From Natronorubrum halophilum (lineage in GTDB: Archaea > Halobacteriota > Halobacteria > Halobacteriales > Natrialbaceae), in contig NZ_QQTY01000005.1 in NCBI RefSeq assembly GCF_003670115.1, forward strand, positions 310,001 to 374,000: 64,000 bases of DNA, written 5' to 3'. The position numbers and the translations under genes are program-made. This document shows positions 1 through 64,000 of the stretch, piece after piece (the first letter of the stretch is position 1; each line of letters begins with the position of its first letter). Under the pieces are notes generated by a model. It did no database searches. It saw only the letters and a list, made by a program, of their open reading frames with translations, and was not told the origin of the DNA.

Positions 1-428
1 GCGAACGCAGCGGCCGCGTCGTCGCTGCCCGCGATCGATGCGGGGTCGTCGGGTCCCCCGACGATGACGAAGTCGTTGAACATCAGATCACGGCGGTTGA
101 CGCCGTAGCCGTCTTCCATGAACTCGTCCTCGAGCGAGCGGGCGTGAACCATCACCGCGTCGGAGTCGCCGTTTCGAGCGGTCTCGAGTGCATCACCGGT
201 CCCCTTCGGGATGGCTTCGACGGTAACGCCGTACCGATCTTGGAAGGGAGCGTTGAGTTCGTCGAGAAGACCCGTCTGGTAGGTGCTCGTTGTCGTGGTC
301 AGGGTGAGCGTTTCACCGCTGATCCCCGCTTCGTCATCGTTGTCGCCACCCAGTGTCGTACAGCCGGCGAGACCGGCTACGACGCCGCCGCCGACCGTCG
401 CGATGTACGCTCGTCGTTGTATCGTCAT
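1..428 (-). CDS. Tungstate-type ABC transporter substrate-binding lipoprotein, N-terminal part
   Basis: Truncated by the window edge; 142 N-terminal residues are visible. The protein starts MTIQRRAYIATVGGG, a twin-arginine signal followed by a lipobox (GLAGC, Cys about residue 23), so it should be Tat-exported and lipid-anchored. The mature part has TTTTSTYQTGLLDEL, a GTGDALE segment, and further on VMVHARSLEDEF and NDFVIVGGPDDPA, the signature blocks of the TupA (tungstate-binding) family. By family knowledge it delivers tungstate, less likely molybdate, to an ABC permease that would lie outside the window. The ATG at 428 is supported by a TATA-like AATATAG about 27 bp upstream. The oxyanion preference is inferred from family only. 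Confidence 0.85.
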   Translation of the reverse strand, partial: MTIQRRAYIATVGGGVVAGLAGCTTLGGDNDDEAGISGETLTLTTTTSTYQTGLLDELNAPFQDRYGVTVEAIPKGTGDALETARNGDSDAVMVHARSLEDEFMEDGYGVNRRDLMFNDFVIVGGPDDPASIAGSDDAAAAF

Positions 429-451
429 AGATACTACGTCTGATCCTTCGC

Positions 452-460
452 GAATATAGC
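452..460 (-). promoter_or_regulatory. TATA box for the tungstate-binding protein gene
   Basis: On the minus strand the sequence reads GCTATATTCG, centred about 27 bp before the ATG at 428. This is the usual spacing for a leaderless haloarchaeal transcript. Confidence 0.5.
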
Positions 461-657
461 TTTCGGTGAGGCGTAACCACTTCCTGTTACGAAGGCGTCC
501 CGTGGCCGCATTCGCAACGCGAACGACTACTATTTAAGTGACAGCCATACTGCCGAAACGATCCGGATCAGAAACTGCGGCCGCGGATTCGACCGCGGGC
601 GAAACGGATCGTGAATCCACGCCGAAACCGTATGTCTCTCTCGTCGAAAACGGACCC

Positions 658-975
658 TCAGTGATCGATGCCCGGCAGCCGAAAGGTGGTTTCGTCCGTC
701 GTCGGGTCCGTCAGCGCCGTCTCGATTTCCGGGGCGGCGAGAACGTCGTTCCGAGCGGCTTCCGACGGCCGTTTGAAGTAGTACGCGTCAGCACAGCCGG
801 CGACCATCTCCGCAAGCGGGCGCTCCTCCTCGTGGACGACCGAAACGAGGTCGCCCGTCACCGCGATCAGTGCCGCGTCGTCGGGCTTGTGTAGGGCCGA
901 TCGAATCTCGTCGGCGGTGCACGTTTCGGGCAGCGGGAGGTTGACACCGTCGACGGTTACCCAGCGTGTCTCCAT
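658..975 (-). CDS. Small acidic hypothetical protein
   Basis: 105 residues starting METRWVTVDGVNLPLPETCTA. It is rich in Asp and Glu, with no signal peptide or membrane segment. It contains LVSVVHEEERPLAEMVAGCAD and a YYFKRPSEAARND stretch. I do not recognise a named domain; the regular haloarchaeal codon use and acidic composition support a real gene. It is transcribed divergently from nothing obvious and sits alone between the transporter gene and the zinc-ribbon gene at 1022. Confidence 0.6.
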   Translation of the reverse strand: METRWVTVDGVNLPLPETCTADEIRSALHKPDDAALIAVTGDLVSVVHEEERPLAEMVAGCADAYYFKRPSEAARNDVLAAPEIETALTDPTTDETTFRLPGIDH

Positions 976-1021
976 ACACCGTCGTTTGCGCGTCGCGTCC
1001 TATACCGTTGGGCCCGCAGCT

Positions 1022-1147
1022 TCAGGCCGCGTACTCCGCGAAGTCGGCGGCGTATCGCCGTTCACAGTTCAAACACAGATATCCGCCGTTAACGTGCTCG
1101 TAGAGTCGCGCCCCGCAGTGCCGACATCGCCAGTTGGGGTATCGCAT
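1022..1147 (-). CDS. 41-residue zinc-ribbon protein
   Basis: A very short gene: MRYPNWRCRHCGARLYEHV, then a second CLNC knuckle and an alanine-rich tail. The two CxxC pairs (residues 8-11 and 25-28) are spaced as in single rubredoxin-knuckle zinc ribbons, so it should bind one zinc ion. The ATG at 1147 immediately precedes this conserved-looking core; the longer in-frame extension upstream looks non-coding. Such mini zinc-finger proteins are frequent in haloarchaea and mostly uncharacterised. Partner unknown. Confidence 0.7.
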   Translation of the reverse strand: MRYPNWRCRHCGARLYEHVNGGYLCLNCERRYAADFAEYAA

Positions 1148-1403
1148 CCAGTTAGTTTTCCTGATCGTACAAACGTAAATAATCTGATGTTCGACCGGCT
1201 GTACGATACCGGGCAGCATTCGAGTTTGACGGTCGCTCGAGCCGGTCGTGCTCGGAGATAACCAACGAAGACGAGGGGACGGAGCCGTGGACCCCCGCGA
1301 CAGCAGTGGTTCGTCTGCGGGACGCCGAGGCGTTCGCCGCGACGTTCGGCGAAAGACTCTCACTCGCTCCGTCCGACGGTATACACGGACTACTCCACAG
1401 CCC

Positions 1404-1895
1404 ATGGACGACCACACCAGCGATCCGACCGTCGCGCCGCCTCCCGAAACCGAGAATCCGACGGGGTGGCTGGCCGCAGACGGGCGCTGGGAGCACGCGA
1501 CGCTCCGGCGCGCGACGGTTCACGGTGTCAGGTTGTTCAACGCCGGCGCGTACCACGAGAGCCACGACTGTTTCGAGACGGAGTGGTACAACTACGGCCG
1601 GGGAACCGCCGAAAGCGCCTTCTGCCACGGGATGGTTCAGGTCGCCGCCGGCGCGTACAAACGCGTCGATTTCGCGAACGATGACGGCATGCAATCGCTC
1701 TTCCGGACCGCGCTTCAGTATCTTCAGGACGTTCCTCGAGACTACTACGGCGTCGACCTGCTCGAGGTCCGAACCGCGATCACGAACGCACTCGAGGACC
1801 CGTCCCGAGTCGACGGCTGGCGAATTCCGCTTGATAGAGAGCAACCGCCCGTTCGAGCGGTCGATTTCGAGTACGCGGAGACGCTCTCGGAGTGA
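1404..1895 (+). CDS. DUF309-family protein
   Basis: 163 residues. The core [19 protein letters not shown] matches the DUF309 signature (a helical protein with an HE..H...E-type set of conserved polar residues), followed by a helical region with [12 protein letters not shown]. The family is cytoplasmic and of unknown biochemical role. I chose the ATG at 1404 because the extension in frame upstream (from 1248) is Arg/Ser-rich and overlaps the region before the zinc-ribbon gene. Length is normal for the family. Confidence 0.8.
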
Positions 1896-2036
1896 CAGTT
1901 CGTCCCCGGTCGGCGATCGAACAGCGCTTCACTGGAACGGAGTCCCGTGGTATTGTGCGTCATTCACGCTCTATCAGAATACCTGGATTCGTGAGAGACC
2001 GAATCGCCTTTGACGTCGGAGTCCCACTATTCGACA

Positions 2037-2834
2037 ATGAGAGTTGCACAGCTTGGATCGGGAACGCCGGAACTCGCAGTCGTGGCGGGGATCCACGGGG
2101 ACGAACCCTGTGGCGTCCGGGCCGTCGAGCGGTTGCTCGACGAACGCCCGACCGTCGAGCGGCCCGTCAAGCTCATCGTCGCCAACGAGGAGGCCCTCGA
2201 GCGACAGGTGCGGTTCGTCGATGAAGATCTCAACCGTGCGTTCCCGGGCGCTCCGGACGTAGCGACCCACGAAGGTCAGCTCGCAGCCCGGCTCGTCGAC
2301 GAGCTCGAGGACTGTCTCACCTTCTCGATGCATTCGACCCAGAGTCACGCCGAGCCCTTCGCGATCGTTAACAACGTCACCGAGACGGCGAAGACGGTGG
2401 TGCCACAGCTTCCGGTCGCGGCGATGGTCGAGACGAGTAACTTCGCGGAGGGACGGCTCTTCTCCGAAGTCGAGACGATCGAAGTCGAGTGCGGAATGCA
2501 GGGATCGGAGACGGCCGCCCAGAACGCCGACCGGTTGACTCGAACGTTCCTGACGGCCGTGGATGCGTTGCCCGGCGATACGGTTGGTCGGGATCTGCCC
2601 GTCTACCGACTCACCGACGTCATCGGCAAAGAGCAGGCGAGCACCTACGAGGTCTTCGTCGAAAACTTCGCCGTGGTCGAAGCCGGCGACCCCTTCGCGG
2701 CCGCCGACGGTGAGACGCAAGTCGCCGAGGAGCCATTCTATCCGGTGTTGATGTCTCCGAACGGCTACCGTGACGTCTTCGGGTACGCCGCCGAAAAACT
2801 CGACGTCCTGACGACGACGCCAACTGCAGACTGA
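2037..2834 (+). CDS. Succinylglutamate desuccinylase/aspartoacylase-family zinc hydrolase
   Basis: 265 residues. AVVAGIHGDEPCGVRAVERLL near residue 20 gives the H-x-x-E zinc-binding motif of the M14-like AstE/AspA family, and LVDELEDCLTFSMHSTQSH supplies the later histidine region. By family knowledge it is a soluble amidohydrolase that cleaves an N-acyl amino acid or related amide; the substrate cannot be read from sequence. The ATG at 2037 is preferred over an in-frame TTG nine codons earlier because MRVAQLGSG starts the first beta strand directly. Confidence 0.8.
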   Translation: MRVAQLGSGTPELAVVAGIHGDEPCGVRAVERLLDERPTVERPVKLIVANEEALERQVRFVDEDLNRAFPGAPDVATHEGQLAARLVDELEDCLTFSMHSTQSHAEPFAIVNNVTETAKTVVPQLPVAAMVETSNFAEGRLFSEVETIEVECGMQGSETAAQNADRLTRTFLTAVDALPGDTVGRDLPVYRLTDVIGKEQASTYEVFVENFAVVEAGDPFAAADGETQVAEEPFYPVLMSPNGYRDVFGYAAEKLDVLTTTPTAD

Positions 2835-2922
2835 CGCGTCGTCGCTCGTCGCGGGTTCGACGGACTGTTCGAGCGACGGAGCTGCAGCTCGTGCCGTTCG
2901 AAGGCGAAGAACCGTAGAGCGA

Positions 2923-3279
2923 TCAGCCGGTCAACCGATCCTCCGGCGGCCACCGTTCGAGTTCCTCGGCGGCCTCGAGGAGCGTCTCCACGTTCTCGTC
3001 GTCGGTCAGCGACACCTCGTTGTCGTCCCAGTCGACCGAGATAATATCGCGGGACAGTAGCTGGGGGAAATGAAGGTGGACGAGTCGGACCTGCGCGCGA
3101 TCCGTCTTTCCCACGCTGATCTTTTCGGGCGAGATGCCGTTTCGTCGGGAGGCGACCCGTTCGGAGAGGGTGGTGACGGACATCGATTCGTCGCGACCGA
3201 GAGCGAGTAACTCGTGAAGCACGAGCTGCCGATCGGCACTTGCGAGCACCCGAAAGGCGTCCGTCTGTTCCAGCACCAC
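2923..3279 (-). CDS. DUF7344-type winged-helix regulator
   Basis: 118 residues. The sequence ADRQLVLHELLALGRDESMSV followed by LVHLHFPQLLSRDIISVDWDD matches the compact haloarchaeal HTH family in which a helix-turn-helix is followed by a histidine-containing helix and a short beta wing. It probably binds DNA as a dimer. The start is GTG at 3279 (no in-frame ATG upstream). A perfect 12-bp palindrome sits at the promoter position (3305-3316), which suggests autoregulation. Confidence 0.7.
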   Translation of the reverse strand: MVLEQTDAFRVLASADRQLVLHELLALGRDESMSVTTLSERVASRRNGISPEKISVGKTDRAQVRLVHLHFPQLLSRDIISVDWDDNEVSLTDDENVETLLEAAEELERWPPEDRLTG

Positions 3280-3304
3280 AGATCTGAGCGTACGATACGC
3301 TGTT

Positions 3305-3316
3305 GGATAGCTATCC
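3305..3316. promoter_or_regulatory. 12-bp perfect palindrome at promoter of the HTH gene
   Basis: GGATAGCTATCC reads the same on both strands and lies 26-37 bp upstream of the GTG start at 3279, where the TATA box of a leaderless minus-strand gene is expected. A regulator binding here would occlude TBP. Operator function is an inference. Confidence 0.4.
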
Positions 3317-3583
3317 CGCCTAAAGGCGTTGGAAACCCGTTCCTACCGTCGACGTTCACGCAGTTCACCCCGCGAGGAAGGACGGTCCCCTCGAGTCCCC
3401 CACCTCGGTGGTCCGCTTACTGGCCGTCGACGAGGGATGTTCATCGGCGCACATACCCGGAGATTCTGGCGACCGGTGGTGCCGAGCGCGGTTCATCCGC
3501 CGCGGTGACCGACTGATTCGCCGCTCGTCGAACCGTTCGCACCGACCGAAGTACATTCCCGTTGTCAGTCCGTCCCCTCGAGT

Positions 3584-4897
3584 ATGGTTTCGCCAACGCG
3601 GCGACGCGTCCTCGCGTCGCTCGGCCTCTCGATCGCCGTTGCCGGTTGTCTCGGCCCCTCCGAACCCGACGGGGTGGAGCTTGCGACGCCCGCGGAGCGA
3701 CCGGACGACGACTGGACCGAACCCGAGTGGCGACCCGCCGAAGGAGCCCCCTCCGAGGACGACGTCGCCTCGACGACGGCGGTCGCCGGTCTCGAGATCC
3801 CGTGGGACCTCGCGTTCGCCGGCGACGACGCCTACCTCACCGAGCGCGACGGCGGCGTGCGCCGATTCGACGCGTCAGCGCTGGCCGAAGACGCCGATTT
3901 CGGTCCCGACGATGGCGACGTGATCCTCGAGGGCTCGTCGCTCCCGGACCGGGCAGCACCCGGAGAGGGCGGTACCCTGGGGATTGCGGTCCATCCGGCG
4001 TACCCCGACCGACCGGAGCTGTTCGTCTACTACACGGCCGACGACGGCGAGATCGGGAACCGAGTCGTCAGCTACGATCTCGAGTCGGATACCCTCGAGA
4101 CCGTTCTCGACGGAATTCCCGGGGCGACGATACACAACGGCGGTCGAATCACGTTCGGCCCCGAGGGAACGCTCTGGGTGCTGACCGGCGACGCCGAGGA
4201 CCCCGCGCTCACGCAAGATCCCGGCGCGCGTGCCGGTGCGGTCCTTCGCGTTACGGCCGACGGCGACCCCGTTTCGGAACCCGTCGACTGGGGCGACGGC
4301 GGTGACGCGCGGACGTACACGCTCGGCCACCGAAATCCACAGGGCATCGACTTTACCCCGCAGGGAACGCCGATACTCGCCGAACACGGGCCGAGCGCTC
4401 GAGACGAGATCTCGATCCTCCGGGCGGGCGGAAACTACGGCTGGGATATCGTTCGCGGCGGCCCGGACGATCCCAATTACGGCGGTTACGACGAGTACGA
4501 TGACGCGATACCCCCGGTGGTCAACACCGGCCCCGAGACGACGTGGGGGCCATCCGGCCTCGCGTTCTACGACGGGCGTGCGATCGAGCCGTGGGAGAAC
4601 CGCATCCTCGTCTGTGGACTCGCTTCCAATGCCCTGGTCGTCGTTACGCTCCGTCTCGGAAGCGGAAACGAAGAGCTCGAGGACGACGACGGCGTTCGCT
4701 ACGACGCCGCGTGGCTCGACGACCGGTTTACCGCCACGGCGCACACGCTGTTCGAGGGGGAGTTCGGCCGCCTTCGACACGTCGAATCCGGCCCCGACGG
4801 CTCGCTGTACCTGCTCACGTCGAATCGGGACGGTCGAGCGAGCGGCGAGTTCCCGAGCGCGAACGACGATCGAATCATCAGGCTCGATCCGGCCTAG
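3584..4897 (+). CDS. PQQ-type sugar (glucose/sorbosone) dehydrogenase lipoprotein
   Basis: 437 residues. The N-terminus MVSPTRRRVLASLGL with AVAGC lipobox marks a Tat-exported lipoprotein. The mature protein is a six-blade beta-propeller of the GdhB/Asd (soluble aldose dehydrogenase) family: DDVASTTAVAGLEIPWDLAF opens the propeller, IHNGGRITFGPEGTLW carries the catalytic His, and LGHRNPQGIDF, AEHGPSARDE and GGNYGWDIVRGG are family hallmarks. It would oxidise sugars at the outer cell face with PQQ and calcium. Whether this organism makes PQQ is not visible here. Monocistronic by spacing. Confidence 0.88.
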   Translation: MVSPTRRRVLASLGLSIAVAGCLGPSEPDGVELATPAERPDDDWTEPEWRPAEGAPSEDDVASTTAVAGLEIPWDLAFAGDDAYLTERDGGVRRFDASALAEDADFGPDDGDVILEGSSLPDRAAPGEGGTLGIAVHPAYPDRPELFVYYTADDGEIGNRVVSYDLESDTLETVLDGIPGATIHNGGRITFGPEGTLWVLTGDAEDPALTQDPGARAGAVLRVTADGDPVSEPVDWGDGGDARTYTLGHRNPQGIDFTPQGTPILAEHGPSARDEISILRAGGNYGWDIVRGGPDDPNYGGYDEYDDAIPPVVNTGPETTWGPSGLAFYDGRAIEPWENRILVCGLASNALVVVTLRLGSGNEELEDDDGVRYDAAWLDDRFTATAHTLFEGEFGRLRHVESGPDGSLYLLTSNRDGRASGEFPSANDDRIIRLDPA

Positions 4898-5053
4898 GGC
4901 CCTCCGTCGCGGGCCGATGCCGAAACCCGCTCCATCCGAGATTCGTCCTCGCCACCGCTTCCAGCCGGCGTCGCGACTACCGCCTCCGCTCTCCGCTCCG
5001 AGCGAGCCGTGATGACGCAAGGCATATCCCCGTTCGACAACGTATGCATAGAC

Positions 5054-5410
5054 ATGGACTTCCCACCGAACCAGGGTCTCGATCAGGACGAGGTCGACGA
5101 GCAGGTCGACGAAGCGATCGCGGAGAACGAGGTCGTTCTCTTCATGAAAGGGACCGAGTTGATGCCTCAGTGTGGGTACTCCCGCAAGGCCCTCGGTCTG
5201 ATCGACCAGCACCGCGACGAGTTCGAGACCGTCGACGTCCTCGACTCGCTCGACGAGTTCCGCGTCGCGCTCAACTCCCACAGCGGCTGGGAGACGACCC
5301 CCCAGACGTTCGTCGACGGCGAATTCGTCGGCGGTTCAGACATTCTCGAGGAGTTGGAAGAACGCGGCGAACTGGCCGAGACGCTCAACGCAACACCAGA
5401 CGACAGCTAG
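5054..5410 (+). CDS. Monothiol glutaredoxin-family protein
   Basis: 118 residues. ENEVVLFMKGTELMPQCGYS is the Grx4/GrxD signature with a CGYS active site (usual form CGFS), followed by TVDVLDSLDEFR, WETTPQTFVDGEFVGGSDIL and a C-terminal helix. Monothiol glutaredoxins of this type bind and transfer [2Fe-2S] clusters rather than reducing disulfides, with glutathione in bacteria and eukaryotes. Haloarchaea use gamma-glutamylcysteine, so the cofactor thiol probably differs. I start at MDFPPNQG (5054) because the upstream 15 codons lack homology-like structure. Confidence 0.85.
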   Translation: MDFPPNQGLDQDEVDEQVDEAIAENEVVLFMKGTELMPQCGYSRKALGLIDQHRDEFETVDVLDSLDEFRVALNSHSGWETTPQTFVDGEFVGGSDILEELEERGELAETLNATPDDS

Positions 5411-5519
5411 AAACGACGTTAAATTTATCCGAACACATCGCCACGTATTCAATAGCAGATCATATAAGTCACCCGCTCGTACTAGGAACCCAGCGACTGT
5501 CGCCGCACACCTTCCCACT

Positions 5520-6101
5520 ATGTCAACAGAGGAATCCAGACACGTATATCGACTGCATTCAACCCTCGAACTGCCCCTCGAAGACCTTCGCACCCATATC
5601 GACGAGGCGACGTATCCGGATGGCGTCACCGACGTGGAGATCACGCGGCGAAATAACACACTCATCCTCAAAGCCGTCGCCGAAGACGAGTCGGTCAGCA
5701 AGTACACCCCGACGGCTCAGCTCAAAGCGAGCGTCACCGAAAACCGGGTTTACGAGGAGGACCCGGACGAACGACGAAACTCGTTCCGCTGGGACGAGGA
5801 CGAAGAGGACGAAATCGAGTCCGAACTCGTCGAGTTCGCCGCATTCAAGGGCGATCGCGAAACCGTCCTGCAGAACTCGTTGCTCCAGTACCAGATGTTC
5901 CTCGTCCTCTGTGGCATCGCCGAAGCCGCGGAGAAGGGGACGCTGACGGCGATTTCGGAACGCGACGGCGATCTCGAGGCGACCCGAATCGTCGAAGGCG
6001 AGCCCCGGCCGGCCGACATCGAAGTCGTCGAAGGCCCTCGAGACCACAACTCGGGTCAGGGTGGCGTCAACTGGCGGGATAACAAGTTCATTTCTGACTG
6101 A
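5520..6101 (+). CDS. Conserved haloarchaeal protein (DUF7110-like)
   Basis: 193 residues, no signal peptide or membrane span. It begins MSTEESRHVYRLHSTLELPL, continues with VEITRRNNTLILKAVAEDES and KYTPTAQLKASVTENRVYEED, then a very acidic linker and a helical C-terminal half (LVEFAAFKGDRETVLQNSLL). I recognise this as a broadly conserved haloarchaeal family that I associate with DUF7110; the name is from memory and function is unknown. A CATATAAG TATA-like element lies about 55 bp upstream, implying a short leader. Confidence 0.7.
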   Translation: MSTEESRHVYRLHSTLELPLEDLRTHIDEATYPDGVTDVEITRRNNTLILKAVAEDESVSKYTPTAQLKASVTENRVYEEDPDERRNSFRWDEDEEDEIESELVEFAAFKGDRETVLQNSLLQYQMFLVLCGIAEAAEKGTLTAISERDGDLEATRIVEGEPRPADIEVVEGPRDHNSGQGGVNWRDNKFISD

Positions 6102-6203
6102 CGGCCCCGGTGCTGGCCGTCGAACCGCGGTCGCATTCGTGTTGCCCGGTGGCGACGGCTATCGTACCCCCGAACGAAGGTGGGCGCTACCCGACTCGAA
6201 GAG

Positions 6204-6959
6204 CTACCTCGAGGGCGATCGGATCACCGGCGGGGCGACGGACTCGGACCGATCCCGATAGAGATGCGTGCTGAGTTCGCCCTCGAGTTCCGAGTCGGCA
6301 GCCACGACGATGTGGACGGTCTCGCCGTCGGCGGTGTGAATCTCGAGGAGAGTTTCGCGATGTCGGCGAAGCGGGATCTCGTCGAGCGTCCCGCGGTGTC
6401 GAACGGCGTAGCGACCGAGCCCCACACCACCGATCGTTCCGAGGACGAACAGTGGAGCGTACACGCTCGTCGCAAGGAGCCCGATGCCGGCGAGTCCGAA
6501 CAGCGCGAGGGTGCCCCCGCCGACGAATATCGATTCGCGCGCTCGTCCGACGCCGGGCCGTTTGCGCACGCTTTCGACCGACACGGCGACCGCGGCGGTG
6601 ACGACGGCGAGCGCGATCGTCACGATACCCTGAAACGGGTCGGCGCTCGACAGGGAGAAACTGAGTACCGCGAGGGCACCCAGGAGGAGGGCACCGCCCG
6701 CGAGGCGTCCGAGGTGATTTTCCCCGCCCGTGGGCCGATACTGAATGCTCCGCTGGCGCCGACTTCGAATCGAACACACGTAGTCGGTGTTGATATCGAC
6801 GAACTCGCCCGTTTCCGAGACACACAGCAGTCGTCGGTCGGTAAGTCCGATAGCTGCCCGGCCTCGAACGACGTCCTCGAGGAGCCTCCCGGACGTAAGA
6901 ACCAACACGGATTCGTCTCCGACGACGGCGTTCCTGAGCCGATCTTCCGCGAGTCCCAT
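6204..6959 (-). CDS. Membrane protein with N-terminal PH-like domain
   Basis: About 251 residues. The N-terminal third (VLVLTSGRLLEDVVRGRAAI, GLTDRRLLCVSE, VDINTDYVCSIRSRR) looks like a bacterial PH/short-C-terminal-like domain that precedes four hydrophobic spans (LAGGALLLGALAVLSFSLS, GIVTIALAVVTAAVAVSVE, GGGTLALFGLAGIGLLATS, YAPLFVLGTIGGVGL). A cytoplasmic tail with VHIVVAADSELEGELS follows. Function unknown. ATG at 6959 chosen; a GTG eight codons upstream (6983) is possible. Confidence 0.65.
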   Translation of the reverse strand: MGLAEDRLRNAVVGDESVLVLTSGRLLEDVVRGRAAIGLTDRRLLCVSETGEFVDINTDYVCSIRSRRQRSIQYRPTGGENHLGRLAGGALLLGALAVLSFSLSSADPFQGIVTIALAVVTAAVAVSVESVRKRPGVGRARESIFVGGGTLALFGLAGIGLLATSVYAPLFVLGTIGGVGLGRYAVRHRGTLDEIPLRRHRETLLEIHTADGETVHIVVAADSELEGELSTHLYRDRSESVAPPVIRSPSR

Positions 6960-7161
6960 TTCCGGTCGGACGGTCTCCGCCACGCCACATAGTAAGCCAC
7001 ACCCTTCTGAGAACGACCCACTCGTGGAGCGCCCCCTCGAGCGAACTCCCGAAACGAACCCACCGGATGAGGGGCGAGGTCGAAACCGGCAGCGTTCCGC
7101 TCGTTTCACGCCGCGAAGTAGTCGTGGGGATCGACAGCCGTCGAAACATCGAACGACAATA

Positions 7162-7170
7162 TCATATATC
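7162..7170 (+). promoter_or_regulatory. TATA box for HMG-CoA synthase gene
   Basis: TCATATATC is centred about 26 bp before the ATG at 7191, the standard position for a leaderless archaeal transcript. Confidence 0.6.
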
Positions 7171-7190
7171 CGGGCCAGTACATACGACAC

Positions 7191-8528
7191 ATGACTGCAG
7201 TCGGTATCGACGCCATCGAAATCTGGACTGGGAACCTCAAACTCGACCTCCCCGGGACGTTCGCTCCGGCGCAGGGCGAGGACCCCGAGAAGTACACGAA
7301 AGGACTCGGCCTGAACGCCAGTTCGTTCCCCGACAGCTACGAGGACATCGTCACGATGGGCGCAAACGCCGCCCACCGGTTGATGGAACGCAAGGGCCTC
7401 GAACCCGACGACATCGGTCGAATCGACGTCGCGACCGAGAGCGCCTTCGACAACTCGAAGCCGGTTTCGACGTACGTCGCCGGCTGTCTCGAGCAGGTCT
7501 ACGGCGAGGATTTCCACCACGCGAACAAGGGCGAGCGGAAGTTCGCCTGTATCGCGGGGACCCAGAGCTTAGACGACGCGTACAACTGGATCCGTGCGGG
7601 TCGAAACCGCGGTCGCTCGGCGCTGGTAATCGCCACCGACACGGCGCTGTACGCTCGCGGCGACGCCGGCGAGGCGACCCAGGGTGCCGGTGCCGTTGCG
7701 ATGCTTATCAGCGAGGATCCCGATCTGGTCGAACTCTCGACCGAGCAGGGCTACGGGTCGGCCGACGAAACCGACTTCCTCAAGCCGAATCAGCAGTTCC
7801 CCTCCGTCGACGGCAAACGCTCCGTGCAAGTGTATCTCGCCCGCATGCGCGAGGCGCTCGCGGACTTCGAGAGCGTCGCCGGCGACAGCCATCCCGACCA
7901 GTACGCCTACATTCCGTTCCACACCCCGTTCCCGGGGATGGTGCGCAAGGCGGGACTGTTGGTCTACCGGCACATGATTCGAGACACTAGCATCGAAGAC
8001 GACCTCGCCGAAGAGATCGGCCGCCAACCCCGTGCGGAAGCGTTCGATGACGACGAGGCGTTTCACAACGCGCTTCGGGAGTACATGGACAAACTCAAAG
8101 AGACCGATACGTACCAGGAGTGGTACGAGGCGACGATCGATCCGACGCTCACGCTCTCTCGAGAGGTCGGCAACTGGTACACCGGCTCGGTCCACGTCGC
8201 CCGCGTGAGCGCGCTGAAACACGGCCTCGAGAACGACCTCGATCTCACCGGGAGCAAACTCCTCGTCGGCTCCTACGGCTCCGGTGCCCAGGCGGAGGGG
8301 CACGCGGAAACGATTCAGGACGGCTGGGAGGCGGAAATCGAGGCGCTGAACGTCGACGAGCAACTCGAGAGCCGCTACGACATGAGTTGGGACGACTACG
8401 AGGAGATCCACGACGTGCACAACCACGACATGGACGTCGACGTCGAGGAGTTCACGTCGCCCGAATCGGAGTTCGTTTTCGACGGCTGGGGACGAATGGG
8501 CGAGCGGAAGTATCGGTACGTCGAGTAG
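7191..8528 (+). CDS. hmgB: Hydroxymethylglutaryl-CoA synthase
   Basis: 445 residues, full length. It condenses acetoacetyl-CoA and acetyl-CoA to HMG-CoA, the entry step of the mevalonate route to archaeal isoprenoid lipids. Visible catalytic elements are the Glu in VATESAFDNSKP (residue 83), the nucleophilic Cys in KFACIAGTQ (residue 120) and the His in YIPFHTPFPGM. TGSVHVARVSAL near the C-terminus and the GSYGSGAQAE loop also fit thiolase-fold HMG-CoA synthases. A TATA box at 7162 drives it. The extension after GSYGSGAQAE is typical for haloarchaeal forms. The gene symbol is by analogy with other archaea. Confidence 0.93.
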   Translation: MTAVGIDAIEIWTGNLKLDLPGTFAPAQGEDPEKYTKGLGLNASSFPDSYEDIVTMGANAAHRLMERKGLEPDDIGRIDVATESAFDNSKPVSTYVAGCLEQVYGEDFHHANKGERKFACIAGTQSLDDAYNWIRAGRNRGRSALVIATDTALYARGDAGEATQGAGAVAMLISEDPDLVELSTEQGYGSADETDFLKPNQQFPSVDGKRSVQVYLARMREALADFESVAGDSHPDQYAYIPFHTPFPGMVRKAGLLVYRHMIRDTSIEDDLAEEIGRQPRAEAFDDDEAFHNALREYMDKLKETDTYQEWYEATIDPTLTLSREVGNWYTGSVHVARVSALKHGLENDLDLTGSKLLVGSYGSGAQAEGHAETIQDGWEAEIEALNVDEQLESRYDMSWDDYEEIHDVHNHDMDVDVEEFTSPESEFVFDGWGRMGERKYRYVE

Positions 8529-8693
8529 CGGTTTCTGAACGGAGCGAACCGGACAGTGCTCGACGCTTTCGAAATGTAGTGTGGTCCGTTTCTACCGGTG
8601 TGAACTGTTTCCACCCGGCTTTGAGAACTGTACGCGAAACCCACTCGAGCCGTCAGTCGGATATTTTTTCATCTCGAACTGAGAGTTCCGTAT

Positions 8694-9305
8694 ATGTCCA
8701 CGAACGAGCGGTCAACGACCGAGATCGAGACGACGCTTTTTCTCACCGTCTCCGGCCCGCCGGGCTGTGGGGCGACGACGCTGTGTGAGCGTCTCAGCGA
8801 AGCGATGGGGTGTCCGTACGTTTCGGGCGGCGATATCTTCCGCGAACTCGCGGACGAGCGGGAGATGAGCCTCAACCAGCTGACCGCGAAGGCCGACGAA
8901 TCTGACGAGATCGACCGCGCGCTCGATCAGCGACTGCAGTTCATCGCCGAGGAGTGGGGGATGGCGAACAAGCCGTTCATCCTCGAGTCTCGACTCGCCG
9001 GCTGGCTCGCCGGCGAGCGCGCCGATCTTCGGATCTGGCTCGACGCGCCGGAGGACGTCCGCCTCGATCGAATCGAGGATCGCATCGAAACCGAAGCCGA
9101 GATGCGGGTCCGCGAGGTCAGCGAAGCCGGCCGTTACCAGTCGTACTACGACATCGACATCGACGACCGCGAGTTCTACGACCTCCACATCAACACCGCA
9201 CGCTGGAGCAAACAGGCCGTGTTCGAACTCGTCCGAACCGCGCTCGAGGAGTACGACCCCGAAATCGACGAAGGTGCGTTCGAAACCCCGTCCGTAGACC
9301 CGTAG
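8694..9305 (+). CDS. Cytidylate-kinase-like protein with degenerate Walker A
   Basis: 203 residues of the archaeal CMP-kinase fold: TVSGPPGCGATTLCERL, PYVSGGDIFRELADEREMSL, FILESRLAGWLAGERADLRI, WLDAPEDVRLDRI and INTARWSKQAV line up with Cmk along its length. The P-loop should read GPPGSGKST; here it is GCGATT, so the phosphate-binding Lys is Ala, and this is unambiguous in the DNA (ggg gcg acg). It may be a paralog that has lost or altered kinase activity, with the true Cmk elsewhere. An ATATTTTTT promoter element lies about 30 bp upstream. Confidence 0.8.
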   Translation: MSTNERSTTEIETTLFLTVSGPPGCGATTLCERLSEAMGCPYVSGGDIFRELADEREMSLNQLTAKADESDEIDRALDQRLQFIAEEWGMANKPFILESRLAGWLAGERADLRIWLDAPEDVRLDRIEDRIETEAEMRVREVSEAGRYQSYYDIDIDDREFYDLHINTARWSKQAVFELVRTALEEYDPEIDEGAFETPSVDP

Positions 9306-9393
9306 CTCGAGTTCGGTTCCGAGCGGTCTCGATCGTGATCGTCCCAGAAACGGAGTGAAACGTCGAACCCGCGGGCAGTGACGGCGACGCGGC

Positions 9394-10893
9394 CTAGTTA
9401 TCCGGCGAGTAGTTCGGTGCCTCGTCGGTGATCACGACGTCGTGAGCGTGGCTCTCGGCCTGTCCGGCGGCGGAGACGCGGACGAACTCCGAGCGCTCCT
9501 TGAACTCGGGGATGGTTTCGGCCCCGACGTATCCCATGCCGGACTGCATGCCGCCCGCGAGCTGGTGGAGTTCGGATTTGAGCGTCCCCTTGTACGGCGT
9601 CGCGGCCTCGACGCCCTCCGGGACGTACTCGTCTTCTTCGTCTGGTTCGTCCTTGAGATAGCGATCGCTGTCGCCGGATTTCATCGCGCCGACGGAGCCC
9701 ATCCCGCGGTACTGCTTGTACTTCTTGCCGTTCATCGTAATCACGCGACCCGGCGCTTCCTCCGTGCCGGCGAAGTACGAACCGAGCATGACCGCGTCCG
9801 CGCCCGCGGCGATCGCCTTGATCGCGTCACCCGAGTACCGAATGCCGCCGTCGGCGATCACCGGGACGCCGTACTCTCTCGCGACGTCGGCTACCTGTGC
9901 GACGGCGGTGATCTGGGGCATTCCGGACCCGGAGACGACGCGAGTCGTACAGATCGAACCCGGGCCGATACCGACTTTGAGACCGTCCGCGAACTCGACG
10001 AGTTCTTCCGCCGCCTCGCGGGTGCCGATGTTGCCGACGACGACGTCGGCCTCGACGGACTCCTTGATCTCGCGCGCCCCATCGATGACGTTCATGTTGT
10101 GGGCGTGAGCGGTGTCGATGAACAACACGTCCGCGCCGGCCTCGTCGGCGGCGAGCGCACGGTCGCTCTCGAACGGACTGACGGCGACCCCGCAGGTGAG
10201 ACGTCCGTCCTCGTCGCGAACGGCCTCCTTGTACTCGCGGCGCTGGAGAATGCCCTGCATCGTCACGAGACCGACGAGGAGGTTCTCGTCGTCGACGACC
10301 GGCACGCGCTCGATCTTGTGGTCGTACATCAACTCGAAGGCATCGCGCGGGTCGATGTCCTCGTGGGCCGTGATGACCTCGTCAGTCATCGCTTCCGTAA
10401 CCGGATCGTCCTCGTTGACCTCGAGGTGGGGCCGGATGTCCGTACTCGAAATGATTCCCAGGACTTCGCCGTTGGTGTTGACGACGGGTGCGCCGCCGAC
10501 GCCCCGGCGAGCCATCCGTTCGTCGACCTCGCGGACGGTCATGTCGGGGTCCGCGGTGACGACCGAATCGAAGGGGATGATGAGTTCGTCGGCGGTTTTG
10601 ACGCGCTCGATTTCCTCGACCATCGCGTCGACGTTCATGTTGCGATGGAGGACACCGAGGCCGCCGTGGCGGGCCATCGCGATTGCCATCCGACTTTCGG
10701 TGACGGTGTCCATCGCCGCCGAGAGGATCGGCACCGAAACCTCGACGGATTTCGAGACGTTCGAGCTCAGGTCGGCGTCGTCGGGTTCGACACGGCTCTC
10801 CTTCGGTCGAAGGAGGACGTCATCGAACGTTAGCGCCTCCGGTACCTGTAGTTTCGAAGAATAGGGCTCGTGCTCAGGAATGTCGTTCGCCAT
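9394..10893 (-). CDS. guaB: IMP dehydrogenase
   Basis: 499 residues, full length. It oxidises IMP to XMP with NAD, the committed step of guanine nucleotide synthesis. The TIM barrel ([20 protein letters not shown] at the start) is interrupted by two CBS domains (roughly residues 105-225: [16 protein letters not shown] and [18 protein letters not shown]). The catalytic Cys loop is [16 protein letters not shown], followed by [20 protein letters not shown] and the flap region [10 protein letters not shown]. The CBS pair likely senses purine nucleotides. Stands alone, convergent with the kinase-like gene. Confidence 0.95.
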
Positions 10894-11120
10894 GTAAACC
10901 GTCAGAACCCGCGAGCAAAAAGCGTTGCGAGATCTCTTCGAATGCGAACGAATGACGGGGAACCGGCGACGAACGCCTCGGTTTCAGAAGGTGTCCCCGA
11001 CCGAGTTGCGATCGCGATCCGCTACCAGCCGCTTCGATCGCAGGTCTGTACATTTCAGCGCGCATCTGGCAGACAGTGTTGGATATTCGACCTGTTGTGT
11101 AACTGCCTCCCACACAACGC

Positions 11121-11130
11121 TTATTGATAA
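11121..11130 (+). promoter_or_regulatory. Candidate TATA element upstream of 11150/11348
   Basis: TTATTGATAA is centred about 25 bp before the ATG at 11150. It could drive the short ORF and the DUF5794-like gene together, or serve the latter with a 200-nt leader. The rest of 10894-11120 shows no convincing gene. Confidence 0.4.
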
Positions 11131-11149
11131 TCCAGTTCTCTACTCGAGT

Positions 11150-11344
11150 ATGTACGCTGTGAGCTTCAGTGATTCCCGAACCGCTGGCCGGATGAGCGTC
11201 GCCGCTGACGCCACCAACTTCCAGTTCGGGAAATTTACAGCTAAACTCACAGCGCGAGGCCGAAATTGGACGAACTGGTGTCTCTCCGTACGGGACCGTC
11301 CATCCTATTACCCACCGGCCTCGGGTCACGGCCATCGACCCTGA
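11150..11344 (+). CDS. Possible 64-residue ORF ahead of the DUF5794-like gene
   Basis: ATG at 11150 follows a TATA-like element at leaderless spacing, and the stop codon ends 3 nt before the ATG of the next gene (11348), the spacing of a translationally coupled pair. The peptide MYAVSFSDSRTAGRMSVAAD continues with an aromatic, basic middle and a Pro/His tail. It is not acidic as typical here and I recognise no family. It may simply be a leader region. Low confidence. Confidence 0.28.
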   Translation: MYAVSFSDSRTAGRMSVAADATNFQFGKFTAKLTARGRNWTNWCLSVRDRPSYYPPASGHGHRP

Positions 11345-11347
11345 TCG

Positions 11348-12259
11348 ATGAGTACGTCACAACACCCGGTCGCCCTCCGCCTCGAGCGCATCGTCGGCGG
11401 TGACGCGAGACTGTTGGCGCTGGTGATGATGCTGCCGTTGATCGACGGCGTCTTCCCCGCACTGATTCTCGCGGGTGCGCTAAACGATCCGCTCGGAGCC
11501 GTCCAGGTCGGCCTGTTGATCTTCGGCGGGAGCGCCACGGTCGCGGTGATCCTCGCGGAGATGACCGGCACGCCGCGCGAGCAGGCGGCGATCGTCCTGC
11601 TCGTCGGTGTCCCGCTGATACTGCTCGCCGCCGTTCAGGCCGCACTCGCGCCGGCGATCGGAAGCGTTCTCGATAACGTCATCATCACGCGATTCGCGGC
11701 GCTGGTGATCCTCGCCATCGCGGCCAAGACCGCCAGCGCGACGATCGGCGAGTATCTGCCAAACCCCGTCGTCATCATCGGATTGGGGCTCGTCGCGAGC
11801 TTCGATCCGACGGGGGCGACCGTCGTCGTGATGGACGACCCCGCACTCGTCGCGAACGCCGTCCTCGCCGCGGCCATCGGCGTGGGCTTCGCGCTGGTGA
11901 TCGCCCTCGGCGGGCCGTACCTGCGCGAGTACATGGACATCGATCGCTTCCGCTTCGGGAGCGCGGTGGCCCTCGGCTTGCTCCCGCTGTCGATGCTCGG
12001 CATGGCCTTCGGCCAAGCGCCACTCGCCGCGCTCCTCGTCGCCGGCGTGTTCGCGATCGATCTTCCGCTGGATCGCGACTCGAGCGACGCGGCCGACGAC
12101 AGCGACACCCCCGCATCCGGGATGGGGGCGGTGACGGACGGCGGCGGCGCGGGGTCGGAGTCCGACGACGTGGACGACTCGGTCGACGACGAGCCGGATA
12201 CCGGGCCGTATCCTGGCGACGATTCGACGGATACCGAGGGCCGCGCCCCGTGGCTGTAG
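11348..12259 (+). CDS. DUF5794-like integral membrane protein
   Basis: 303 residues with about seven to eight hydrophobic spans, including LLALVMMLPLIDGVFPALIL, VQVGLLIFGGSATVAVILAE, AAIVLLVGVPLILLAAVQAA and a terminal AALLVAGVFAIDLPL. A long acidic, Ser/Asp/Gly-rich cytoplasmic tail (from about residue 245) ends the protein. Conserved in haloarchaea with unknown function; my DUF assignment is from memory of MSTSQHPVALRLE-type starts. It immediately precedes tRNA-Trp on the same strand. Confidence 0.75.
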   Translation: MSTSQHPVALRLERIVGGDARLLALVMMLPLIDGVFPALILAGALNDPLGAVQVGLLIFGGSATVAVILAEMTGTPREQAAIVLLVGVPLILLAAVQAALAPAIGSVLDNVIITRFAALVILAIAAKTASATIGEYLPNPVVIIGLGLVASFDPTGATVVVMDDPALVANAVLAAAIGVGFALVIALGGPYLREYMDIDRFRFGSAVALGLLPLSMLGMAFGQAPLAALLVAGVFAIDLPLDRDSSDAADDSDTPASGMGAVTDGGGAGSESDDVDDSVDDEPDTGPYPGDDSTDTEGRAPWL

Positions 12260-12312
12260 GGCGGATTCCGAATCGAAACCACTTTAGGCGGGATACCCTA
12301 ACTGAGAGGCGA

Positions 12313-12489
12313 GGGGCTGTGGCCAAGCCAGGGATGGCGACTGACTCCAGAGGCTACGGCGCCCGGGACGACACTCCAGAACTGATATACTGATCGGACA
12401 CCTGATCAGTGTCCGTGTGATGACCCTCTGGAGTTCCGAGGCGCACCGGAGATATCAGTCGATCGGGGGTTCAAATCCCTCCGGCCCCA
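12313..12489 (+). tRNA. tRNA-Trp (CCA anticodon) with a 103-nt intron
   Basis: Exon 1 (12313-12350) runs from GGGGCTG through the anticodon loop CTCCAG, with the anticodon CCA at 12347-12349. Exon 2 (12454-12489) runs from ATCAGT through the T arm GGGGGTTCAAATCCCTC to CGGCCCC plus discriminator A; CCA is not encoded. Acceptor, D, anticodon (ACTGA/TCAGT) and T stems all pair after splicing between positions 37 and 38. This is the canonical archaeal intron position, and intron-containing tRNA-Trp is typical of haloarchaea. The 3' end of the gene is the attachment site of the element that follows. Confidence 0.95.
12351..12453 (+). ncRNA. tRNA-Trp intron acting as box C/D guide RNA
   Basis: Two guides can be read directly. 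ACTGATAT (12381-12388) complements ATATCAGT of exon 2 and is followed by box D' CTGA (12390-12393); the fifth nucleotide upstream of the box pairs with T12455, tRNA position U39. CCTCTGGAGT (12425-12434) complements ACTCCAGAGG at the anticodon and is preceded by box C' GTGATGA (12417-12423); with a variant box D CCGA at 12436 the fifth nucleotide pairs with C12347, position C34. This matches the known Cm34/Um39 guide of Haloferax tRNA-Trp introns. A GGACAC/GTGTCC hairpin (12396-12414) lies between. Confidence 0.85.
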
Positions 12490-12490
12490 T
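12464..12490 (+). repeat. Left attachment site (27-bp tRNA 3' end)
   Basis: CGGGGGTTCAAATCCCTCCG plus CCCCAT is the 3' part of tRNA-Trp and recurs without mismatch at 14724-14750 in the same orientation. It marks the left boundary of the integrated element; the tRNA remains intact on this side. Confidence 0.9.
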
Positions 12491-12717
12491 TACTCTCTCA
12501 ACTTATTCATAACCCACAGACAGCGGTGGGTTCCTTATGATTGAACCCCTGCGTCGGGTCTGATATTTCAGTCGCGCAGGTTACGGTGTGCAACTCTGTC
12601 TGGCAGTTCTATTGCAGGTATGTGGGTGAAAGTGATAAAACTCGCCCTCAATGAATTGACTCGCTAAAGGCGACATAGGCGATTGTACCAGGATCAAGTT
12701 AGATCTGACCGGGGAAT

Positions 12718-12726
12718 GATTTATAT
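12718..12726 (+). promoter_or_regulatory. TATA box of the element's membrane protein gene
   Basis: GATTTATATT at about 27 bp before the ATG at 12750, the expected spacing for a leaderless transcript. It argues for starting at the ATG rather than the TTG at 12726. Confidence 0.5.
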
Positions 12727-12749
12727 TGAGTAATTGTCTTAAATGGAAT

Positions 12750-13460
12750 ATGTCCGCCGCAACCAATCTTGGCCAACTATCTTACGCCTCATTTTATCTA
12801 CCTCCCCTTACGTTCGGATATCTTTCCTTCGAAGATAACAATCCATTTATCACATACATCGCGCAGATCAATTTCGAAATCCTCATTTTTAGTCTTAAAC
12901 CGATTCACGCGTTCTGGTTTCTCACAGCGTTCACATTTTTAGGAGCAATGCAGGCCCATGGTGTTGCCCGTGCTATCTACGGACCAGATGGACCAGAGAA
13001 GCGTCCAAAACACAAGACTATACATATACGCCATTCACTGTCATTTGTCCTCGGGACCGATGCAGAAAATATCCCGGTAATACCGTGTCGACTGGCTCAC
13101 AGAGGATTGATACGAGAGTTACTGAGAGATATAAATCAGGATCGAAATCAGTTGAAGGCGAGCTTTAAGCAATTTAAGGAAATTGGATTGATGTTGACTT
13201 TGTCAAAGATTCCACGGGTTCTGTATTTCACCCCAATGGGGCTACATCGCTTATCGGGACGGGTAGCATTCATTGCGCTCGGAGCGGTTCTCTATTTCGG
13301 GAGAGGGAGTTATGTAGCATTTGTGTTGTTTGCTGCATTATTTGTTCTTCTATTCCGAAAGATCATCTGGGCACCCCTCCCAACCGTTTTGAATACCGAT
13401 GGTCTCGATGATAGGTTCACTGCAGAATATCAGTCAAATGACGTAAATGACGAAGGATGA
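12750..13460 (+). CDS. Unknown membrane protein carried by the integrative element
   Basis: 236 residues. Hydrophobic spans are visible near the N-terminus (ASFYLPPLTFGYLSF; NFEILIFSLKPIHAFWFLTAF) and near the C-terminus (GRVAFIALGAVLYFG; YVAFVLFAALFVLLF). A central soluble loop of about 90 residues contains KTIHIRHSLSFVLGTDAEN and basic helices. Codon use (AAA, ATT, TTT, AGA) is AT-rich and unlike the surrounding chromosome, showing foreign origin. I recognise no family. As the only cargo of the element it could be a superinfection-exclusion or host-modifying protein, but nothing in the sequence proves that. Confidence 0.7.
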   Translation: MSAATNLGQLSYASFYLPPLTFGYLSFEDNNPFITYIAQINFEILIFSLKPIHAFWFLTAFTFLGAMQAHGVARAIYGPDGPEKRPKHKTIHIRHSLSFVLGTDAENIPVIPCRLAHRGLIRELLRDINQDRNQLKASFKQFKEIGLMLTLSKIPRVLYFTPMGLHRLSGRVAFIALGAVLYFGRGSYVAFVLFAALFVLLFRKIIWAPLPTVLNTDGLDDRFTAEYQSNDVNDEG

Positions 13461-13585
13461 TTCCGACATAAAATTCAGATCGTAGAGTTAAGAATATATG
13501 CGTGCAGAATACACGAGAGTGTAGTAAATAGACGATCTATATCCAGTATATACTTCTCATAACTACAGAGTTTATTTCATATTTA

Positions 13586-14593
13586 TCAGAGATTATCGAG
13601 ATACTTTTTCCTTGTTACTGCCTTCTCATCTTCCTGTCGTGTATCATAGTGTTCTTCAAGAACGTCTACAGTTACGTTCGCCCGTTCACTCAACTTCTCA
13701 TTCGGCCACTCTTGGTTCAAATGATACGTGATAGCCGCTCGTCGTAGAGGGTGAGGACTCATTGAGGAAGGGCATTTCGACGAATCTTTCTTTCTCACAG
13801 CAGCATCACACGCCTCAATGGTTCGATTATGTGGACAACCCCCGTGAACTTTGCACGGTCGGGTGATCCCGTACATATTCTTCCGCAATGCGGTGTGGGA
13901 CACTCGTTGATTACGAGTGGTGAAAAGCGGCTCTCTGCCACTTTCCTCAACAATATTGTGCCGATGCCCCTCGATATAGTCATCAAGGACTTCCCGCATT
14001 GAGTCGCCGGTGTTGATTTTCCGTTGCGCCTCAATGCCGTTCTTCAGCGGAGTTCCAGTGTCCGGGCGATGGCGGATCTTAATCTGCTTCCGGGAAGAGA
14101 GGTAGTCGTCGAGATCGATGGCAACGACTGTTCCCATTCGGAGGCAGGTGTGCCATATGAGCTGGAAGATCGCATGTCGTCGTTGTGCATACTCGAATTT
14201 GTAGAAGAAGTCCAGAATGTCTTCTACTCTATCCTGCGACAACGTATCGTCACTAACTCGATCGTCTTCATCGAGCTTCGGGAGTTGGACGAGTTCAGCA
14301 GTCCCTTGCTCGAGAAGTTCTGCCTGCTCGCACCAGCGGAGGAACACCCGGAGGGTCGAGAGATTGTTCTTCAGCGTGACCTCCTTGATACCCTGTCCTC
14401 GTCGTCGGAGCTTGTACTGTTTCAGGTGGTAGCCGTGAAGCTCTCCGACCTCCTCAATGCCTTGGTTCTCGCAAAACCGAATTAGCTCTTTGAGTGCGTA
14501 CTTGTAGTTTCGATGGCTGGCTTTGCTAACTTCTCCCTCACGCTCTGCGAGGAAGTCCTCTACTGCTTGTGACGGCGTTACGTTCGGTGTCAT
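13586..14593 (-). CDS. Tyrosine recombinase / integrase (XerC-like)
   Basis: 335 residues. An N-terminal SAM-like core-binding domain (SQAVEDFLAEREGEVSKASH ... LKNNLSTLRVFLRWCEQAEL) is followed by a catalytic domain with Arg in LIWHTCLRMGTVVAIDLDD, H-P-L-R-R as the HxxR box (SPHPLRRAAITYHL) and the nucleophilic Tyr in LEEHYDTR. An insertion rich in Cys and His (CKVHGGCPHNRTIEACD) lies before the HxxR box and may bind zinc. Start at ATG 14593; the preceding 16 in-frame codons look non-coding. It presumably acts on the 27-bp tRNA-Trp repeat flanking it. Confidence 0.9.
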   Translation of the reverse strand: MTPNVTPSQAVEDFLAEREGEVSKASHRNYKYALKELIRFCENQGIEEVGELHGYHLKQYKLRRRGQGIKEVTLKNNLSTLRVFLRWCEQAELLEQGTAELVQLPKLDEDDRVSDDTLSQDRVEDILDFFYKFEYAQRRHAIFQLIWHTCLRMGTVVAIDLDDYLSSRKQIKIRHRPDTGTPLKNGIEAQRKINTGDSMREVLDDYIEGHRHNIVEESGREPLFTTRNQRVSHTALRKNMYGITRPCKVHGGCPHNRTIEACDAAVRKKDSSKCPSSMSPHPLRRAAITYHLNQEWPNEKLSERANVTVDVLEEHYDTRQEDEKAVTRKKYLDNL

Positions 14594-14723
14594 TGGTATC
14601 GTTCTGAACCGCCGAACGTGAGCTGACCACCGGATCAACATTCGAATGATGACCCACTCGCGTTCCGCCCTCAGGTATCAGCACTTGCGGTGCGGCCCGC
14701 GCTGGAACGGAGTGGAAGCGCGG

Positions 14724-14750
14724 CGGGGGTTCAAATCCCTCCGGCCCCAT
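14724..14750 (+). repeat. Right attachment site (27-bp copy of tRNA-Trp 3' end)
   Basis: An exact copy of 12464-12490, lacking the rest of the tRNA. It lies 130 bp beyond the integrase start codon and defines the right edge of the element. Confidence 0.9.
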
Positions 14751-14753
14751 ATT

Positions 14754-14783
14754 CTCGCCGCTCACAAACTCGTGAGCGGCGAG
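14754..14783. terminator. 12-bp perfect hairpin beyond the right attachment site
   Basis: CTCGCCGCTCAC (14754-14765) pairs perfectly with GTGAGCGGCGAG (14772-14783) around a 6-nt loop. Before the element inserted this would have lain 3-4 nt after tRNA-Trp, so it may be the original end-of-transcript or 3' processing structure of the tRNA. It is now separated from the tRNA by 2.26 kb. Confidence 0.45.
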
Positions 14784-14884
14784 TATTGAAAGCGGATGAG
14801 CCCGCGGACGAGCGAAGCGACGGCCTCGCGGCCCAAATATTATTATTTTGATAATGATTAGGAGCCCCCGCTCGCCGAACTACG

Positions 14885-15298
14885 ATGACGACGAACTCCG
14901 AGCGCACGGACGGCAGAGACTACGCGGATGATCTCGAGGACCTCCCTTCCGACGGACAACGTGCTTCAACTCGAGGAGTACCTCGACATGCACGCGCGAT
15001 CGGCCATCGCACCCGCTACGAGATCTGTTACCGACTCGTCCACGACGGGGAGATGAGTCCCAAAGAACTCGAGGAAGCGATCGGGATCGACGACAGCACC
15101 CTGCACTACCGCCTCAATAAACTGCTCGAGGTCGATCTCGTAGAGAAACGCCAGCGCACGGAGCGGGGACAGGACGGGCTGTACACATACTATCGGGCGA
15201 CCGTCTTCGGCGAGGTCGTGCTCACCGACGGCGTCGACGGACTGAGCCGTAGCGAGCGGGCGTTCGAGGCGATGTGCGACGGGTCGCTCGAGGACTGA
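14885..15298 (+). CDS. Winged helix-turn-helix regulator (ArsR-like)
   Basis: 137 residues. After a charged N-terminal tail, HARAIGHRTRYEICYRLVHD, then SPKELEEAIGIDDSTLHYRL, NKLLEVDLVEKRQRTERGQD and a beta wing YTYYRATVFGEVVL form a complete winged HTH. Target unknown. It is preceded by an AT-rich block (14836-14862, ATTATTATTTTGATAATGAT) with dyad symmetry, a likely promoter/operator. It lies just outside the tRNA-Trp element and may belong to an older, decayed insertion with the pseudogene that follows. Confidence 0.78.
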   Translation: MTTNSERTDGRDYADDLEDLPSDGQRASTRGVPRHARAIGHRTRYEICYRLVHDGEMSPKELEEAIGIDDSTLHYRLNKLLEVDLVEKRQRTERGQDGLYTYYRATVFGEVVLTDGVDGLSRSERAFEAMCDGSLED

Positions 15299-15303
15299 GT
15301 CAG

Positions 15304-15951
15304 CGGCTGTGCAGTTCACAGTGTTTTTGCAGCAGGTCCGAGGGTGTTGATTGGAGTGGGTTCTCGAGGCCGCCTCTCGAGCCTGCACACTCTCCGAATG
15401 CGTTCCCAAATAGTGATGCTGAAACGTTTCGTAATCATCCCAGCCGCCCCACTGCATCAACACTGACGGGAGTACCTCGGCTTCGAGTGCCAGGTGCCCC
15501 CACGTCCGGCGGAGATCGTGCGGTCCAACGTATAGCATCGATCGTCGTCCTCCCGTTCGGCGAGTTCCGCAACTGTACTCCCAATCCACCGCCGAACCGT
15601 CCGTGGCGTAACCTCGAGAACGCGATCGTCGGACTCGAGTCATTGCGATAGAACCCGAACCATCCCGGCGAGCGCCGTGGGTATGGGCGTCTGGCGTTCT
15701 TTCTCGCTTTTTCCTTCCGGTATCCGTAGGAACCACTGGCCGGCATCGTTGCCCTGGTAGACATCTCGAGGGCGAACGTCAGTGACTTCAGGAACGCGGC
15801 AGCCACAGCGAGCCATGAACGCGAGCGCGACCTGTTTCGTCGGTCCGTTGTCGTACACCGCTAGGAGCCGATCGCGTTCCATTTCGGTCAGGCGGACTTG
15901 TCGACCGTCGGCGGTGTCGTATGTCTCGAGTTGCACGTCTGGTTTCGCCAC
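15304..15951 (-). pseudogene. Decayed tyrosine recombinase
   Basis: The minus strand opens MAKPDVQLETYDTADGRQVR, with the first catalytic Arg region LAFMARCGCRVPEVTDV, and runs to VLSQ followed by an in-frame TGA (15640). Reading on in the same frame gives LESDDRVLEVTPRTVRRWIG and VAELAEREDDDR. A shift of frame then gives LYVGPHDLRRTWGHLALEAE (HxxR box) and MQWGGWDDYETFQHHYLG with the catalytic Tyr. One nonsense mutation and one frameshift, plus loss of the core-binding domain, make it non-functional. It is not closely similar to the intact integrase nearby. Confidence 0.75.
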
Positions 15952-16340
15952 AGACCGGACGTAAAAGCGTCCCGCGCGAGCCGATCAGTGGGGATTCGGC
16001 CCAAATGGGTCGAATTCTGTCCGAGAATCAGGATTTCTTGGACAGTCGCTCGTACAGTCCTCTGGACCGGGGAGAGACACTCCCATCGGATCTCTGTTCA
16101 TTAACAGCAACCACCGAACTGCTCGGTACTGGAAATCACAACTGGTCGGTATGAGCGTAGTTGAGATCAGAGCAGGAGTTTTTCGTTCCCATATTCCAGA
16201 TGTGATTTCTGTAGTGTTAGCTTATAACTAGTGGCGATAGCGACTGGGCGGAATCTATTTCACGTGCCCCGTGCTAGTTAGTTTTGAAAAACTCGCCACT
16301 CAGGACTCTGAAAGAGTTCGCCAAAGATAATGTATTTGTT
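15952..16340. other. Intergenic, AT-richer, no gene seen
   Basis: No convincing ORF, tRNA or repeat. An in-frame TTG extension of the next gene to 16284 exists but lacks homology-like character. This begins a lower-GC stretch that continues to about 17.3 kb and suggests past insertion. Confidence 0.5.
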
Positions 16341-16766
16341 ATGTCCCGTTCATTTGTCGAAATAGATGTTCTGTTGCCAGTGGCGGACCAAGAAGATGCT
16401 TCCAACACGTGCAGTGCAGTCTACCCGTATTTGGAAGGGAAAGACTGTCGACTTCATGTGATTCACGTCATCCAGAAGGAGCCAGACAACGTTGATCAAG
16501 CCGCGATCAAACATCGTTCCAACGAAATTTTCACAGTTGTTAGAGAGTGTTTTGAGGCGTCGGAAATCCCTGTCTCGACCGATATTCGTTATGGACGGAA
16601 CATTGCTGACGTAATTCTCGAGGCCGCCGACGAGTACACAGCCGAATCTATCATATTAACTCCACGCAATCGATCAATTTGGCGTAAACTACGTTCGCAG
16701 AACGTTCTCGGTTCATTGATAACAGCGGTCGAACAACCACTTATAATTATTCCAGCAACCGACTAA
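16341..16766 (+). CDS. UspA-like stress protein
   Basis: 141 residues with the Usp alpha/beta fold: EIDVLLPVADQEDASNTCSA at strand 1, LHVIHVIQ at strand 2, VSTDIRYGRNIADVILEAAD and ESIILTPRNRSIWRKLRSQN, ending AVEQPLIIIPATD. The usual nucleotide-binding GxxGxxxxxxxxGS(V)S/T motif is poorly preserved (RNRSIWRKLRSQNVLGSLI), so ATP binding is doubtful. AT-rich codon use sets it apart from core genes. It stands alone. Confidence 0.75.
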   Translation: MSRSFVEIDVLLPVADQEDASNTCSAVYPYLEGKDCRLHVIHVIQKEPDNVDQAAIKHRSNEIFTVVRECFEASEIPVSTDIRYGRNIADVILEAADEYTAESIILTPRNRSIWRKLRSQNVLGSLITAVEQPLIIIPATD

Positions 16767-17311
16767 AGACGAGTTTAACCGCCTTTTATACACTATTATA
16801 GCATGAATGGTGTGTCGATCTGCAGAAGATGATGATTGGTTAGTACAGGGATTTTATTGAGAAGTACCCTGAAGCTGTTCAGATATAACCATTTTCTCAA
16901 CAAGCAACGCGACTATATAACCGGTAGCTGATATATCACTCTAAATCGCCACTAGGGATAACTCCTGGCGTTCAGTTCGCATCTGTAGTGAATGGCTGGT
17001 TCACCGGTGTCGCCGCGAAATAATTGATGTCGTGCTAAACTCATCCACTCCATTCAGCACGCTGTTACTGACAGAATCTGAGTAGAAGATTCAGTTTCTG
17101 CTGAATACAGGGCACAACTGTGGCACGAGCTTCAGGGTAATCAACGAAGGATGATGGATTTCGAGCAAGTCGCGCATTGGTGGGGGTACTTAAAATCAAA
17201 GGGAGATTTCGATCTTTGCAAGAGTCGACAGAAGCCCTGTGAAACTGTTGGGAGTGTAAGGAGTATCTAATCAACAGATAATAATGATCTACTAATGGTT
17301 TCTGCGAGAGT
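16767..17311. other. 545-bp AT-rich non-coding stretch
   Basis: No protein or RNA gene could be supported. A small inverted repeat GAATCT/AGATTC occurs near 17074-17092. The final 60 bp before 17312 hold the promoter region of the PQQ-repeat protein (CAGATAATAATGATC). Confidence 0.4.
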
Positions 17312-18736
17312 ATGGGTGAACACGATAGTGGGCTACTCGGAGAACAGTCGTTCGAATCAACTCCCCGCCGCAGGTTCCTGGCCGGTGCTGCGGGCACGTG
17401 CCTCCTTTCGGGAATCGGGACCGGGATCGCTATCGGTGACGAAAGTGACGGAAATGCAGAATCCAGTGCAGGTGAAGAACTGTGGCGAGTCGATTACGAA
17501 ACTCCGGATCCCCTTGGTAGACCGTACTTGTCATCCGTAGCGGATGGTTCCCTCTTTGTGAGTAACCTCGATACCGTCCATGCACTGTCCGCATCGACGG
17601 GCGACGAAGAGTGGCAATTCGGCGTTGACGACACGGAGTTTCACGAGCAGCCCCTCGTGGTCGATGGCACCGTCTATGCTACGAGTCACGTTTACTCCAA
17701 TCGGGACGTAGAAGACACTGCAGTGTACGCGCTGGATGCGGACACGGGCGAACAGAAGTGGCAGTTCGACGACTACGATGTGACCGTCGCACCGATACAC
17801 GTGGCGGAGAACACCGTCTTCATCCCCAAGCAATTTTGCGTCACCGCAGTAGATGCGGACACCGGAGACCACCGATGGGACTTCAAGGTTGGGTACGGTA
17901 TCGAAACCCATCTCAAAGTCAAAACGGACTCGTTCGCCAAGACGGACTCCGGCACGTTCTACGTCGCTGATGGCGACGGGAACGTATTTGCCGTGGACGT
18001 GGCTAGCGGCGAGGAAGAGTGGCGCGCCGATGTCGGCAGTCGAGTGCATACCGAACTCTCGGTGGTCGATGACACGCTGTTCCTCGGAGCGTTCGACAGT
18101 GAAACTGACCAACCGGACAACTTCCAGTACTACGTTTCCGCGCTTGACGCGACCACCGGCGAAGAACGGTGGCGGTTCTCGGTGAATCCGGATCCCGGTA
18201 CCGAAAGGCCAAGACCCGAGTTCGTGACCGTGTTCGACGACACCCTGTATGTCGGGACGGACGATTGCTACGACCATCCCACGTGTGCAAGCCTGTACGC
18301 CGTCGACGCGGATTCGGGCGAGAAAAAGTGGCAATTCGAGGCGGACAATTCCGTCGACACGGTGACCATGGCAGATGGCACGCTCTATGTCGGAACTGCG
18401 CTTGGGGTAGGCGACGACGGTGTCGTTCACGCACTCGAGCCGGAGACGGGCACGGAACTGTGGTGTTTCCTCGCCGGTAATTTATTAGTCTCACCGATAA
18501 CCGTACTCGAGGACACCCTCTTCGTCGCCAGCAGAACTGACACGGATTTCGAGGACGCCTATCGGTTAAACGCACTGGATGCGGCCACCGGCGACGAACA
18601 GTGGAACTTCGTTACCGATTCCAACATAAGCGAGCCGAGATTTGCCGATGGTTCCGTCTTCTTTTCAGCTGACCGTGCAACAGTGCACGCACTGGATGCG
18701 GGCGTAGAGGGGTCAAACGAGGAGACCGAGAACTAA
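17312..18736 (+). CDS. Tat-exported PQQ-repeat beta-propeller protein
   Basis: 474 residues. A twin-arginine signal (STPRRRFLAGAAGTCLLSGI) precedes about eight repeats of the PQQ/quinoprotein type: each has VYATSHV-like strands, ALDADTGEQKWQF, VDADTGDHRWDF, VDVASGEEEWRADV, ALDATTGEERWRFS, VDADSGEKKWQFE, LEPETGTELWCF, LDAATGDEQWNF. This fold is an eight-blade propeller. No dehydrogenase catalytic residues or haem motif are evident, so it is better seen as a secreted scaffold/BamB-like protein than an enzyme. No lipobox Cys is obvious after the signal. Confidence 0.85.
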   Translation: MGEHDSGLLGEQSFESTPRRRFLAGAAGTCLLSGIGTGIAIGDESDGNAESSAGEELWRVDYETPDPLGRPYLSSVADGSLFVSNLDTVHALSASTGDEEWQFGVDDTEFHEQPLVVDGTVYATSHVYSNRDVEDTAVYALDADTGEQKWQFDDYDVTVAPIHVAENTVFIPKQFCVTAVDADTGDHRWDFKVGYGIETHLKVKTDSFAKTDSGTFYVADGDGNVFAVDVASGEEEWRADVGSRVHTELSVVDDTLFLGAFDSETDQPDNFQYYVSALDATTGEERWRFSVNPDPGTERPRPEFVTVFDDTLYVGTDDCYDHPTCASLYAVDADSGEKKWQFEADNSVDTVTMADGTLYVGTALGVGDDGVVHALEPETGTELWCFLAGNLLVSPITVLEDTLFVASRTDTDFEDAYRLNALDAATGDEQWNFVTDSNISEPRFADGSVFFSADRATVHALDAGVEGSNEETEN

Positions 18737-18991
18737 CGACGACTCGAGCGGACCCGAAAACGACCACGAACCGCGGCCAGCGCCGTACTACAGTCGTCAG
18801 CACCGCCTCGCTGGATCCGGATTTGGAACCACTCGCAGTTTATGATCGACCACGGTGGCTCGTCGGTTCGACGGTGATCCAGGCACTCTCTGTCTGCAGC
18901 ACGAATTCTTTGACGGTATTCGGAGATACTGAGGGAGACCCCGATAATAGCACTACCTGTACTGAACGGTAACTACGTGTGCGAATCTCCA

Positions 18992-19150
18992 TCAGTCTAT
19001 GCCGTATTCTTCGTCGAGATACGGGTCGTATCTTCGACCACAATTATCACATTCGTAGAATTGGATTCGCCATCCCGGCGTCGTATACCGGGCCGAGTAT
19101 GTCTCCCGTTTGTTACATCGAGGACAGATAGCTGGTGGGGAGGATATCAT
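18992..19150 (-). CDS. 52-residue zinc-ribbon protein
   Basis: An ORF too short for routine gene calling: MISSPPAICPRCNKRETYSA, then aromatic strand-forming residues, YECDNCGRRYDPYLDEE and a terminal Gly-Ile-Asp. Two CxxC knuckles (residues 9-12 and 34-37) separated by 21 residues define a zinc ribbon like those of TFIIB/RPB9-type or transcription factor S N-termini. ATG at 19150, TGA at 18992. Acidic C-terminus typical of haloarchaea. Function unknown. Confidence 0.65.
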   Translation of the reverse strand: MISSPPAICPRCNKRETYSARYTTPGWRIQFYECDNCGRRYDPYLDEEYGID

Positions 19151-19507
19151 AACTGTAGATGGTCGGACGAATCATGATAAGTTCGCTCCCTGTACTGAAT
19201 GAAGCGGTTCGTGAGAGGCTTTGTAGACCGTGAGGTTCCTCGGCGCATCACCCCGGTATCAGCACTGATGGAACGCTCGAGAGGGATCTATCGTGGATGG
19301 ACGATTCCGAGAGCGTGGCAGGGATACCCATAATATGGTCGGAAGCGAGTGAGTCCAAAACGAGGGGTCGGTGGGTGTTTTTACGAGGATGCGAATCCGA
19401 ACTGATGGCGACCACGGATACCGAGTACCGGACTATGGGTCACAGAACTGCCTCCGTTCACCCTCTATCTCGAATTCACCGGCCGCGTTCCCACATGTTA
19501 GCAATAG
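19151..19507. other. Intergenic, no gene seen
   Basis: About 360 bp with no supportable ORF on either strand; long frames here are Arg/Ser-rich shadows. It ends at the TATA box of the candidate RNA. Confidence 0.4.
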
Positions 19508-19513
19508 TTATAA
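19508..19513 (+). promoter_or_regulatory. TATA box for the candidate RNA
   Basis: TTATAA, about 27 bp upstream of the predicted 5' end of the structured region at about 19538. Confidence 0.45.
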
Positions 19514-19537
19514 GCCACGTTAGGTCAACAAATAGAA

Positions 19538-19680
19538 CGGAAGCCACACTCCACGAGAACAGGGGGGCATGTACGGAAATGCCCCGGGTGCTAGGACCAC
19601 CCGAGGCGTGGCTTCCAACCCGCGAGGGTTTGCAAGCCATGATTGCGTACATTCTACCGGGATATAAACATCCCGCACGC
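19538..19680 (+). ncRNA. Candidate structured non-coding RNA or 5' leader element
   Basis: Five strong helices can be paired by eye. GGAAGCCAC (19539-19547) pairs with GTGGCTTCC (19608-19616), 9 bp, closing a multiloop. Inside are GGGGCAT/ATGCCCC (19564-19570 with 19579-19585) and GGGTG/CACCC (19586-19590 with 19598-19602). Downstream are AACCC-GCGA-GGGTT (19617-19630, a GNRA tetraloop) and CGGGAT/ATCCCG (19658-19663 with 19670-19675). No ORF of note overlaps it. It ends about 60 nt before a small zinc-finger gene at 19737, so it could be an independent RNA or a cis-regulatory leader. I do not recognise it as RNase P, SRP RNA or a named riboswitch. Confidence 0.5.
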
Positions 19681-19736
19681 CAGTCGAACCACACCATCAA
19701 CGCACCGCCGTCTGCCACTCCTCCCGGGAGACCGCG

Positions 19737-19904
19737 ATGAGCGATGGCGACGACTCGAGCGCGGACGACTCGTCGCGGCCCGCCTGTCCCAACTGTGGCG
19801 AACCGATCGTCGTCGTGACCGTCACCGGGCCGCTCGAGGGCGTTGCCGCCCCCTGTGGCTGTCGGGTCCCGCCCGACGTAGCGACCGACTCGAGGACCGA
19901 GTGA
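19737..19904 (+). CDS. 55-residue CPxCG zinc-finger protein
   Basis: Starts MSDGDDSSADDSSRPACPNC with an acidic tail, then GEPIVVVTVTGPLEGVAAPC and GCR. The CPNCG and later CGC provide zinc ligands in the style of haloarchaeal small CPxCG proteins. A Shine-Dalgarno-like GGGAG sits 7 nt before the ATG, consistent with a 5' leader rather than a leaderless start; the structured RNA element lies upstream. Function unknown. Confidence 0.65.
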   Translation: MSDGDDSSADDSSRPACPNCGEPIVVVTVTGPLEGVAAPCGCRVPPDVATDSRTE

Positions 19905-20093
19905 GGGCCCGCCTCGAGTCGCGGCGGCTAGCCGGGTGTCGATAGACGCATCCCCAGTGCGAAACCACCACCGTCGGCACCCGGCCCGCAATCGGGGCTC
20001 GAGGCGCTCGAGTCACGATCCGTTCGGCGCGGAAGACCGGGAGGTGCGGCGAGTTCGCGTCCCCGACGAACCGTCGGAGCCTGCGGCGACCGA

Positions 20094-20330
20094 TCAGTCG
20101 CCCGAACAGTAACCGGGAGTGCCGCCGTTCGGTGTCGCTCGAGACGCGCGGTGCGGACGCGAGGCGATCGTCGTCTCGCAGTCGGGGCAGGTGTAGATCT
20201 CGCGGTCGCAGCGCTGTCGAACGGTCCAGTCGCCGTCGATCTGGCTCTCGTGGCCACACTCGAAACAGTACAGCACCGTTTTGCTGAAGGGCGGATGGGT
20301 GGCGTTGGATGTGGAGGGAGTCATTATCAT
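20094..20330 (-). CDS. 78-residue zinc-ribbon protein
   Basis: Contains KTVLYCFECGHESQIDGDWT and CDREIYTCPDCETTIASR, two CxxC pairs (plus an intermediate Cys) forming a zinc ribbon, then a basic/Gly C-terminal tail. Two starts are possible: ATG at 20330 (Met-Ile-Met-Thr) or ATG at 20324. Member of the abundant haloarchaeal small zinc-protein class; role unknown. Confidence 0.7.
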   Translation of the reverse strand: MIMTPSTSNATHPPFSKTVLYCFECGHESQIDGDWTVRQRCDREIYTCPDCETTIASRPHRASRATPNGGTPGYCSGD

Positions 20331-20506
20331 CGATAGGGGTTACGCACCGAAAACGGTGTCGTCCCGCGAATCAGCGCCGGGTACGCCCGCCGCTCGCGGT
20401 CGAGTCCGAACCGAAAACGAGACTTGAGATTCCTGTCCGACCGCGACGCGAGGGCCGATTTCGAGCCGCCGCCGATAACTTCCAAGGTCGGTGGTCGAAC
20501 CGCGTG

Positions 20507-20968
20507 TCACTCGGTCGTCGAGGACGGGTTTCGAACGATGGTGAACCAAAATTCTTCGATCGATCGGACGAAGTCGGCGAAGTCTTCGGCCGAAACCGGT
20601 TTCTGGATGTAGGTGTCCGCGTCGATATCGTGGGATTTGACGATCCTTTCGCCGGCGTCCGAACTCGTGAGGACGATGACCGGAATCTCGCTCAGCGCCG
20701 GCTCGTCGTTCAGTTCGGCGAGAACGTCCATCCCGTCTCTATCGGGCAACTGCGGCTCGAGCAAGATGACGTCCGGCTGCGGTTTGTCGGTGTGGTCGCC
20801 GCGCTGGTGGACGAAATCGAGGGCGGATTCGCCGTCGGAGACGGCGTAGATCGTATTCAGAAGTTTCGCGTCCCGGAGGTTTTCCGTAAAGAGACGCGTG
20901 TCGCCGGGGTTTGGCTCGACGAGTAAAATGTCGATCGGCTGCTCGGCTTGTTCCTCCGTCACGGTCAT
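20507..20968 (-). CDS. Receiver-domain protein lacking the phosphoacceptor Asp
   Basis: 153 residues, a single CheY-like receiver with short tails. The expected strand 3 motif (LLDLxLP) reads VILLEPQLPDRDGMD, so Glu replaces the phosphorylated Asp, and the acidic pair after strand 1 (usually VEDNPGD) reads LLVEPNPGDTRLF, losing one Asp. The switch Thr/Ser (VIVLTSSDAGE) and Lys (YIQKPVSAEDF) remain. It therefore probably does not undergo normal phosphorylation and may mimic the active state. It starts a signalling gene cluster. Confidence 0.85.
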   Translation of the reverse strand: MTVTEEQAEQPIDILLVEPNPGDTRLFTENLRDAKLLNTIYAVSDGESALDFVHQRGDHTDKPQPDVILLEPQLPDRDGMDVLAELNDEPALSEIPVIVLTSSDAGERIVKSHDIDADTYIQKPVSAEDFADFVRSIEEFWFTIVRNPSSTTE

Positions 20969-21247
20969 AAGCCGGTATTCGTCTGGGAGGTTAAAACTAC
21001 ACGGATACCGCAGTGAGCGGCCAATATTGTCGGGTAACGAGAGAATCTTTTATCCCCGGTCCGGATGGGGGGTTCCACCGACGCTCCCGTCCTCCCCGTC
21101 GGCGATTCGACCGCTTCTCGAGCGTCGCGGGCCCCGGTCGCCTCGCCCGTCCCGCCGCGTCCGGTGACTGGAACCGATCGCCCGCGGCATCGACGCTGGC
21201 GTAATGCTTGGCCCATATTTAGAGCGCTGGGTCGCGTACGCCCGGGT

Positions 21248-21643
21248 ATGAGCGACGCACCCGCAACCGACGAACGGTCATCGATTCCCGTGCGAACGGC
21301 CGGGCTCGCCGCCGGGCTCGGTGCCTGGATCCTCTGGTCTGCGATCATCCTGACGGGATCCGGACCGATCATCATCAACAACGTCATCGCCGGCGCGGCG
21401 ATCGGTGCCTTCGCCGCGTACACTGCCGGATGGCCCGACGGCGGCGCGCTTCCCAGCATCGCCGCGCCGCTGATCGTCGTGCTCCTCGGCCTGTGGGTGA
21501 TCGCCGCCCCGTTCGTCCTCGAGGTTCCCGCGGATCGACTGTTCTGGAGCAACGTGATCTCCGGACTCCTCGTCGTGGCGCTGGCGGGCGGCAGCGTCTA
21601 CGGAAGCTGGCAGCTGACGCGGTCGACTGCAACCGGCGTCTGA
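21248..21643 (+). CDS. SPW-repeat-like small membrane protein
   Basis: 131 residues with four hydrophobic spans in two repeats: LAAGLGAWILWSAIILTGSG, GAAIGAFAAYTAGW, IAAPLIVVLLGLWVIAAPFV and ISGLLVVALAGGSVYGSW. The repeated Trp-containing helix pairs resemble the SPW family. ATG at 21248 lies just after a short acidic tail start MSDAPATDERSS. Function unknown. Confidence 0.7.
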   Translation: MSDAPATDERSSIPVRTAGLAAGLGAWILWSAIILTGSGPIIINNVIAGAAIGAFAAYTAGWPDGGALPSIAAPLIVVLLGLWVIAAPFVLEVPADRLFWSNVISGLLVVALAGGSVYGSWQLTRSTATGV

Positions 21644-21901
21644 GGTCCGGGCCAGAATTGAAAGTGATCTGACCGGTGTCCTTTTACCGCCGTGGGCAGT
21701 TACTCGTCACAGCGACTTTCGGACCGTACGCCGTCAGAGAGACGGGCGGTCATCGCGGTATTCGACCGCCGAATGCCACACCGCTTCCGACAGCGATTCG
21801 CGCACGACAACCGTCGTCGAGTCGGGCAGTCGTGGCGAACGCGGAATCCGTTCGATCTCGTGCGGACAGCCACCCGCTGCTGTCCGCTCGCTTGACACAT
21901 C

Positions 21902-24310
21902 ATGAGTCGACCCAGACAACGCGCCGAGGACACTATTCTCGGCCTCGAGAGTGGTTTCGCATCGTTACGATCGAACCCCGAGTTCACCGGTCCCGCGGAA
22001 TCGGTCGCCGAACACGAGTCCTACGATCATCTCGCGCTCGTTTACGAAAACGCGGACGAGCAGTTCGAGACCGCGATTCCCTTTATAGCGGCTGGCCTCG
22101 AGCGCGGCGAACGGTGTCTGTACATCGCCGACGAGAACGAGATCGAGGACGTGACCGCGGCGCTGCGAACCGCCGGCGTCGACGTCGAGTCGGCCCTCGA
22201 GTCGGGTGCGCTGACGATGCATACGGCCACGGACTCCTACCTTCGAAACGGGACCTTCGATCCGGACGACATGATCGCGTTCCTTTCGGACGCGATCGAG
22301 GAGGCCAACGACGAGTTCGACGGACTCCGTATCACCGGCGAGATGTCGTGGGTGCTCGGCGACGATCCGTCGATCGAGTCCCTCGTCGAGTACGAGAGCA
22401 AACTCAACACGCTCTTGCCGGAGACGAACGGGATCGCGCTCTGTCAGTACAACCGCGAGCGGTTCTCGCCGGAGATCATCCGCGATATCATCAAAACGCA
22501 CCCACACCTCGTCTACGACCGGACGGTCTGTCAGAACTTCTACTACACCCCGCCCGAGGAATTTTTCGGCCCCGATCAACCGGCTCGAGAAACCGACCGG
22601 ATGATCGGAACGCTCGTCGACCGAACCGAGGCGCGAGTCGAACTCCAGTCCCATCGCGAGCACCTACAGCGCCAGAACGAAATTACGGGCGATCCGGACT
22701 GGTCGTTCGAGGAAAAGCTCCAGCAGGTGTTCGAACTCGGCTGCGACCGCTTCGATCTCGAGCTCGGAGCGGTGGCTCGCGTCGACACCGACGAGGACTG
22801 GTTCGAAGTCGAGTACGTCAGCGACGAGCACCCTCACTTCGAACCCGGCGTCGAGCTTCCGCTATCGGAAACCTACTGCACCGCCGCGACGGAGATCAAA
22901 GCGGCAAACTCCGTCTCGAACCCCGTCGCAGAAGGGTACGACGATAGTCACGTCTATGCGGAATTCGATATTCGGGCCTATCTCGGTACGTACCTCGAAG
23001 TCGAGGGCGGTCCCGATCGGACGTTCTTCTTCGTGACCAGCGATCAGCGCGAGGACGGGTTCTCGGAGGAAGAACGGACCTTTCAGCACCTGTTGGGCCA
23101 GTGGGTGACGTACGAACTCGAGCGCGAGCAACGGGAGCGCGACGAGCAGGCGCTGTACGAAATCGCGGCCAACCCCGAGTGGTCGTTCGAGGAAAAAACG
23201 CAGCGACTGTTCGAACTCGGCTGCGATCGCTTCGGGCTCGAACTCGGGGTGCTTGCACGGATCGATCCGACGAACGATTCCCTCGAGGTCGAGGCCGTCA
23301 GCGGCGAGCACGAGCACCTTCGACCCGGCGCGCAGGCCCCGCTGTCGGAGACCTACTGTCGACTGACCGTCGACGACGAGGAGATCGCCGACGTGACCGC
23401 GCCCGCGGATCAGGGGTTCGAAGGGACGATCGCGTACGACGAATTCGGGATCGAAACCTATCTCGGTACCCGAATCGAACTCGAGGGATCGCTCGACCGG
23501 ACGTTCTTTTTCGTCTCCTCGGAGTCCCGCGATCGACCGTTTTCGGACGCCGAGGAGACGTTCCACCACCTGATGGGGCAGTGGATGAAGTACGAACTCG
23601 AGCGCGAGCAACGCGAACGGGCCCTCGAAGCGTCGAACGAGCGCCTCGAGCAGTTCGCCTACGCCGCTTCCCACGACCTCCAGGAGCCGTTGCGGATGGT
23701 GACGAGCTACCTCCAGTTGATCGAGCAACGAAACGGCGACGCGCTCGATGCGGACGGCGAGGAGTTCCTCGAGTTCGCGACCGACGGGGCTCGACGCATG
23801 CGGTCGATGATCGACGGCCTCCTCGAGTACTCCCGGGTCGAAACGCAAGGGGACCCCCTCGAGCCGATCGAACTCGACGACGTGTTAGAGCACGTCCTCG
23901 AGGATCTCCAGATACGGATCGAGGAGCACGACGCCGAGATCACGGTCGAGGAACTGCCGCGCGTACTGGGCGACGCCAGCCAGCTGCGCCAGGTCTTCCA
24001 GAACCTGCTGTCGAATGCGATCACCTACAGCGGCGACGAACCGCCGCGGGTCCGCGTGGACGCCAGACGACGCGGTCAGGAGTGGGAGATCAGCGTTCGG
24101 GACGGGGGGATCGGGATCGCCCCCGAAGATCAGGATCGGGTCTTCACGGTCTTCGACCGCCTCCACAGTCTCGAGGAGTACGAGGGGACCGGGATCGGAC
24201 TCGCGCTCTGTCAGCGGATCGTCGAACGTCACGGCGGGGATATCCGGGTCGACTCCGAACCCGGCGAGGGATCGACGTTCACGTTTACGCTCCCGGTTCC
24301 TGATCGATAA
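21902..24310 (+). CDS. MEDS-GAF-GAF sensor histidine kinase
   Basis: 802 residues, no membrane span, so a cytoplasmic sensor. Residues 40-230 form a MEDS (DcmR-like sensory) domain: YDHLALVYENADEQFETAIP, AGLERGERCLYIADENE, VLGDDPSIESLVEYES. Two tandem GAF-like domains follow (about 255-405 and 415-575), each starting WSFEEK..Q..FELGCDRF and containing LSETYC, an internal duplication. HisKA has the phosphoacceptor in FAYAASHDLQEPLRMVTSYL (about 600-665), then HATPase_c with NLLSNAITYSGDE, DGGIGIAPEDQDRVF and GTGIGLALCQRIV. Downstream target not visible. Confidence 0.9.
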   Translation: MSRPRQRAEDTILGLESGFASLRSNPEFTGPAESVAEHESYDHLALVYENADEQFETAIPFIAAGLERGERCLYIADENEIEDVTAALRTAGVDVESALESGALTMHTATDSYLRNGTFDPDDMIAFLSDAIEEANDEFDGLRITGEMSWVLGDDPSIESLVEYESKLNTLLPETNGIALCQYNRERFSPEIIRDIIKTHPHLVYDRTVCQNFYYTPPEEFFGPDQPARETDRMIGTLVDRTEARVELQSHREHLQRQNEITGDPDWSFEEKLQQVFELGCDRFDLELGAVARVDTDEDWFEVEYVSDEHPHFEPGVELPLSETYCTAATEIKAANSVSNPVAEGYDDSHVYAEFDIRAYLGTYLEVEGGPDRTFFFVTSDQREDGFSEEERTFQHLLGQWVTYELEREQRERDEQALYEIAANPEWSFEEKTQRLFELGCDRFGLELGVLARIDPTNDSLEVEAVSGEHEHLRPGAQAPLSETYCRLTVDDEEIADVTAPADQGFEGTIAYDEFGIETYLGTRIELEGSLDRTFFFVSSESRDRPFSDAEETFHHLMGQWMKYELEREQRERALEASNERLEQFAYAASHDLQEPLRMVTSYLQLIEQRNGDALDADGEEFLEFATDGARRMRSMIDGLLEYSRVETQGDPLEPIELDDVLEHVLEDLQIRIEEHDAEITVEELPRVLGDASQLRQVFQNLLSNAITYSGDEPPRVRVDARRRGQEWEISVRDGGIGIAPEDQDRVFTVFDRLHSLEEYEGTGIGLALCQRIVERHGGDIRVDSEPGEGSTFTFTLPVPDR

Positions 24311-24364
24311 CCTCACGTTCGTTGACGAGTGAACGCTATTGCTGTCGGCCGCCTATTGCCCTCG

Positions 24365-24664
24365 ATGACGTCACAAACACCCTCGCGCGCACCCGGTCGT
24401 GGACGCAACCGTCGACCGGTACGGGCGGAACTCGAGGCGGCAACCGCGCGCCTCGAGCGATCGGAGTCCCGGCTACAGGAGGCGATCGCTCGGCTGGAAC
24501 GGGCCGAATCCCGACTCGTGCTCCTGGAAACGACGCTGCACGCCGTTGGTCGCCGGACGGGGGTTTCGATCGGAAGCCCGTGTGACTACTGCGAACGGAG
24601 CCACCTCCTGATCTCCGATGGCATGATGCGGTGTCCGAACTGCGGCTACCAGCAATCGATTTGA
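24365..24664 (+). CDS. Coiled-coil zinc-ribbon protein
   Basis: 99 residues. A heptad-like helix RAELEAATARLERSESRLQE and AIARLERAESRLVLLETTLH forms a probable coiled coil (residues 20-60), followed by CDYCERSHLL and a second knuckle CPNCGY at the C-terminus: a two-CxxC zinc ribbon. It sits between two histidine kinase genes on the same strand and could be a small oligomeric partner, an inference from position. Confidence 0.7.
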   Translation: MTSQTPSRAPGRGRNRRPVRAELEAATARLERSESRLQEAIARLERAESRLVLLETTLHAVGRRTGVSIGSPCDYCERSHLLISDGMMRCPNCGYQQSI

Positions 24665-24781
24665 CGGCGCGAACGACGGGTGATCGAGACGCCGGAAGGG
24701 AGCCGGGAACCGGCATCCGGCAGCGGTAGCCGCGTCGAATCGGCGAGAGGTTTATCCGACTCAGGGTCGACCACGAGACAT

Positions 24782-27700
24782 ATGAGTAACCGAGTGGATG
24801 CCGCGGAATCGACGTTTTGGGGAGACGTCGACGACGACGTGGCGCTCCAGCGCTACCGGACGCTCGTCGAGACGATCGACGACAGCGTCTACCAACTCGA
24901 TGCCGACGGGAACTTCATCGCGGTCAACGAAAACGTCGTGGAGTGGACGGGATACGCCCGGGACGACCTCATCGGAGAACACGTCTCGCTGGTCATCGAC
25001 GAGCGGGACGTCGAACGGATCGATCGCGAAATCCGCGCGCAACTCGAGGGCGGTGCCGAACTCACCCCGTTCGAACTCGCGGTCGAAACGGCGGGCGGCG
25101 GGCGAGTTCCCTGCGAACTGCGGATCAGCGTGCTCACCGACGACGGCGAGTTCAGCGGTACGGTCGGCGTCGCCCGCGATATCTCCGACCAGAAACGCCG
25201 ACAGCGGATACTCGAGTCGACGCAAGCGTCCTACGAGTCGATCACGAGCGTCGTCGACGAAGCCGACGTCGGCGTCTTCATCATCGGGGAGGCGTCCGAT
25301 ATCAAGTGGATCGACACGTCCGTCGAGGAGTATCTCGGGCTCGATCGCGACGCGGTCATCGGGCGGGACAAACGGAGGGTGATCGAGGAGAACGTCATGG
25401 GGAAGGTCGCCGATCCCGAATCCTTCGCCGAGACGGTCCTCGCGACGTACGAGGACAACAGCTACGTCGAACGCTTCGAGTGTCGGGTTACCGCCGACGA
25501 ATCCGAAGGCCGCGAAGAACGCTGGCTCGAGCACCGGAGCAAGCCGATCGAGTCGGGTCGATATGCGGGCGGCCGGGTCGAACTCTACTACGATATCACC
25601 GAGCGAAAGCGCTCTGAAGGTGCCCTCAAGGAGAGCGAAGAACGGTTTCGATCGCTGGTCGACGCGGTCGAAGAGTACGCGATTTTTCGGCTCGATTCGG
25701 ACGGACACGTCGCTAGCTGGAACGAGGGGGCGAGACAGATCAAGAGCTACGACCGCGAGGAGATCCTCGGCGAGCACATCTCCACGTTCTATACCGAGAG
25801 CGATCGAGCGGCGAACGTGCCCGAACGAAACCTCGAGCGCGCGATGGAAGCGGGGTCGATCGAGACGAAGGGCTGGCGTCTCAGGAGGGACGGCTCGCGG
25901 CTCTGGGCGAACGTGACGATCACGGCGATCCGGGACGACGACGGAACCCACCTCGGGTACGTGAAGGTCACCCGCGACATGACGGAGCGACGCGAACGGG
26001 AGCAACAACTCCAGCGCGAACGCGACCTGACCGATCGCGTCCTCGAGGCCAGTCCGGTGGGGATCATGGTCTTCGACACGGACGGGGTCATTACCCGGGT
26101 CAACGATCGATACACGGAGCTGCTCGAGCTCTCCGAGTCGGATCTCGAGTGGGCCACGCAGTCCAGCGGGATGCTCTACGACGAACGTGGCGATCCGATC
26201 GAATCCGCGACGCACCCGTTCGCGCGAGCGTTGCGGACCGGGGAGCCGGTATCGGACCAGCACATCCAGTTCGAGCCCGCGACCGGGAGCGAGGACCGAC
26301 GGTGGGTGGTGATGAACGCCGTCCCGATTCTGGACGGCGAGACGGTCGACCGCGTCGTCGCGACGGTCGAAGACGTCACCGGTCTCAAGCGGCGCGAACG
26401 GGAACTCAAGAGCGAACTCGAGTCGATCTTCATGCGGATCACCGACGCCTTCTACGCGCTCGACGACGACTGGACGTTCACGTACGTCAACGATCGGGCC
26501 CGGGAGCTAATCGATTTCGAGGACCGGGGACTACTCGGGCGAAACATCTGGGACGTGTTCGAGTGGGCGGCCGATTCGACCCTCAAGGAGGAGTACGAGC
26601 GAGCGATGGAGACCCAGGAACCCACGGCGTTCGAACTCTACTACCCCGACCCGCTCGAGACGTGGTTCGAAATCCACGCCTACCCCTCCGAAACGGGACT
26701 GTCGGTCTACTTCCAGGACATCAGCGATCGCAAGGCCCGCGAGCGAGCGCTCGCGGAGTCGGAACGTCGCCACCGCACGCTCGCCGAGCACGTCCCGAAC
26801 GGGCTCGTAACCCTGTTCGACCACAAACTGGAATACACGCTGGCGGCGGGGAAAGGGTTCGACCGCATTCCCGTGGCACCAGCCGATCTCGAGGGCGAAC
26901 ACATGCGAAACGTATGGCCCGAGTCGACCGCAGACACGCTCGAGCCGGCGTTCAGGGCTGCCCTCGGCGGATCGGAACAGTCGGTCGAACTCACGTACGC
27001 CGGACGAGAATGGGTCCTTCGGGCCGTTCCGATCACCGACGACCGAGGCGACGTTTTCGCCGGGATGACGATGGCACAGGACGTCACCGAGCGTAAACAC
27101 CGGGAACAAGAGCTCCGGGAGGAGCGAAACCTCGTCGAGCGGATCATCGACACCAGTCCGATCGGGATCGTCACGCTCGATGCGGACGGGACCTTCGAGC
27201 GTATCAACCGCCGGGCCGAAGAGATCCTCGGCTACTCGATAGCCGAATTCGAGGCCGTTTCCGGCGGGACCGACGAACTGGATCCGATCGGGCCGAACGG
27301 GGAGCCGTTTACGGCGGCGAGGATGCCGATACGTCGCGTGCTCGGTGACGGCGAGACGATTCACGACCTCGAGATGGGCGTGCGTCGGGCTGACGGCCGG
27401 CGAGTCTGGGTGTCGGTCAGCGGTACGCCGCTGTACGACGATGGTGCGATCACGGGTGCCGTGATCACGTTCGTCGATATCACCGAACGCAAGGAGTACC
27501 AGCGGAAACTCGAAGCCTCGAACGAACGCTTAGAGCAGTTCGCCTACGCCGCCAGCCACGACCTCCAGGAGCCCCTCCGGATGGTCTCGAGCTATCTCCA
27601 ACTGATCGAGAGCCGGTACGCCGACGAACTCGATGCGGACGGCGAGGAGTTCATCGAGTACGCCGTCGACGGCGCAAACCGGATGCGCGACATGATCGAC

Positions 27701-28204
27701 GGACTCCTCGAGTACTCCAGGATCGAAACGGAGGGAGACCCGCTCGAACCGGTCGATCTCGATCGCGTGCTCGAGGACGTACTAGAGGATCTGTCGCTCC
27801 AGATCGAGGAGACGGACGCCGAGATCACGGTCGAGGAACTGCCGTCCGTCCGCGGCGATGCCGATCAGCTTCGACAGGTGTTCCAGAACCTCCTGAGCAA
27901 CGCGCTCGAGTACAGCGGCGACGAGTCGCCGACGATAGACGTGTCGGCGGACCGCGACGGAACTCGCTGGACGATTTCCGTCGCGGACGAGGGGATCGGC
28001 ATCGACGCCGAAGAGACCGACCGCATCTTCGAGGTATTCCAACGGCTACATAGCCGCGAAGAGCACGACGGGACGGGGATCGGCCTCGCGCTCTGCCAGC
28101 GGATCGTCGAGCGCCACGGCGGCGAGATCCGGGTCGACTCCGAACCCGGGGAAGGAGCGACGTTCTCGGTGACGCTGCCGGCCGCGGAGACGAGCGACCG
28201 ATAG
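24782..28204 (+). CDS. Seven-PAS sensor histidine kinase
   Basis: 1140 residues, soluble. Seven PAS/PAC units can be followed, starting about residues 28 (LVETIDDSVYQLDADGNFIA), 145 (VVDEADVGVFIIGEASDIKW), 285 (LVDAVEEYAIFRLDSDGHVA), 415 (ASPVGIMVFDTDGVITRVND), 540 (RITDAFYALDDDWTFTYVND), 660 (LAEHVPNGLVTLFDHKLEYT) and 780 (DTSPIGIVTLDADGTFERIN), most ending in D(I/M)(S/T)xRK linkers. Then HisKA (FAYAASHDLQEPLRMVSSYL) and HATPase_c (NLLSNALEYSGDE, GTGIGLALCQRIVERHGG). ATG at 24782; the earlier in-frame start adds a low-complexity tail. Ligands unknown. Confidence 0.92.
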   Translation: MSNRVDAAESTFWGDVDDDVALQRYRTLVETIDDSVYQLDADGNFIAVNENVVEWTGYARDDLIGEHVSLVIDERDVERIDREIRAQLEGGAELTPFELAVETAGGGRVPCELRISVLTDDGEFSGTVGVARDISDQKRRQRILESTQASYESITSVVDEADVGVFIIGEASDIKWIDTSVEEYLGLDRDAVIGRDKRRVIEENVMGKVADPESFAETVLATYEDNSYVERFECRVTADESEGREERWLEHRSKPIESGRYAGGRVELYYDITERKRSEGALKESEERFRSLVDAVEEYAIFRLDSDGHVASWNEGARQIKSYDREEILGEHISTFYTESDRAANVPERNLERAMEAGSIETKGWRLRRDGSRLWANVTITAIRDDDGTHLGYVKVTRDMTERREREQQLQRERDLTDRVLEASPVGIMVFDTDGVITRVNDRYTELLELSESDLEWATQSSGMLYDERGDPIESATHPFARALRTGEPVSDQHIQFEPATGSEDRRWVVMNAVPILDGETVDRVVATVEDVTGLKRRERELKSELESIFMRITDAFYALDDDWTFTYVNDRARELIDFEDRGLLGRNIWDVFEWAADSTLKEEYERAMETQEPTAFELYYPDPLETWFEIHAYPSETGLSVYFQDISDRKARERALAESERRHRTLAEHVPNGLVTLFDHKLEYTLAAGKGFDRIPVAPADLEGEHMRNVWPESTADTLEPAFRAALGGSEQSVELTYAGREWVLRAVPITDDRGDVFAGMTMAQDVTERKHREQELREERNLVERIIDTSPIGIVTLDADGTFERINRRAEEILGYSIAEFEAVSGGTDELDPIGPNGEPFTAARMPIRRVLGDGETIHDLEMGVRRADGRRVWVSVSGTPLYDDGAITGAVITFVDITERKEYQRKLEASNERLEQFAYAASHDLQEPLRMVSSYLQLIESRYADELDADGEEFIEYAVDGANRMRDMIDGLLEYSRIETEGDPLEPVDLDRVLEDVLEDLSLQIEETDAEITVEELPSVRGDADQLRQVFQNLLSNALEYSGDESPTIDVSADRDGTRWTISVADEGIGIDAEETDRIFEVFQRLHSREEHDGTGIGLALCQRIVERHGGEIRVDSEPGEGATFSVTLPAAETSDR

Positions 28205-28459
28205 CGGTACTGTTCGACGGCGATCGGCTCGAGGTGGTCGACGGATACGGTTCGGGACGTTCGCGGCTTCGCGAGGAAATGCGTGACCCGCGCTGGCGGC
28301 GGACGTGGATCGTCCTCGGGGCTCGGTCTCCGAATCTACAAAACGCGCGACTAAGAAAGCGTGGGAGGACGCGAAAACGCGACACCGGCGACCTGTATTC
28401 CCTGTTGACCCAGTTCCAGAACTCGGTCAGCTACAGCTACCGTCGTGTGACTATTATAG

Positions 28460-28475
28460 CTTTGTGGTGGTTTCT
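28460..28475 (+). repeat. First copy of 16-bp promoter-proximal repeat
   Basis: CTTTGTGGTGGTTTCT, preceded by ATTATAG. It recurs with one mismatch at 28621-28636. Confidence 0.5.
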
Positions 28476-28502
28476 CTCAGTGAGAGCGCGGTGAACGTAT
28501 CG

Positions 28503-28523
28503 CGAACGAAGTCAGTTCGTTCG
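28503..28523. repeat. 8-bp inverted repeat with 5-bp spacer
   Basis: CGAACGAA GTCAG TTCGTTCG, perfect arms, about 118 bp upstream of the Bat-type gene. Candidate regulator-binding site. Confidence 0.4.
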
Positions 28524-28611
28524 GACGAACGATTTGCCGCTCGCGACTCTCAGTTTTCGGGGATAGTCATCCGGATTGGGTGGCGGGAAAGGCTACCGGA
28601 AACCCAACGGG

Positions 28612-28619
28612 TCTATACG
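28612..28619 (+). promoter_or_regulatory. TATA box of the Bat-type gene
   Basis: TCTATACG, 27 bp before the ATG at 28641. Confidence 0.5.
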
Positions 28620-28620
28620 T

Positions 28621-28636
28621 CTTTGTGGTGGGTTCT
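28621..28636 (+). repeat. Second copy of 16-bp promoter-proximal repeat
   Basis: CTTTGTGGTGGGTTCT, ending 4 nt before the ATG at 28641; one mismatch with 28460-28475. Confidence 0.5.
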
Positions 28637-28640
28637 GGTG

Positions 28641-29330
28641 ATGACGACAGTCGTCGAACTCGAGATTCCAGCCGATCGACTCGGGGCCGCCCGGACGTTC
28701 GATCGAGTCCCGGCGTTCGAGTGCCAGATCGGCGGGATGATCGGTGACTCGCCCCCGCTAGTCTGGGTATCCGGCCCGAATCGGGAAACGGTCCACGAGG
28801 CGCTCACGCAGGATCCGTCGGTCGACGTGATCGCGAGTCTGACCGGCAGCAACCGGGGCGGAGGGACCGCCGAAACCGACGATCAAGAGCGGTGGCTGTT
28901 CCGCCTCGAGTTTGGGGACGGCATCAAACTGTTTCAACAGATCGTCACGGAGAACGACGGCGCGATCCTGGCGGCCTGCGGCAAGAACGGCACGTGGGCG
29001 GTGAAACTCCTCTTTCACGACCGAGGCGCGCTCTCCGAGTGTTACGCGCTGTTCGAACAGTACGATTTCAACGTCGAGGTGACGCGTCTCACGGGGCTCG
29101 ACGATTTCTCGAGCGCCCAGACGCCGCTGACGCAGACGCAGTACGAGACGATCTGTAAGGCCCACGAACTCGGCTACTTCGACATCCCGCGACAGATCAC
29201 GCTCAAGGAACTCGCCGCCGAACTCGACGTGTCACATCAGGCGCTCTCCGAACGACTCCGCCGGTGTCACTCCGCGCTCGTCAGCGCCGAATTGACCGAC
29301 CGGATGCAACCGACCGCGATCGATCCGTAG
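28641..29330 (+). CDS. Bat-type helix-turn-helix regulator (HTH_10)
   Basis: 229 residues. The N-terminal half (TTVVELEIPADRLGAARTFD, WLFRLEFGDGIKLFQQIVTE, GTWAVKLLFHDRGALSECYA) is the domain that precedes the HTH in bacterio-opsin activator paralogs. The C-terminal HTH_10 reads LTQTQYETICKAHELGYFDI, then ITLKELAAELDVSHQALSERL. By family it is a DNA-binding transcription factor; targets are unknown. It lies directly downstream of the seven-PAS kinase on the same strand but is separated by 436 bp with its own promoter. ATG at 28641 matches the TATA spacing. Confidence 0.88.
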   Translation: MTTVVELEIPADRLGAARTFDRVPAFECQIGGMIGDSPPLVWVSGPNRETVHEALTQDPSVDVIASLTGSNRGGGTAETDDQERWLFRLEFGDGIKLFQQIVTENDGAILAACGKNGTWAVKLLFHDRGALSECYALFEQYDFNVEVTRLTGLDDFSSAQTPLTQTQYETICKAHELGYFDIPRQITLKELAAELDVSHQALSERLRRCHSALVSAELTDRMQPTAIDP

Positions 29331-29775
29331 TCGCGCCGCTCCGTTCTCGAGGGCGAACAGTCGGCATCGGCCTTCGACCCTCACAGAGACGTACTTTTCA
29401 GCGGCGAGCAGTATCAATTCCGCGTATGATTTTTAAATTGCGGCCAAAATAGGGAGTTTGTTAATATACTGTCCGTAAAGAGGCACATATACCGCGAAAG
29501 ATAGCTTTATTGTTGGACAGAACAACTCAAACGTGTCGGTGTGATGGCCGACCTCGCGATGCGCTACCGCGTGTATCGATACGCGTCGGTAGACCACTCG
29601 TGCTCAATCACCGCGGTCACTCGTGGCTGTGTGGCCGCCGTTTCAGATCTCTCGGGCCGTCCCCGACGGCCTACTCGTTTTCGAACCGATAAGTCGGGAC
29701 CGCCGACAGCGCCGGCGATCGTGTTCGAAACGAGCAAGATACTTACCGTTCTCCTCTGGAAGTGTAGTACCGACG
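29331..29775. other. Intergenic with AT-rich core
   Basis: 29425-29520 is markedly AT-rich (TTTTTAAATTG, TTAATATACTG, ACATATACC) and contains several TATA-like elements. No ORF after it is convincing. Probable promoter region, possibly with an old insertion. Confidence 0.4.
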
Positions 29776-30354
29776 ATGACCACCGTATCCCGCAGCCGAC
29801 GCACCGACGGCCAGCACTCGCCTCGAGAGCCAGACGCGGACGGTGACCGGTCCGTACTGGACCCGGACGACATCTATCACATTCTTCAAACCCGCCGGCG
29901 GCGCGACGTGCTCCGGTATCTTCACACCGCCGACGAACCGGTTCGGTTGCGCGACCTCGCCGAACAGATCGCCGCCTGGGAACACGAGGTCACCGTCGAG
30001 AACCTGACCTCGAGCCAGCGCCAGCGCGTCTACATCTCGCTGTACCAGTCGCACCTCCCGAAACTCGACAACCGCGGGATCGTCAGCTACGACAAGGACC
30101 GGGGAACGATCGAGTCGACGCCGCTTGCGTCCCAGTTCGATCCGTACCTGGTGGGGATCGAGAGCCCGACCGAAAGCGACCCGTGGCCACACCGGTACGC
30201 GGGGGCCGTCGGCTGTTGTGGACTGTTCCTGACGGCCATTGCGGGTGGCATCGTTTCGATACCGTGGACCGTCGCGGCAGTGCTCGTCGTCCTCCTGTTT
30301 GCCGCCGTCACGACCGTTCACGCGTACTCGGAGCGGATGCTAAGCCGCCCGTGA
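29776..30354 (+). CDS. DUF7344-type HTH protein with C-terminal membrane anchor
   Basis: 192 residues. The HTH part LDPDDIYHILQTRRRRDVLR, then RLRDLAEQIAAWEHEV and YISLYQSHLPKLDNRGIVSY matches the haloarchaeal DUF7344 winged-helix family. Two hydrophobic helices follow (AGAVGCCGLFLTAIAGGIVS and TVAAVLVVLLFAAVTTVHAY). A membrane-tethered transcriptional regulator is likely, presumably sensing at the membrane. ATG at 29776. Confidence 0.8.
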   Translation: MTTVSRSRRTDGQHSPREPDADGDRSVLDPDDIYHILQTRRRRDVLRYLHTADEPVRLRDLAEQIAAWEHEVTVENLTSSQRQRVYISLYQSHLPKLDNRGIVSYDKDRGTIESTPLASQFDPYLVGIESPTESDPWPHRYAGAVGCCGLFLTAIAGGIVSIPWTVAAVLVVLLFAAVTTVHAYSERMLSRP

Positions 30355-30397
30355 CTCGCTCGAGCACCACGAGACCGCGGCGGCGAAGCGACGACCG

Positions 30398-30853
30398 TCA
30401 GTCGGCGCAAGAAGCGGGTGCCGCGTCCGTCTCGTCGGTATCCGCAGCCTCGAGGACCCGGTGGGCGTAAAAGGCGACCGAGAAGTCCTGTGGACTGGGG
30501 ACCGCACAGGCGAGCCAGCCGATCGCGACCGCCGTGACGATCGGCGACTCGGCCGTCACGATGCCGCCGATCCCGAGCGCGAAGGCGGGAGCGGCGAGGA
30601 GTACCGGTGCGAGAGCCGCGATCCGAAGGATCGTGGCCGACTCCCGATCGACTCGATGCGGGTGGACCGCAGCCCACGGGCAACTCGCCAGAAGCCCGAG
30701 GACGCCGTCGCTCCGGCCCGGAAAGTAGGTGATCGTGTACTCGACGCGGGCGAGTCGAAGGACCAGCGCGTGAGCGCACTCGTGGGCGACGAGTCCGATC
30801 GCTACCGCGAGGACGAGCGCGCAGCCAGCAACAACCACAGTCGGTTCGATCAT
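30398..30853 (-). CDS. Membrane metalloprotease-like protein (HExxH, M50/DUF3267-like)
   Basis: 151 residues. The first helix carries ALVLAVAIGLVAHECAHALV, with a zinc-binding HECAH motif inside the membrane segment, as in site-2-protease-like and DUF3267 proteins. Three further hydrophobic spans follow, and PSPQDFSVAFYAHRVLEAAD near the end supplies a conserved-looking Asp. It is short for a true S2P and lacks a PDZ domain. Convergent with the membrane-anchored HTH protein at 29776; a regulatory proteolysis link is speculative. ATG at 30853. Confidence 0.7.
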   Translation of the reverse strand: MIEPTVVVAGCALVLAVAIGLVAHECAHALVLRLARVEYTITYFPGRSDGVLGLLASCPWAAVHPHRVDRESATILRIAALAPVLLAAPAFALGIGGIVTAESPIVTAVAIGWLACAVPSPQDFSVAFYAHRVLEAADTDETDAAPASCAD

Positions 30854-31039
30854 GAGGAGACGTGAGCCACCTGTCGTCTCGACCCTGCACCGAGCCGAGA
30901 CTCGTCTCACGCGTTCGTCGCGACGAACCGCGGGTGAAAGTCCGTCCGGATTCACCTGTTGGATTATTAAATAGCAGTTCGCGCCGAGCGATCCTTCAGT
31001 ACGACCGCGATCGACCACACCCGCCCGGGCCCAGCCAAG

Positions 31040-31050
31040 GGTTAAGTATT
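31040..31050 (+). promoter_or_regulatory. TATA box for the HTH-GNAT gene
   Basis: GTTAAGTATTG, about 26 bp before the ATG at 31071. Confidence 0.5.
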
Positions 31051-31070
31051 GTAAGGTGTTATCTAATGAC

Positions 31071-31802
31071 ATGGCATCAAGTGAGCCACTCGAGTTCGGT
31101 CACGACGACCGCAAACGGATCTACGAGCACGTCGAGCGCCACGGCGCGGCCGATCCGGACGAAACCCAGGCGCAACTGGGCATCGATCCCAGCGGTTTTC
31201 GACACCACGTCGCGATCCTCAAACGCGACGGACGGCTCGGGGAAGCGGACGGGAAACTTCGGGTCACGATCGACGCGGGAGCCGAAGAGGAGTACGTTTC
31301 GGCGGACCTCGAGTTCCACATCCGACCGGCCAGACAGGAGGACCTCTCGGGGGTCGTCGGCGCGATCCGACAGGTCGCCGAGGAGAAGACCTACATCGAG
31401 GCCGAAAGCGTCGCCGACGAGATCGATCACGAGGAGGCGTTGCTCCGACACAACGAGATCGAGTCTCGGATGTTCTTCGTCGCGACCGTCGACGACGAGG
31501 TCGTCGGCTGGGTGCACCTCCACGCGCCGGAGTTGGAGAAACTGTCCCACACCGCCGAACTCACCGTGGGCGTCCTCGAGGAGTACCGCGGCCACGGCAT
31601 CGGCTCTCACCTCCTCTCGCGGGGGCTCGAGTGGGCCGGCTCTAACGGCTACGAGCGGGTCTATCAGAGCGTTCCCTCGAGCAACGAGGACGCCATCGCG
31701 TTCCTCGACGAACACGACTGGGAGACCGAAGCGGTCCGCGAGGACCACTACAAACTCAACGGCCATTACGCCGACGAGGTGATGATGGCGATGACACTGT
31801 AG
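31071..31802 (+). CDS. GNAT acetyltransferase with N-terminal HTH
   Basis: 243 residues. Residues 1-70 (DDRKRIYEHVERHGAADPDE, FRHHVAILKRDGRL) form a MarR/PadR-like winged helix. Residues 78-243 are a GNAT fold: FHIRPARQEDLSGVVGAIRQ, FFVATVDDEVVGWVHLHAPE, AELTVGVLEEYRGHGIGSHL (acetyl-CoA P-loop R-G-H-G-I-G) and YERVYQSVPSSNEDAIAFL. Such fusions are seen in archaea and may couple acetylation to DNA binding. Substrate unknown. Confidence 0.88.
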   Translation: MASSEPLEFGHDDRKRIYEHVERHGAADPDETQAQLGIDPSGFRHHVAILKRDGRLGEADGKLRVTIDAGAEEEYVSADLEFHIRPARQEDLSGVVGAIRQVAEEKTYIEAESVADEIDHEEALLRHNEIESRMFFVATVDDEVVGWVHLHAPELEKLSHTAELTVGVLEEYRGHGIGSHLLSRGLEWAGSNGYERVYQSVPSSNEDAIAFLDEHDWETEAVREDHYKLNGHYADEVMMAMTL

Positions 31803-31983
31803 CCGGTCACACCGCTTCCCACCATCGGTGACTCGACCGCAACGTCCGACGGACCGAACGCTGGTCCGCCTTCGAGTGCAACACGTCGCTCGAGTACTGA
31901 CCGTGCTCGTCGCACCCTCCCGCCTGACGGCCGATCCCGAGATCGTCCCGTTCCGGCGAACGTAGTCACCTCCGGACAGTCTG

Positions 31984-31992
31984 TTTTATATA
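31984..31992 (+). promoter_or_regulatory. TATA box for the gene at 32015
   Basis: GTTTTATATA, about 27 bp before the ATG. Confidence 0.5.
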
Positions 31993-32014
31993 CTACTCGC
32001 TGAAATGAAGAGGC

Positions 32015-33037
32015 ATGCGTTTCGCTACCCCGATACAGTACGACTGGGACGAGTGGGGCGAGTCGTCCGCCCTGATCGTCTCCATGGGGCTCGCGCTCGC
32101 GATCGCGGGTATCGTGCAGACGCTCGCCGCTCCGGCTACCAAGCCGCTCGTCGCGCTCGAGCTGTTTCTCTCGTTGCTCGTTCCGACCGGTCTCGCCACC
32201 GGCGGCTACTGGCTGGTCAGCCAGAACGTCTCTCGAGACGTCCGTCGACGGGTCGCGATCTGGGTGTCGGCCGGGATCGTCGGCGCTTGCGCACTCGGCG
32301 GCTGGCTGTGGCTCTACGTGGCGCTCGAGGGCGGGACGATCCACGGGCCGCTATCGATCGTGACGACGCTCGCCACGGTCGGCGGTGCGGGCGGCTTCGT
32401 CGCCGCGGTTCGCCTGGCGCCGAAGATCGAATCGCCGAGTTCGGTTACCGAACAACCTGCCACGCCTGAGACGGGCGCTGCCGCCGCGTCTTCCTCGGAC
32501 TCCCGCCGAGAGCCGACACCACCCCGGTCAACGGGACCCGCTATCGGCGCGTCGGAACCGCCCCAGTCGACGACGCCGTCGACACCCGCAACATCACCCC
32601 CTCCCGAATCGGCGACGCCTTCCCGGCCCGCGACGCCAGCCGACCCCGCCGAGTCCGTCAGCGCGCCGACCGCACGATCGTCGCTGGAACCGCGCGTCGA
32701 CACCGTCGCCGCCGCTCCGTCCACAGCGGAGGTGGTCCTCGAGATCCTCCGGGACGCTCGTGCTCGAACCACCCTCGCGGTCCTCTATCACGAGCGGGGT
32801 GGGAACCCGCAGTCCGTCGACGAACTCGCCCGCGCCGTCGCTGACCACACGGACGACTGCGTCGAGGACACCACGACCGCGCTCCGACAGTCGACGCTTC
32901 CGCAACTCCGAACCGCTCGAGCTATCGACTGGGATCCCGCGACGGATCGGATCACAGCGCCGGAACACGCGGTCTTCGAAGAAGGCGTTCGCGAGGCGTC
33001 TGCTCTGCTCGAGACGTTCGAACCCGGCACTCGATGA
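32015..33037 (+). CDS. Membrane-anchored HTH (DUF7344-type) protein
   Basis: 340 residues. Four hydrophobic helices in the first 130 residues (SALIVSMGLALAIAGIVQTL, ALELFLSLLVPTGLATGGYW, VAIWVSAGIVGACALGGWLW, LSIVTTLATVGGAGGFVAAV) lead into a long Pro/Ser/Thr-rich linker (residues 140-230). The C-terminal domain VVLEILRDARARTTLAVLYH, SVDELARAVADHT and TTALRQSTLPQLRTARAIDW resembles the DUF7344 winged helix. A membrane-tethered regulator is likely, with the topology inverted relative to the protein at 29776. Confidence 0.75.
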   Translation: MRFATPIQYDWDEWGESSALIVSMGLALAIAGIVQTLAAPATKPLVALELFLSLLVPTGLATGGYWLVSQNVSRDVRRRVAIWVSAGIVGACALGGWLWLYVALEGGTIHGPLSIVTTLATVGGAGGFVAAVRLAPKIESPSSVTEQPATPETGAAAASSSDSRREPTPPRSTGPAIGASEPPQSTTPSTPATSPPPESATPSRPATPADPAESVSAPTARSSLEPRVDTVAAAPSTAEVVLEILRDARARTTLAVLYHERGGNPQSVDELARAVADHTDDCVEDTTTALRQSTLPQLRTARAIDWDPATDRITAPEHAVFEEGVREASALLETFEPGTR

Positions 33038-33044
33038 CGTCGGT

Positions 33045-33455
33045 TTACGCGGGGCTTCCGTCCTGTTCTGCGATCTCGAAGAGGTCTCCGTAGCCTTCGT
33101 CTTCGGGCAGTTGATCCCTGATATCCTCGAGTGCGCCCTCGGTAACCGCTTGCTCGACTACGTCGATGACGACCTGTGCGTGGAAGGCGGCGTCGGCCGG
33201 ATCGTCGTCGCCGATCTCCTCGCGGTCGGCGACGCGCTCGACGAACTCGTCGGACCCGAACCGCTCGATGTCGTCGACCTCCTCGAGAAATCGACCGAGT
33301 TCGTCGGGGAATTGGGCTCCCAGGTTCTCGGCTTCACCGGGCTGGATCCGCTCGGAGAGCGTGGTCAGCGTAGCGCGGGAGACACTCAGCCCAGCCTCTC
33401 GGGAGTCGAGCTGTGCTCGGTGTTGGACCTCGCCGATGAAAGTGCCATACTGCAT
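33045..33455 (-). CDS. DUF2267 protein
   Basis: 136 residues, helical and acidic. YGTFIGEVQHRAQLDSREAG, VSRATLTTLSERIQPGEAEN, LGAQFPDELGRFLEE and FHAQVVIDVVEQAVTEGALE are typical of DUF2267, which occurs widely in halophiles. Function unknown. Convergent with the gene ending 33037, with only a few bases between stops. Confidence 0.85.
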   Translation of the reverse strand: MQYGTFIGEVQHRAQLDSREAGLSVSRATLTTLSERIQPGEAENLGAQFPDELGRFLEEVDDIERFGSDEFVERVADREEIGDDDPADAAFHAQVVIDVVEQAVTEGALEDIRDQLPEDEGYGDLFEIAEQDGSPA

Positions 33456-33603
33456 ACTCGTTCGTTCACGCCCGCCGCTCGTGAGCCTGACCCTTCAGAT
33501 GAAAGGGACGCGGAGCGGCTCAGTGACGAGTCGCGTCGCGATCGCACGGTGCCCGAGCGCGGGAATCGAAAGACAGTTTGAGGGGACGATGCTACGGGGA
33601 GGC

Positions 33604-34782
33604 ATGCTTTCGATCGCACTTGCCGGAAAGCCGAACGCCGGCAAGTCAACGTTCTACACCGCGGCGACGATGGCGGAGGTCGACGTCGCCAACTACCCCT
33701 TCACGACCATCGACGCCAACCGTGGAGTGAGCTACGTCCGGACCGACTGCCCCTGCCTCGAGCGCGAGGAGCGCTGTACCGCCGACAACTGCGAGGACGG
33801 CAAGCGCTACGTTCCGATCGAACTCATCGACGTCGCAGGGCTGGTTCCCGGTGCTCACGAGGGGAAGGGGCTGGGCAACCAGTTCCTCGACGAACTCACG
33901 AACGCGGACGTGATCGTCAACGTCGTCGACGCCTCCGGGGGGACCAACGAGAAGGGCGAACCCGTCGATATCGGCGACCACGATCCGCTCGAGGATATCG
34001 ATTTCGTCGAAGAGGAGATGGACCTCTGGCTGGCCGGCATCGTCGAGAACAACTGGGAGTCCGTCGAGCGCAAATCCCGATCGCCGGATTTCGACATCGA
34101 CGACGTCCTCGCGGATATGCTCTCGGGCTTCGGCGCCTCGCCGACGCAGATCGCGAAGGTGCTTCGGGAACTGGACTACCCCGAGGACCCGATCCAGTGG
34201 GAGGACGACCACCGCGAGGAACTCGCCCGATTGGTCCGCGAACGGACCAAGCCGATCGTCGTCGCGGCGAACAAGATCGACGTCGCGCCCCAGGAGAACG
34301 TCGAGAAACTGCTCGACCTCGACAAGCCGGTCATCCCGACCACCGCGGAGGGCGAACTCGCGCTTCGCCGCGCCGCGGAGAACGGCCTCGTCGACTACGA
34401 TCCGGGCGACGAGTCACTCGAGATCGGCGACGACGTCACCGACGCCCAGTGCGAGGCGCTCGAGGGACTCGCCGAAACGATGGGCGAGTGGAACGGAACC
34501 GGCGTCCAGTCGGCGCTGAACTACGCCGTCTACGACTTGCTCGAGCACCTCACCGCCTACCCGGTCGAGGACGCCGCGAAGTGGTCCGACGGCAGCGGCA
34601 ACGTCCTCCCCGACGCCTTCCTGTTGCCGGACGGCTCGACCCCTGTCGACCTCGCCTACGCCGTCCACTCCGACATCGGCGACGGCTACCTCCACGCGGT
34701 GAACGCGAAGTCGAGTCGGGAGATAAGCGACGAGTACGAACTCGAGGAGGGCGACGTGATCAAGATCGTGAGTACTAATTGA
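33604..34782 (+). CDS. YchF/Obg-family GTP-binding protein
   Basis: 392 residues. G1 is LAGKPNAGKSTFYTAATMAE, followed by NYPFTTIDANRGVSYVRTDC, G3 ELIDVAGLVPGAHEGKGLGN, G4 VVAANKIDVAPQENVEKLLD, and a C-terminal TGS domain (DAFLLPDGSTPVDLAYAVHS ... EEGDVIKIVSTN). The archaeal type carries a small Cys cluster (CPCLEREERCTADNC) after the switch region. The family associates with ribosomes; bacterial YchF prefers ATP, but here NKID in G4 suggests GTP. ATG at 33604. Confidence 0.92.
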   Translation: MLSIALAGKPNAGKSTFYTAATMAEVDVANYPFTTIDANRGVSYVRTDCPCLEREERCTADNCEDGKRYVPIELIDVAGLVPGAHEGKGLGNQFLDELTNADVIVNVVDASGGTNEKGEPVDIGDHDPLEDIDFVEEEMDLWLAGIVENNWESVERKSRSPDFDIDDVLADMLSGFGASPTQIAKVLRELDYPEDPIQWEDDHREELARLVRERTKPIVVAANKIDVAPQENVEKLLDLDKPVIPTTAEGELALRRAAENGLVDYDPGDESLEIGDDVTDAQCEALEGLAETMGEWNGTGVQSALNYAVYDLLEHLTAYPVEDAAKWSDGSGNVLPDAFLLPDGSTPVDLAYAVHSDIGDGYLHAVNAKSSREISDEYELEEGDVIKIVSTN

Positions 34783-34850
34783 TAGTTCCCCGTTATAGAG
34801 GACCGATGCTTCACAGTGTTGGAGCAGTCAGATAGACCGGCGTATTCGAC

Positions 34851-35318
34851 TCACTCCAGTGGCTGTGCGTAGTCGACTTGCTTCGGCTGGAAGTTCGCGT
34901 CGCGATAGAACCGGCGTGCATCCTCGTTTCCCCACTCGCAGGAGACTTTGAGATGGTCGCAACCCCGCTCGCGAGCCAGTTCTTTCACGCGCTCGAGGAC
35001 CGCCGTGCCGTGGCCCTGACTCCGGTGGGGTTCGTCGATAGCGACGTTCACGATGCGAAGGTACGTCGAGTACTGCTGGGACGGGTGGCGGCCCTCGCGG
35101 AGCGTGACGAAGCCGATCGTTTCGCCGTCGTGGACGATGAGGTAGTCGGTGACGTCCTCGTTCTCGAGGTGTGCCCGGAAGCCGTCGTCGGGGACCTCGC
35201 GAACGTCCGCGTAGGCGAGTTCGTTCAACTCGGAGTACTCCTTCATCCCCGTTGCGAGGTCGTACCAGCGATCGACGAGCGCATCGAGATCGTCCGAGGT
35301 GGCTTCCACGAGTTCCAT
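34851..35318 (-). CDS. GNAT N-acetyltransferase
   Basis: 155 residues. MELVEATSDDLDALVDRWYD, DYLIVHDGETIGFVTLREG, STYLRIVNVAIDEPHRSQGH then GTAVLERVKELARERGCDHL (acetyl-CoA site R-S-Q-G-H-G-T) and NEDARRFYRDANFQPKQVDY form a complete GNAT fold. Small-molecule or protein substrate unknown. Convergent with the YchF gene. Confidence 0.88.
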   Translation of the reverse strand: MELVEATSDDLDALVDRWYDLATGMKEYSELNELAYADVREVPDDGFRAHLENEDVTDYLIVHDGETIGFVTLREGRHPSQQYSTYLRIVNVAIDEPHRSQGHGTAVLERVKELARERGCDHLKVSCEWGNEDARRFYRDANFQPKQVDYAQPLE

Positions 35319-35759
35319 ACGGGGGACCTCTCAGCGCTCGCTTGTTAGGTTTCGGCCGGTGTGTCGTATTCTGGTACGCCTCTTATCTGCCCTACGAGCG
35401 AGTGCGTGAACCCGCCGTACAGAAATCCGAGCCCAACGGTTGGAAAATCGGGTTCTGTTTAATCATCACTTTTCAGACATATTTTTGCGTGAAACACGCG
35501 TTCACGACAGCTGTGTACTTGCCGATCCTGTTTTGCAGTGATTACGGCAAAGACGAACGTATTGCTGCCGCTGGCGGCAGTGATTTCCACGTCCTCCCCA
35601 ACCGATTCGCTCGTTCGCAGACTCACTCGCTCATCCCTCGCACGGCTACGAACCGCGTCTCACTGTTCGTTCGACGCGGTCCAGCGCGCGCCACCGCACG
35701 TTATTTTATTAGTATGAAGCGATAACGTGTTTACTTATCGAATGTAATTCTGAATTGAA
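35319..35759. other. 441-bp region without a gene
   Basis: No supportable ORF. A 6-bp stem with a 4-nt loop, CTGCCG CTGG CGGCAG (35565-35580), is followed by a Ser/Leu/Arg-type low-complexity stretch (CGATTCGCTCGTTCGCAGAC). The flanks are AT-rich. It may be the worn end of an insertion sequence, but I cannot identify one. Confidence 0.4.
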
Positions 35760-36578
35760 TTATCGCTCCCGGTTGACCTCGAACCAGCCGACCGCGAAAT
35801 CCACGAGTAACGGCTGTGGCAGGAGTGTAGCGTCACTGACGCCGACGGTGCCCGTCTCGAAGGCGTCGGGATGCTCGCGCTCGAACGCGTCGCCGCAGGC
35901 CGGAAAGTCTTCGTCGGTGTAGTCGATGTCTTCCCACTGAATCCACTCGCGTTCTCCGTCGACGAGCACCGCGCCGGCGTGAGTTTCCGTGGCGAGCTCG
36001 AGGTCGGCGCGGTACTCGGCGAGATGGAACGAGGTGTTCGTCGCGTGGGATGTTCCCAGAAACAGTACGTCACCGCCGAGATCATAGATACGGGCCAGCG
36101 GCGACTCCTCGCCGAGCGAATAGTCGAGCGAATGATCTTCGATAATGAACTGGGTATCAGCGCCCCACGCAGCGAACGATAACTGTGGGTGGTCGCTCCG
36201 GCGGACACCTGGGGAAGAGCGGAAGCACTCGGCGATTGCGCCCATCCCTTGGGTCGGCGTGACGGCTGGCCGGTACGGGGGCATCTGTTGACGAATGGTG
36301 TCGTACCACGAGTCAGGGACCGGCGGGGCTCCCATGTCGGAGGGATCCATGTTTCCGGGCGAGTGCGCCGGCATCACGATGGTTCCGTCCTCGCCGACGA
36401 CGCGCTGGAGCGCATCTATGACGGCGGGCGCACCGCCACAGACCCAGCCGAGGGAGGAGAGTGATCCGTGGACGAGCAACGTGTGCCCGGCCTCGATGCC
36501 AAGGGCACGTAGATCGTTCGCCATCGAATCCACCGTGATCGGCTCCGAAGATCGGTCCGCGGGGAGCGTTTCGCTCAT
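35760..36578 (-). CDS. AAC(3)-family N-acetyltransferase
   Basis: 272 residues. HTLLVHGSLSSLGWVCGGAP, GEDGTIVMPAHSPGNMDPSD, GVRRSDHPQLSFAAWGADTQ and LGGDVLFLGTSHATNTSFHL match the aminoglycoside 3-N-acetyltransferase (YokD) family, including the HPxxSFAAxG motif. In archaea, whose ribosomes respond poorly to most aminoglycosides, the natural substrate is likely another amine. Monocistronic, convergent with nothing; AT-rich DNA lies on both sides. Confidence 0.9.
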   Translation of the reverse strand: MSETLPADRSSEPITVDSMANDLRALGIEAGHTLLVHGSLSSLGWVCGGAPAVIDALQRVVGEDGTIVMPAHSPGNMDPSDMGAPPVPDSWYDTIRQQMPPYRPAVTPTQGMGAIAECFRSSPGVRRSDHPQLSFAAWGADTQFIIEDHSLDYSLGEESPLARIYDLGGDVLFLGTSHATNTSFHLAEYRADLELATETHAGAVLVDGEREWIQWEDIDYTDEDFPACGDAFEREHPDAFETGTVGVSDATLLPQPLLVDFAVGWFEVNRER

Positions 36579-36780
36579 GCGTAGATATATCTGAAATCGA
36601 ATTTACGTTTTTTGATCCGATGCAGCATGGGCCGTCACTGTATCCGGGTATCGCCCCACAGGGACTTCACAAATGTCGATACTAATCAGTAGCATATTCA
36701 GTATCCGGCGACGCATTTTCAATTACTGAGTACAATAATTATTTCTTAACCCTTGACCGTTGGCTGTTGGGTCGTAACAG

Positions 36781-37686
36781 ATGAATCCCGAACGAACCCG
36801 GAGTAGGAAATTTCTGAACCGACGAACGTATCTCGGCCTGACCGGCGCAACCGTCGCGGGGATGGTTGGTGCAACGAGTACGGCCAGCGCGGCGGACGAG
36901 ACGTACGAAACCGTCACCGTGCCCAAAGGCGAGCGCGAGGTCGTCAACGTGGACGACGGCGAGACGCTCGAGAACGTGCTGTACGACGTCACGGCCTGCG
37001 GGGCAGGCGTGACGATCGTGGCGTACGGGTCGGACTGGACGATCCGAAACATCGCCGTTCGCGGGCAGGTCGATATGGGTGACAATACCGTCATCGGCGG
37101 GGCCGTCACCGATGGCGGGAGCGCTCGCATCGAGAACGTGTGGATCGGCGACGGCGCGGTCTACGAAGCGGACGGCGGGATCGGAATCTGGCTCGATCCC
37201 AAACACGACGGTCACCTCACGATCGATCGGGTGAACGTCCAGAAAATGGGTAACAACGCTTTCTACTGTTCGTCGCCGGGCGGTAACGGTAACGGGACAG
37301 TTACCTTCCGAAACTGTTACGCAGCGAACTGCGGGGTCGCTCACTACCGACTCCCGCGCGGGGTCGTCGATAACTGCGTCGCCGCCGTTACCGACGACCG
37401 ACAACACCGCAAGGGACGGGGGGTCTGGGCGTGGTCGCCCGGACCGGTTTTCGTCCAAGACAGCCAGTTTGCGATGAACGGACACCACTACTCGTTCGTT
37501 CCCGGCGCGGAGGACGAGGGAAGCACCATCGTCGTTGCCGGAACGCAGTGGGACGACGAGTTCCGCGGCGGCTGGACGGACGCGTACGGCGGAACGGCAT
37601 ACTTCGCCGGCGGCAACGGGAACGATCCGCAAAACGTCGTCCCGGCGGGCTGTCCGACCTCGCCCGCGGACGCGGTCGAGAACTAA
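36781..37686 (+). CDS. Tat-exported right-handed beta-helix protein
   Basis: 301 residues. The signal RSRKFLNRRTYLGLTGATVA ends at ASA-A (about residue 37), so it is a soluble secreted protein. The mature chain shows parallel beta-helix rungs (IRNIAVRGQVDMGDNTVIGG, RIENVWIGDGAVYEADGG, LTIDRVNVQKMGNNAFYCSS, VTFRNCYAANCGVAHYRLPR, VFVQDSQFAMNGHHYSFVPG), as in pectate-lyase-like carbohydrate-active or adhesin domains. No clear catalytic triad is visible. Possibly binds or cleaves polysaccharide at the cell surface. Confidence 0.78.
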   Translation: MNPERTRSRKFLNRRTYLGLTGATVAGMVGATSTASAADETYETVTVPKGEREVVNVDDGETLENVLYDVTACGAGVTIVAYGSDWTIRNIAVRGQVDMGDNTVIGGAVTDGGSARIENVWIGDGAVYEADGGIGIWLDPKHDGHLTIDRVNVQKMGNNAFYCSSPGGNGNGTVTFRNCYAANCGVAHYRLPRGVVDNCVAAVTDDRQHRKGRGVWAWSPGPVFVQDSQFAMNGHHYSFVPGAEDEGSTIVVAGTQWDDEFRGGWTDAYGGTAYFAGGNGNDPQNVVPAGCPTSPADAVEN

Positions 37687-37886
37687 CCTTCGTTTCGTTC
37701 GTCGGTATTCTGTGGATTCATCCCTCGGTATCTCTGACGATCGACTACCGGCTTTCAGTGGGCGGGGTTTACGTCGCAAGCGGGTAGCTATCGTTCGAAT
37801 AGAGAGTCGTCTGTCGTCTCTCGGCGAGGAGCGCCGGCCCTCGGTGTCGTTCTTTCGTCGGGTGATCAGGCTCGATCGACCGGTAC

Positions 37887-38747
37887 TCAACCGATCCACG
37901 CGAGCGGTTCGAACCAGACCGCGAAGACGAGCACGGCCAGAAAGACGTACGAGCCGCGAATGAGCAACATCGTCGCGATATCGGGACCGGCTCGGCGGGC
38001 GACGAGCGCGACCGCGCCGAAAGCGAGCGCCGCGAACACCGCCGTCGGCGGAAACACTCGAGCGACGGCGAAGCCGACCACGACGAGGAGCGCCGTCACC
38101 ATCAGGCCGTAGGCGACCGCGTACGCCCGGTGCGGGCCGACCGTTACGGCAACGGTTCGCTTTTCGATCGAGCGGTCGTACGCGTAATCCTGCGCGTCGT
38201 CGATGACCTTGATTCCCGAGAGCAGCAGGAGGAAGACGAGGGCGAAGCCGAGCGGGACGGCGGCGATCGTTTCGGCCTGCACGTAGAATCCGCCGAGTAG
38301 CGAGAGCGCGATCCCGAGCGGGTAGCCGACCGTCGCGGTCACGGGATGCATATCCAGCTGTGGCGCGTGATGGTACGCGATCACCCACGTCGGGAGCGTC
38401 AGCGCGACCGCGACCCAGTTGACGAAGACTAACAGGAGGAGACAACACAGCGCGAACACCGCCGTCGAGAGCGCGAGACCGACGTGACAGCCGCGCTCGG
38501 TCAGCGGATGCGCGTCGTCCTCGCCGCGGACGTGGAAGTCGACGTAGCCGTCCTTGACGTGAGCGGTGTAGACCGCCGCGAACATCGCGACGACGTGCAC
38601 TATCGCGAGCGTCGGCTCGACGCTCCGGGCGAGTATCGCGCCGAACAGCGACGCGGCGAGCGGCGGCGTCATGAAGACGGGATGGATCTGCGACCAGAAC
38701 GCCCGCGCGGTTGCTCCAGCGCCGGTCTCGTTTCTCGCGAGGGCCAT
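37887..38747 (-). CDS. UbiA-family prenyltransferase
   Basis: 286 residues with eight to nine membrane helices. The first Asp-rich motif is VKDGYVDFHVRGEDDAHPL, a variant of NDxxDxxxD, and the second is IKVIDDAQDYAYDRSIEKRT (DxxxD), both facing the cytoplasm for Mg-prenyl diphosphate binding. By family it transfers a polyprenyl chain onto an aromatic or glycerol-type acceptor; candidates in haloarchaea are menaquinone, lipid or haem pathways, and sequence does not decide. ATG at 38747 (MALARNETG) chosen; 38774 is possible. Divergent from the ThDP enzyme gene. Confidence 0.85.
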   Translation of the reverse strand: MALARNETGAGATARAFWSQIHPVFMTPPLAASLFGAILARSVEPTLAIVHVVAMFAAVYTAHVKDGYVDFHVRGEDDAHPLTERGCHVGLALSTAVFALCCLLLLVFVNWVAVALTLPTWVIAYHHAPQLDMHPVTATVGYPLGIALSLLGGFYVQAETIAAVPLGFALVFLLLLSGIKVIDDAQDYAYDRSIEKRTVAVTVGPHRAYAVAYGLMVTALLVVVGFAVARVFPPTAVFAALAFGAVALVARRAGPDIATMLLIRGSYVFLAVLVFAVWFEPLAWIG

Positions 38748-38877
38748 GCCTCGAGTGACAACGAACTGGCCCATAATACCCGTCCCAGCACGCCGCGTGT
38801 TGCAATCGACGGACGACGAACCGGTGTGGGGCTCCGAAACACACAGTTTGATGTACCGTCCCGTGCCACGAGCGACC

Positions 38878-40569
38878 ATGACAGACGGCTACACCGGTGC
38901 CGAGCTTTTCACCGACGCGCTCGAGTCCTACGGCGTCGACTACGTCTTCGGGAATCCCGGCACGACGGAGCTCCCGATCATGGAGGCGATCGGGCAAAGC
39001 GACCTCGAGTACGTTCTGGGGCTGCACGAGGACATCGCGGTGGGGATGGCGTCCGGCTACGCCCAGACGCGGCGCTACCACTCCCACCACGACGATTCGG
39101 TGCGCCCGGTCGGGGTGGCCAATCTCCACATCGCACCCGGGTTGGCCCACGGGCTGGGGAACCTCTATGCGGCCAAGATCACCGGCGCGCCGCTGGTCGT
39201 CACCGCGGGCAACCACAGCACCGACTTCCGCCACGAGGAGCCCATCCTCTCGGGCGATCTGGTCCGGATGGCCGAGCAGTTCTGCAAGTGGTCCGACGAA
39301 GTGCTGGACGTCTCCGCGCTGCCGACGATGCTCCGACGCGCGTTCCGCGTTGCGATGACGCCCCCGACCGGCCCCGTTTTCCTCGGATTGCCACTGGACG
39401 TGATGTTGGCCGAAACCGACGCCGAACCCGAGCGTCTCGGCGCGATTCCGAACGCGGGCAGCGGCGATCCCGCCCAGCTCGAGCGCGCCGCCGAACTCCT
39501 CGCTGAAGCCGACAGCCCGGTGATGGTCGTCGGCGACCACGTCGCGCGGTCGGGCGCTGACGCCGTCGACGCGGCGGTCGAACTCGCGGAGTCCACGGGC
39601 GCTCGCGTCCATGGCGAGATCCTCGCCTCCGAGGTGGACTTCCCGACCGATCACGACCAGTGGGTCTCCTACATCCCGCCGGACGAGACCCTCGCGTCGA
39701 TGCTGATGGATACCGACACGGTCGCCTTTATCGGCTGCTCGACCAACACGACGCTGACCCGCCACGAGGAGGCGCTGGTCGATCCGGACACCACGTGTAT
39801 CCACATCAGCGACGACGACTGGCAGGTCGGCAAGAACCAGCCCGCCGACGCGGCCGTAATCGGCGATCCCGGGCTGATCCTGCAGGGGCTCAACGAACGA
39901 GTTCGGGGCAGACTCTCCGAGGATACCGTCGAGGAGCGACTCGAGAACGTCGCCGCGATCAAGGAGATGGTCGAAGCCAGGATGGCCGGCATGGGCGAGA
40001 GCGACGGCGAGGACGACCCGCGGGCCTCGAAAGCCGAACTCGTCGACGCGATGGAGGCTGTCGCGGGAGACGCCTACATCGTCGACGAGGGAGTCACCTC
40101 GAAGTACGCCATGTTGACCCGCTGGGATCTCGCTCCCGAGCAGTACATCTCGAACAAGGGCGGTGGCCTGGGCTACGGGCTTCCCGCCTCCGTGGGGGCG
40201 GCCGTAGCTGAAGGCCAGCGCGACGATCCGCGCGAGGTCATCGGCTTCATCGGCGACGGTTCCTACCTGTACTACCCGCACTCGATCTACAGCGCGGCCC
40301 GCCACGACGTCGACCTCACGGTCGTCATCTCCGACAACCGCAACTATCGCATCCTGAAGGACAACACGCTCAAACTGATGGGCGGGGAGGAAGACGACTA
40401 CGGGTTCCTCGGAATGGACTTCGATCCGGCCGTCGACCTCGTCACAAACGCCGAGAGCCACGGTGCGCGAGCGACACAGGTCGAGACCCCCGACGGGATC
40501 GAGGGGGCGCTCGAGGACGCGGTAGCCCACGAGGGAACCGACGTCCTCGACGTGTTAGTTCACGACTGA
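38878..40569 (+). CDS. ThDP-dependent decarboxylase/acetolactate-synthase-like enzyme
   Basis: 563 residues, three-domain pyruvate-oxidase-type architecture. N-domain: FTDALESYGVDYVFGNPGTT with catalytic Glu in VLGLHEDIAVGMASGYAQT. Middle domain about 190-330 (SPVMVVGDHVARSGADA). C-domain: GGGLGYGLPASVGAAVAEGQ and ThDP motif GDGSYLYYPHSIYSAA... VISDNRNYRILK. Most like benzoylformate decarboxylase or oxalyl-CoA-type enzymes among ThDP families rather than IlvB, since no IlvH neighbour is present. Substrate not assigned. Confidence 0.88.
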   Translation: MTDGYTGAELFTDALESYGVDYVFGNPGTTELPIMEAIGQSDLEYVLGLHEDIAVGMASGYAQTRRYHSHHDDSVRPVGVANLHIAPGLAHGLGNLYAAKITGAPLVVTAGNHSTDFRHEEPILSGDLVRMAEQFCKWSDEVLDVSALPTMLRRAFRVAMTPPTGPVFLGLPLDVMLAETDAEPERLGAIPNAGSGDPAQLERAAELLAEADSPVMVVGDHVARSGADAVDAAVELAESTGARVHGEILASEVDFPTDHDQWVSYIPPDETLASMLMDTDTVAFIGCSTNTTLTRHEEALVDPDTTCIHISDDDWQVGKNQPADAAVIGDPGLILQGLNERVRGRLSEDTVEERLENVAAIKEMVEARMAGMGESDGEDDPRASKAELVDAMEAVAGDAYIVDEGVTSKYAMLTRWDLAPEQYISNKGGGLGYGLPASVGAAVAEGQRDDPREVIGFIGDGSYLYYPHSIYSAARHDVDLTVVISDNRNYRILKDNTLKLMGGEEDDYGFLGMDFDPAVDLVTNAESHGARATQVETPDGIEGALEDAVAHEGTDVLDVLVHD

Positions 40570-40609
40570 TACGGGGCTGACTCGAGCGGACGGAGACGAC
40601 GGGCGTCGT

Positions 40610-40963
40610 TCAGTACTGCTCTCGAACCGCGTCGATCTGACACTGCACGCAGAGATCGTCTGCGAAACAGGAGACGCTGTCGTACGGACAGTCGTACGCC
40701 TCGACGTGGACCGACAGCCGGCGTTTTTCCCGTTTCCACGCGCTCTCCCAGTCGTCGATGTCCATCTCCACGGAGGTGAAGACGACGTCATCGTCTCGGT
40801 CGATGATCTTCGCCGCCGTGACCGAGTGCTGGTTCGCTCTGACGAGTTCGATCGCTCGCTCGTAGGACGAACAGTCGAACTCTTCCATCCCGGCGTCGTC
40901 GTCCAGCAACCGAACGGTGATCGACCCGTCGTACTCCTCCGTCGGCTCGAGCCCGTGAGTCAT
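40610..40963 (-). CDS. Hypothetical protein with Cys-rich C-terminus
   Basis: 117 residues. MTHGLEPTEEYDGSITVRLL, SYERAIELVRANQHSVTAAK, IIDRDDDVVFTSVEMDIDDW, then CPYDSVSCFADDLCVQCQID with four Cys that may bind a metal. Family not recognised. ATG at 40963 (an extra Met-Asn-Arg in frame is possible). Confidence 0.65.
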   Translation of the reverse strand: MTHGLEPTEEYDGSITVRLLDDDAGMEEFDCSSYERAIELVRANQHSVTAAKIIDRDDDVVFTSVEMDIDDWESAWKREKRRLSVHVEAYDCPYDSVSCFADDLCVQCQIDAVREQY

Positions 40964-41023
40964 GCGGTTCACTACCGGAAGCGCGTATAAAAAGGTGGGA
41001 TACGGCGGGCCTCCGTTCGGTCA

Positions 41024-42439
41024 TCACCGCGAGTCGCGTTCGTCGTCCGCTTGCTCCGGAAAGATCTTCCCCGGATTCAACGTCCCCGTCGGATCGAGTG
41101 CATCCTTGATCCGCCCCATGGCGTCGACCGCGCCGGCACCGTGTTCCGGCTCGAGGAACTTGCGTTTCCCCTGGCCGATACCGTGCTCGCCGGTGACGGT
41201 GCCGCCGAGTTCGATCGCGCGCTCGACGGTCCGTCGGTAGACATCCTCGCCGCGTTCGACCTGCTCGGGGTCGTCCGGGTCGACGAGTACGGTGTGGTGG
41301 AGGTTGCCGTCGCCGGCGTGGCCGTAACAGGGTGCGAGGAGATCCGCCCCGTCGGCGAGTCGCTTCGCCTCGCGGACGATTTCGGGGTAGGAACTGGGCG
41401 GCACCGTCACGTCGCCGGGATGGAGCGGTTCGAGGGCCGTTTCGTAGCTTCGAACGGCGTAGGCCAGTTCGCGACGAGCTTTCCAGAGCTGTTCCATCTC
41501 CGCGTCGTCAGCGCTCATCTCGAATCGGAGCACGCCGTGGTCCTCGAAGATCGTCCGGCAGAGGTCGATCTCCTCCTCGATCCCGTGGTTCGCGTGGAAC
41601 TCGAAGAAGACCATCGGCGCGTCGGGAAGATCGGTGTCTAGGTAGCGATTCGCCATCCGCGCGCTCAACGCGTCGACCAGTTCGATTTTGGCGACGTCGA
41701 CCTCGGTCAGGATCGCGTCGGAAATCGCTTCGGCCGCGTCGTCGAGCGTCTCGAAGATGGCCCGGCCGCCGCGGATCTGCTGGGGCCGGCCGGCGAGTTG
41801 GAGGGTGGCTTCGGTGACCACCGCCAGCGTCCCCTCGCTGCCGACCAGCAGGTCGGTCAGGTTGTAGCCGCTCGAGGTTTTGATCGCCCGCGATCCCGTT
41901 CGGACGACGGTGCCGTCGGCGAGGACGGCTTCGAGGCCGAGCACCCAGTCGGCGACCTCGCCGTAGCGGACGGTCTGCATGCCGCTGGCGTCGGTCGCGA
42001 TCATCCCGCCGATCGTCGAGATGTCGCCCGAGGAGGGAAGCGGCGGGAAGAACAGGCCGTCGTCGGCGACGTACTCGTCGACCGCAGACCCGATGATCCC
42101 GGGGCCGACGTCGATCTGGAAGTCGTCGGGGCGGTAGTCGACCACGCCGTCCATCCGGGTCAGATCCATGCTGATCCCGCCGTGGGCCGGAACGGCGTTC
42201 CCCTCGAGACCCGTCCCGGCCGCGTAGGGGGTGACCGGGACGCCGCGGTCGGTCGCGGCCGCGAGCACGGCCGAGACGTCCTCGGTACGTTCGGGCCAGA
42301 CAACTGCGTCCGGGGTGACGCCGCGACCGCCGAGCTGTGCGCCGAAATCGGCCGCGTGTACCTCCCGTCGCCCCTCCGCGAAGGATAGCTGGTCGTCCGC
42401 GAGGTCGAGGGCCTCGAGAAACGAGCAGTCGTGTGTCAT
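41024..42439 (-). CDS. FAD-linked 2-hydroxyacid dehydrogenase (GlcD/D-LDH type)
   Basis: 471 residues. The PCMH FAD-binding domain has VVWPERTEDVSAVLAAATDR, TPYAAGTGLEGNAVPAHGGI and GDISTIGGMIATDASGMQTV. The C-terminal FAD-oxidase domain ends with CYGHAGDGNLHHTVLVDPDD and VTGEHGIGQGKRKFLEPEHG, both catalytic/structural hallmarks of D-lactate dehydrogenase (cytochrome) and glycolate oxidase GlcD. It oxidises a D-2-hydroxy acid to a 2-oxo acid, passing electrons to quinone or another acceptor. No GlcF-like partner adjacent. ATG at 42439. Confidence 0.92.
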   Translation of the reverse strand: MTHDCSFLEALDLADDQLSFAEGRREVHAADFGAQLGGRGVTPDAVVWPERTEDVSAVLAAATDRGVPVTPYAAGTGLEGNAVPAHGGISMDLTRMDGVVDYRPDDFQIDVGPGIIGSAVDEYVADDGLFFPPLPSSGDISTIGGMIATDASGMQTVRYGEVADWVLGLEAVLADGTVVRTGSRAIKTSSGYNLTDLLVGSEGTLAVVTEATLQLAGRPQQIRGGRAIFETLDDAAEAISDAILTEVDVAKIELVDALSARMANRYLDTDLPDAPMVFFEFHANHGIEEEIDLCRTIFEDHGVLRFEMSADDAEMEQLWKARRELAYAVRSYETALEPLHPGDVTVPPSSYPEIVREAKRLADGADLLAPCYGHAGDGNLHHTVLVDPDDPEQVERGEDVYRRTVERAIELGGTVTGEHGIGQGKRKFLEPEHGAGAVDAMGRIKDALDPTGTLNPGKIFPEQADDERDSR

Positions 42440-42548
42440 ACGAGCACGTCGTCCACGATCCGTATCAACGTTTCCCACCGATTCGACGGTCGCTGAAGGG
42501 GATACCACTACGGGCCCCGTCGACGTCCCCTCGAGTGTGACCGACGAG

Positions 42549-42863
42549 ATGACCTCACCACCGGATTCGAACGGCGACGGCCCGGACGACTCGCTCGCCG
42601 AGCGGACGCGGCAGTTACACCGCCACCTCGAGGCCACCGCCGAGTTACCGATCGAGCGCCGGACAAATCGCTGGCTCGGCGAGGCCGAAGCCATCGCTAC
42701 CGACATCGTGACGAGCGACCTCGGTCGAAAGACGGTCCTCGAGCGCGTCTCGAAGGTCGAACGCCTGCTTTCGGAAGTCGACGACACCGGCCACCAAGGG
42801 GCTAACGACCACCTCGAGGCGGCGAAAGGGGTTTGTGCGGGTATTCTCGAGGAGCACCTCTAA
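42549..42863 (+). CDS. Small helical haloarchaeal protein (DUF8152-like)
   Basis: 104 residues: SLAERTRQLHRHLEATAELP, IERRTNRWLGEAEAIATDIV, ERVSKVERLLSEVDDTGHQG and LEAAKGVCAGILEEHL. All-helical, acidic, cytoplasmic. I associate it with a conserved haloarchaeal DUF (8152) from memory. GTG at 42537 is an alternative start. Confidence 0.7.
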   Translation: MTSPPDSNGDGPDDSLAERTRQLHRHLEATAELPIERRTNRWLGEAEAIATDIVTSDLGRKTVLERVSKVERLLSEVDDTGHQGANDHLEAAKGVCAGILEEHL

Positions 42864-42868
42864 CCTCG

Positions 42869-43128
42869 GCGGGGCGAAACCGACGAACAGCGTCCCGTCG
42901 TACTCGAGGCTCCCGCTGCCTCGCCGTACACGATAGAAGACGTATATTTTCGGCCGCTGTTGTCGACAGTACGCCAGATGCTCGATCGCTCGCGGTGATC
43001 GAGCGACGCTCCGGACGGCCGAGGGCGAAGACCGCCCCTTCCTGCAGCGCACGTACACCAATCCCGAGATTCGCTATCCGCTCGGGTCACCGCTGAACCA
43101 GGACCAACTCGAAGAGTGGCTCGAGTGA
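42869..43128 (+). pseudogene. Probable frameshifted gene remnant
   Basis: Reading from just after the previous stop gives GETDEQRPVVLEAPAASPYT, IEDVYFRPLLSTVRQMLDRS and a stop (TGA about 43000). Another frame then gives ATLRTAEGEDRPFLQRTYTN, PEIRYPLGSPLNQDQLEEWL and TGA at 43126. Both halves have coding character (acidic, helical then strand-like) and look like one broken protein with no start codon left. Family unknown. Confidence 0.4.
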
Positions 43129-43154
43129 CCGCCGACCCGTCGGAAACATCACAA

Positions 43155-43163
43155 TTTTATATG
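43155..43163 (+). promoter_or_regulatory. TATA box before leader ORF of the F420-type oxidoreductase
   Basis: TTTTATATG; the ATG of a 15-codon ORF (43187) is about 27 bp downstream, and the main GTG start (43231) about 72 bp downstream. Confidence 0.5.
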
Positions 43164-43186
43164 ACTGGCTGTCGCGGTAGGGGACG

Positions 43187-43234
43187 ATGACAGACGATCG
43201 ACTCGAGTCGTCGACGCGGAGGGCAACACCGTGA
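43187..43234 (+). CDS. 15-codon leader ORF overlapping the oxidoreductase start
   Basis: ATG at 43187 opens MTDDRLESSTRRATP and stops at TGA 43232-43234, which overlaps the GTG start of the next gene (43231) in a GTGA junction. The ATG is exactly where a leaderless transcript from the TATA box would begin. It may be a coupled leader peptide, or the relic of a one-base frameshift. Confidence 0.35.
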   Translation: MTDDRLESSTRRATP

Positions 43235-44238
43235 ACGCCGAACTGGATCTACTGGTGCGACTCGGCGACTACGAACGGCCGCGGGACGTCGCCGATCGCG
43301 CCGTCCAGGCCGAGAATCTCGGGTTCGATCGGATCACGGTCGGCGAAACGACGGGCTGGAACATCGTGCCGCCGCTGACGCTCGCGGCGGACCGCACCGA
43401 CGAACTCGGGATCTCGAACGACGTCATCTCGCCCTACGGACGCTCGCCTGCGCTGCTCGCCCAGACGGCGCTCACGCTCCACGACGCCTCCGACGGCCGG
43501 TTTCGGCTGGGGCTCGGCCCCAGCTCCCCGGCGATCACCGAGCGCTGGCACGGCCAGGCGTTCGATCGCCCGCTGCGGCGCACTCGAGAGGCCATCGAGG
43601 TCGTCCGCGCGGTCTACGAGAACGGCACGCCGGCCTACGAGGGCGAGATCTTCGATATCTACGGGCTCAACTACGAACGCGACGTCCCCGAGAATCCGCC
43701 GCCGATCGACCTCGGGACGCTCGGCCCGAAGGCCACCGAGATGGCCGGCCGCTTCGGCGACGGCTGGGCACCGCAGTTGTTCACGAAAGACGGCCTCGAG
43801 GATCGACTCGAGGACTTGGCGCGCGGTGCCGAACTCGCGGGCAGGGACCTCGACGACCTGCGCGTCGCGCCGATCGTTCGCGGCATCGCGAACGAGGACC
43901 GCGACCTGGCACGACGGAAGGCCCGAGGGACGATCGCGTTCATGCTCGGGGCGTACGGTCCCTACTACGGCGATTCGGTCGCCGGGCAGGGTTATCCCGA
44001 GGTCGTCGAGGAGATCCGGGCCGCCTGGCAGGAGCGCGATACCGAATCGATGGCCGCCGCGCTGCCCGACGAACTGCTCGACGAACTGGCCCCCGCGGGA
44101 ACGCCCGAGGAGGTTCGGGAGTGGGTCGCGGCGTACGGCGACCTCGAGGGCGTCGACGCCGTCCGCGTCGGCTTCGTCAACGAGATGACCGAGGAGGAAA
44201 AGGCGGTGACGATGGAAGCGGTCGCGGATCTGGTGTAG
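43231..44238 (+). CDS. F420-dependent luciferase-like oxidoreductase (NP1902A-type)
   Basis: 335 residues, TIM-barrel LLM family. NAELDLLVRLGDYERPRDVA starts the barrel; TVGETTGWNIVPPLTLAADR, LGISNDVISPYGRSPALLAQ, DGRFRLGLGPSSPAITERWH and DLGTLGPKATEMAGRFGDGW carry F420-binding features shared with methylene-tetrahydromethanopterin reductase (Mer). Haloarchaea use folates, so it is unlikely to be Mer; a side-chain reductase using F420 is more likely. The GTG start overlaps the leader ORF stop. Confidence 0.85.
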   Translation: MNAELDLLVRLGDYERPRDVADRAVQAENLGFDRITVGETTGWNIVPPLTLAADRTDELGISNDVISPYGRSPALLAQTALTLHDASDGRFRLGLGPSSPAITERWHGQAFDRPLRRTREAIEVVRAVYENGTPAYEGEIFDIYGLNYERDVPENPPPIDLGTLGPKATEMAGRFGDGWAPQLFTKDGLEDRLEDLARGAELAGRDLDDLRVAPIVRGIANEDRDLARRKARGTIAFMLGAYGPYYGDSVAGQGYPEVVEEIRAAWQERDTESMAAALPDELLDELAPAGTPEEVREWVAAYGDLEGVDAVRVGFVNEMTEEEKAVTMEAVADLV

Positions 44239-44329
44239 CGGCTCTCGGCGACCGTACGTGCTCTCGAGAGCTTCCATAGAGCCGATCGATCTCATCTCGC
44301 GACGGAATTTCCGAGACGCCGTCGCGTTC

Positions 44330-44587
44330 TTATCCTTCCCCCTCGGACTGGTAGGGCTCCCCGACGGCGTTCCGGGGAAGGAGGTTGAACACCTCCGTTT
44401 CCAGATCGTCCATCGACTCGAACTCGTCGCCGTTCGAATCGGCGATGAGTTCGCCGAGGTTCTCCGCTCCCTCGGCGAGGATCAACGTCACGTCGGAACA
44501 CTGCGTGGCCGCCTTCTCCCTGGGGATCGGATACTCGAGATCCTCGAGAATCCGTCCGAGACCGTTGAGCTTGACATTCCGTTCCAT
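44330..44587 (-). CDS. DUF5789-family protein
   Basis: 85 residues. MERNVKLNGLGRILEDLEYP, IPREKAATQCSDVTLILAEG, AENLGELIADSNGDEFES, then LLPRNAVGEPYQSEGEG: the terminal GEPYQSEGxG is the hallmark of this haloarchaeal family. Function unknown. ATG at 44587. Confidence 0.85.
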   Translation of the reverse strand: MERNVKLNGLGRILEDLEYPIPREKAATQCSDVTLILAEGAENLGELIADSNGDEFESMDDLETEVFNLLPRNAVGEPYQSEGEG

Positions 44588-44745
44588 GGGAGCGAACACG
44601 ACTGCCGGTAGCTTAGCCGTATGGATGCTTCGGATCCCGGTACAGTCGGCATCGGCCGAATCGGGCGAACCGCGGAACGACGAGTCGCCGGCGGGAACCG
44701 ACCGAACTCGAGGAGGGATTCGCGCTCAGTCCGTCCGGATTCAGC

Positions 44746-45711
44746 TCACGGTTCGACGACCAGCTTTCCGAGGAAGCTGTCGTCGATCACGTCCTCCTGG
44801 GCCTGCGAAGCGTCCTCGAGGTCGTAGCTCCGCGCGATCTCGATCGAGAGCGCGTCCGTCGCCATGAGGTGGGCGACGCCGCGCAGCGGCACGCGCAGAT
44901 CGGGCGTGTTGAACATGCTCATGAACTGGTAGCTGACGTCCTTCGAGCGGGCGGCGCCGTCGTTCGTGAACGCCGGGTCGGGACTGTTCTCGCCGATACC
45001 GACGACGCGACAGCCGGTCGCGGCGACGTCCGCGTCGAACTGGAGGTAGTCGTCGAGGCGGTGGTCGAGGATCGCGTCGACGCCGCCGTCGCTGGCCTCG
45101 AGCGTCGCGTCCGCGAGGTCGTCGCGTGCGTAGTCGAGGACCGTCTCGGCACCGAGCGTCTCGAGGGCGTCGTGGTACTCCTCCGCGCCGGTCGTGATCA
45201 CCCGCGCGCTGACGGCGGCACCGATCTGGACGGCGGCGTGGCCGACGCCGCCGGAGCCGCCGTGGACGAGACAGTACTCGGCGGGGTCGAGGGCCGCGTG
45301 GTCGATCAGCGCGCGCCAGGCGGTGACGGCGGCGACGCCCGCCGCGCCGGCTTCCGTCAGGTCCGCGCCGTCGGGGAGGCGAACGACCCGGTCCGTGGGC
45401 ACCGTCGCGTACTCGGCGTACGACCCCTGGAAGGAGCCGTTGCCGATCCCGGTGCCGAAGACGCGGTCACCCCCGTCGAAGTCCGCGACGCCGTCGCCCG
45501 TCTCCGCAACGGTACCCGCAAAATCGACGCCGGGCGTGAAGGGCAGACCGACCGGTTCGTACGATCCGTCCCGAAAGTAGGTGTCGACCGGGTTGACACC
45601 CGCAGCGGCTACCTCGACGAGCAACTCGTCGTCGGCCGGGTCGGGTCGGTCGACCTCGTCTACCTGCAGTACGTCGGCATCACCGTGCTCGTGACAGCGT
45701 ACAGCTCGCAT
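44746..45711 (-). CDS. Zinc-independent quinone oxidoreductase (MDR family)
   Basis: 321 residues. GroES-like N-domain (MRAVRCHEHGDADVLQVDEV, GVNPVDTYFRDGSYEPVGLP, FTPGVDFAGTVAETGDG) and Rossmann domain with CLVHGGSGGVGHAAVQIGAA, a variant of the AxGGVG NADPH site. The catalytic zinc Cys/His set is missing, placing it with NADPH:quinone reductases (QOR). Ends KLVVEP as usual. ATG at 45711; divergent from the DJ-1-like gene 115 bp away. Confidence 0.9.
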   Translation of the reverse strand: MRAVRCHEHGDADVLQVDEVDRPDPADDELLVEVAAAGVNPVDTYFRDGSYEPVGLPFTPGVDFAGTVAETGDGVADFDGGDRVFGTGIGNGSFQGSYAEYATVPTDRVVRLPDGADLTEAGAAGVAAVTAWRALIDHAALDPAEYCLVHGGSGGVGHAAVQIGAAVSARVITTGAEEYHDALETLGAETVLDYARDDLADATLEASDGGVDAILDHRLDDYLQFDADVAATGCRVVGIGENSPDPAFTNDGAARSKDVSYQFMSMFNTPDLRVPLRGVAHLMATDALSIEIARSYDLEDASQAQEDVIDDSFLGKLVVEP

Positions 45712-45826
45712 ACGGTTCGAGCACACGCCGCAGAGCCGTATAAGGGTACGCGTCTCTCGGTTCGCGTTCGCTCGGCTGCACCAGCAAGTCCAACGCTTGT
45801 CCGTTCGCTGGCCCTCGAGTGAGGTG

Positions 45827-46384
45827 ATGAGTGAATCTTCCCAGACCGAACTCGAGGACGTAACGGTCGCCGTCTTCCTCGCACAGGAAGGCAGCGAAGA
45901 AATCGAGTTTACCGAGCCAATGGAGACCGTCTCCGAGGCCGGCGCGACCGTCGACGTCATCGGCAGCGAGACCGGCGAGGCACGGACGGTCAACAACGAC
46001 CTCGAGGAGAGCGAGAGCTACGAGATCGAGAAGACGTTCGAGGAGGTCTCAGCCGACGACTACGACGCGGTGATCGTGCCGGGCGGCACCGTGGGCGCGG
46101 ATACGCTCCGAACGCAGGAGGAGGGCGTCGAACTCCTGCGCGAGCACGTCGAGGCCGGCAAACCCGCGGCCGTGATCTGCCACGGCCCGTGGACGCTGAT
46201 CGAAGCTGGCGTCGTCGACGGGCGGACGCTGACCTCCTACCACAGCCTCCGGACCGACGTCCGCAACGCCGGCGGCGAGTGGGTCGACGAGGAGGTCGTC
46301 GTCGATGGCGGTCTGATCACGAGCCGGAATCCGGACGACCTCGAGGCGTTCTGCGAGACGATTCTCGAGGAGTTCGGAACGTAG
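45827..46384 (+). CDS. DJ-1/PfpI-family protein
   Basis: 185 residues. VAVFLAQEGSEEIEFTEPME (with the conserved Glu of the nucleophile elbow), YDAVIVPGGTVGADTLRTQE, and KPAAVICHGPWTLIEAGVVD with nucleophilic Cys, plus LTSYHSLRTDVRNAGGEWVD and DGGLITSRNPDDLEAFCET. Typical of PfpI/YhbO intracellular cysteine proteases or deglycases acting on methylglyoxal-damaged molecules. Length normal. Next to a quinone reductase, both compatible with stress defence. Confidence 0.9.
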   Translation: MSESSQTELEDVTVAVFLAQEGSEEIEFTEPMETVSEAGATVDVIGSETGEARTVNNDLEESESYEIEKTFEEVSADDYDAVIVPGGTVGADTLRTQEEGVELLREHVEAGKPAAVICHGPWTLIEAGVVDGRTLTSYHSLRTDVRNAGGEWVDEEVVVDGGLITSRNPDDLEAFCETILEEFGT

Positions 46385-46584
46385 GAGGGCTAAGCGACGG
46401 CCCGCTGGAACGGACTCACGCGCCGCTCCGCCGAAAGCGGTCCAGAAACGCGAAACCGTGTTCTTCACCGATGCCGAACAGCTCCACGGGGTCGCTATCG
46501 CTCATCTCGCGCGATGTGGGTCGATCTCGCGCCGCAGTCGGCTCACTGACGGCGCGAACGAACGCGACGGAGAACGTTCCGGCG

Positions 46585-47706
46585 CTATCGAACCGCTCGC
46601 GTCGCGTCGTCGATGATCTCGAGGGCCTCTTTCAACACTTCCGTCCCCGTCGCGTACGACAGCCGTGCGTACCCCTCGCCGTTCGCGCCGAACGCGTCGC
46701 CGGGGACGACGACGACGCCCCGCTCGAGCACTTTATCGCACCACCCCTCCGGAACCTCGGGCATCACGTAGAACGCGCCCGACGGCGTCGGCACCTCGAG
46801 ACCGGCGTCCTCGAGTCCGTCCACGACGACGTCACGACGTTCCTCGAAGGCGTCGACCATCTCCCGAACGGGCTCTTGTGGCCCCGTCAGCGCGGCCTCG
46901 GCGGCGTACTGTGCGGGCGCGGAGGCGCAGGCCTGTCCGTACTGGTGGACCCGAAGCATGCGCTCGACGCGCCGATTGGAGCCGGCGACCCAGCCCAGTC
47001 GCCAGCCGGTCATCGAGTAGGTTTTCGAGCAGGCGCTGACGACGACCACGTTGTCCGTCTCGGCGAACTCGAGGGGCGACCGGTGTTCGCCCTCGAAGAC
47101 GATGTGCTCGTAGACTTCGTCGGAGATACAGAGGACGTCGTGCTCGTCGGCGATGCGGGCGAACTCCCGAATGTCCGCCTCGCTCTGAACCGCACCGGTC
47201 GGGTTGGCGGGGCTGTTGACGACGAAGACGGCGGTGTCGTCGGTGATGGCGTCCTCGACGGTCGCCGGATCGAGCGTGAGGTCGTCCCGTAGCCCGACGG
47301 GTTTTGGCGTCCCGTCGGCGATGTGGGTCAGCGCATCGTAGGAGACGAAGCCCGGATCCGGGAAGATCACTTCCTGGCCCGGATCGACGTGGGCCTGCAG
47401 GACGAGGTGGAGCGCCTCGCTCCCGCCCGACGTGGCGATGACGTCCTCGGGATCGATCTCGAGACCGTAGTCGCGGTCGTACTTCGTCGAGATAGCCTCC
47501 CGAAGGCTCAGGGTGCCCTTGTTCGACGTGTAGGCGTCGGTCAGCCCGGACTCGATCGCCTCGATCGCGCCGCGGCGGGCGTGGGCCGGCGTCGGGAAAT
47601 CCGGCTGGCCCAGCCCCAGGTTGATCGCGTCGTCGCCCGCGGCCTCGAACACTTCTCGAATGCCGCTGATCGACACCTGCTCGACCCGATTTGCGAACTC
47701 GGTCAT
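46585..47706 (-). CDS. Class I/II pyridoxal-phosphate aminotransferase
   Basis: 373 residues. DAINLGLGQPDFPTPAHARR, YTSNKGTLSLREAISTKYDR, VIATSGGSEALHLVLQAHVD, FVVNSPANPTGAVQSEADIR, ISDEVYEHIVFEGEHRSPLE and the PLP lysine in SACSKTYSMTGWRLGWVAGS are all present. The fold I aspartate/aromatic aminotransferase type (AspC-like) exchanges an amino group with 2-oxoglutarate; exact substrate undetermined. ATG at 47706. Confidence 0.92.
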   Translation of the reverse strand: MTEFANRVEQVSISGIREVFEAAGDDAINLGLGQPDFPTPAHARRGAIEAIESGLTDAYTSNKGTLSLREAISTKYDRDYGLEIDPEDVIATSGGSEALHLVLQAHVDPGQEVIFPDPGFVSYDALTHIADGTPKPVGLRDDLTLDPATVEDAITDDTAVFVVNSPANPTGAVQSEADIREFARIADEHDVLCISDEVYEHIVFEGEHRSPLEFAETDNVVVVSACSKTYSMTGWRLGWVAGSNRRVERMLRVHQYGQACASAPAQYAAEAALTGPQEPVREMVDAFEERRDVVVDGLEDAGLEVPTPSGAFYVMPEVPEGWCDKVLERGVVVVPGDAFGANGEGYARLSYATGTEVLKEALEIIDDATRAVR

Positions 47707-47854
47707 GCCTAAACCGGTGGGGCGAATCCCGATAACGCTTGCTGTGTCGGTTACCGCCGTCGGGTCGAGCACACGGCCGCCGTATCCGGTCGTACTGTCT
47801 CCGAGAAAGAACGTGCCACAACGGTTATACGGCCGCTTTCGCACTACAGAAGTA

Positions 47855-48511
47855 ATGACTTACTCTCGACGGACAGTCCTCGCTGCGGGCGCGACCGGGG
47901 TGCTCGCACTGACGGCAGGCTGTCTCGACTTCACACTCGGCAACGGTCCGCTCGAACTCGAGTCCGAACGCGTCGCACCGACGACGACGGCGCTCGAGGA
48001 GACCGGCTACGAGGAACACGAGGTCACACAGGAAACGATCGAGGAGACGGTCGATGTCGGCGTCGAACGCGACGTTCACGCCTCGGTGTGGAGTTCGGTC
48101 TACTCGAAACGCGTCGAGCAGCTAGGACAGGAACGCGACGGCGCGTTCTTCGCCGCCGTTTCGATCCCGGATTTTTCGATACTGGGTCGGTCGTTCAACC
48201 CCATCACGGAGATGAGTAACGAAGAACTCCTCAACGAGTTCGTGGATCAACTCGACGGCGATCAAAGCGGGATCGACAACATCGCCCATCAGGAGACGAT
48301 TTCCTTCGAGATTCTCGGCGACGAGCGGGAGGTCGAGGTCTTCGAAGGCGAGTCGGAGGTCGCTGGCGAGCCGGTCGATGTCGAGATCAAACTCGCCTCG
48401 TTCAGTCACGAGGACGACCTCATCGTCTTACTCGGCAGCTATCCTGCGCCCCTCGCCGAGGAGTCCGCGAACGTCGAGGTCTTGATGGAGTCCGTCGAGC
48501 ACCCGGTCTAA
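47855..48511 (+). CDS. Tat lipoprotein of the DUF6517 type
   Basis: 218 residues. MTYSRRTVLAAGATGVLALT with lipobox LTAGC (Cys about 24) marks a Tat lipoprotein. The mature part contains ALEETGYEEHEVTQETIEET, VWSSVYSKRVEQLG, AAVSIPDFSILGRSFNPITE and LIVLLGSYPAPLAEESANVE, which I associate with the haloarchaeal DUF6517 family. Function unknown; surface-anchored. ATG at 47855. Confidence 0.78.
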   Translation: MTYSRRTVLAAGATGVLALTAGCLDFTLGNGPLELESERVAPTTTALEETGYEEHEVTQETIEETVDVGVERDVHASVWSSVYSKRVEQLGQERDGAFFAAVSIPDFSILGRSFNPITEMSNEELLNEFVDQLDGDQSGIDNIAHQETISFEILGDEREVEVFEGESEVAGEPVDVEIKLASFSHEDDLIVLLGSYPAPLAEESANVEVLMESVEHPV

Positions 48512-48648
48512 TTGCACGAGCGTCCGAGTGGTCGGGCGGTCCACTCGAGATCTCGAGGTCCATAACGGAATCCGAGACGACGCATCTCTGCAAAAGCCGT
48601 CGCTACGTGAGAGAAAAACCGAAACGGCTGAATCGGTGATACGGGGCG

Positions 48649-49512
48649 TTAGTAGAACTCGCGAACGAGGTCCATCGCGTCTTCGGGTGCGCCGTCGGGG
48701 ATCTCGGACATGTCCTCGGTGACGCCGTGTTGTTCGTGGTACGGCACGGAGTTTTCGTCCTGATACATGACGCCCTGGTACTCCTTCTCGCCGTCGGTGA
48801 TGACGTTCTTGGCGGCCTCGTAATCGGTCGGATCGTGGTCCGCTTCCTTGAGGTCGACCAGATTGTCACGGAAGTAGTCGTAGGTGTCGACGTCGTTGAA
48901 CGTCACGCACGGGCTGAAGACGTTGACGAAGCCGAAGCCGTCGTGTTCGATCGCCTTCTGGATGATCTCCTGGTGTCGGAGCGCGTCGGAGCTGAACGAC
49001 TGGGCGATGAAGGACGCGCCGGCAGCCAGCGCGAGTGCGAGCGGGTTGACCGGCGGCTGCTTTGGCCCTTCGGGCGTCGTCGAGGTTTCGAAGTCCGATC
49101 GCGAGGTCGGCGAGGCCTGTCCCTTCGTCAGGCCGTAGATGCGGTTGTCCATGACGACGTAGGTCATATCGACGTTCCGCCGTACGGCGTGGACGAAGTG
49201 GCCGGCACCGATCGAGTAGCCGTCGCCGTCGCCGCCGGCGACCATCACTTCGATGTCCGGTCGGGCCATCTTGACGCCGGTGCCGACGGGGAGCGCACGG
49301 CCGTGGACGCCGTGAAGGGCGTAGCTGTGCATGTAGGTCCCGATCTTGCCGGAACAGCCGATCCCGGCGACCACGAACGTGTTGTCGGGGTCGTTGCCGG
49401 TTTCGGCGAGGCCTTTCATCATCCCGTTCATCGTCCCGAAGTCGCCGCATCCGGGACACCACGTGGGCTGCTTGTCGGATTTGAAGTCGGTGAATCGTAC
49501 GTCTGAGCTCAT
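48649..49512 (-). CDS. korB: 2-oxoacid:ferredoxin oxidoreductase, beta (ThDP) subunit
   Basis: 287 residues. It has PTWCPGCGDFGTMNGMMKGL, VVAGIGCSGKIGTYMHSYAL and the ThDP motif VAGGDGDGYSIGAGHFVHAV with MDNRIYGLTKGQASPTSRSD. The CPGCG pair replaces a separate ferredoxin subunit. By family knowledge it catalyses oxidative decarboxylation of a 2-oxoacid to acyl-CoA with ferredoxin; the isoform (pyruvate or 2-oxoglutarate) is not decided by sequence alone, and the Kor label is a preference. Overlaps the alpha gene stop (TAATG), so translation is coupled. Confidence 0.88.
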   Translation of the reverse strand: MSSDVRFTDFKSDKQPTWCPGCGDFGTMNGMMKGLAETGNDPDNTFVVAGIGCSGKIGTYMHSYALHGVHGRALPVGTGVKMARPDIEVMVAGGDGDGYSIGAGHFVHAVRRNVDMTYVVMDNRIYGLTKGQASPTSRSDFETSTTPEGPKQPPVNPLALALAAGASFIAQSFSSDALRHQEIIQKAIEHDGFGFVNVFSPCVTFNDVDTYDYFRDNLVDLKEADHDPTDYEAAKNVITDGEKEYQGVMYQDENSVPYHEQHGVTEDMSEIPDGAPEDAMDLVREFY

Positions 49513-51266
49513 TATGCTGGCACCTCCTCGGAGAGTCGTTCGGTAATCTGTTCGGCGAGTTCGTCCGCCTTGAAGCGGACGCCGGTGTACTTGTTAATGC
49601 GCTTGACGCGGGTAAGTGCGTCGTGTTCGATAACGTCCGCGAACTGCCCGGTTGCGTTACACTCGACGACGATCGTCTGTTCGGCGGCCTCGATCTCCTC
49701 GGTCAGATCCGGTCGCGGGAAGATGTACGGCACCGAAATCACGCGGACGTCGATTCCGTCTTCCTCGAGGTAGCCGAGCGCTTCGGCGAGTGCGCCTTCG
49801 TTCGATCCCCAGGAGATAACGAGGTTGTCCGCGTCGGCGTCGCCGAACTCGCGGTAGTCCCAGTCCTCTTCGTTTTTGGCAGTCTCGACCTTCCGGTTTC
49901 GCTTGTCGACTTGCTGGACGCGTTCGTCCTCTTCCTCGGTTCGGCGGCCGAGTTCGTCGTGTTCTAGGCCCGTACTCATGTGAGCGCCGTCGATCGTGCC
50001 GGGTTTCGCTCGCGGACTGATACCGTCTTCGGTGACGGCGTGGGCGCGGAAGTGTCCCTGTGCGTCGAGCCACTCGTCGACTTCGTCCTGGTCGACGAGT
50101 TTGCCGCGGTCGATCTCGACTTTGTCCATGTCGAACGTCTCGGGTTCGAACGTACGTTCGGTGACCGCCATTGCGAGGTCGGAAACGACGTAGACGGGCG
50201 TCTGGTACTGCTCGGCGAAGTTGAACGCTTCGACGGTCTTCCAGAAACACTCGGCGATGGTCGTCGGGGCGATGACGAACCGGGGGATCTCGCCGTGCCC
50301 GCCGTAGAGCGTCATGTTGAGGTCGCCCTGTTCTTGCTTCGTCGGCATCCCGGTCGAGGGACCCGAGCGCATCACGTCGACGATGACCATCGGCGTCTCG
50401 CTCGTCGCGATGAGGCCGAACGTCTCGGTCATCAGGTCGATCCCGGGGCCGGAGGTTGCGGTCATCGAGCGCGCACCGGCGCGCGCCGCGCCGAGCGCCA
50501 TGTTGATCGCCGACAGTTCGTCCTCGGCCTGGACGACGTGGCCGCCGTAGTCCTCGATTCGGCCGGTCAGGTACTCCATGACGTTCGTCGCGGGCGTGAT
50601 GGGGTAGCCTGCGTAGAAGCGACAGCCGGCCGCGAGCGCACCCATGCCGATGGCCTCGTCGCCGTTGAGCAGGACGTAGTCATTGTCGGTCGTTTCGACG
50701 GCGTAGCCGAGGTGGTCCAGGTCGTAGTTTTCCTGTACGTACTCCTGTCCGGCGCGGGCGGCCTCCTTGTTGTTCTCGACGATCTTCGAGCCCTTGCCGC
50801 CGAAGCGCTTCTCCAGGGCTTCGTCGAGGTACTCGACGTCGAAGCCGGTGATCTCACACGCGGCACCGAGCGCGACGATGTTGCGCATGATCGCTCCCCC
50901 GGCGTCTTCGGCGAGCGATTTCAGCGGCACGTCTACCGCGGTCATCTTGTCGGGAATCTCGGCCTCCCACGAGCGCTCGCCGTCGTAGATAACGGCGCTG
51001 CCCTCGTGGAGTTCGTCGAGGTTCTCGTCGATCGTTCGCTGTGTCAAGGCGACCAGAATGTCCAGTCGGTCGACGACGCTCTGGACCTGATCGACCGACG
51101 TCCGAATCTTGTAGGCCGTGTAGCCGCCGCGGATTCGCGACGCGAAGTCTTTCGACGTGAATACGTGCCGCCCGGCTCGGGAAAGTGCCTGAGCGAAGAT
51201 TTTTCCAGTAGAGTCGATGCCGTCACCGGCCTCGCCTCCGACCGCCCAGTTGAGATCCTCAGCCAT
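49512..51266 (-). CDS. korA: 2-oxoacid:ferredoxin oxidoreductase, gamma-alpha fusion subunit
   Basis: 584 residues. The N-terminal gamma domain (LNWAVGGEAGDGIDSTGKIF, AQALSRAGRHVFTSKDFASR IRGG) is fused to the alpha domain (INMALGAARAGARSMTATSG PGIDL, ETPMVIVDVMRSGPSTGMPT KQEQGDL, then VISWGSNEGALAEALGYLEE). This two-subunit, fused layout is characteristic of haloarchaeal POR/KOR. First gene of the operon with the beta subunit. A 305-bp leader region (51267-51571) precedes it and contains no other gene. Confidence 0.88.
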   Translation of the reverse strand: MAEDLNWAVGGEAGDGIDSTGKIFAQALSRAGRHVFTSKDFASRIRGGYTAYKIRTSVDQVQSVVDRLDILVALTQRTIDENLDELHEGSAVIYDGERSWEAEIPDKMTAVDVPLKSLAEDAGGAIMRNIVALGAACEITGFDVEYLDEALEKRFGGKGSKIVENNKEAARAGQEYVQENYDLDHLGYAVETTDNDYVLLNGDEAIGMGALAAGCRFYAGYPITPATNVMEYLTGRIEDYGGHVVQAEDELSAINMALGAARAGARSMTATSGPGIDLMTETFGLIATSETPMVIVDVMRSGPSTGMPTKQEQGDLNMTLYGGHGEIPRFVIAPTTIAECFWKTVEAFNFAEQYQTPVYVVSDLAMAVTERTFEPETFDMDKVEIDRGKLVDQDEVDEWLDAQGHFRAHAVTEDGISPRAKPGTIDGAHMSTGLEHDELGRRTEEEDERVQQVDKRNRKVETAKNEEDWDYREFGDADADNLVISWGSNEGALAEALGYLEEDGIDVRVISVPYIFPRPDLTEEIEAAEQTIVVECNATGQFADVIEHDALTRVKRINKYTGVRFKADELAEQITERLSEEVPA

Positions 51267-51571
51267 GTTATGCTGGACCTTGCCCCCAGTAAATGAAAAG
51301 GCTTCTGAAAACCCAACCGGCCCACCGCAACAGCAGACGATACGTTCACTCTTCAGGGACGATTTCGTTACTCGTTACAGAAGAAATATGTTTAGAACTA
51401 TGCGAATCGGAAAACGATGAAAACTGCTAACGGTCACTCTCCTGAACGGAATCTGCGCGATGGCGCTCCCCTGTTCGTCGATCAGCGCCTCGGAACAAGG
51501 GCCGAGGTCGCGAATCCCGCGATGGCGCGGAACGGAAACGCCTTTTCGAGCGGCCGCCGAACGCGTCCACT
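51267..51571. other. Divergent promoter region, no gene
   Basis: 305 bp between korA (minus) and the flavin reductase gene (plus). AT-rich patch TTACAGAAGAAATATGTTTAG at about 51374-51394; no ORF. Confidence 0.4.
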
Positions 51572-52246
51572 ATGACAATCGAGGGGACACCAGTCGCCGT
51601 CGAATCGGTCCGCGAAGTAGGTCCTGATACCGTCGCACTCGAACTCGAGACGCCCGAGGGGTTCGACGCTCACCCGGGGCAGTTCGTCCTGCTCCGGGCC
51701 GTCCCGCGGGACGTCGACGCGGACGAAACGATCGACGAAGACGACGTCGTCATGCGCCACTACACGCTCTCGTCGCCGTCGGTCGGTGAGACGTTCGAGA
51801 TCACGGTCGGAATCGACCCCGACGGAGACCTCTCGCCGTGGCTCGCGGCTCTCGAGGGCGGCGAAACCGTCCACGTCGAGGGTCCGTTTGGAACGATCAC
51901 GTACGAGCGCGACGAGGATATCGTCGCCGTCGCCGGCGGACCGGGCGTCGGCCCCGCGGTCTCCATCGCCGAAGCGGCCCGCGACTCGGGCCACGACGCG
52001 GTCGTCATCTACCAGGACGACGAACCGGCTCACGTCGACCGCCTCGAGACGCTCGAGGCCGACGGCGCGGCTGTCGTCATCGTCGACGAAGACGACAGCG
52101 ATGGACTCGCCGATGCGGTCGAAACCCACCTTGGCAACGGTCAACTCTACGCGTTCGGCTTCGAGGACTTCGTGACCTTCGTCGCGGAGACGATCGAGGG
52201 TGCCGGCGGGGATTCGGACGAGGCGCTGATCGAAAACTTCGGATAG
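51572..52246 (+). CDS. Ferredoxin-NADP reductase-type FAD protein
   Basis: 224 residues. VAVESVREVGPDTVALELET and HPGQFVLLRAVPRD start an FAD-binding barrel; VVMRHYTLSSPSVGETFEIT is the RxYS/T flavin motif, and DIVAVAGGPGVGPAVSIAEA the NAD(P) motif, with a C-terminal aromatic region (YAFGFEDFVTFVAETIEGAG). It transfers electrons between NAD(P)H and a carrier such as ferredoxin. Located next to the ferredoxin-dependent 2-oxoacid oxidoreductase, which fits. Confidence 0.87.
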   Translation: MTIEGTPVAVESVREVGPDTVALELETPEGFDAHPGQFVLLRAVPRDVDADETIDEDDVVMRHYTLSSPSVGETFEITVGIDPDGDLSPWLAALEGGETVHVEGPFGTITYERDEDIVAVAGGPGVGPAVSIAEAARDSGHDAVVIYQDDEPAHVDRLETLEADGAAVVIVDEDDSDGLADAVETHLGNGQLYAFGFEDFVTFVAETIEGAGGDSDEALIENFG

Positions 52247-52362
52247 CGAACTCCCGCCGGATAGCGCACCCCTCTGTTCCGAGTGCGTTCGGCGTGGGAC
52301 GGCTGCGAACGGGACGCGTTCGACCGGCGGTCACTCAGTTAATCAAAAAAACAACTCGCGCG

Positions 52363-52370
52363 AATATATT
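52363..52370 (+). promoter_or_regulatory. TATA box for the HTH gene at 52396
   Basis: AATATATT, about 29 bp before the ATG. Confidence 0.5.
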
Positions 52371-52395
52371 GGCGGTTTAACTTCTTCGCAACCCA

Positions 52396-52719
52396 ATGCC
52401 GGCTATGACGCCCGCAGACAAATTCTTCCGAGCAGTGGGAAATGTTCAGCGCCGCCGGCTATTAGTCCGTATGTTATCACATAATCCGGAGGATGAGTCG
52501 AAGGTGTACACCGGAGATAGAGAGACGGACGAGGAGGAGTTGGCGAACCTTCTGATCGAGATGCAACACACGCATCTTCCGCTGCTGGAAGAGTACGGAT
52601 TCATCGACTGGGACAGGGAAAATCGCGAGGTAACGAAAGGACCGGAATTTGACGAGATCAGACCGCTCCTGGAGATGATGATCGAACACCAGGACGAACT
52701 CCCCGAAGGGTGGTTATAG
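52396..52719 (+). CDS. DUF7344-like small HTH protein
   Basis: 107 residues. MPAMTPADKFFRAVGNVQRR, RRLLVRMLSHNPEDE, ETDEEELANLLIEMQHTHLP and LLEEYGFIDWDRENREVTKG show a winged helix with the histidine-containing helix of the family. Possible autoregulator. Downstream is the histidine kinase gene on the opposite strand. Confidence 0.75.
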   Translation: MPAMTPADKFFRAVGNVQRRRLLVRMLSHNPEDESKVYTGDRETDEEELANLLIEMQHTHLPLLEEYGFIDWDRENREVTKGPEFDEIRPLLEMMIEHQDELPEGWL

Positions 52720-52783
52720 CTTGCCAGCACGGCGATACGTCGGTGTCCGTCCCATCCTGTCGAACGCGACCACCGGTCAGCCT

Positions 52784-53944
52784 TCACCGAGTGACATCAC
52801 CCGTCGCCGGGAGCGAAAACGAGAACGTCGACCCCTCGCCGGGTTCGGAGTCGACCCAGATCTCGCCACCGTGGCGCTCGACGATCCGCCGGCAGAGCGC
52901 GAGACCGATTCCCGATCCCGAATGATCCTCGGCGGTGTGGAGTCGCTGGAAGACGTCGAAGATACGATCCGAATCCTCGGGATCGATTCCGATCCCGTCG
53001 TCGCTGACCGATACCGTCCATCTGGGACCGGTTCGCTCGGCGGAGACGCGCACGCGCGGCGACTCGTCGTCGTTGTACTCGAGGGCGTTGCTCAGCAGGT
53101 TCTGGAATAGCTGGCGCAACTGCGCGTGGTCTCCCTCGACGTGGGGGAGTTCCTCGATGTCCACGTCGGCACCGCTGTCCGTGAGCTGAAGTTCGAGATC
53201 CTTTCGAACGTCCTCGATCACCGCGTTGAGATCGACCGGCTCGAACGGCTTTCCCTGCGTATCGACCCGGGAATACTCGAGCAGTCCGTCGATCATCTGG
53301 CGCATTCGCTCGGCTCCGTCGACGGCGAACTCGATGAATTCTTCGCCATCGTCGTCGAGTTCGTCAGCGTAGCGGCGTTCGATGAGAGTGAGATAGCTAG
53401 TAATCATCCGCAGCGGCTCCTCGAGGTCGTGAGACGCCGCGTACGCGAACTGCTCGAGGCGCTCGTTCGACGCCTCGAGTTGCTCTCGCGTTCGATCCAG
53501 CTCCCGGTTGCGCAGTTCGACTTCACGGGCGCCGGTCTTAGCCTGTGCATCGTAGATGCCTACGCCGAAGCCGGCGAGGCTCCCGAACGCCGTGAGAACG
53601 AGGGCGGCTCGAGACGGGTCGCTAACGCTTTCAGCGGGCTCGAGTTGGTAGAGGACGAGACTGCCGAGCATCAGTCCGAATCCGCCGAGACACCAGGCCG
53701 CGATGACGGGATAGAATTCGGGGCGGACGCCGAGGTCTGGCAACCGATAGCCGCCGTAGAGCAGTGTGATACCGGGGACGCCGATGAAGAGCGTCACGAT
53801 CAAGACGCTCGATAGGGGATCGCCCTCGGCGATTTGTGCGAGCGCCCAGCCGATCGCGAGCACGGTGTACGACACTCCGAGGGCCACGACGAGACGCCGT
53901 CCACCGACCGCGGTCACGATGCGTTCCCAGTGGGCCATTAGCAT
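52784..53944 (-). CDS. Membrane sensor histidine kinase
   Basis: 386 residues. Four hydrophobic spans in the first 125 residues (LVVALGVSYTVLAIGWALAQ, VLIVTLFIGVPGITLLYGGY, VIAAWCLGGFGLMLGSLVLY, LVLTAFGSLAGFGVGIYD), a coiled coil (REVELRNRELDRTREQLEAS), then HisKA with FAYAASHDLEEPLRMITSYL and HATPase_c (NLLSNALEYNDDE, DDGIGIDPEDSDRIFDVFQR, GSGIGLALCRRIVERHGGEI). Its catalytic core is near-identical to those of the kinases at 21902 and 24782, but the sensory part is a membrane domain. ATG at 53944 (or 53938). Confidence 0.9.
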   Translation of the reverse strand: MLMAHWERIVTAVGGRRLVVALGVSYTVLAIGWALAQIAEGDPLSSVLIVTLFIGVPGITLLYGGYRLPDLGVRPEFYPVIAAWCLGGFGLMLGSLVLYQLEPAESVSDPSRAALVLTAFGSLAGFGVGIYDAQAKTGAREVELRNRELDRTREQLEASNERLEQFAYAASHDLEEPLRMITSYLTLIERRYADELDDDGEEFIEFAVDGAERMRQMIDGLLEYSRVDTQGKPFEPVDLNAVIEDVRKDLELQLTDSGADVDIEELPHVEGDHAQLRQLFQNLLSNALEYNDDESPRVRVSAERTGPRWTVSVSDDGIGIDPEDSDRIFDVFQRLHTAEDHSGSGIGLALCRRIVERHGGEIWVDSEPGEGSTFSFSLPATGDVTR

Positions 53945-54133
53945 TACTCGGCGAACCGTCGTTGTTAGTTTTGTGCCGCATAGCAGTGACAAACGCCTTC
54001 GATTCGTGTCCCCACGGATCCGGGATCGGTGCCAATCCGCTGTACTCACGGCGACCGTTACATCAGCAGATCCCGTCGATCAGCGGCCGTTGCAAGCACA
54101 GCCACTACCCGCGAACGCACGCTAGTCCGCCCT

Positions 54134-54529
54134 ATGGTTGACGACGACCTCGAACTCGAGCGTGACATCGGCGAAGCGACGATCGTGTACGAAGAACCCG
54201 ACGAGGAAACCGTCCAGAAGACGGTGCCGAACGAGCACATCGCCTACTTTCAGGACCACTGGATAATCAAAACCGGCGAGGACGAAGAGGGACGCGACAT
54301 CGTCCGCCGGGTTCCGGCCCAGCGCGTTCACTACGTCGAACGCACCGTCGACGAGTTCGCGGAGGAAGTCGAGACGCTCGTCGATCAGGTGCAGTCGTTC
54401 GCCAGCGACCTCCGAACGAAGATTCCGGTCGGTGGCGGCGGTGGCAGCAACGGCGGTGAGCGCCCCGAACCGCACCGCATCGACGTCGAAAGCGGGGAGC
54501 CGGACGAGAGCGGCGATCGACCCGAGTGA
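54134..54529 (+). CDS. Conserved acidic haloarchaeal protein
   Basis: 131 residues. LERDIGEATIVYEEPDEETV, FQDHWIIKTGEDEEGRDIVR, RVPAQRVHYVERTVDEFAEE, then a Gly-rich and acidic tail. Soluble. It reads like a conserved haloarchaeal family of unknown function. Start ATG at 54134. Confidence 0.7.
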   Translation: MVDDDLELERDIGEATIVYEEPDEETVQKTVPNEHIAYFQDHWIIKTGEDEEGRDIVRRVPAQRVHYVERTVDEFAEEVETLVDQVQSFASDLRTKIPVGGGGGSNGGERPEPHRIDVESGEPDESGDRPE

Positions 54530-54586
54530 GACCGCCGCTCGCCGCGAGCGCTCCGTGACGAGCGACGATTTTTCCGACCGATCCGT

Positions 54587-54970
54587 TCAGTGTTCGACGA
54601 ACTCGACCAGAATGCCGCCGGTGTCCTTCGGGTGCAAGAATGCGACCGAATGCCCCCACGCGCCGGGCCGTGGCTCCTCGTCGATCAACCGAACGTCGTG
54701 ATCGCGCGCTCGCTCGAGCGCCCCCGCAATGTCGTCCGTCGCGAGCGCGAGGTGGTGGATTCCCGCCCCGTTGGCTTCGAGATAACCGGCGATGGTTCCG
54801 TCCTCGAGCGGCTCGAGGAGTTCGAAGTAGCCGTTTCCACAGTCGATGAAAACGACGCGCATGCCGTCGAACGTCTCCTCGTGAGCGACCTCGAGGTCGA
54901 AGAGGTCGGCGTACAGTTCCGCGAGTTCCCGTGCGTCTTCGGTCGCGATTCCGGCGTGATCGAAGTGCAT
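54587..54970 (-). CDS. mce: Methylmalonyl-CoA epimerase
   Basis: 127 residues, glyoxalase/VOC fold. MHFDHAGIATEDARELAELY, FEL LEPLEDGTIAGYLEANG, GIHHLALATDDIAGALERAR and GGILVEFVEH carry the metal ligands (His, His, Glu) and the conserved HHLAL. Converts (S)- to (R)-methylmalonyl-CoA in propionate and odd-chain catabolism. No mutase genes are adjacent in the window. ATG at 54970; the longer start adds eight residues. Confidence 0.9.
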   Translation of the reverse strand: MHFDHAGIATEDARELAELYADLFDLEVAHEETFDGMRVVFIDCGNGYFELLEPLEDGTIAGYLEANGAGIHHLALATDDIAGALERARDHDVRLIDEEPRPGAWGHSVAFLHPKDTGGILVEFVEH

Positions 54971-55110
54971 GATCGACCGTTCGGGATCGAACACAAATAT
55001 CGATGTGGTTCTCGTCGCACCAACCGGCCGTCAGCGCCGTTTTCTTCGCTTCCAGCACCGCACAATTCGGATCGCCGATGATTTCCGTTCACGTCAGCGT
55101 CTCTTTTCGA

Positions 55111-55308
55111 TCAGCACGTGTTACCGGATCGTGAATTCGAAGGCGAGTCTGTAGATTCCGAATACGGAACCCGTTCCCGAGAGAGACCGTCGACGGTCTC
55201 GGAATCGCTCGCGACAACACCGGCCTCGAGCGCCGAAATACCGTCATTTTCCACTGTCACGATAGCCGATACCAGATCGGGGCTCGCGGCTGATCGTTCA
55301 TTCGCCAT
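55111..55308 (-). CDS. Possible small acidic protein
   Basis: 65 residues, MANERSAASPDLVSAIVTVE and NDGISALEAGVVASDSETVD, Ser-rich end with a single C-terminal Cys. No recognised family and no clear TATA box. Composition fits haloarchaeal coding but it may be spurious. Confidence 0.3.
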   Translation of the reverse strand: MANERSAASPDLVSAIVTVENDGISALEAGVVASDSETVDGLSRERVPYSESTDSPSNSRSGNTC

Positions 55309-55435
55309 CGGAATCGAGTAGTCGGGGGGTATTCGGTGCTTCCGGGCGCTTCGACGCTGGTTTCCTCGAGGTAACCACGTCGTATAACTCTCAGATCGCT
55401 ATCACTACTGGACTACGTCGGTGCTCTGGACTGGT

Positions 55436-56908
55436 ATGAGTGCCGCACACCGCCGCCGCCGCCGTACCGCCACGACCGACGACCCTCTCCGTTCGGGTTT
55501 GGGGGAGACCGACGCCGATGAACTGGTGTCCTCGCCCGATTCACAGCGCCCCGCGGTCGGTATCGTTGCCCGGGGTGAAGAGTCCGACTCGATTTACCGG
55601 ACGATCCTTCGAGCGACCGACCGAGGTTTCGCGGTCTACCTCACTGGGGTCGACCCCGATTCCGAGATCGATCACCTCGCCGGCCGACTCGACGCTACGG
55701 TCGTCGAACCGCGAACCCCGGCCGCAAACGGGATCGAACTCGAAGCGACTCTCTTCGCGGCGGGACAAACCGGCGGCCACTCCGGGATCGTCTTCCAACT
55801 GGAAGGGTGTCCGCGAATCGACTACGAGCGGACCCTGGCGGCGTTCGACGGGGATCGATTCCAGGTCTACGCGATCCCGGAATCGGGATCGGGACCCGGA
55901 CGCCGGCCCCACGTTGTCGCGGCGATTCCCGCGTACAACGCGGGCGAAACGATCGGTGACGTGGTCAGGGAAGCGGCCGGATACGCGGATACGGTTCTCG
56001 TCGTCGACGACGGGAGCGGCGACGCGACGGCCGAACGCGCCGAACGCGCCGGGGCGCTCGTCGTTCGTCACGACCGCAACCGCGGCTACGGCGGCGCGCT
56101 CGAGACCATCTTCGAGGTGGGACGAACGCTCGACGCGGACCACCTCGTGACGCTCGACGCCGACGGACAGCACGATCCCGCGTCCATCGCGAAACTCGTC
56201 GCGGCGCAGGAATCGAGCGGCGCCGAGATCGTCATCGGAAGCCGATTCGCGCCCGAATCGAACACGCGGATGCCGTTCGTTCGGTCGTTCGGCCTCGGCG
56301 CCATCAACCTTCTCACGAACGCGAGCCTGGGACGGTTCCTGCCGCACACGTGGGTTCGGGATACCCAGAGCGGCCTGCGGTCGTACACCCGAATCGCCGT
56401 CGAGTCCCTCGCGACGACCGCCGATCTCGGGAGCGGAATGGGCGCAAGTACGGACATCGTCTACCACGCCCACCGTGAAGGGTTCGGCTTCGAGGAGGTC
56501 GGAACCACGATCAGCTACGACGTCGAGCACGGTAGCTCTCAGGGAACGCTCTCCCACGGGACCGATCTCGTGCGAAACATCCTGGGATTCCTCGAGCGAA
56601 CGCACCCCCTGCTCGTCCTCGGACTTCCGGGACTGCTCCTCACCGTCCTCGGCACGTCGTCCGCCATCTGGTCGATCGAACAGTTACTCGCCGCTCAGGT
56701 GTCGGTGATCTCGATGGTCGCGACCGCCGCGTTCACGTTCTCCGGGATGACGATGGTCCTGCTCGCGTTGTTCCTCCACACGATAAATACGCACCCGTAC
56801 TTCCGAACGACTCCGGACCGGGGCCGTTCGAAACGCGTCCAGGGTCGCGAGCGACGTGCTGAGACTGCGCCCGGCGGTGCGGTAGTCGTGACCGACGAGC
56901 GCCCGTGA
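55436..56908 (+). CDS. Membrane GT2 glycosyltransferase (DPM-like)
   Basis: 490 residues. After an unusual 160-residue N-terminal region (RPAVGIVARGEESDSIYRTI, VVEPRTPAANGIELEATLFA), the GT2 domain begins HVVAAIPAYNAGETIGDVVR, VDDGSGDATAERAERAGALV, RHDRNRGYGGALETIFEVGR and DADGQHDPASIAKLVAAQES (DXD-type), with GLRSYTRIAVESLATTADL. Two membrane helices end the protein (LLVLGLPGLLLTVLGTSSAI, TAAFTFSGMTMVLLALFLHT). Likely transfers a sugar to a lipid or lipid-linked glycan. ATG at 55436 preferred to GTG at 55421. Confidence 0.88.
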   Translation: MSAAHRRRRRTATTDDPLRSGLGETDADELVSSPDSQRPAVGIVARGEESDSIYRTILRATDRGFAVYLTGVDPDSEIDHLAGRLDATVVEPRTPAANGIELEATLFAAGQTGGHSGIVFQLEGCPRIDYERTLAAFDGDRFQVYAIPESGSGPGRRPHVVAAIPAYNAGETIGDVVREAAGYADTVLVVDDGSGDATAERAERAGALVVRHDRNRGYGGALETIFEVGRTLDADHLVTLDADGQHDPASIAKLVAAQESSGAEIVIGSRFAPESNTRMPFVRSFGLGAINLLTNASLGRFLPHTWVRDTQSGLRSYTRIAVESLATTADLGSGMGASTDIVYHAHREGFGFEEVGTTISYDVEHGSSQGTLSHGTDLVRNILGFLERTHPLLVLGLPGLLLTVLGTSSAIWSIEQLLAAQVSVISMVATAAFTFSGMTMVLLALFLHTINTHPYFRTTPDRGRSKRVQGRERRAETAPGGAVVVTDERP

Positions 56909-56933
56909 AAGCGATCGTCGCGACGGGGACAGT

Positions 56934-57890
56934 TCAACGGTATCCGTTCTGAAGGTCGAATATCGTCTTCGCGAGGAAGGCGCTGAAATCGGTGAACTCC
57001 CACCGGAGCTGTTTCGGCTCGCCGGCACCGTTTATCCGCGGCAGGAGACACGGATCCGACTCCGGACCCACTCGAATTTCGTTCAATCCCGCCACCGCGA
57101 ACCGGTGCGTGTCACGAACGAGGTCCACGGCCGCTGGCGAGTACTCGCCCTCGGGATAACAGAATCGCGTTACGTCGACTCCCAATAACTCCTCGAGTTC
57201 GATCTTCGACTCTACGATTTCGTCTGCCAACTCGTCGGCGGGTACCCTATCGAGCTTTCGATGGGACTTCGAGTGGTTCCCGACCGTGACGTACTCGTCG
57301 TCGACGAGTTCGACGAGCTGGTCGTCGGACATGTACTCGTAGTCGAACCACTCGTCCTGCCGGAACTCCTCGTTTCCGATGCTATCGGTGGTGACGAAGA
57401 CCGTCGCCGGAACCTCGAACTCGTGGAGGATCGGTCGAACGGTTTCGAAGAAATCGATGGTTCCGTCGTCGAACGTCAGCGCGACGCTGGTTTCGATCGT
57501 CTCCTCCATCACGTCCGGGAGGTCGACGACGGCGTACTTCCGGGTGAGCTGTTCGATCTGTCCCCGGAACCGACCCGGAGAGATGTCGTCGTAAGACCCG
57601 CCCCCGACGGAGTGGTACATCAGAATTCGATTCCCGGAGTCCGGAACCGGCACCAGCGACGAGACGTTCGCGTAGTAATCGAGGCGGGCCAGTCGTATCC
57701 ACACGCTCTTCAGAATCCTGTGGCTCACCGTCGGATTACCCGGTACATCGCGGACGCGCAGACGAATGTTTCGTAGCATTTCGGTTCGCTCGCTCTCGAC
57801 GGTGCGGTATCCGGGAACCGCACGCTCGAGACGATCGGGCGTGTACGTACGAACGTCGCCACGATCTAAATACCGAGCGCATCGTTCCAC
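56934..57890 (-). CDS. Polysaccharide deacetylase (NodB fold)
   Basis: 318 residues. The NodB domain has VALTFDDGTIDFFETVRPIL (the catalytic Asp pair), VTVGNHSKSHRKLDRVPADE (HxxxH metal ligands) and VTRFCYPEGEYSPAAVDLVR, with RILMYHSVGGGSYDDIS before. A 90-residue N-terminal extension lacks a signal sequence. By family it removes N- or O-acetyl groups from a glycan or glycolipid. ATG at 57890; ATG at 57779 is a shorter possible start. Facing the GT2 gene convergently. Confidence 0.88.
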   Translation of the reverse strand: MERCARYLDRGDVRTYTPDRLERAVPGYRTVESERTEMLRNIRLRVRDVPGNPTVSHRILKSVWIRLARLDYYANVSSLVPVPDSGNRILMYHSVGGGSYDDISPGRFRGQIEQLTRKYAVVDLPDVMEETIETSVALTFDDGTIDFFETVRPILHEFEVPATVFVTTDSIGNEEFRQDEWFDYEYMSDDQLVELVDDEYVTVGNHSKSHRKLDRVPADELADEIVESKIELEELLGVDVTRFCYPEGEYSPAAVDLVRDTHRFAVAGLNEIRVGPESDPCLLPRINGAGEPKQLRWEFTDFSAFLAKTIFDLQNGYR

Positions 57891-57918
57891 CCGTCGCGAT
57901 AAGCGAGGACTAACGCGG

Positions 57919-58060
57919 TAACGATACCGCCACGGTGAACTACCCCGCCCTACTCGCCTGCTTCGCAGGCTCCTTGAGGGTGGGGCTTCCTGTTTCGACG
58001 ACGTAACTTGCAGATACCATAAAGGAATCCACAGTGGTCGCAGTCTCCACAGGCGTGTCT
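57919..58060 (-). ncRNA. Predicted omega-RNA and guide at the TnpB element right end
   Basis: By family knowledge the 3' end of the tnpB transcript and the element right end form the omega-RNA. Here the tnpB 3' end carries a perfect hairpin GCCTGC-TTC-GCAGGC (57957-57971), and the element ends GTAGTTCAC at 57935. The first 16 nt beyond (minus strand CGTGGCGGTATCGTTA, 57934-57919) would be the guide. Extent of the scaffold is approximate. Confidence 0.4.
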
Positions 58061-59217
58061 TCGGAGTGAACCACTCCTAGTTTCGTCAGGCCATGCGAGA
58101 GGACGTTCAACGCTGCGTTCCAGTCTCGGTCAAGTTCGAATCCGCACGCTGGACACGAGTGCTCTCGAACCCATATCGGTTTCCGAGTCTCAACGCCACA
58201 CGCCGCGCACTCCTTGGTAGTCCCCCGTGGCTCGACTTCCACGACGTGACATCCGTTCTTTTTGCCGTGGTGTTCGAGGATAGTGATACAGTCGCGCCAG
58301 CCGACTTCGGCCTTGTTCCGCGCGTTCTGTGGGGATTCAAGCATCCCCTTGACATTGAGGTCTTCGACGAACACGGCGTCGTATTCGGTGGTGTAGAAGT
58401 GCGCGAGCTTGTGCTTGAAGTCCCGCTTTTTGTTCGACATCTGAGCGTGGACTTCTGCGACGCGGCGGCGTTGCTCCTCCCAATTGTTTGATTCGTACTC
58501 TTTCCGTGAGAGTGAACGTTGCTCTCGTTCGAGTCGCTCGCGGTCGGCAGATAAGTCAAGCCGCCCGACTGAGCGACCGTCCGAGTCGTGAACGAAGTTG
58601 AACACACCGAGGTCAAGACCCACGGTGTCATCAGGATTGATATCTTCGATGGCGGGTTTCTCGGGTTCGTCCGCCTTGATGCAGAACGAGACATGCCACG
58701 CTCCCGTGGGTTCTTTCTTGAGCGTGACCTCTTTGATAAGTTCGTGGTCGGGGAGGTCACGGTGGAGTCGAATCGGAATTTCACGGGTTTCGCCTTTGAG
58801 TTTCTTGAGTCTCAGGAGCCCGCGTCCGTTCGAGCCACTCTTCTTGTCGAGTTCGAAGCCCGATTGCCGGTACGTGAAACTCCTGTACTCTCGCGGCTTT
58901 TTCCAGTTCAATGACCCTACATCGTAGCCTTTGGCTTTGAGTTTCCCGAGGTTCTGGATACTATCGCGGATGCGTTCGACGGCTTTCTGTAAGACGGTGG
59001 AGTAAACCTGCTTGAGGTCTGACCACCAGTCTTTTATCGCGGGGAGCGTGTCCCGTACACTCCAGACGCGTTGGCGGAGCGTTCCGGCGTCCGCTGGGAT
59101 TTGGTTGAATTCGCGGAGTGCGTGGTTATACACTTGCCGTACAGTATCCCGCGTCCAGTCCAGTACCTCGCGTTGCTCGGCATCTGGGAAAAGTCGATAC
59201 CGCGGGCTGTACATCAT
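57940..59217 (-). CDS. tnpB: RNA-guided nuclease TnpB (IS605 OrfB)
   Basis: 425 residues, close to full length for haloarchaeal TnpB. The RuvC triad is visible: GLDLGVFNFVHDSDG (Asp about 205), YDAVFVEDLNVKGML (Glu), and DRDWNAALNVLSHGLTKL (Asp), with the zinc ribbon ECAACG...CPACGF between the last two. An N-terminal wedge domain (YSPRYRLFPDAEQREVLDWT) and helical region are intact, so the enzyme is likely active. It uses an omega-RNA to cut DNA at a TAM-flanked target and thereby maintains the element. Confidence 0.93.
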   Translation of the reverse strand: MMYSPRYRLFPDAEQREVLDWTRDTVRQVYNHALREFNQIPADAGTLRQRVWSVRDTLPAIKDWWSDLKQVYSTVLQKAVERIRDSIQNLGKLKAKGYDVGSLNWKKPREYRSFTYRQSGFELDKKSGSNGRGLLRLKKLKGETREIPIRLHRDLPDHELIKEVTLKKEPTGAWHVSFCIKADEPEKPAIEDINPDDTVGLDLGVFNFVHDSDGRSVGRLDLSADRERLEREQRSLSRKEYESNNWEEQRRRVAEVHAQMSNKKRDFKHKLAHFYTTEYDAVFVEDLNVKGMLESPQNARNKAEVGWRDCITILEHHGKKNGCHVVEVEPRGTTKECAACGVETRKPIWVREHSCPACGFELDRDWNAALNVLSHGLTKLGVVHSEDTPVETATTVDSFMVSASYVVETGSPTLKEPAKQASRAG

Positions 59218-59285
59218 ACGGCTTCACTCTGTGTTCGAAGCGTTCGGTTGTGAAAATTATGATTTTAAGTGTTTGTGACTCGTGC

Positions 59286-59350
59286 GGGTGCCGTATCCCC
59301 GTCCTCCTCGCTCGCGTTGCTCGCTCGGTAAGGACCGGGGCTTGGCACCC
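59286..59350. repeat. Left-end hairpin of the TnpB element
   Basis: GGGTGCC/GGCACCC and CCCCG/CGGGG pair with a small bulge, with a loop rich in repeated GCTCGC/GCGAGC. Typical of subterminal imperfect palindromes recognised by IS200/605 transposases. Confidence 0.6.
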
Positions 59351-59433
59351 TCACCGCCACTGCTAAATCGAGCGGAGGCGTACTCGTCCCGTCGAGGTCG
59401 GTTCGTCGATCACCGGCCGCCACCAGCTACAAC

Positions 59434-60258
59434 ATGAAACCCGCGTTTTCGGTACTGATGCCGGTGTACCACGGCGACGATCCGTCGCAACTAGACGTTG
59501 CCGTTCGAAGCGTCATCGACCAGTCGGTCCGCCCGGACGAGATCGTGATCGTCGAGGACGGGCCGCTCACTCGAGAGTTGAGCGCGGTTCTCGATTCGTA
59601 CGAGCGGGAGTGCGAGGGCCGTCTCTCGCGGTATCGGTTGCGCGAGAACGTCGGCATCGGGAACGCGCTCCGGGCCGGCGTGACGCGGTGTGAACACGAA
59701 CTCGTCGCCAGAATGGACGCCGACGATATCAGCGTCCCCGATCGGTTCGAACGCCAACTGGCCGTCTTCGAACGACGTCCGGACGTGGACGTCGTCGGCG
59801 GATACATCGCCGAGTTCGACGACGATCCGAACGACCGCTACGCGCGTCGAATCGTCCCCACGAATCACGCATCGATCGCCGCTCGAGCCCGGTTTCGGAA
59901 CCCGATGAATCACATCACCGTGATGGCCCGCCGCCGGGCGATCCTCGACGCCGGCAACTATCGGGATTTCCTCGGCATGGAGGATTACGACCTGTGGGTT
60001 CGGATGCTGTCGAACGGCTCGACGTTCGCCAACGTGCCGTCCGTGCTCGCGGCGGCGCGGATCGATCGACGCTACAGTCAACGCGGCGGGATCGACGTCG
60101 CGAGGGCGGAAGCCCGACTCCAGCGCAGTTTCTACCGATCCGGATTCATCGACGCGCCGATCTTTCTGTACAACCTGCTCACGCGAGTCACCCTTCGACT
60201 GCTTCCCGGACGAATCCGCGGCCGACTGATCGCGCGCTACACGAGGACGCCTCCGTAA
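59434..60258 (+). CDS. GT2 glycosyltransferase
   Basis: 274 residues. PAFSVLMPVYHGDDPSQLDV, VIDQSVRPDEIVIVEDGPLT, RMDADDISVPDRFERQLAVF (DxD) and FLGMEDYDLWVRMLSNGSTF (the ED/acceptor base motif) make a complete GT-A domain; a short hydrophobic C-terminal tail (FLYNLLTRVTLRLLPGRI) may bind the membrane. Probably adds a sugar to a lipid-linked or surface oligosaccharide. First gene after the TnpB insertion. Confidence 0.9.
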   Translation: MKPAFSVLMPVYHGDDPSQLDVAVRSVIDQSVRPDEIVIVEDGPLTRELSAVLDSYERECEGRLSRYRLRENVGIGNALRAGVTRCEHELVARMDADDISVPDRFERQLAVFERRPDVDVVGGYIAEFDDDPNDRYARRIVPTNHASIAARARFRNPMNHITVMARRRAILDAGNYRDFLGMEDYDLWVRMLSNGSTFANVPSVLAAARIDRRYSQRGGIDVARAEARLQRSFYRSGFIDAPIFLYNLLTRVTLRLLPGRIRGRLIARYTRTPP

Positions 60259-60631
60259 CGCGTCGGTCGGCCGCTCGATGGAGCGAGTTCGGTGTTCCTC
60301 GGCGGTCACCCCGAAGCGACCGGGAACATCACGCTCCCGTCGATGATACCGCGTATCGATCTTCGGCGTCGAGAGCGTCGTCCGGGACTCGGTACCGTAT
60401 TCGCTGTAACTCCGTGCTACAGGTGGGAACCGTTCGATAATCGTCTCTTACCGAATCACTTCCTCCCATACGTTTTTGTGTCGAACGATGGTAACTGCGT
60501 TAGCGGGTGAAGATGACAATTAAATTATACTCGTCCCGTTCCGAGCGTCACGAGTCGGCTTCGAACGCACCTCGACGCGACGTGTGGTCCGCACGAACGC
60601 CGATCCGCGTCCACCGACGTCGGACGCTGCT
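60259..60631. other. Intergenic between glycosyltransferases
   Basis: 373 bp, no gene seen. AT-rich ACAATTAAATTATACTCG at 60516-60533 is a plausible promoter; the next gene starts about 100 bp further on. Confidence 0.4.
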
Positions 60632-61480
60632 ATGAGAGCCGTGACGACCGACGAACGAACGGACCAGCGGGAACCCCTGCCGATCTCCGTCTGTGTTACG
60701 ACGAAGAATAACGCCGATATCATCAGACGATGTCTCGAGAGCGTCCACGACTGGACGGACGAGATCGTCGTCGTGGACACCGACAGTCAGGACGGGACGA
60801 TCGAAATCTGCGAGGAGTACGGTGCGAACGTCTACCAGCACGAGTTCAAGGGGTTCGGGGACATCAAAACGAAGTCGATAGAACACGCGACGAACGACTG
60901 GGTGCTCATCTTGGACTCGGACGAGGAGGTGCCCCCGTCCCTCCGGAGGGAGATCTTCAACGTGTTCGGATCGCCCGGGATCGTCGGCTTCTACATCCGT
61001 AAGCGCGAGCACATTCTGGGCGCGTGGTCCCATCAGTATCACGTCAAACAGCCGGTGTTGGCGCGAAAGGAGGTGCTGTACTACCAGCAGGAACACCTGT
61101 GGGAACGGCCGGCGATCAGGGACGAGTACGCCGGGCGGACCAGGGATCTCAAACACGCGCTCAACAACTACGCGGTCAGGCGAGTCTCCGAACGGGAGGC
61201 CAAGATGATGCAGTACAGCGCCTTGGAGGCCTTCCAGGTCGTCGAACTGAACAAACGCGACAGCGCCACCGTTCTTCTGGCGAAAGGAATCGCCGCGGCG
61301 CTCTATCGACTCGTCGTCGGTCGGGCCGCACTGGACGGCTACCGCGGGTTCTACATGGCGTTCACGGATGTCTACCACTACGTGTCGACGTACGCGAAAA
61401 TTCAGGACATCGAGCGACTCCGGAACCGCCGACCGGAAGACTGGACGGAGATCTGGCTCGAGGAAGAGTGTGGACGATGA
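60632..61480 (+). CDS. GT2 glycosyltransferase (WaaE/KdtX-like)
   Basis: 282 residues. LPISVCVTTKNNADIIRRCL, WTDEIVVVDTDSQDGTIEIC, FGDIKTKSIEHATNDWVLIL, DSDEEVPPSLRREIFN, then GAWSHQYHVKQPVLARKE and a basic C-terminal region with YRLVVGRAALDGYRGFYMAF. The arrangement (TKN-N, VDTxSxDGT, LDADE-like motif) matches the WaaE-like GT2 group acting on lipid-linked sugars. ATG at 60632. Confidence 0.88.
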   Translation: MRAVTTDERTDQREPLPISVCVTTKNNADIIRRCLESVHDWTDEIVVVDTDSQDGTIEICEEYGANVYQHEFKGFGDIKTKSIEHATNDWVLILDSDEEVPPSLRREIFNVFGSPGIVGFYIRKREHILGAWSHQYHVKQPVLARKEVLYYQQEHLWERPAIRDEYAGRTRDLKHALNNYAVRRVSEREAKMMQYSALEAFQVVELNKRDSATVLLAKGIAAALYRLVVGRAALDGYRGFYMAFTDVYHYVSTYAKIQDIERLRNRRPEDWTEIWLEEECGR

Positions 61481-61671
61481 CCTGCGAGGTCGAATCGGCC
61501 GATTCGACGCCGTCGCGTGTGCGGCTACATTCGCGGAGCGGAACGCACCGATCGGTCGATAGGGGGCACCGGTTCGTCGGAAGAAGTGGACCGGTATCGC
61601 GCGGCAGCCTGATCGCGGCCGGGCCGGGGTTCGACCGCGAGAGGCGACCGCTCTCGTAACGACGCATACGA

Positions 61672-63876
61672 ATGTACGAGACTCACTCCGATCACCGCGG
61701 GAGACCCCGCGAGTACGTCGGCGCGCTCCTCTTTGGCTGCCTCCAACTCGCGTTTCTCGGCTGGGTCGGGATGGCCGCGCTCGGCTTCGACCTCCCGATC
61801 GTTCGCGCGGTATTCGTCTCCCTCTATCTCACGTTCGTTCCCGGTTTCGTCCTCGTTCGGCTGCTGAACGTCGACGTCCGGTCGATCTCGCACCTGCTCG
61901 TGCTCGTAATCGGCTCGAGTCTCGTCTCGTTGATGGCTCTCGGTGCGATCATCAACGTCGCGTATCCGCTGGTCGGGATCGCTCGACCGATGGCACCGCT
62001 CTCACTCGCCGGGACGATCGTCGTCTCGGTCAGCGTCCTCTACCTGATCGCCGTACGGCGTCGCGACGCAGTCCGATCCGTTCCGCGGGTAGACGCCGTC
62101 GTCAGCTGGCGAGCGATCCGGTACGCGGTCCCGCTGTTGACGCTGCCGATACTGAGCGCGGTCGCTTCGTATTACGGGTCCGCGGCCGGGGAATATCGGA
62201 TCAATCTCCTCGTCCTGGTGGTGCTCTGTCTCGTTCCGCTGGCGGTGTACGTCAGCGATCTCCCCGGACCGGCGTATCCGCTCGCGATCTGGACGGTATC
62301 GCTCGCGATCCTGTTTCAGTTCACGATGGTCTCGGCGCACGTCGTCGGGTTCGACATCCACTACGAGTTCTACACCGCGAACGCCGTTCGGGAGCAACTC
62401 CGCTGGTACCCGCAGGTGACCTCGGTCGGAAACTCCCTGCTGTCGATCGCGGTGCTCCCCGCGATGTACTCGATCCTGACGAACGTCGACGTCGCGCTGA
62501 TTTTCAAAGTGGTCGTGCCGTTTTTCTTCTCGCTGGCCCCGCTCTGCGTGTATCACGTGACGGTTCACGTGTTCGATCGGCGCGACACCGGCTTCCTGGC
62601 CGCGTTCGTGTTCGTCGCCTACTACAGTTTCTTCAAGGACATGCCGGACAAACAGCACATGGCCATCCTGTTTCTCGGCCTGTTCCTCCTGGTGACGACC
62701 GATCCGCGTCTCGCGCGGCGCGTGAAACTCGTCCTCTCCGTCGCGTTTCTCGGCGGCATCGTCACGTCGCACTACGCGACGAGTTTCCTCCTGATCGGGC
62801 TCTTCGCGCCGGTGGCGTTCGTCGACGTCGTCTCCCGGTTTCGATTGGGATCAGTGCGCGTCGATAGGACCGCTATCCCCATCAGCGCCGGACTGTGGGC
62901 GTATTTCGTCCTCTTCAACGTGCTCTGGTACGGCACCGTCAGCCAGGGAACGAACCTCGAGCTGATCGTCGCCGTCTCGTCCGAGACGCTCACGAACGTC
63001 GAGGCGTTCATGGCGACGCCCGAAAGTCGAAGCGGCGTGGACTACGCGACCCGAGACCTCCCGGGCGGCCTGCTCTGGGAGGGGTACAGACTGCTGAACG
63101 TCGTCCTCCTCGGACTCGTCTTCGTCGGCCTCGTCGAGACGGCGCGGCGGATTCTCGTCGATTGGGAGATCCACCCGTACCACGTCCTCGCGGCGGGGTG
63201 TTACGCGCTGATCGTCGTCACCATCGTGCTCCCGTTCGACATCGGATTCGACCGCATCCTACAACTGGCGCTGTTCGTCCTCGCCCCGTACCTGATCGTC
63301 GGCGGCGTCGCCCTGGCCAACGCGACCGCTCGCGCGTTCGACTCCGTCCGCGCCGTCCGTGCCCTGGCGACAGCGAGCAACGCCCGCAAGCTGGTGTGTG
63401 CGTTTCTCGTGATCTACCTGCTGTTCAGTACGGGGGCGGGGTTCGCGATAGCCGGCGACGAAACCCCGCCGTACGCGATCTACCTGGACGACGATAACTG
63501 GGAGGAGTGGAACGTCGCCTACCCGTCCGAACTGGCCGCCGCGGAGTGGGTGAGCGCACACTCCTCGTCGGACGAGATCGCGACGCTCCCCGGCCCGCCG
63601 AACCACTGGTGGCACAACAAGGACTTCATGATACTGTCCGGTTACTACGACCAATCGGCGTTCGTGTGGTTCGAACGGGAGACGGAGTCCGTCCCGCAGG
63701 GAACGTGCATCTATCTCGGCAACGAGATGAACGACGACGGGCGGATGCCGTACTTCGACGTCGAAACGGAGACGCTCGAGCACACCGAGTTCGAGGAGAC
63801 GGCGTTCTACGAGTCGGTCGTGGTCGACTCGAATCGGGTGTACGATAGCGGGTCAGCAACGATCTACGGGTGCTGA
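61672..63876 (+). CDS. Large membrane protein, DUF2206/GT-C-like
   Basis: 734 residues with about 14 hydrophobic spans over residues 10-590, then a soluble domain of about 140 residues (NWEEWNVAYPSELAAAEWVS, GPPNHWWHNKDFMILSGYY). The motif FDIHYEFYTANAVREQLRWY after the sixth or seventh span is an acidic extracytoplasmic loop typical of GT-C glycosyltransferases and DUF2206. It likely transfers or flips a polyprenyl-linked glycan. Intact C-terminus; the locus may continue past 64000. Confidence 0.8.
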   Translation: MYETHSDHRGRPREYVGALLFGCLQLAFLGWVGMAALGFDLPIVRAVFVSLYLTFVPGFVLVRLLNVDVRSISHLLVLVIGSSLVSLMALGAIINVAYPLVGIARPMAPLSLAGTIVVSVSVLYLIAVRRRDAVRSVPRVDAVVSWRAIRYAVPLLTLPILSAVASYYGSAAGEYRINLLVLVVLCLVPLAVYVSDLPGPAYPLAIWTVSLAILFQFTMVSAHVVGFDIHYEFYTANAVREQLRWYPQVTSVGNSLLSIAVLPAMYSILTNVDVALIFKVVVPFFFSLAPLCVYHVTVHVFDRRDTGFLAAFVFVAYYSFFKDMPDKQHMAILFLGLFLLVTTDPRLARRVKLVLSVAFLGGIVTSHYATSFLLIGLFAPVAFVDVVSRFRLGSVRVDRTAIPISAGLWAYFVLFNVLWYGTVSQGTNLELIVAVSSETLTNVEAFMATPESRSGVDYATRDLPGGLLWEGYRLLNVVLLGLVFVGLVETARRILVDWEIHPYHVLAAGCYALIVVTIVLPFDIGFDRILQLALFVLAPYLIVGGVALANATARAFDSVRAVRALATASNARKLVCAFLVIYLLFSTGAGFAIAGDETPPYAIYLDDDNWEEWNVAYPSELAAAEWVSAHSSSDEIATLPGPPNHWWHNKDFMILSGYYDQSAFVWFERETESVPQGTCIYLGNEMNDDGRMPYFDVETETLEHTEFEETAFYESVVVDSNRVYDSGSATIYGC

Positions 63877-64000
63877 GAGGGGAGTCGCGAACCGGGATAC
63901 GCCGTCCGAACGGATGTGCACCGGCTCGGTGGGCGTATCGTCGCGCCCTCCGATCGAAATGGCGGCTCAATCGGACGGCGAGAGGACGCCGACGACGTCC

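Follow-up and report, generated by a model that had tools for sequence, protein, structure and literature searches.

We consider it reasonably probable that positions 19502-19904 of the window, i.e. of the whole 64,000 nucleotide stretch of DNA analysed here, form a single transcription unit composed of a promoter, a structured leader and two short reading frames (ORF1 and ORF2), with the leader acting as a cis-acting translational switch. Comparison with homologs indicates that the structured RNA is real, and its fold is undescribed. The original prediction, which placed a structured RNA of no known kind before a CPxCG gene, is supported in this respect, as no Rfam family matches and the covariation is strong.

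Layout and fold of the leader RNA

The unit consists of the following features, all on the forward strand.

19502-19516, +: promoter CAATAGTTATAAG (family consensus CAGTAGATATAAG) with the TATA box TTATAAG at 19508-19514, kept in 142 family copies
19539-19616, +: P1 closing stem from folding, GGAAGCCAC (19539-19547) with GTGGCTTCC (19608-19616)
19549-19551 with 19603-19605, +: inner pairs CTC/GAG, counted with P1 (12 pairs in total)
19564-19585, +: P2 hairpin, GGGGCAT (19564-19570) with ATGCCCC (19579-19585)
19586-19602, +: P3 hairpin, GGGTG (19586-19590), loop CTAGGAC (19591-19597), CACCC (19598-19602)
19617-19630, +: P4 hairpin, AACCC-GCGA-GGGTT
19634-19640, +: anti-P1 element AAGCCAT, complementary to GTGGCTT in the P1 3' strand and overlapping the first two bases of the ORF1 start codon
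19639-19740, +: ORF1, 33 amino acids, MIAYILPGYKHPARQSNHTINAPPSATPPGRPR; begins right 3' of P4, and its TGA stop overlaps the ORF2 ATG; open frame and overlap conserved
19658-19675, +: P5 hairpin, CGGGAT (19658-19663), ATAAAC, ATCCCG (19670-19675), within the ORF1 coding sequence
19737-19904, +: ORF2, 55 amino acid CPxCG...PCGCR zinc-finger protein with invariant Cys pairs in 18 family members

The predicted TATA box and all five named helices (19539-19675) were found in place, the latter by sequence check and folding. In the predicted fold P1 encloses P2 and P3 and is followed by P4, so that the structured 5' leader measures about 100 nt. On the opposite strand the unit is flanked by genes for two further small proteins with Cys pairs, at 18992-19150 (-) and 20094-20330 (-).

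The folding energy of the stretch is modestly unusual, with z = -2.0 and 8 of 200 shuffles folding equally well. It is homology and covariation, not energy, that place the stretch far beyond chance. Among 57 homologs, found across haloarchaeal genomes, compensatory changes on both sides were found at 33 of the 35 pairs of P1 to P5: 11 of 12 pairs in P1 with its inner CTC/GAG pairs, 7 of 7 in P2, 4 of 5 in P3, 5 of 5 in P4, where 75% of the cells are paired, and 6 of 6 in P5. An earlier covariation count used 33 sequences. The 57-sequence alignment holds 381 double-change cells compared with 115 when shuffled; it was fitted to the model and leans its way, and the safeguard is a set of controls in which the structure was slid by shifting the partner by 1-3 columns, which gave 35-109 such cells. 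The P3 stem is almost invariant within the family and covaries outside it, for example as GGGCG/CGCCC, CCGAGTG/CACTCGG and CCGGCGTG/CACGCCGG.

A search of the window against Rfam gave best scores of 16-17.5 bits against family cut-offs of 45-52, hence no match above chance, and ten diverse homologous loci gave no Rfam match either. No tRNA or tmRNA was detected. We found no description of the RNA family in Rfam 15 or, in a partial literature search, in published work.

ORF1, the competing helix and the proposed switch

The original prediction stated that no ORF explains the structured stretch and that it ends about 60 nt before the zinc-finger protein. The former is wrong for the 3' third, and the latter was not confirmed either, as P5 and also the supposed gap lie within the 33 codons of ORF1. 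We compared 116 anchored copies, 85 of which have a CxxC...CxC ORF2. In 79 of these 85 copies ORF1 has no stop before ORF2, and the other two frames are stopped in 70 and 84 copies. The ORF2 start overlaps the ORF1 stop in 78 of the 85 copies (ATGA/GTGA-type; CGATGA in the window), which is the arrangement expected of a termination-reinitiation pair. Relative to the ORF1 stop, ORF2 starts at -1 (53 copies), -5 (15), -8 (8), -11 (1) or -14 (1). Two copies (L004 and L142) carry an in-frame fusion of ORF1 and the zinc finger. A GGGAG sequence is present a few bases upstream of the zinc-finger gene, as would suit the predicted Shine-Dalgarno sequence, but it lies inside ORF1, where it would act in reinitiation.

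The start of ORF1 has a coding-like pattern: codons 2-6 encode mostly hydrophobic residues, and the third position varies in codons 4-6. Over P5, in codons 8-14, the amino acids change (G/R, Y/H, H/R, P/L) and the base pairs are kept. From this codon pattern and the pair-preserving amino acid changes, ORF1 looks translated and P5 looks to be kept as RNA. The best model is that the zinc-finger ORF2 is expressed by termination-reinitiation after ORF1, and the two frames would then be coupled in vivo. A study of ATGA gene pairs (PMC6728339) reports strict coupling for 13 of the 14 pairs that it tested from Haloferax and Escherichia coli.

In 123 of 144 copies, 30-31 nt separate the TATA box from P1. 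With so constant a spacing, transcription probably starts at P1 or no more than a few bases away from it. Together with the covariation, this fixed promoter spacing gives the leader the conserved, structured 5' domain that is expected of a riboswitch.

The P1 3' strand, GUGGCUU, is also complementary to the AAGCCAU that lies before and over the ORF1 AUG. Both sides change together in diverged homologs, so that besides GGCUU/AAGCC there are GGGUU/AACCC, GGUCUU/AAGACC, GGCCUU/AAGGCC, GGCUG/CAGCC and UGUCU/AGACA. Cognate duplexes of the P1 3' strand and anti-P1 have a mean energy of -8.65 kcal/mol compared with -6.83 kcal/mol for permuted ones (sd 0.37; 33 distinct P1 strands), and none of 5,000 permutations was as good. 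A test of the competing helix across eight lineages gave p = 0.001. A column-wise count did not stand out clearly from shuffles in a set that was aligned less well, and some copies have GUUGCC before the AUG, which leaves about 5 bp for the competing helix. By the duplex comparison the competing helix covaries across the class, and the leader appears to be capable of covering or freeing the start codon.

We propose that with P1 closed (ON) the ORF1 start codon would be free, so that ribosomes could translate ORF1 and then reinitiate at the overlapping zinc-finger start. With P1 open (OFF), its 3' strand GUGGCUU would pair with AAGCCAU including part of the start codon, and both ORF1 and ORF2 would be silent. 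The OFF state would need a trigger, since P1 is the more stable state. Of this scheme, the compared sequences show the leader helices and the helix that competes with P1, ORF1 with its stop overlapping the ORF2 start, and the association with the downstream genes. The direction of switching, with P1 closed as ON and anti-P1 as OFF, is what we infer from them.

Energy modelling gives partial support for switching. In the window, the best fold of the leader (-46.8 kcal/mol) leaves the AUG unpaired; with the P1 5' strand blocked the fold is at -40.4 kcal/mol and the AUG is fully paired. Among 57 folded leaders, the AUG is free in 44 of the best folds, and in 19 of the 57 it is paired once the P1 5' strand is blocked. 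The greater stability of P1 and the free AUG in those 44 leaders would also fit a constitutive leader, in which P1 to P5 form a fixed, non-switching element for translation initiation or mRNA stability and bring ribosomes to ORF1 with no Shine-Dalgarno sequence, and the P5 hairpin just past the AUG would suit ribosome positioning. Such a leader leaves the covariation of the pre-AUG element with the P1 3' strand without explanation, and we hold it to be unlikely.

Downstream genes, copies and distribution

The genes behind the leader vary by lineage and comprise small zinc fingers, SWIM proteins and zinc ribbons with an integrase. Within the family the zinc-type product, where there is one, is either a CPxCG...PCGCR zinc finger or one of a second type, CYRCDR...CCPDC. 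At loci outside the family the leader stands before SWIM zinc fingers, before zinc ribbons that a phage-type integrase follows, or before a zinc protein with a RAMP-like protein behind it. A strict scan for zinc motifs was positive at 27 of 38 loci outside the family compared with 2 of 38 upstream controls. The ORF2 zinc finger had nothing above cut-off in Pfam and no match in NCBIfam. Judging from these neighbourhoods, the leader thus travels with zinc-binding genes that are often borne on plasmids or elements. With zinc-finger, SWIM, integrase or RAMP-like products downstream, it does not belong with the ribosomal-protein leaders.

Several loci deserve separate mention. At five of them, on plasmids and elsewhere (L223, L248, L258, L263 and L289), the leader is followed by a protein with a zinc motif or a Tat signal and by one that is weakly RAMP-like (Pfam: PF03787, E = 5e-4 in L263), possibly a CRISPR-related operon; the homolog of the RAMP-like gene on Halobacterium pHSAL1 has no detectable leader. 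Four others (L218, L255, L256 and L275, the last being C4 in the N. halophilum genome) have a zinc-ribbon or other short ORF and then a phage-type integrase ORF. Haladaptatus plasmids such as NZ_CP085339.1 carry L246-like SWIM genes, at as many as 30 sites of a single plasmid, and the one copy that was checked has the leader. At L261:1590-2906 the leader precedes an ORF whose product has a Cys-pair motif at its N terminus, fused to an HNH nuclease that partly resembles IscB.

The downstream products are mostly small zinc-type proteins, which is a common RNA-binding type. The encoded protein might therefore bind its own leader and shut off translation as in ribosomal-protein leaders, which would be the same kind of switch with its trigger specified. 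One and the same core stands before at least four unrelated zinc folds (CPxCG, CYRCDR..CCPDC, SWIM and the zinc ribbon before integrases), and we regard such feedback as unlikely. Since the core is conserved before unrelated folds, a common cellular signal (a ligand, an ion or a host RNA-binding protein) seems likelier than feedback by the product of each gene. We also considered a zinc riboswitch. The downstream genes fit the zinc theme, yet there is no zinc transporter among those examined, and we do not claim one.

A DNA search found copies in 23 of 61 genomes, among them five dispersed copies in N. halophilum itself, and the match often includes the promoter. The covariance model R1, built from 29 copies, detected the RNA in 82 of 125 genomes from the taxonomic family of N. 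halophilum, with named loci in Halopiger, Halovivax, Natrinema, Natrialba, Halostagnicola, Natronorubrum and other genera. The second model R2, built on 33 diverse sequences, found ten copies in the N. halophilum genome and was positive in 159 of 391 halobacterial genomes (~40%) and 60 of 86 genera, a class-wide count with rough E-values that includes the weakest matches, which were inspected in part. Of the weak matches outside the family, most of those inspected were true homologs and shared the layout. As a negative control, 148 genomes from across the phylum were sampled, and all seven positives among them were haloarchaeal. Two weak R1 matches (L220 and L225) without convincing structure were dropped, and an exact-motif match in an Acidobacteria MAG (L099) does not match the model. 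A viral origin was rejected as well, as there was no phage record and the IMG/VR pattern matches were weak and partial, or absent, when compared with the model.

A subset of copies from Halopiger, Halovivax and Natrinema (L146, L093, L128, L076, L112, L154, L122 and L024) keeps the promoter, P1 to P5 and the ORF1 start without a zinc-finger ORF2. In this subset about 400 nt of downstream sequence are conserved, which may belong to a longer RNA. The P3 loop (19591-19597; 166 copies) is 6-7 nt long and varies among near-identical paralogs: L178 and L093 differ at 3 of 6 bases at 99% core identity, and two L024 copies differ at 6 of 6. In some copies the loop is identical despite diverged flanks. 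For this variable loop no fixed or regional partner in cis was detected, as complementarity was not in excess.

The copies without ORF2, their conserved downstream sequence, the loop differences between near-identical copies and the presence of an own promoter would suit an independent or processed trans-acting RNA that uses the P3 loop for recognition and carries the zinc-finger ORF as a passenger. Against this, most copies have an open ORF1 whose end lies on the ORF2 start, the two frames follow gaplessly, the start codon belongs to the conserved structure, and the scan in cis gave the loop no partner. We judge this reading quite improbable; it keeps some weight because of the one subset that lacks ORF2. 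The original prediction had named a cis-acting leader and an independent sRNA as its two options, and we favour the cis-acting leader because in most copies a small zinc-type ORF follows, coupled through ORF1, the spacing from TATA box to P1 is fixed and the start codon lies in the covarying competing helix.

Some genomes hold 24 or more copies, and there are tandem arrays and copies on megaplasmids. One such array (L196, G029:C1:1569000-1577000) has four copies at a spacing of 0.9-1.7 kb and adjoins an ACTAC microsatellite. In N. halophilum the copies L276 (C4) and L277 (C7) are identical in leader and flanks. The copy numbers, arrays, megaplasmids and sites before integrases could also come from a transposable or recombination-borne cassette with the RNA features as by-products, which is very improbable, as the covariation and conserved pairing need selection on RNA and the edges of the aligned copies are a promoter and a gene, with no obvious terminal repeats.

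Comparison with known systems

Taking the cis-acting switch as the preferred reading, we suggest, as a tentative possibility only, that the copies make up a widespread haloarchaeal switch class. A single conserved leader RNA would respond to a common cellular signal, either a host protein or a ligand that might be zinc, and by way of its translated ORF would control up to dozens of genes in a genome, some for small zinc-binding proteins and some from mobile elements. For Haloferax volcanii, where 72% of the protein-coding transcripts lack a leader, control of translation through structured leaders has been called 'not typical in haloarchaea' (PMC4983044). That view would have to be revised for a leader family that occurs in about 40% of the halobacterial genomes sampled and reaches tens of copies in some of them. 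The family would also open a genetic route to small zinc-finger proteins, a group in which many members have no known function, and the competing helix and overlapping ORFs give clear testable predictions.

In logic, though not in fold, the haloarchaeal leader resembles the B12 riboswitch of Mycobacterium tuberculosis ppe2 (PMC11260477), where a structured leader controls a short translated ORF that is required for the downstream gene through termination-reinitiation. There, the B12 ligand and the OFF switch were shown experimentally, whereas the fold described here is unrelated and belongs to a multicopy haloarchaeal family. The ATGA gene pairs of Haloferax volcanii have the identical type of stop/start overlap, but the available part of that source (PMC6728339) describes no conserved structured leader or competing helix over the first start codon. 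Archaeal ribosomal-protein leader candidates, such as the S15 leader of Halobacteria (PMC7247131), are likewise structured cis-regulatory leaders in haloarchaea, whereas the leader described here precedes no ribosomal-protein gene and matches no Rfam family. ORF2 is similar to the haloarchaeal C(P)XCG zinc-finger micro-proteins (PMC11241148, PMC6562870) in having one domain with two Cys pairs, but its family is distinct from them and has no Pfam or NCBIfam model, and in the literature consulted we found no structured leader or coupled upstream ORF for such proteins. Structured cis-regulatory leaders are thus known as such, and what is new here is a multicopy family, found in this study in haloarchaea only, with a coupled leader ORF and a zinc-type set of downstream genes.
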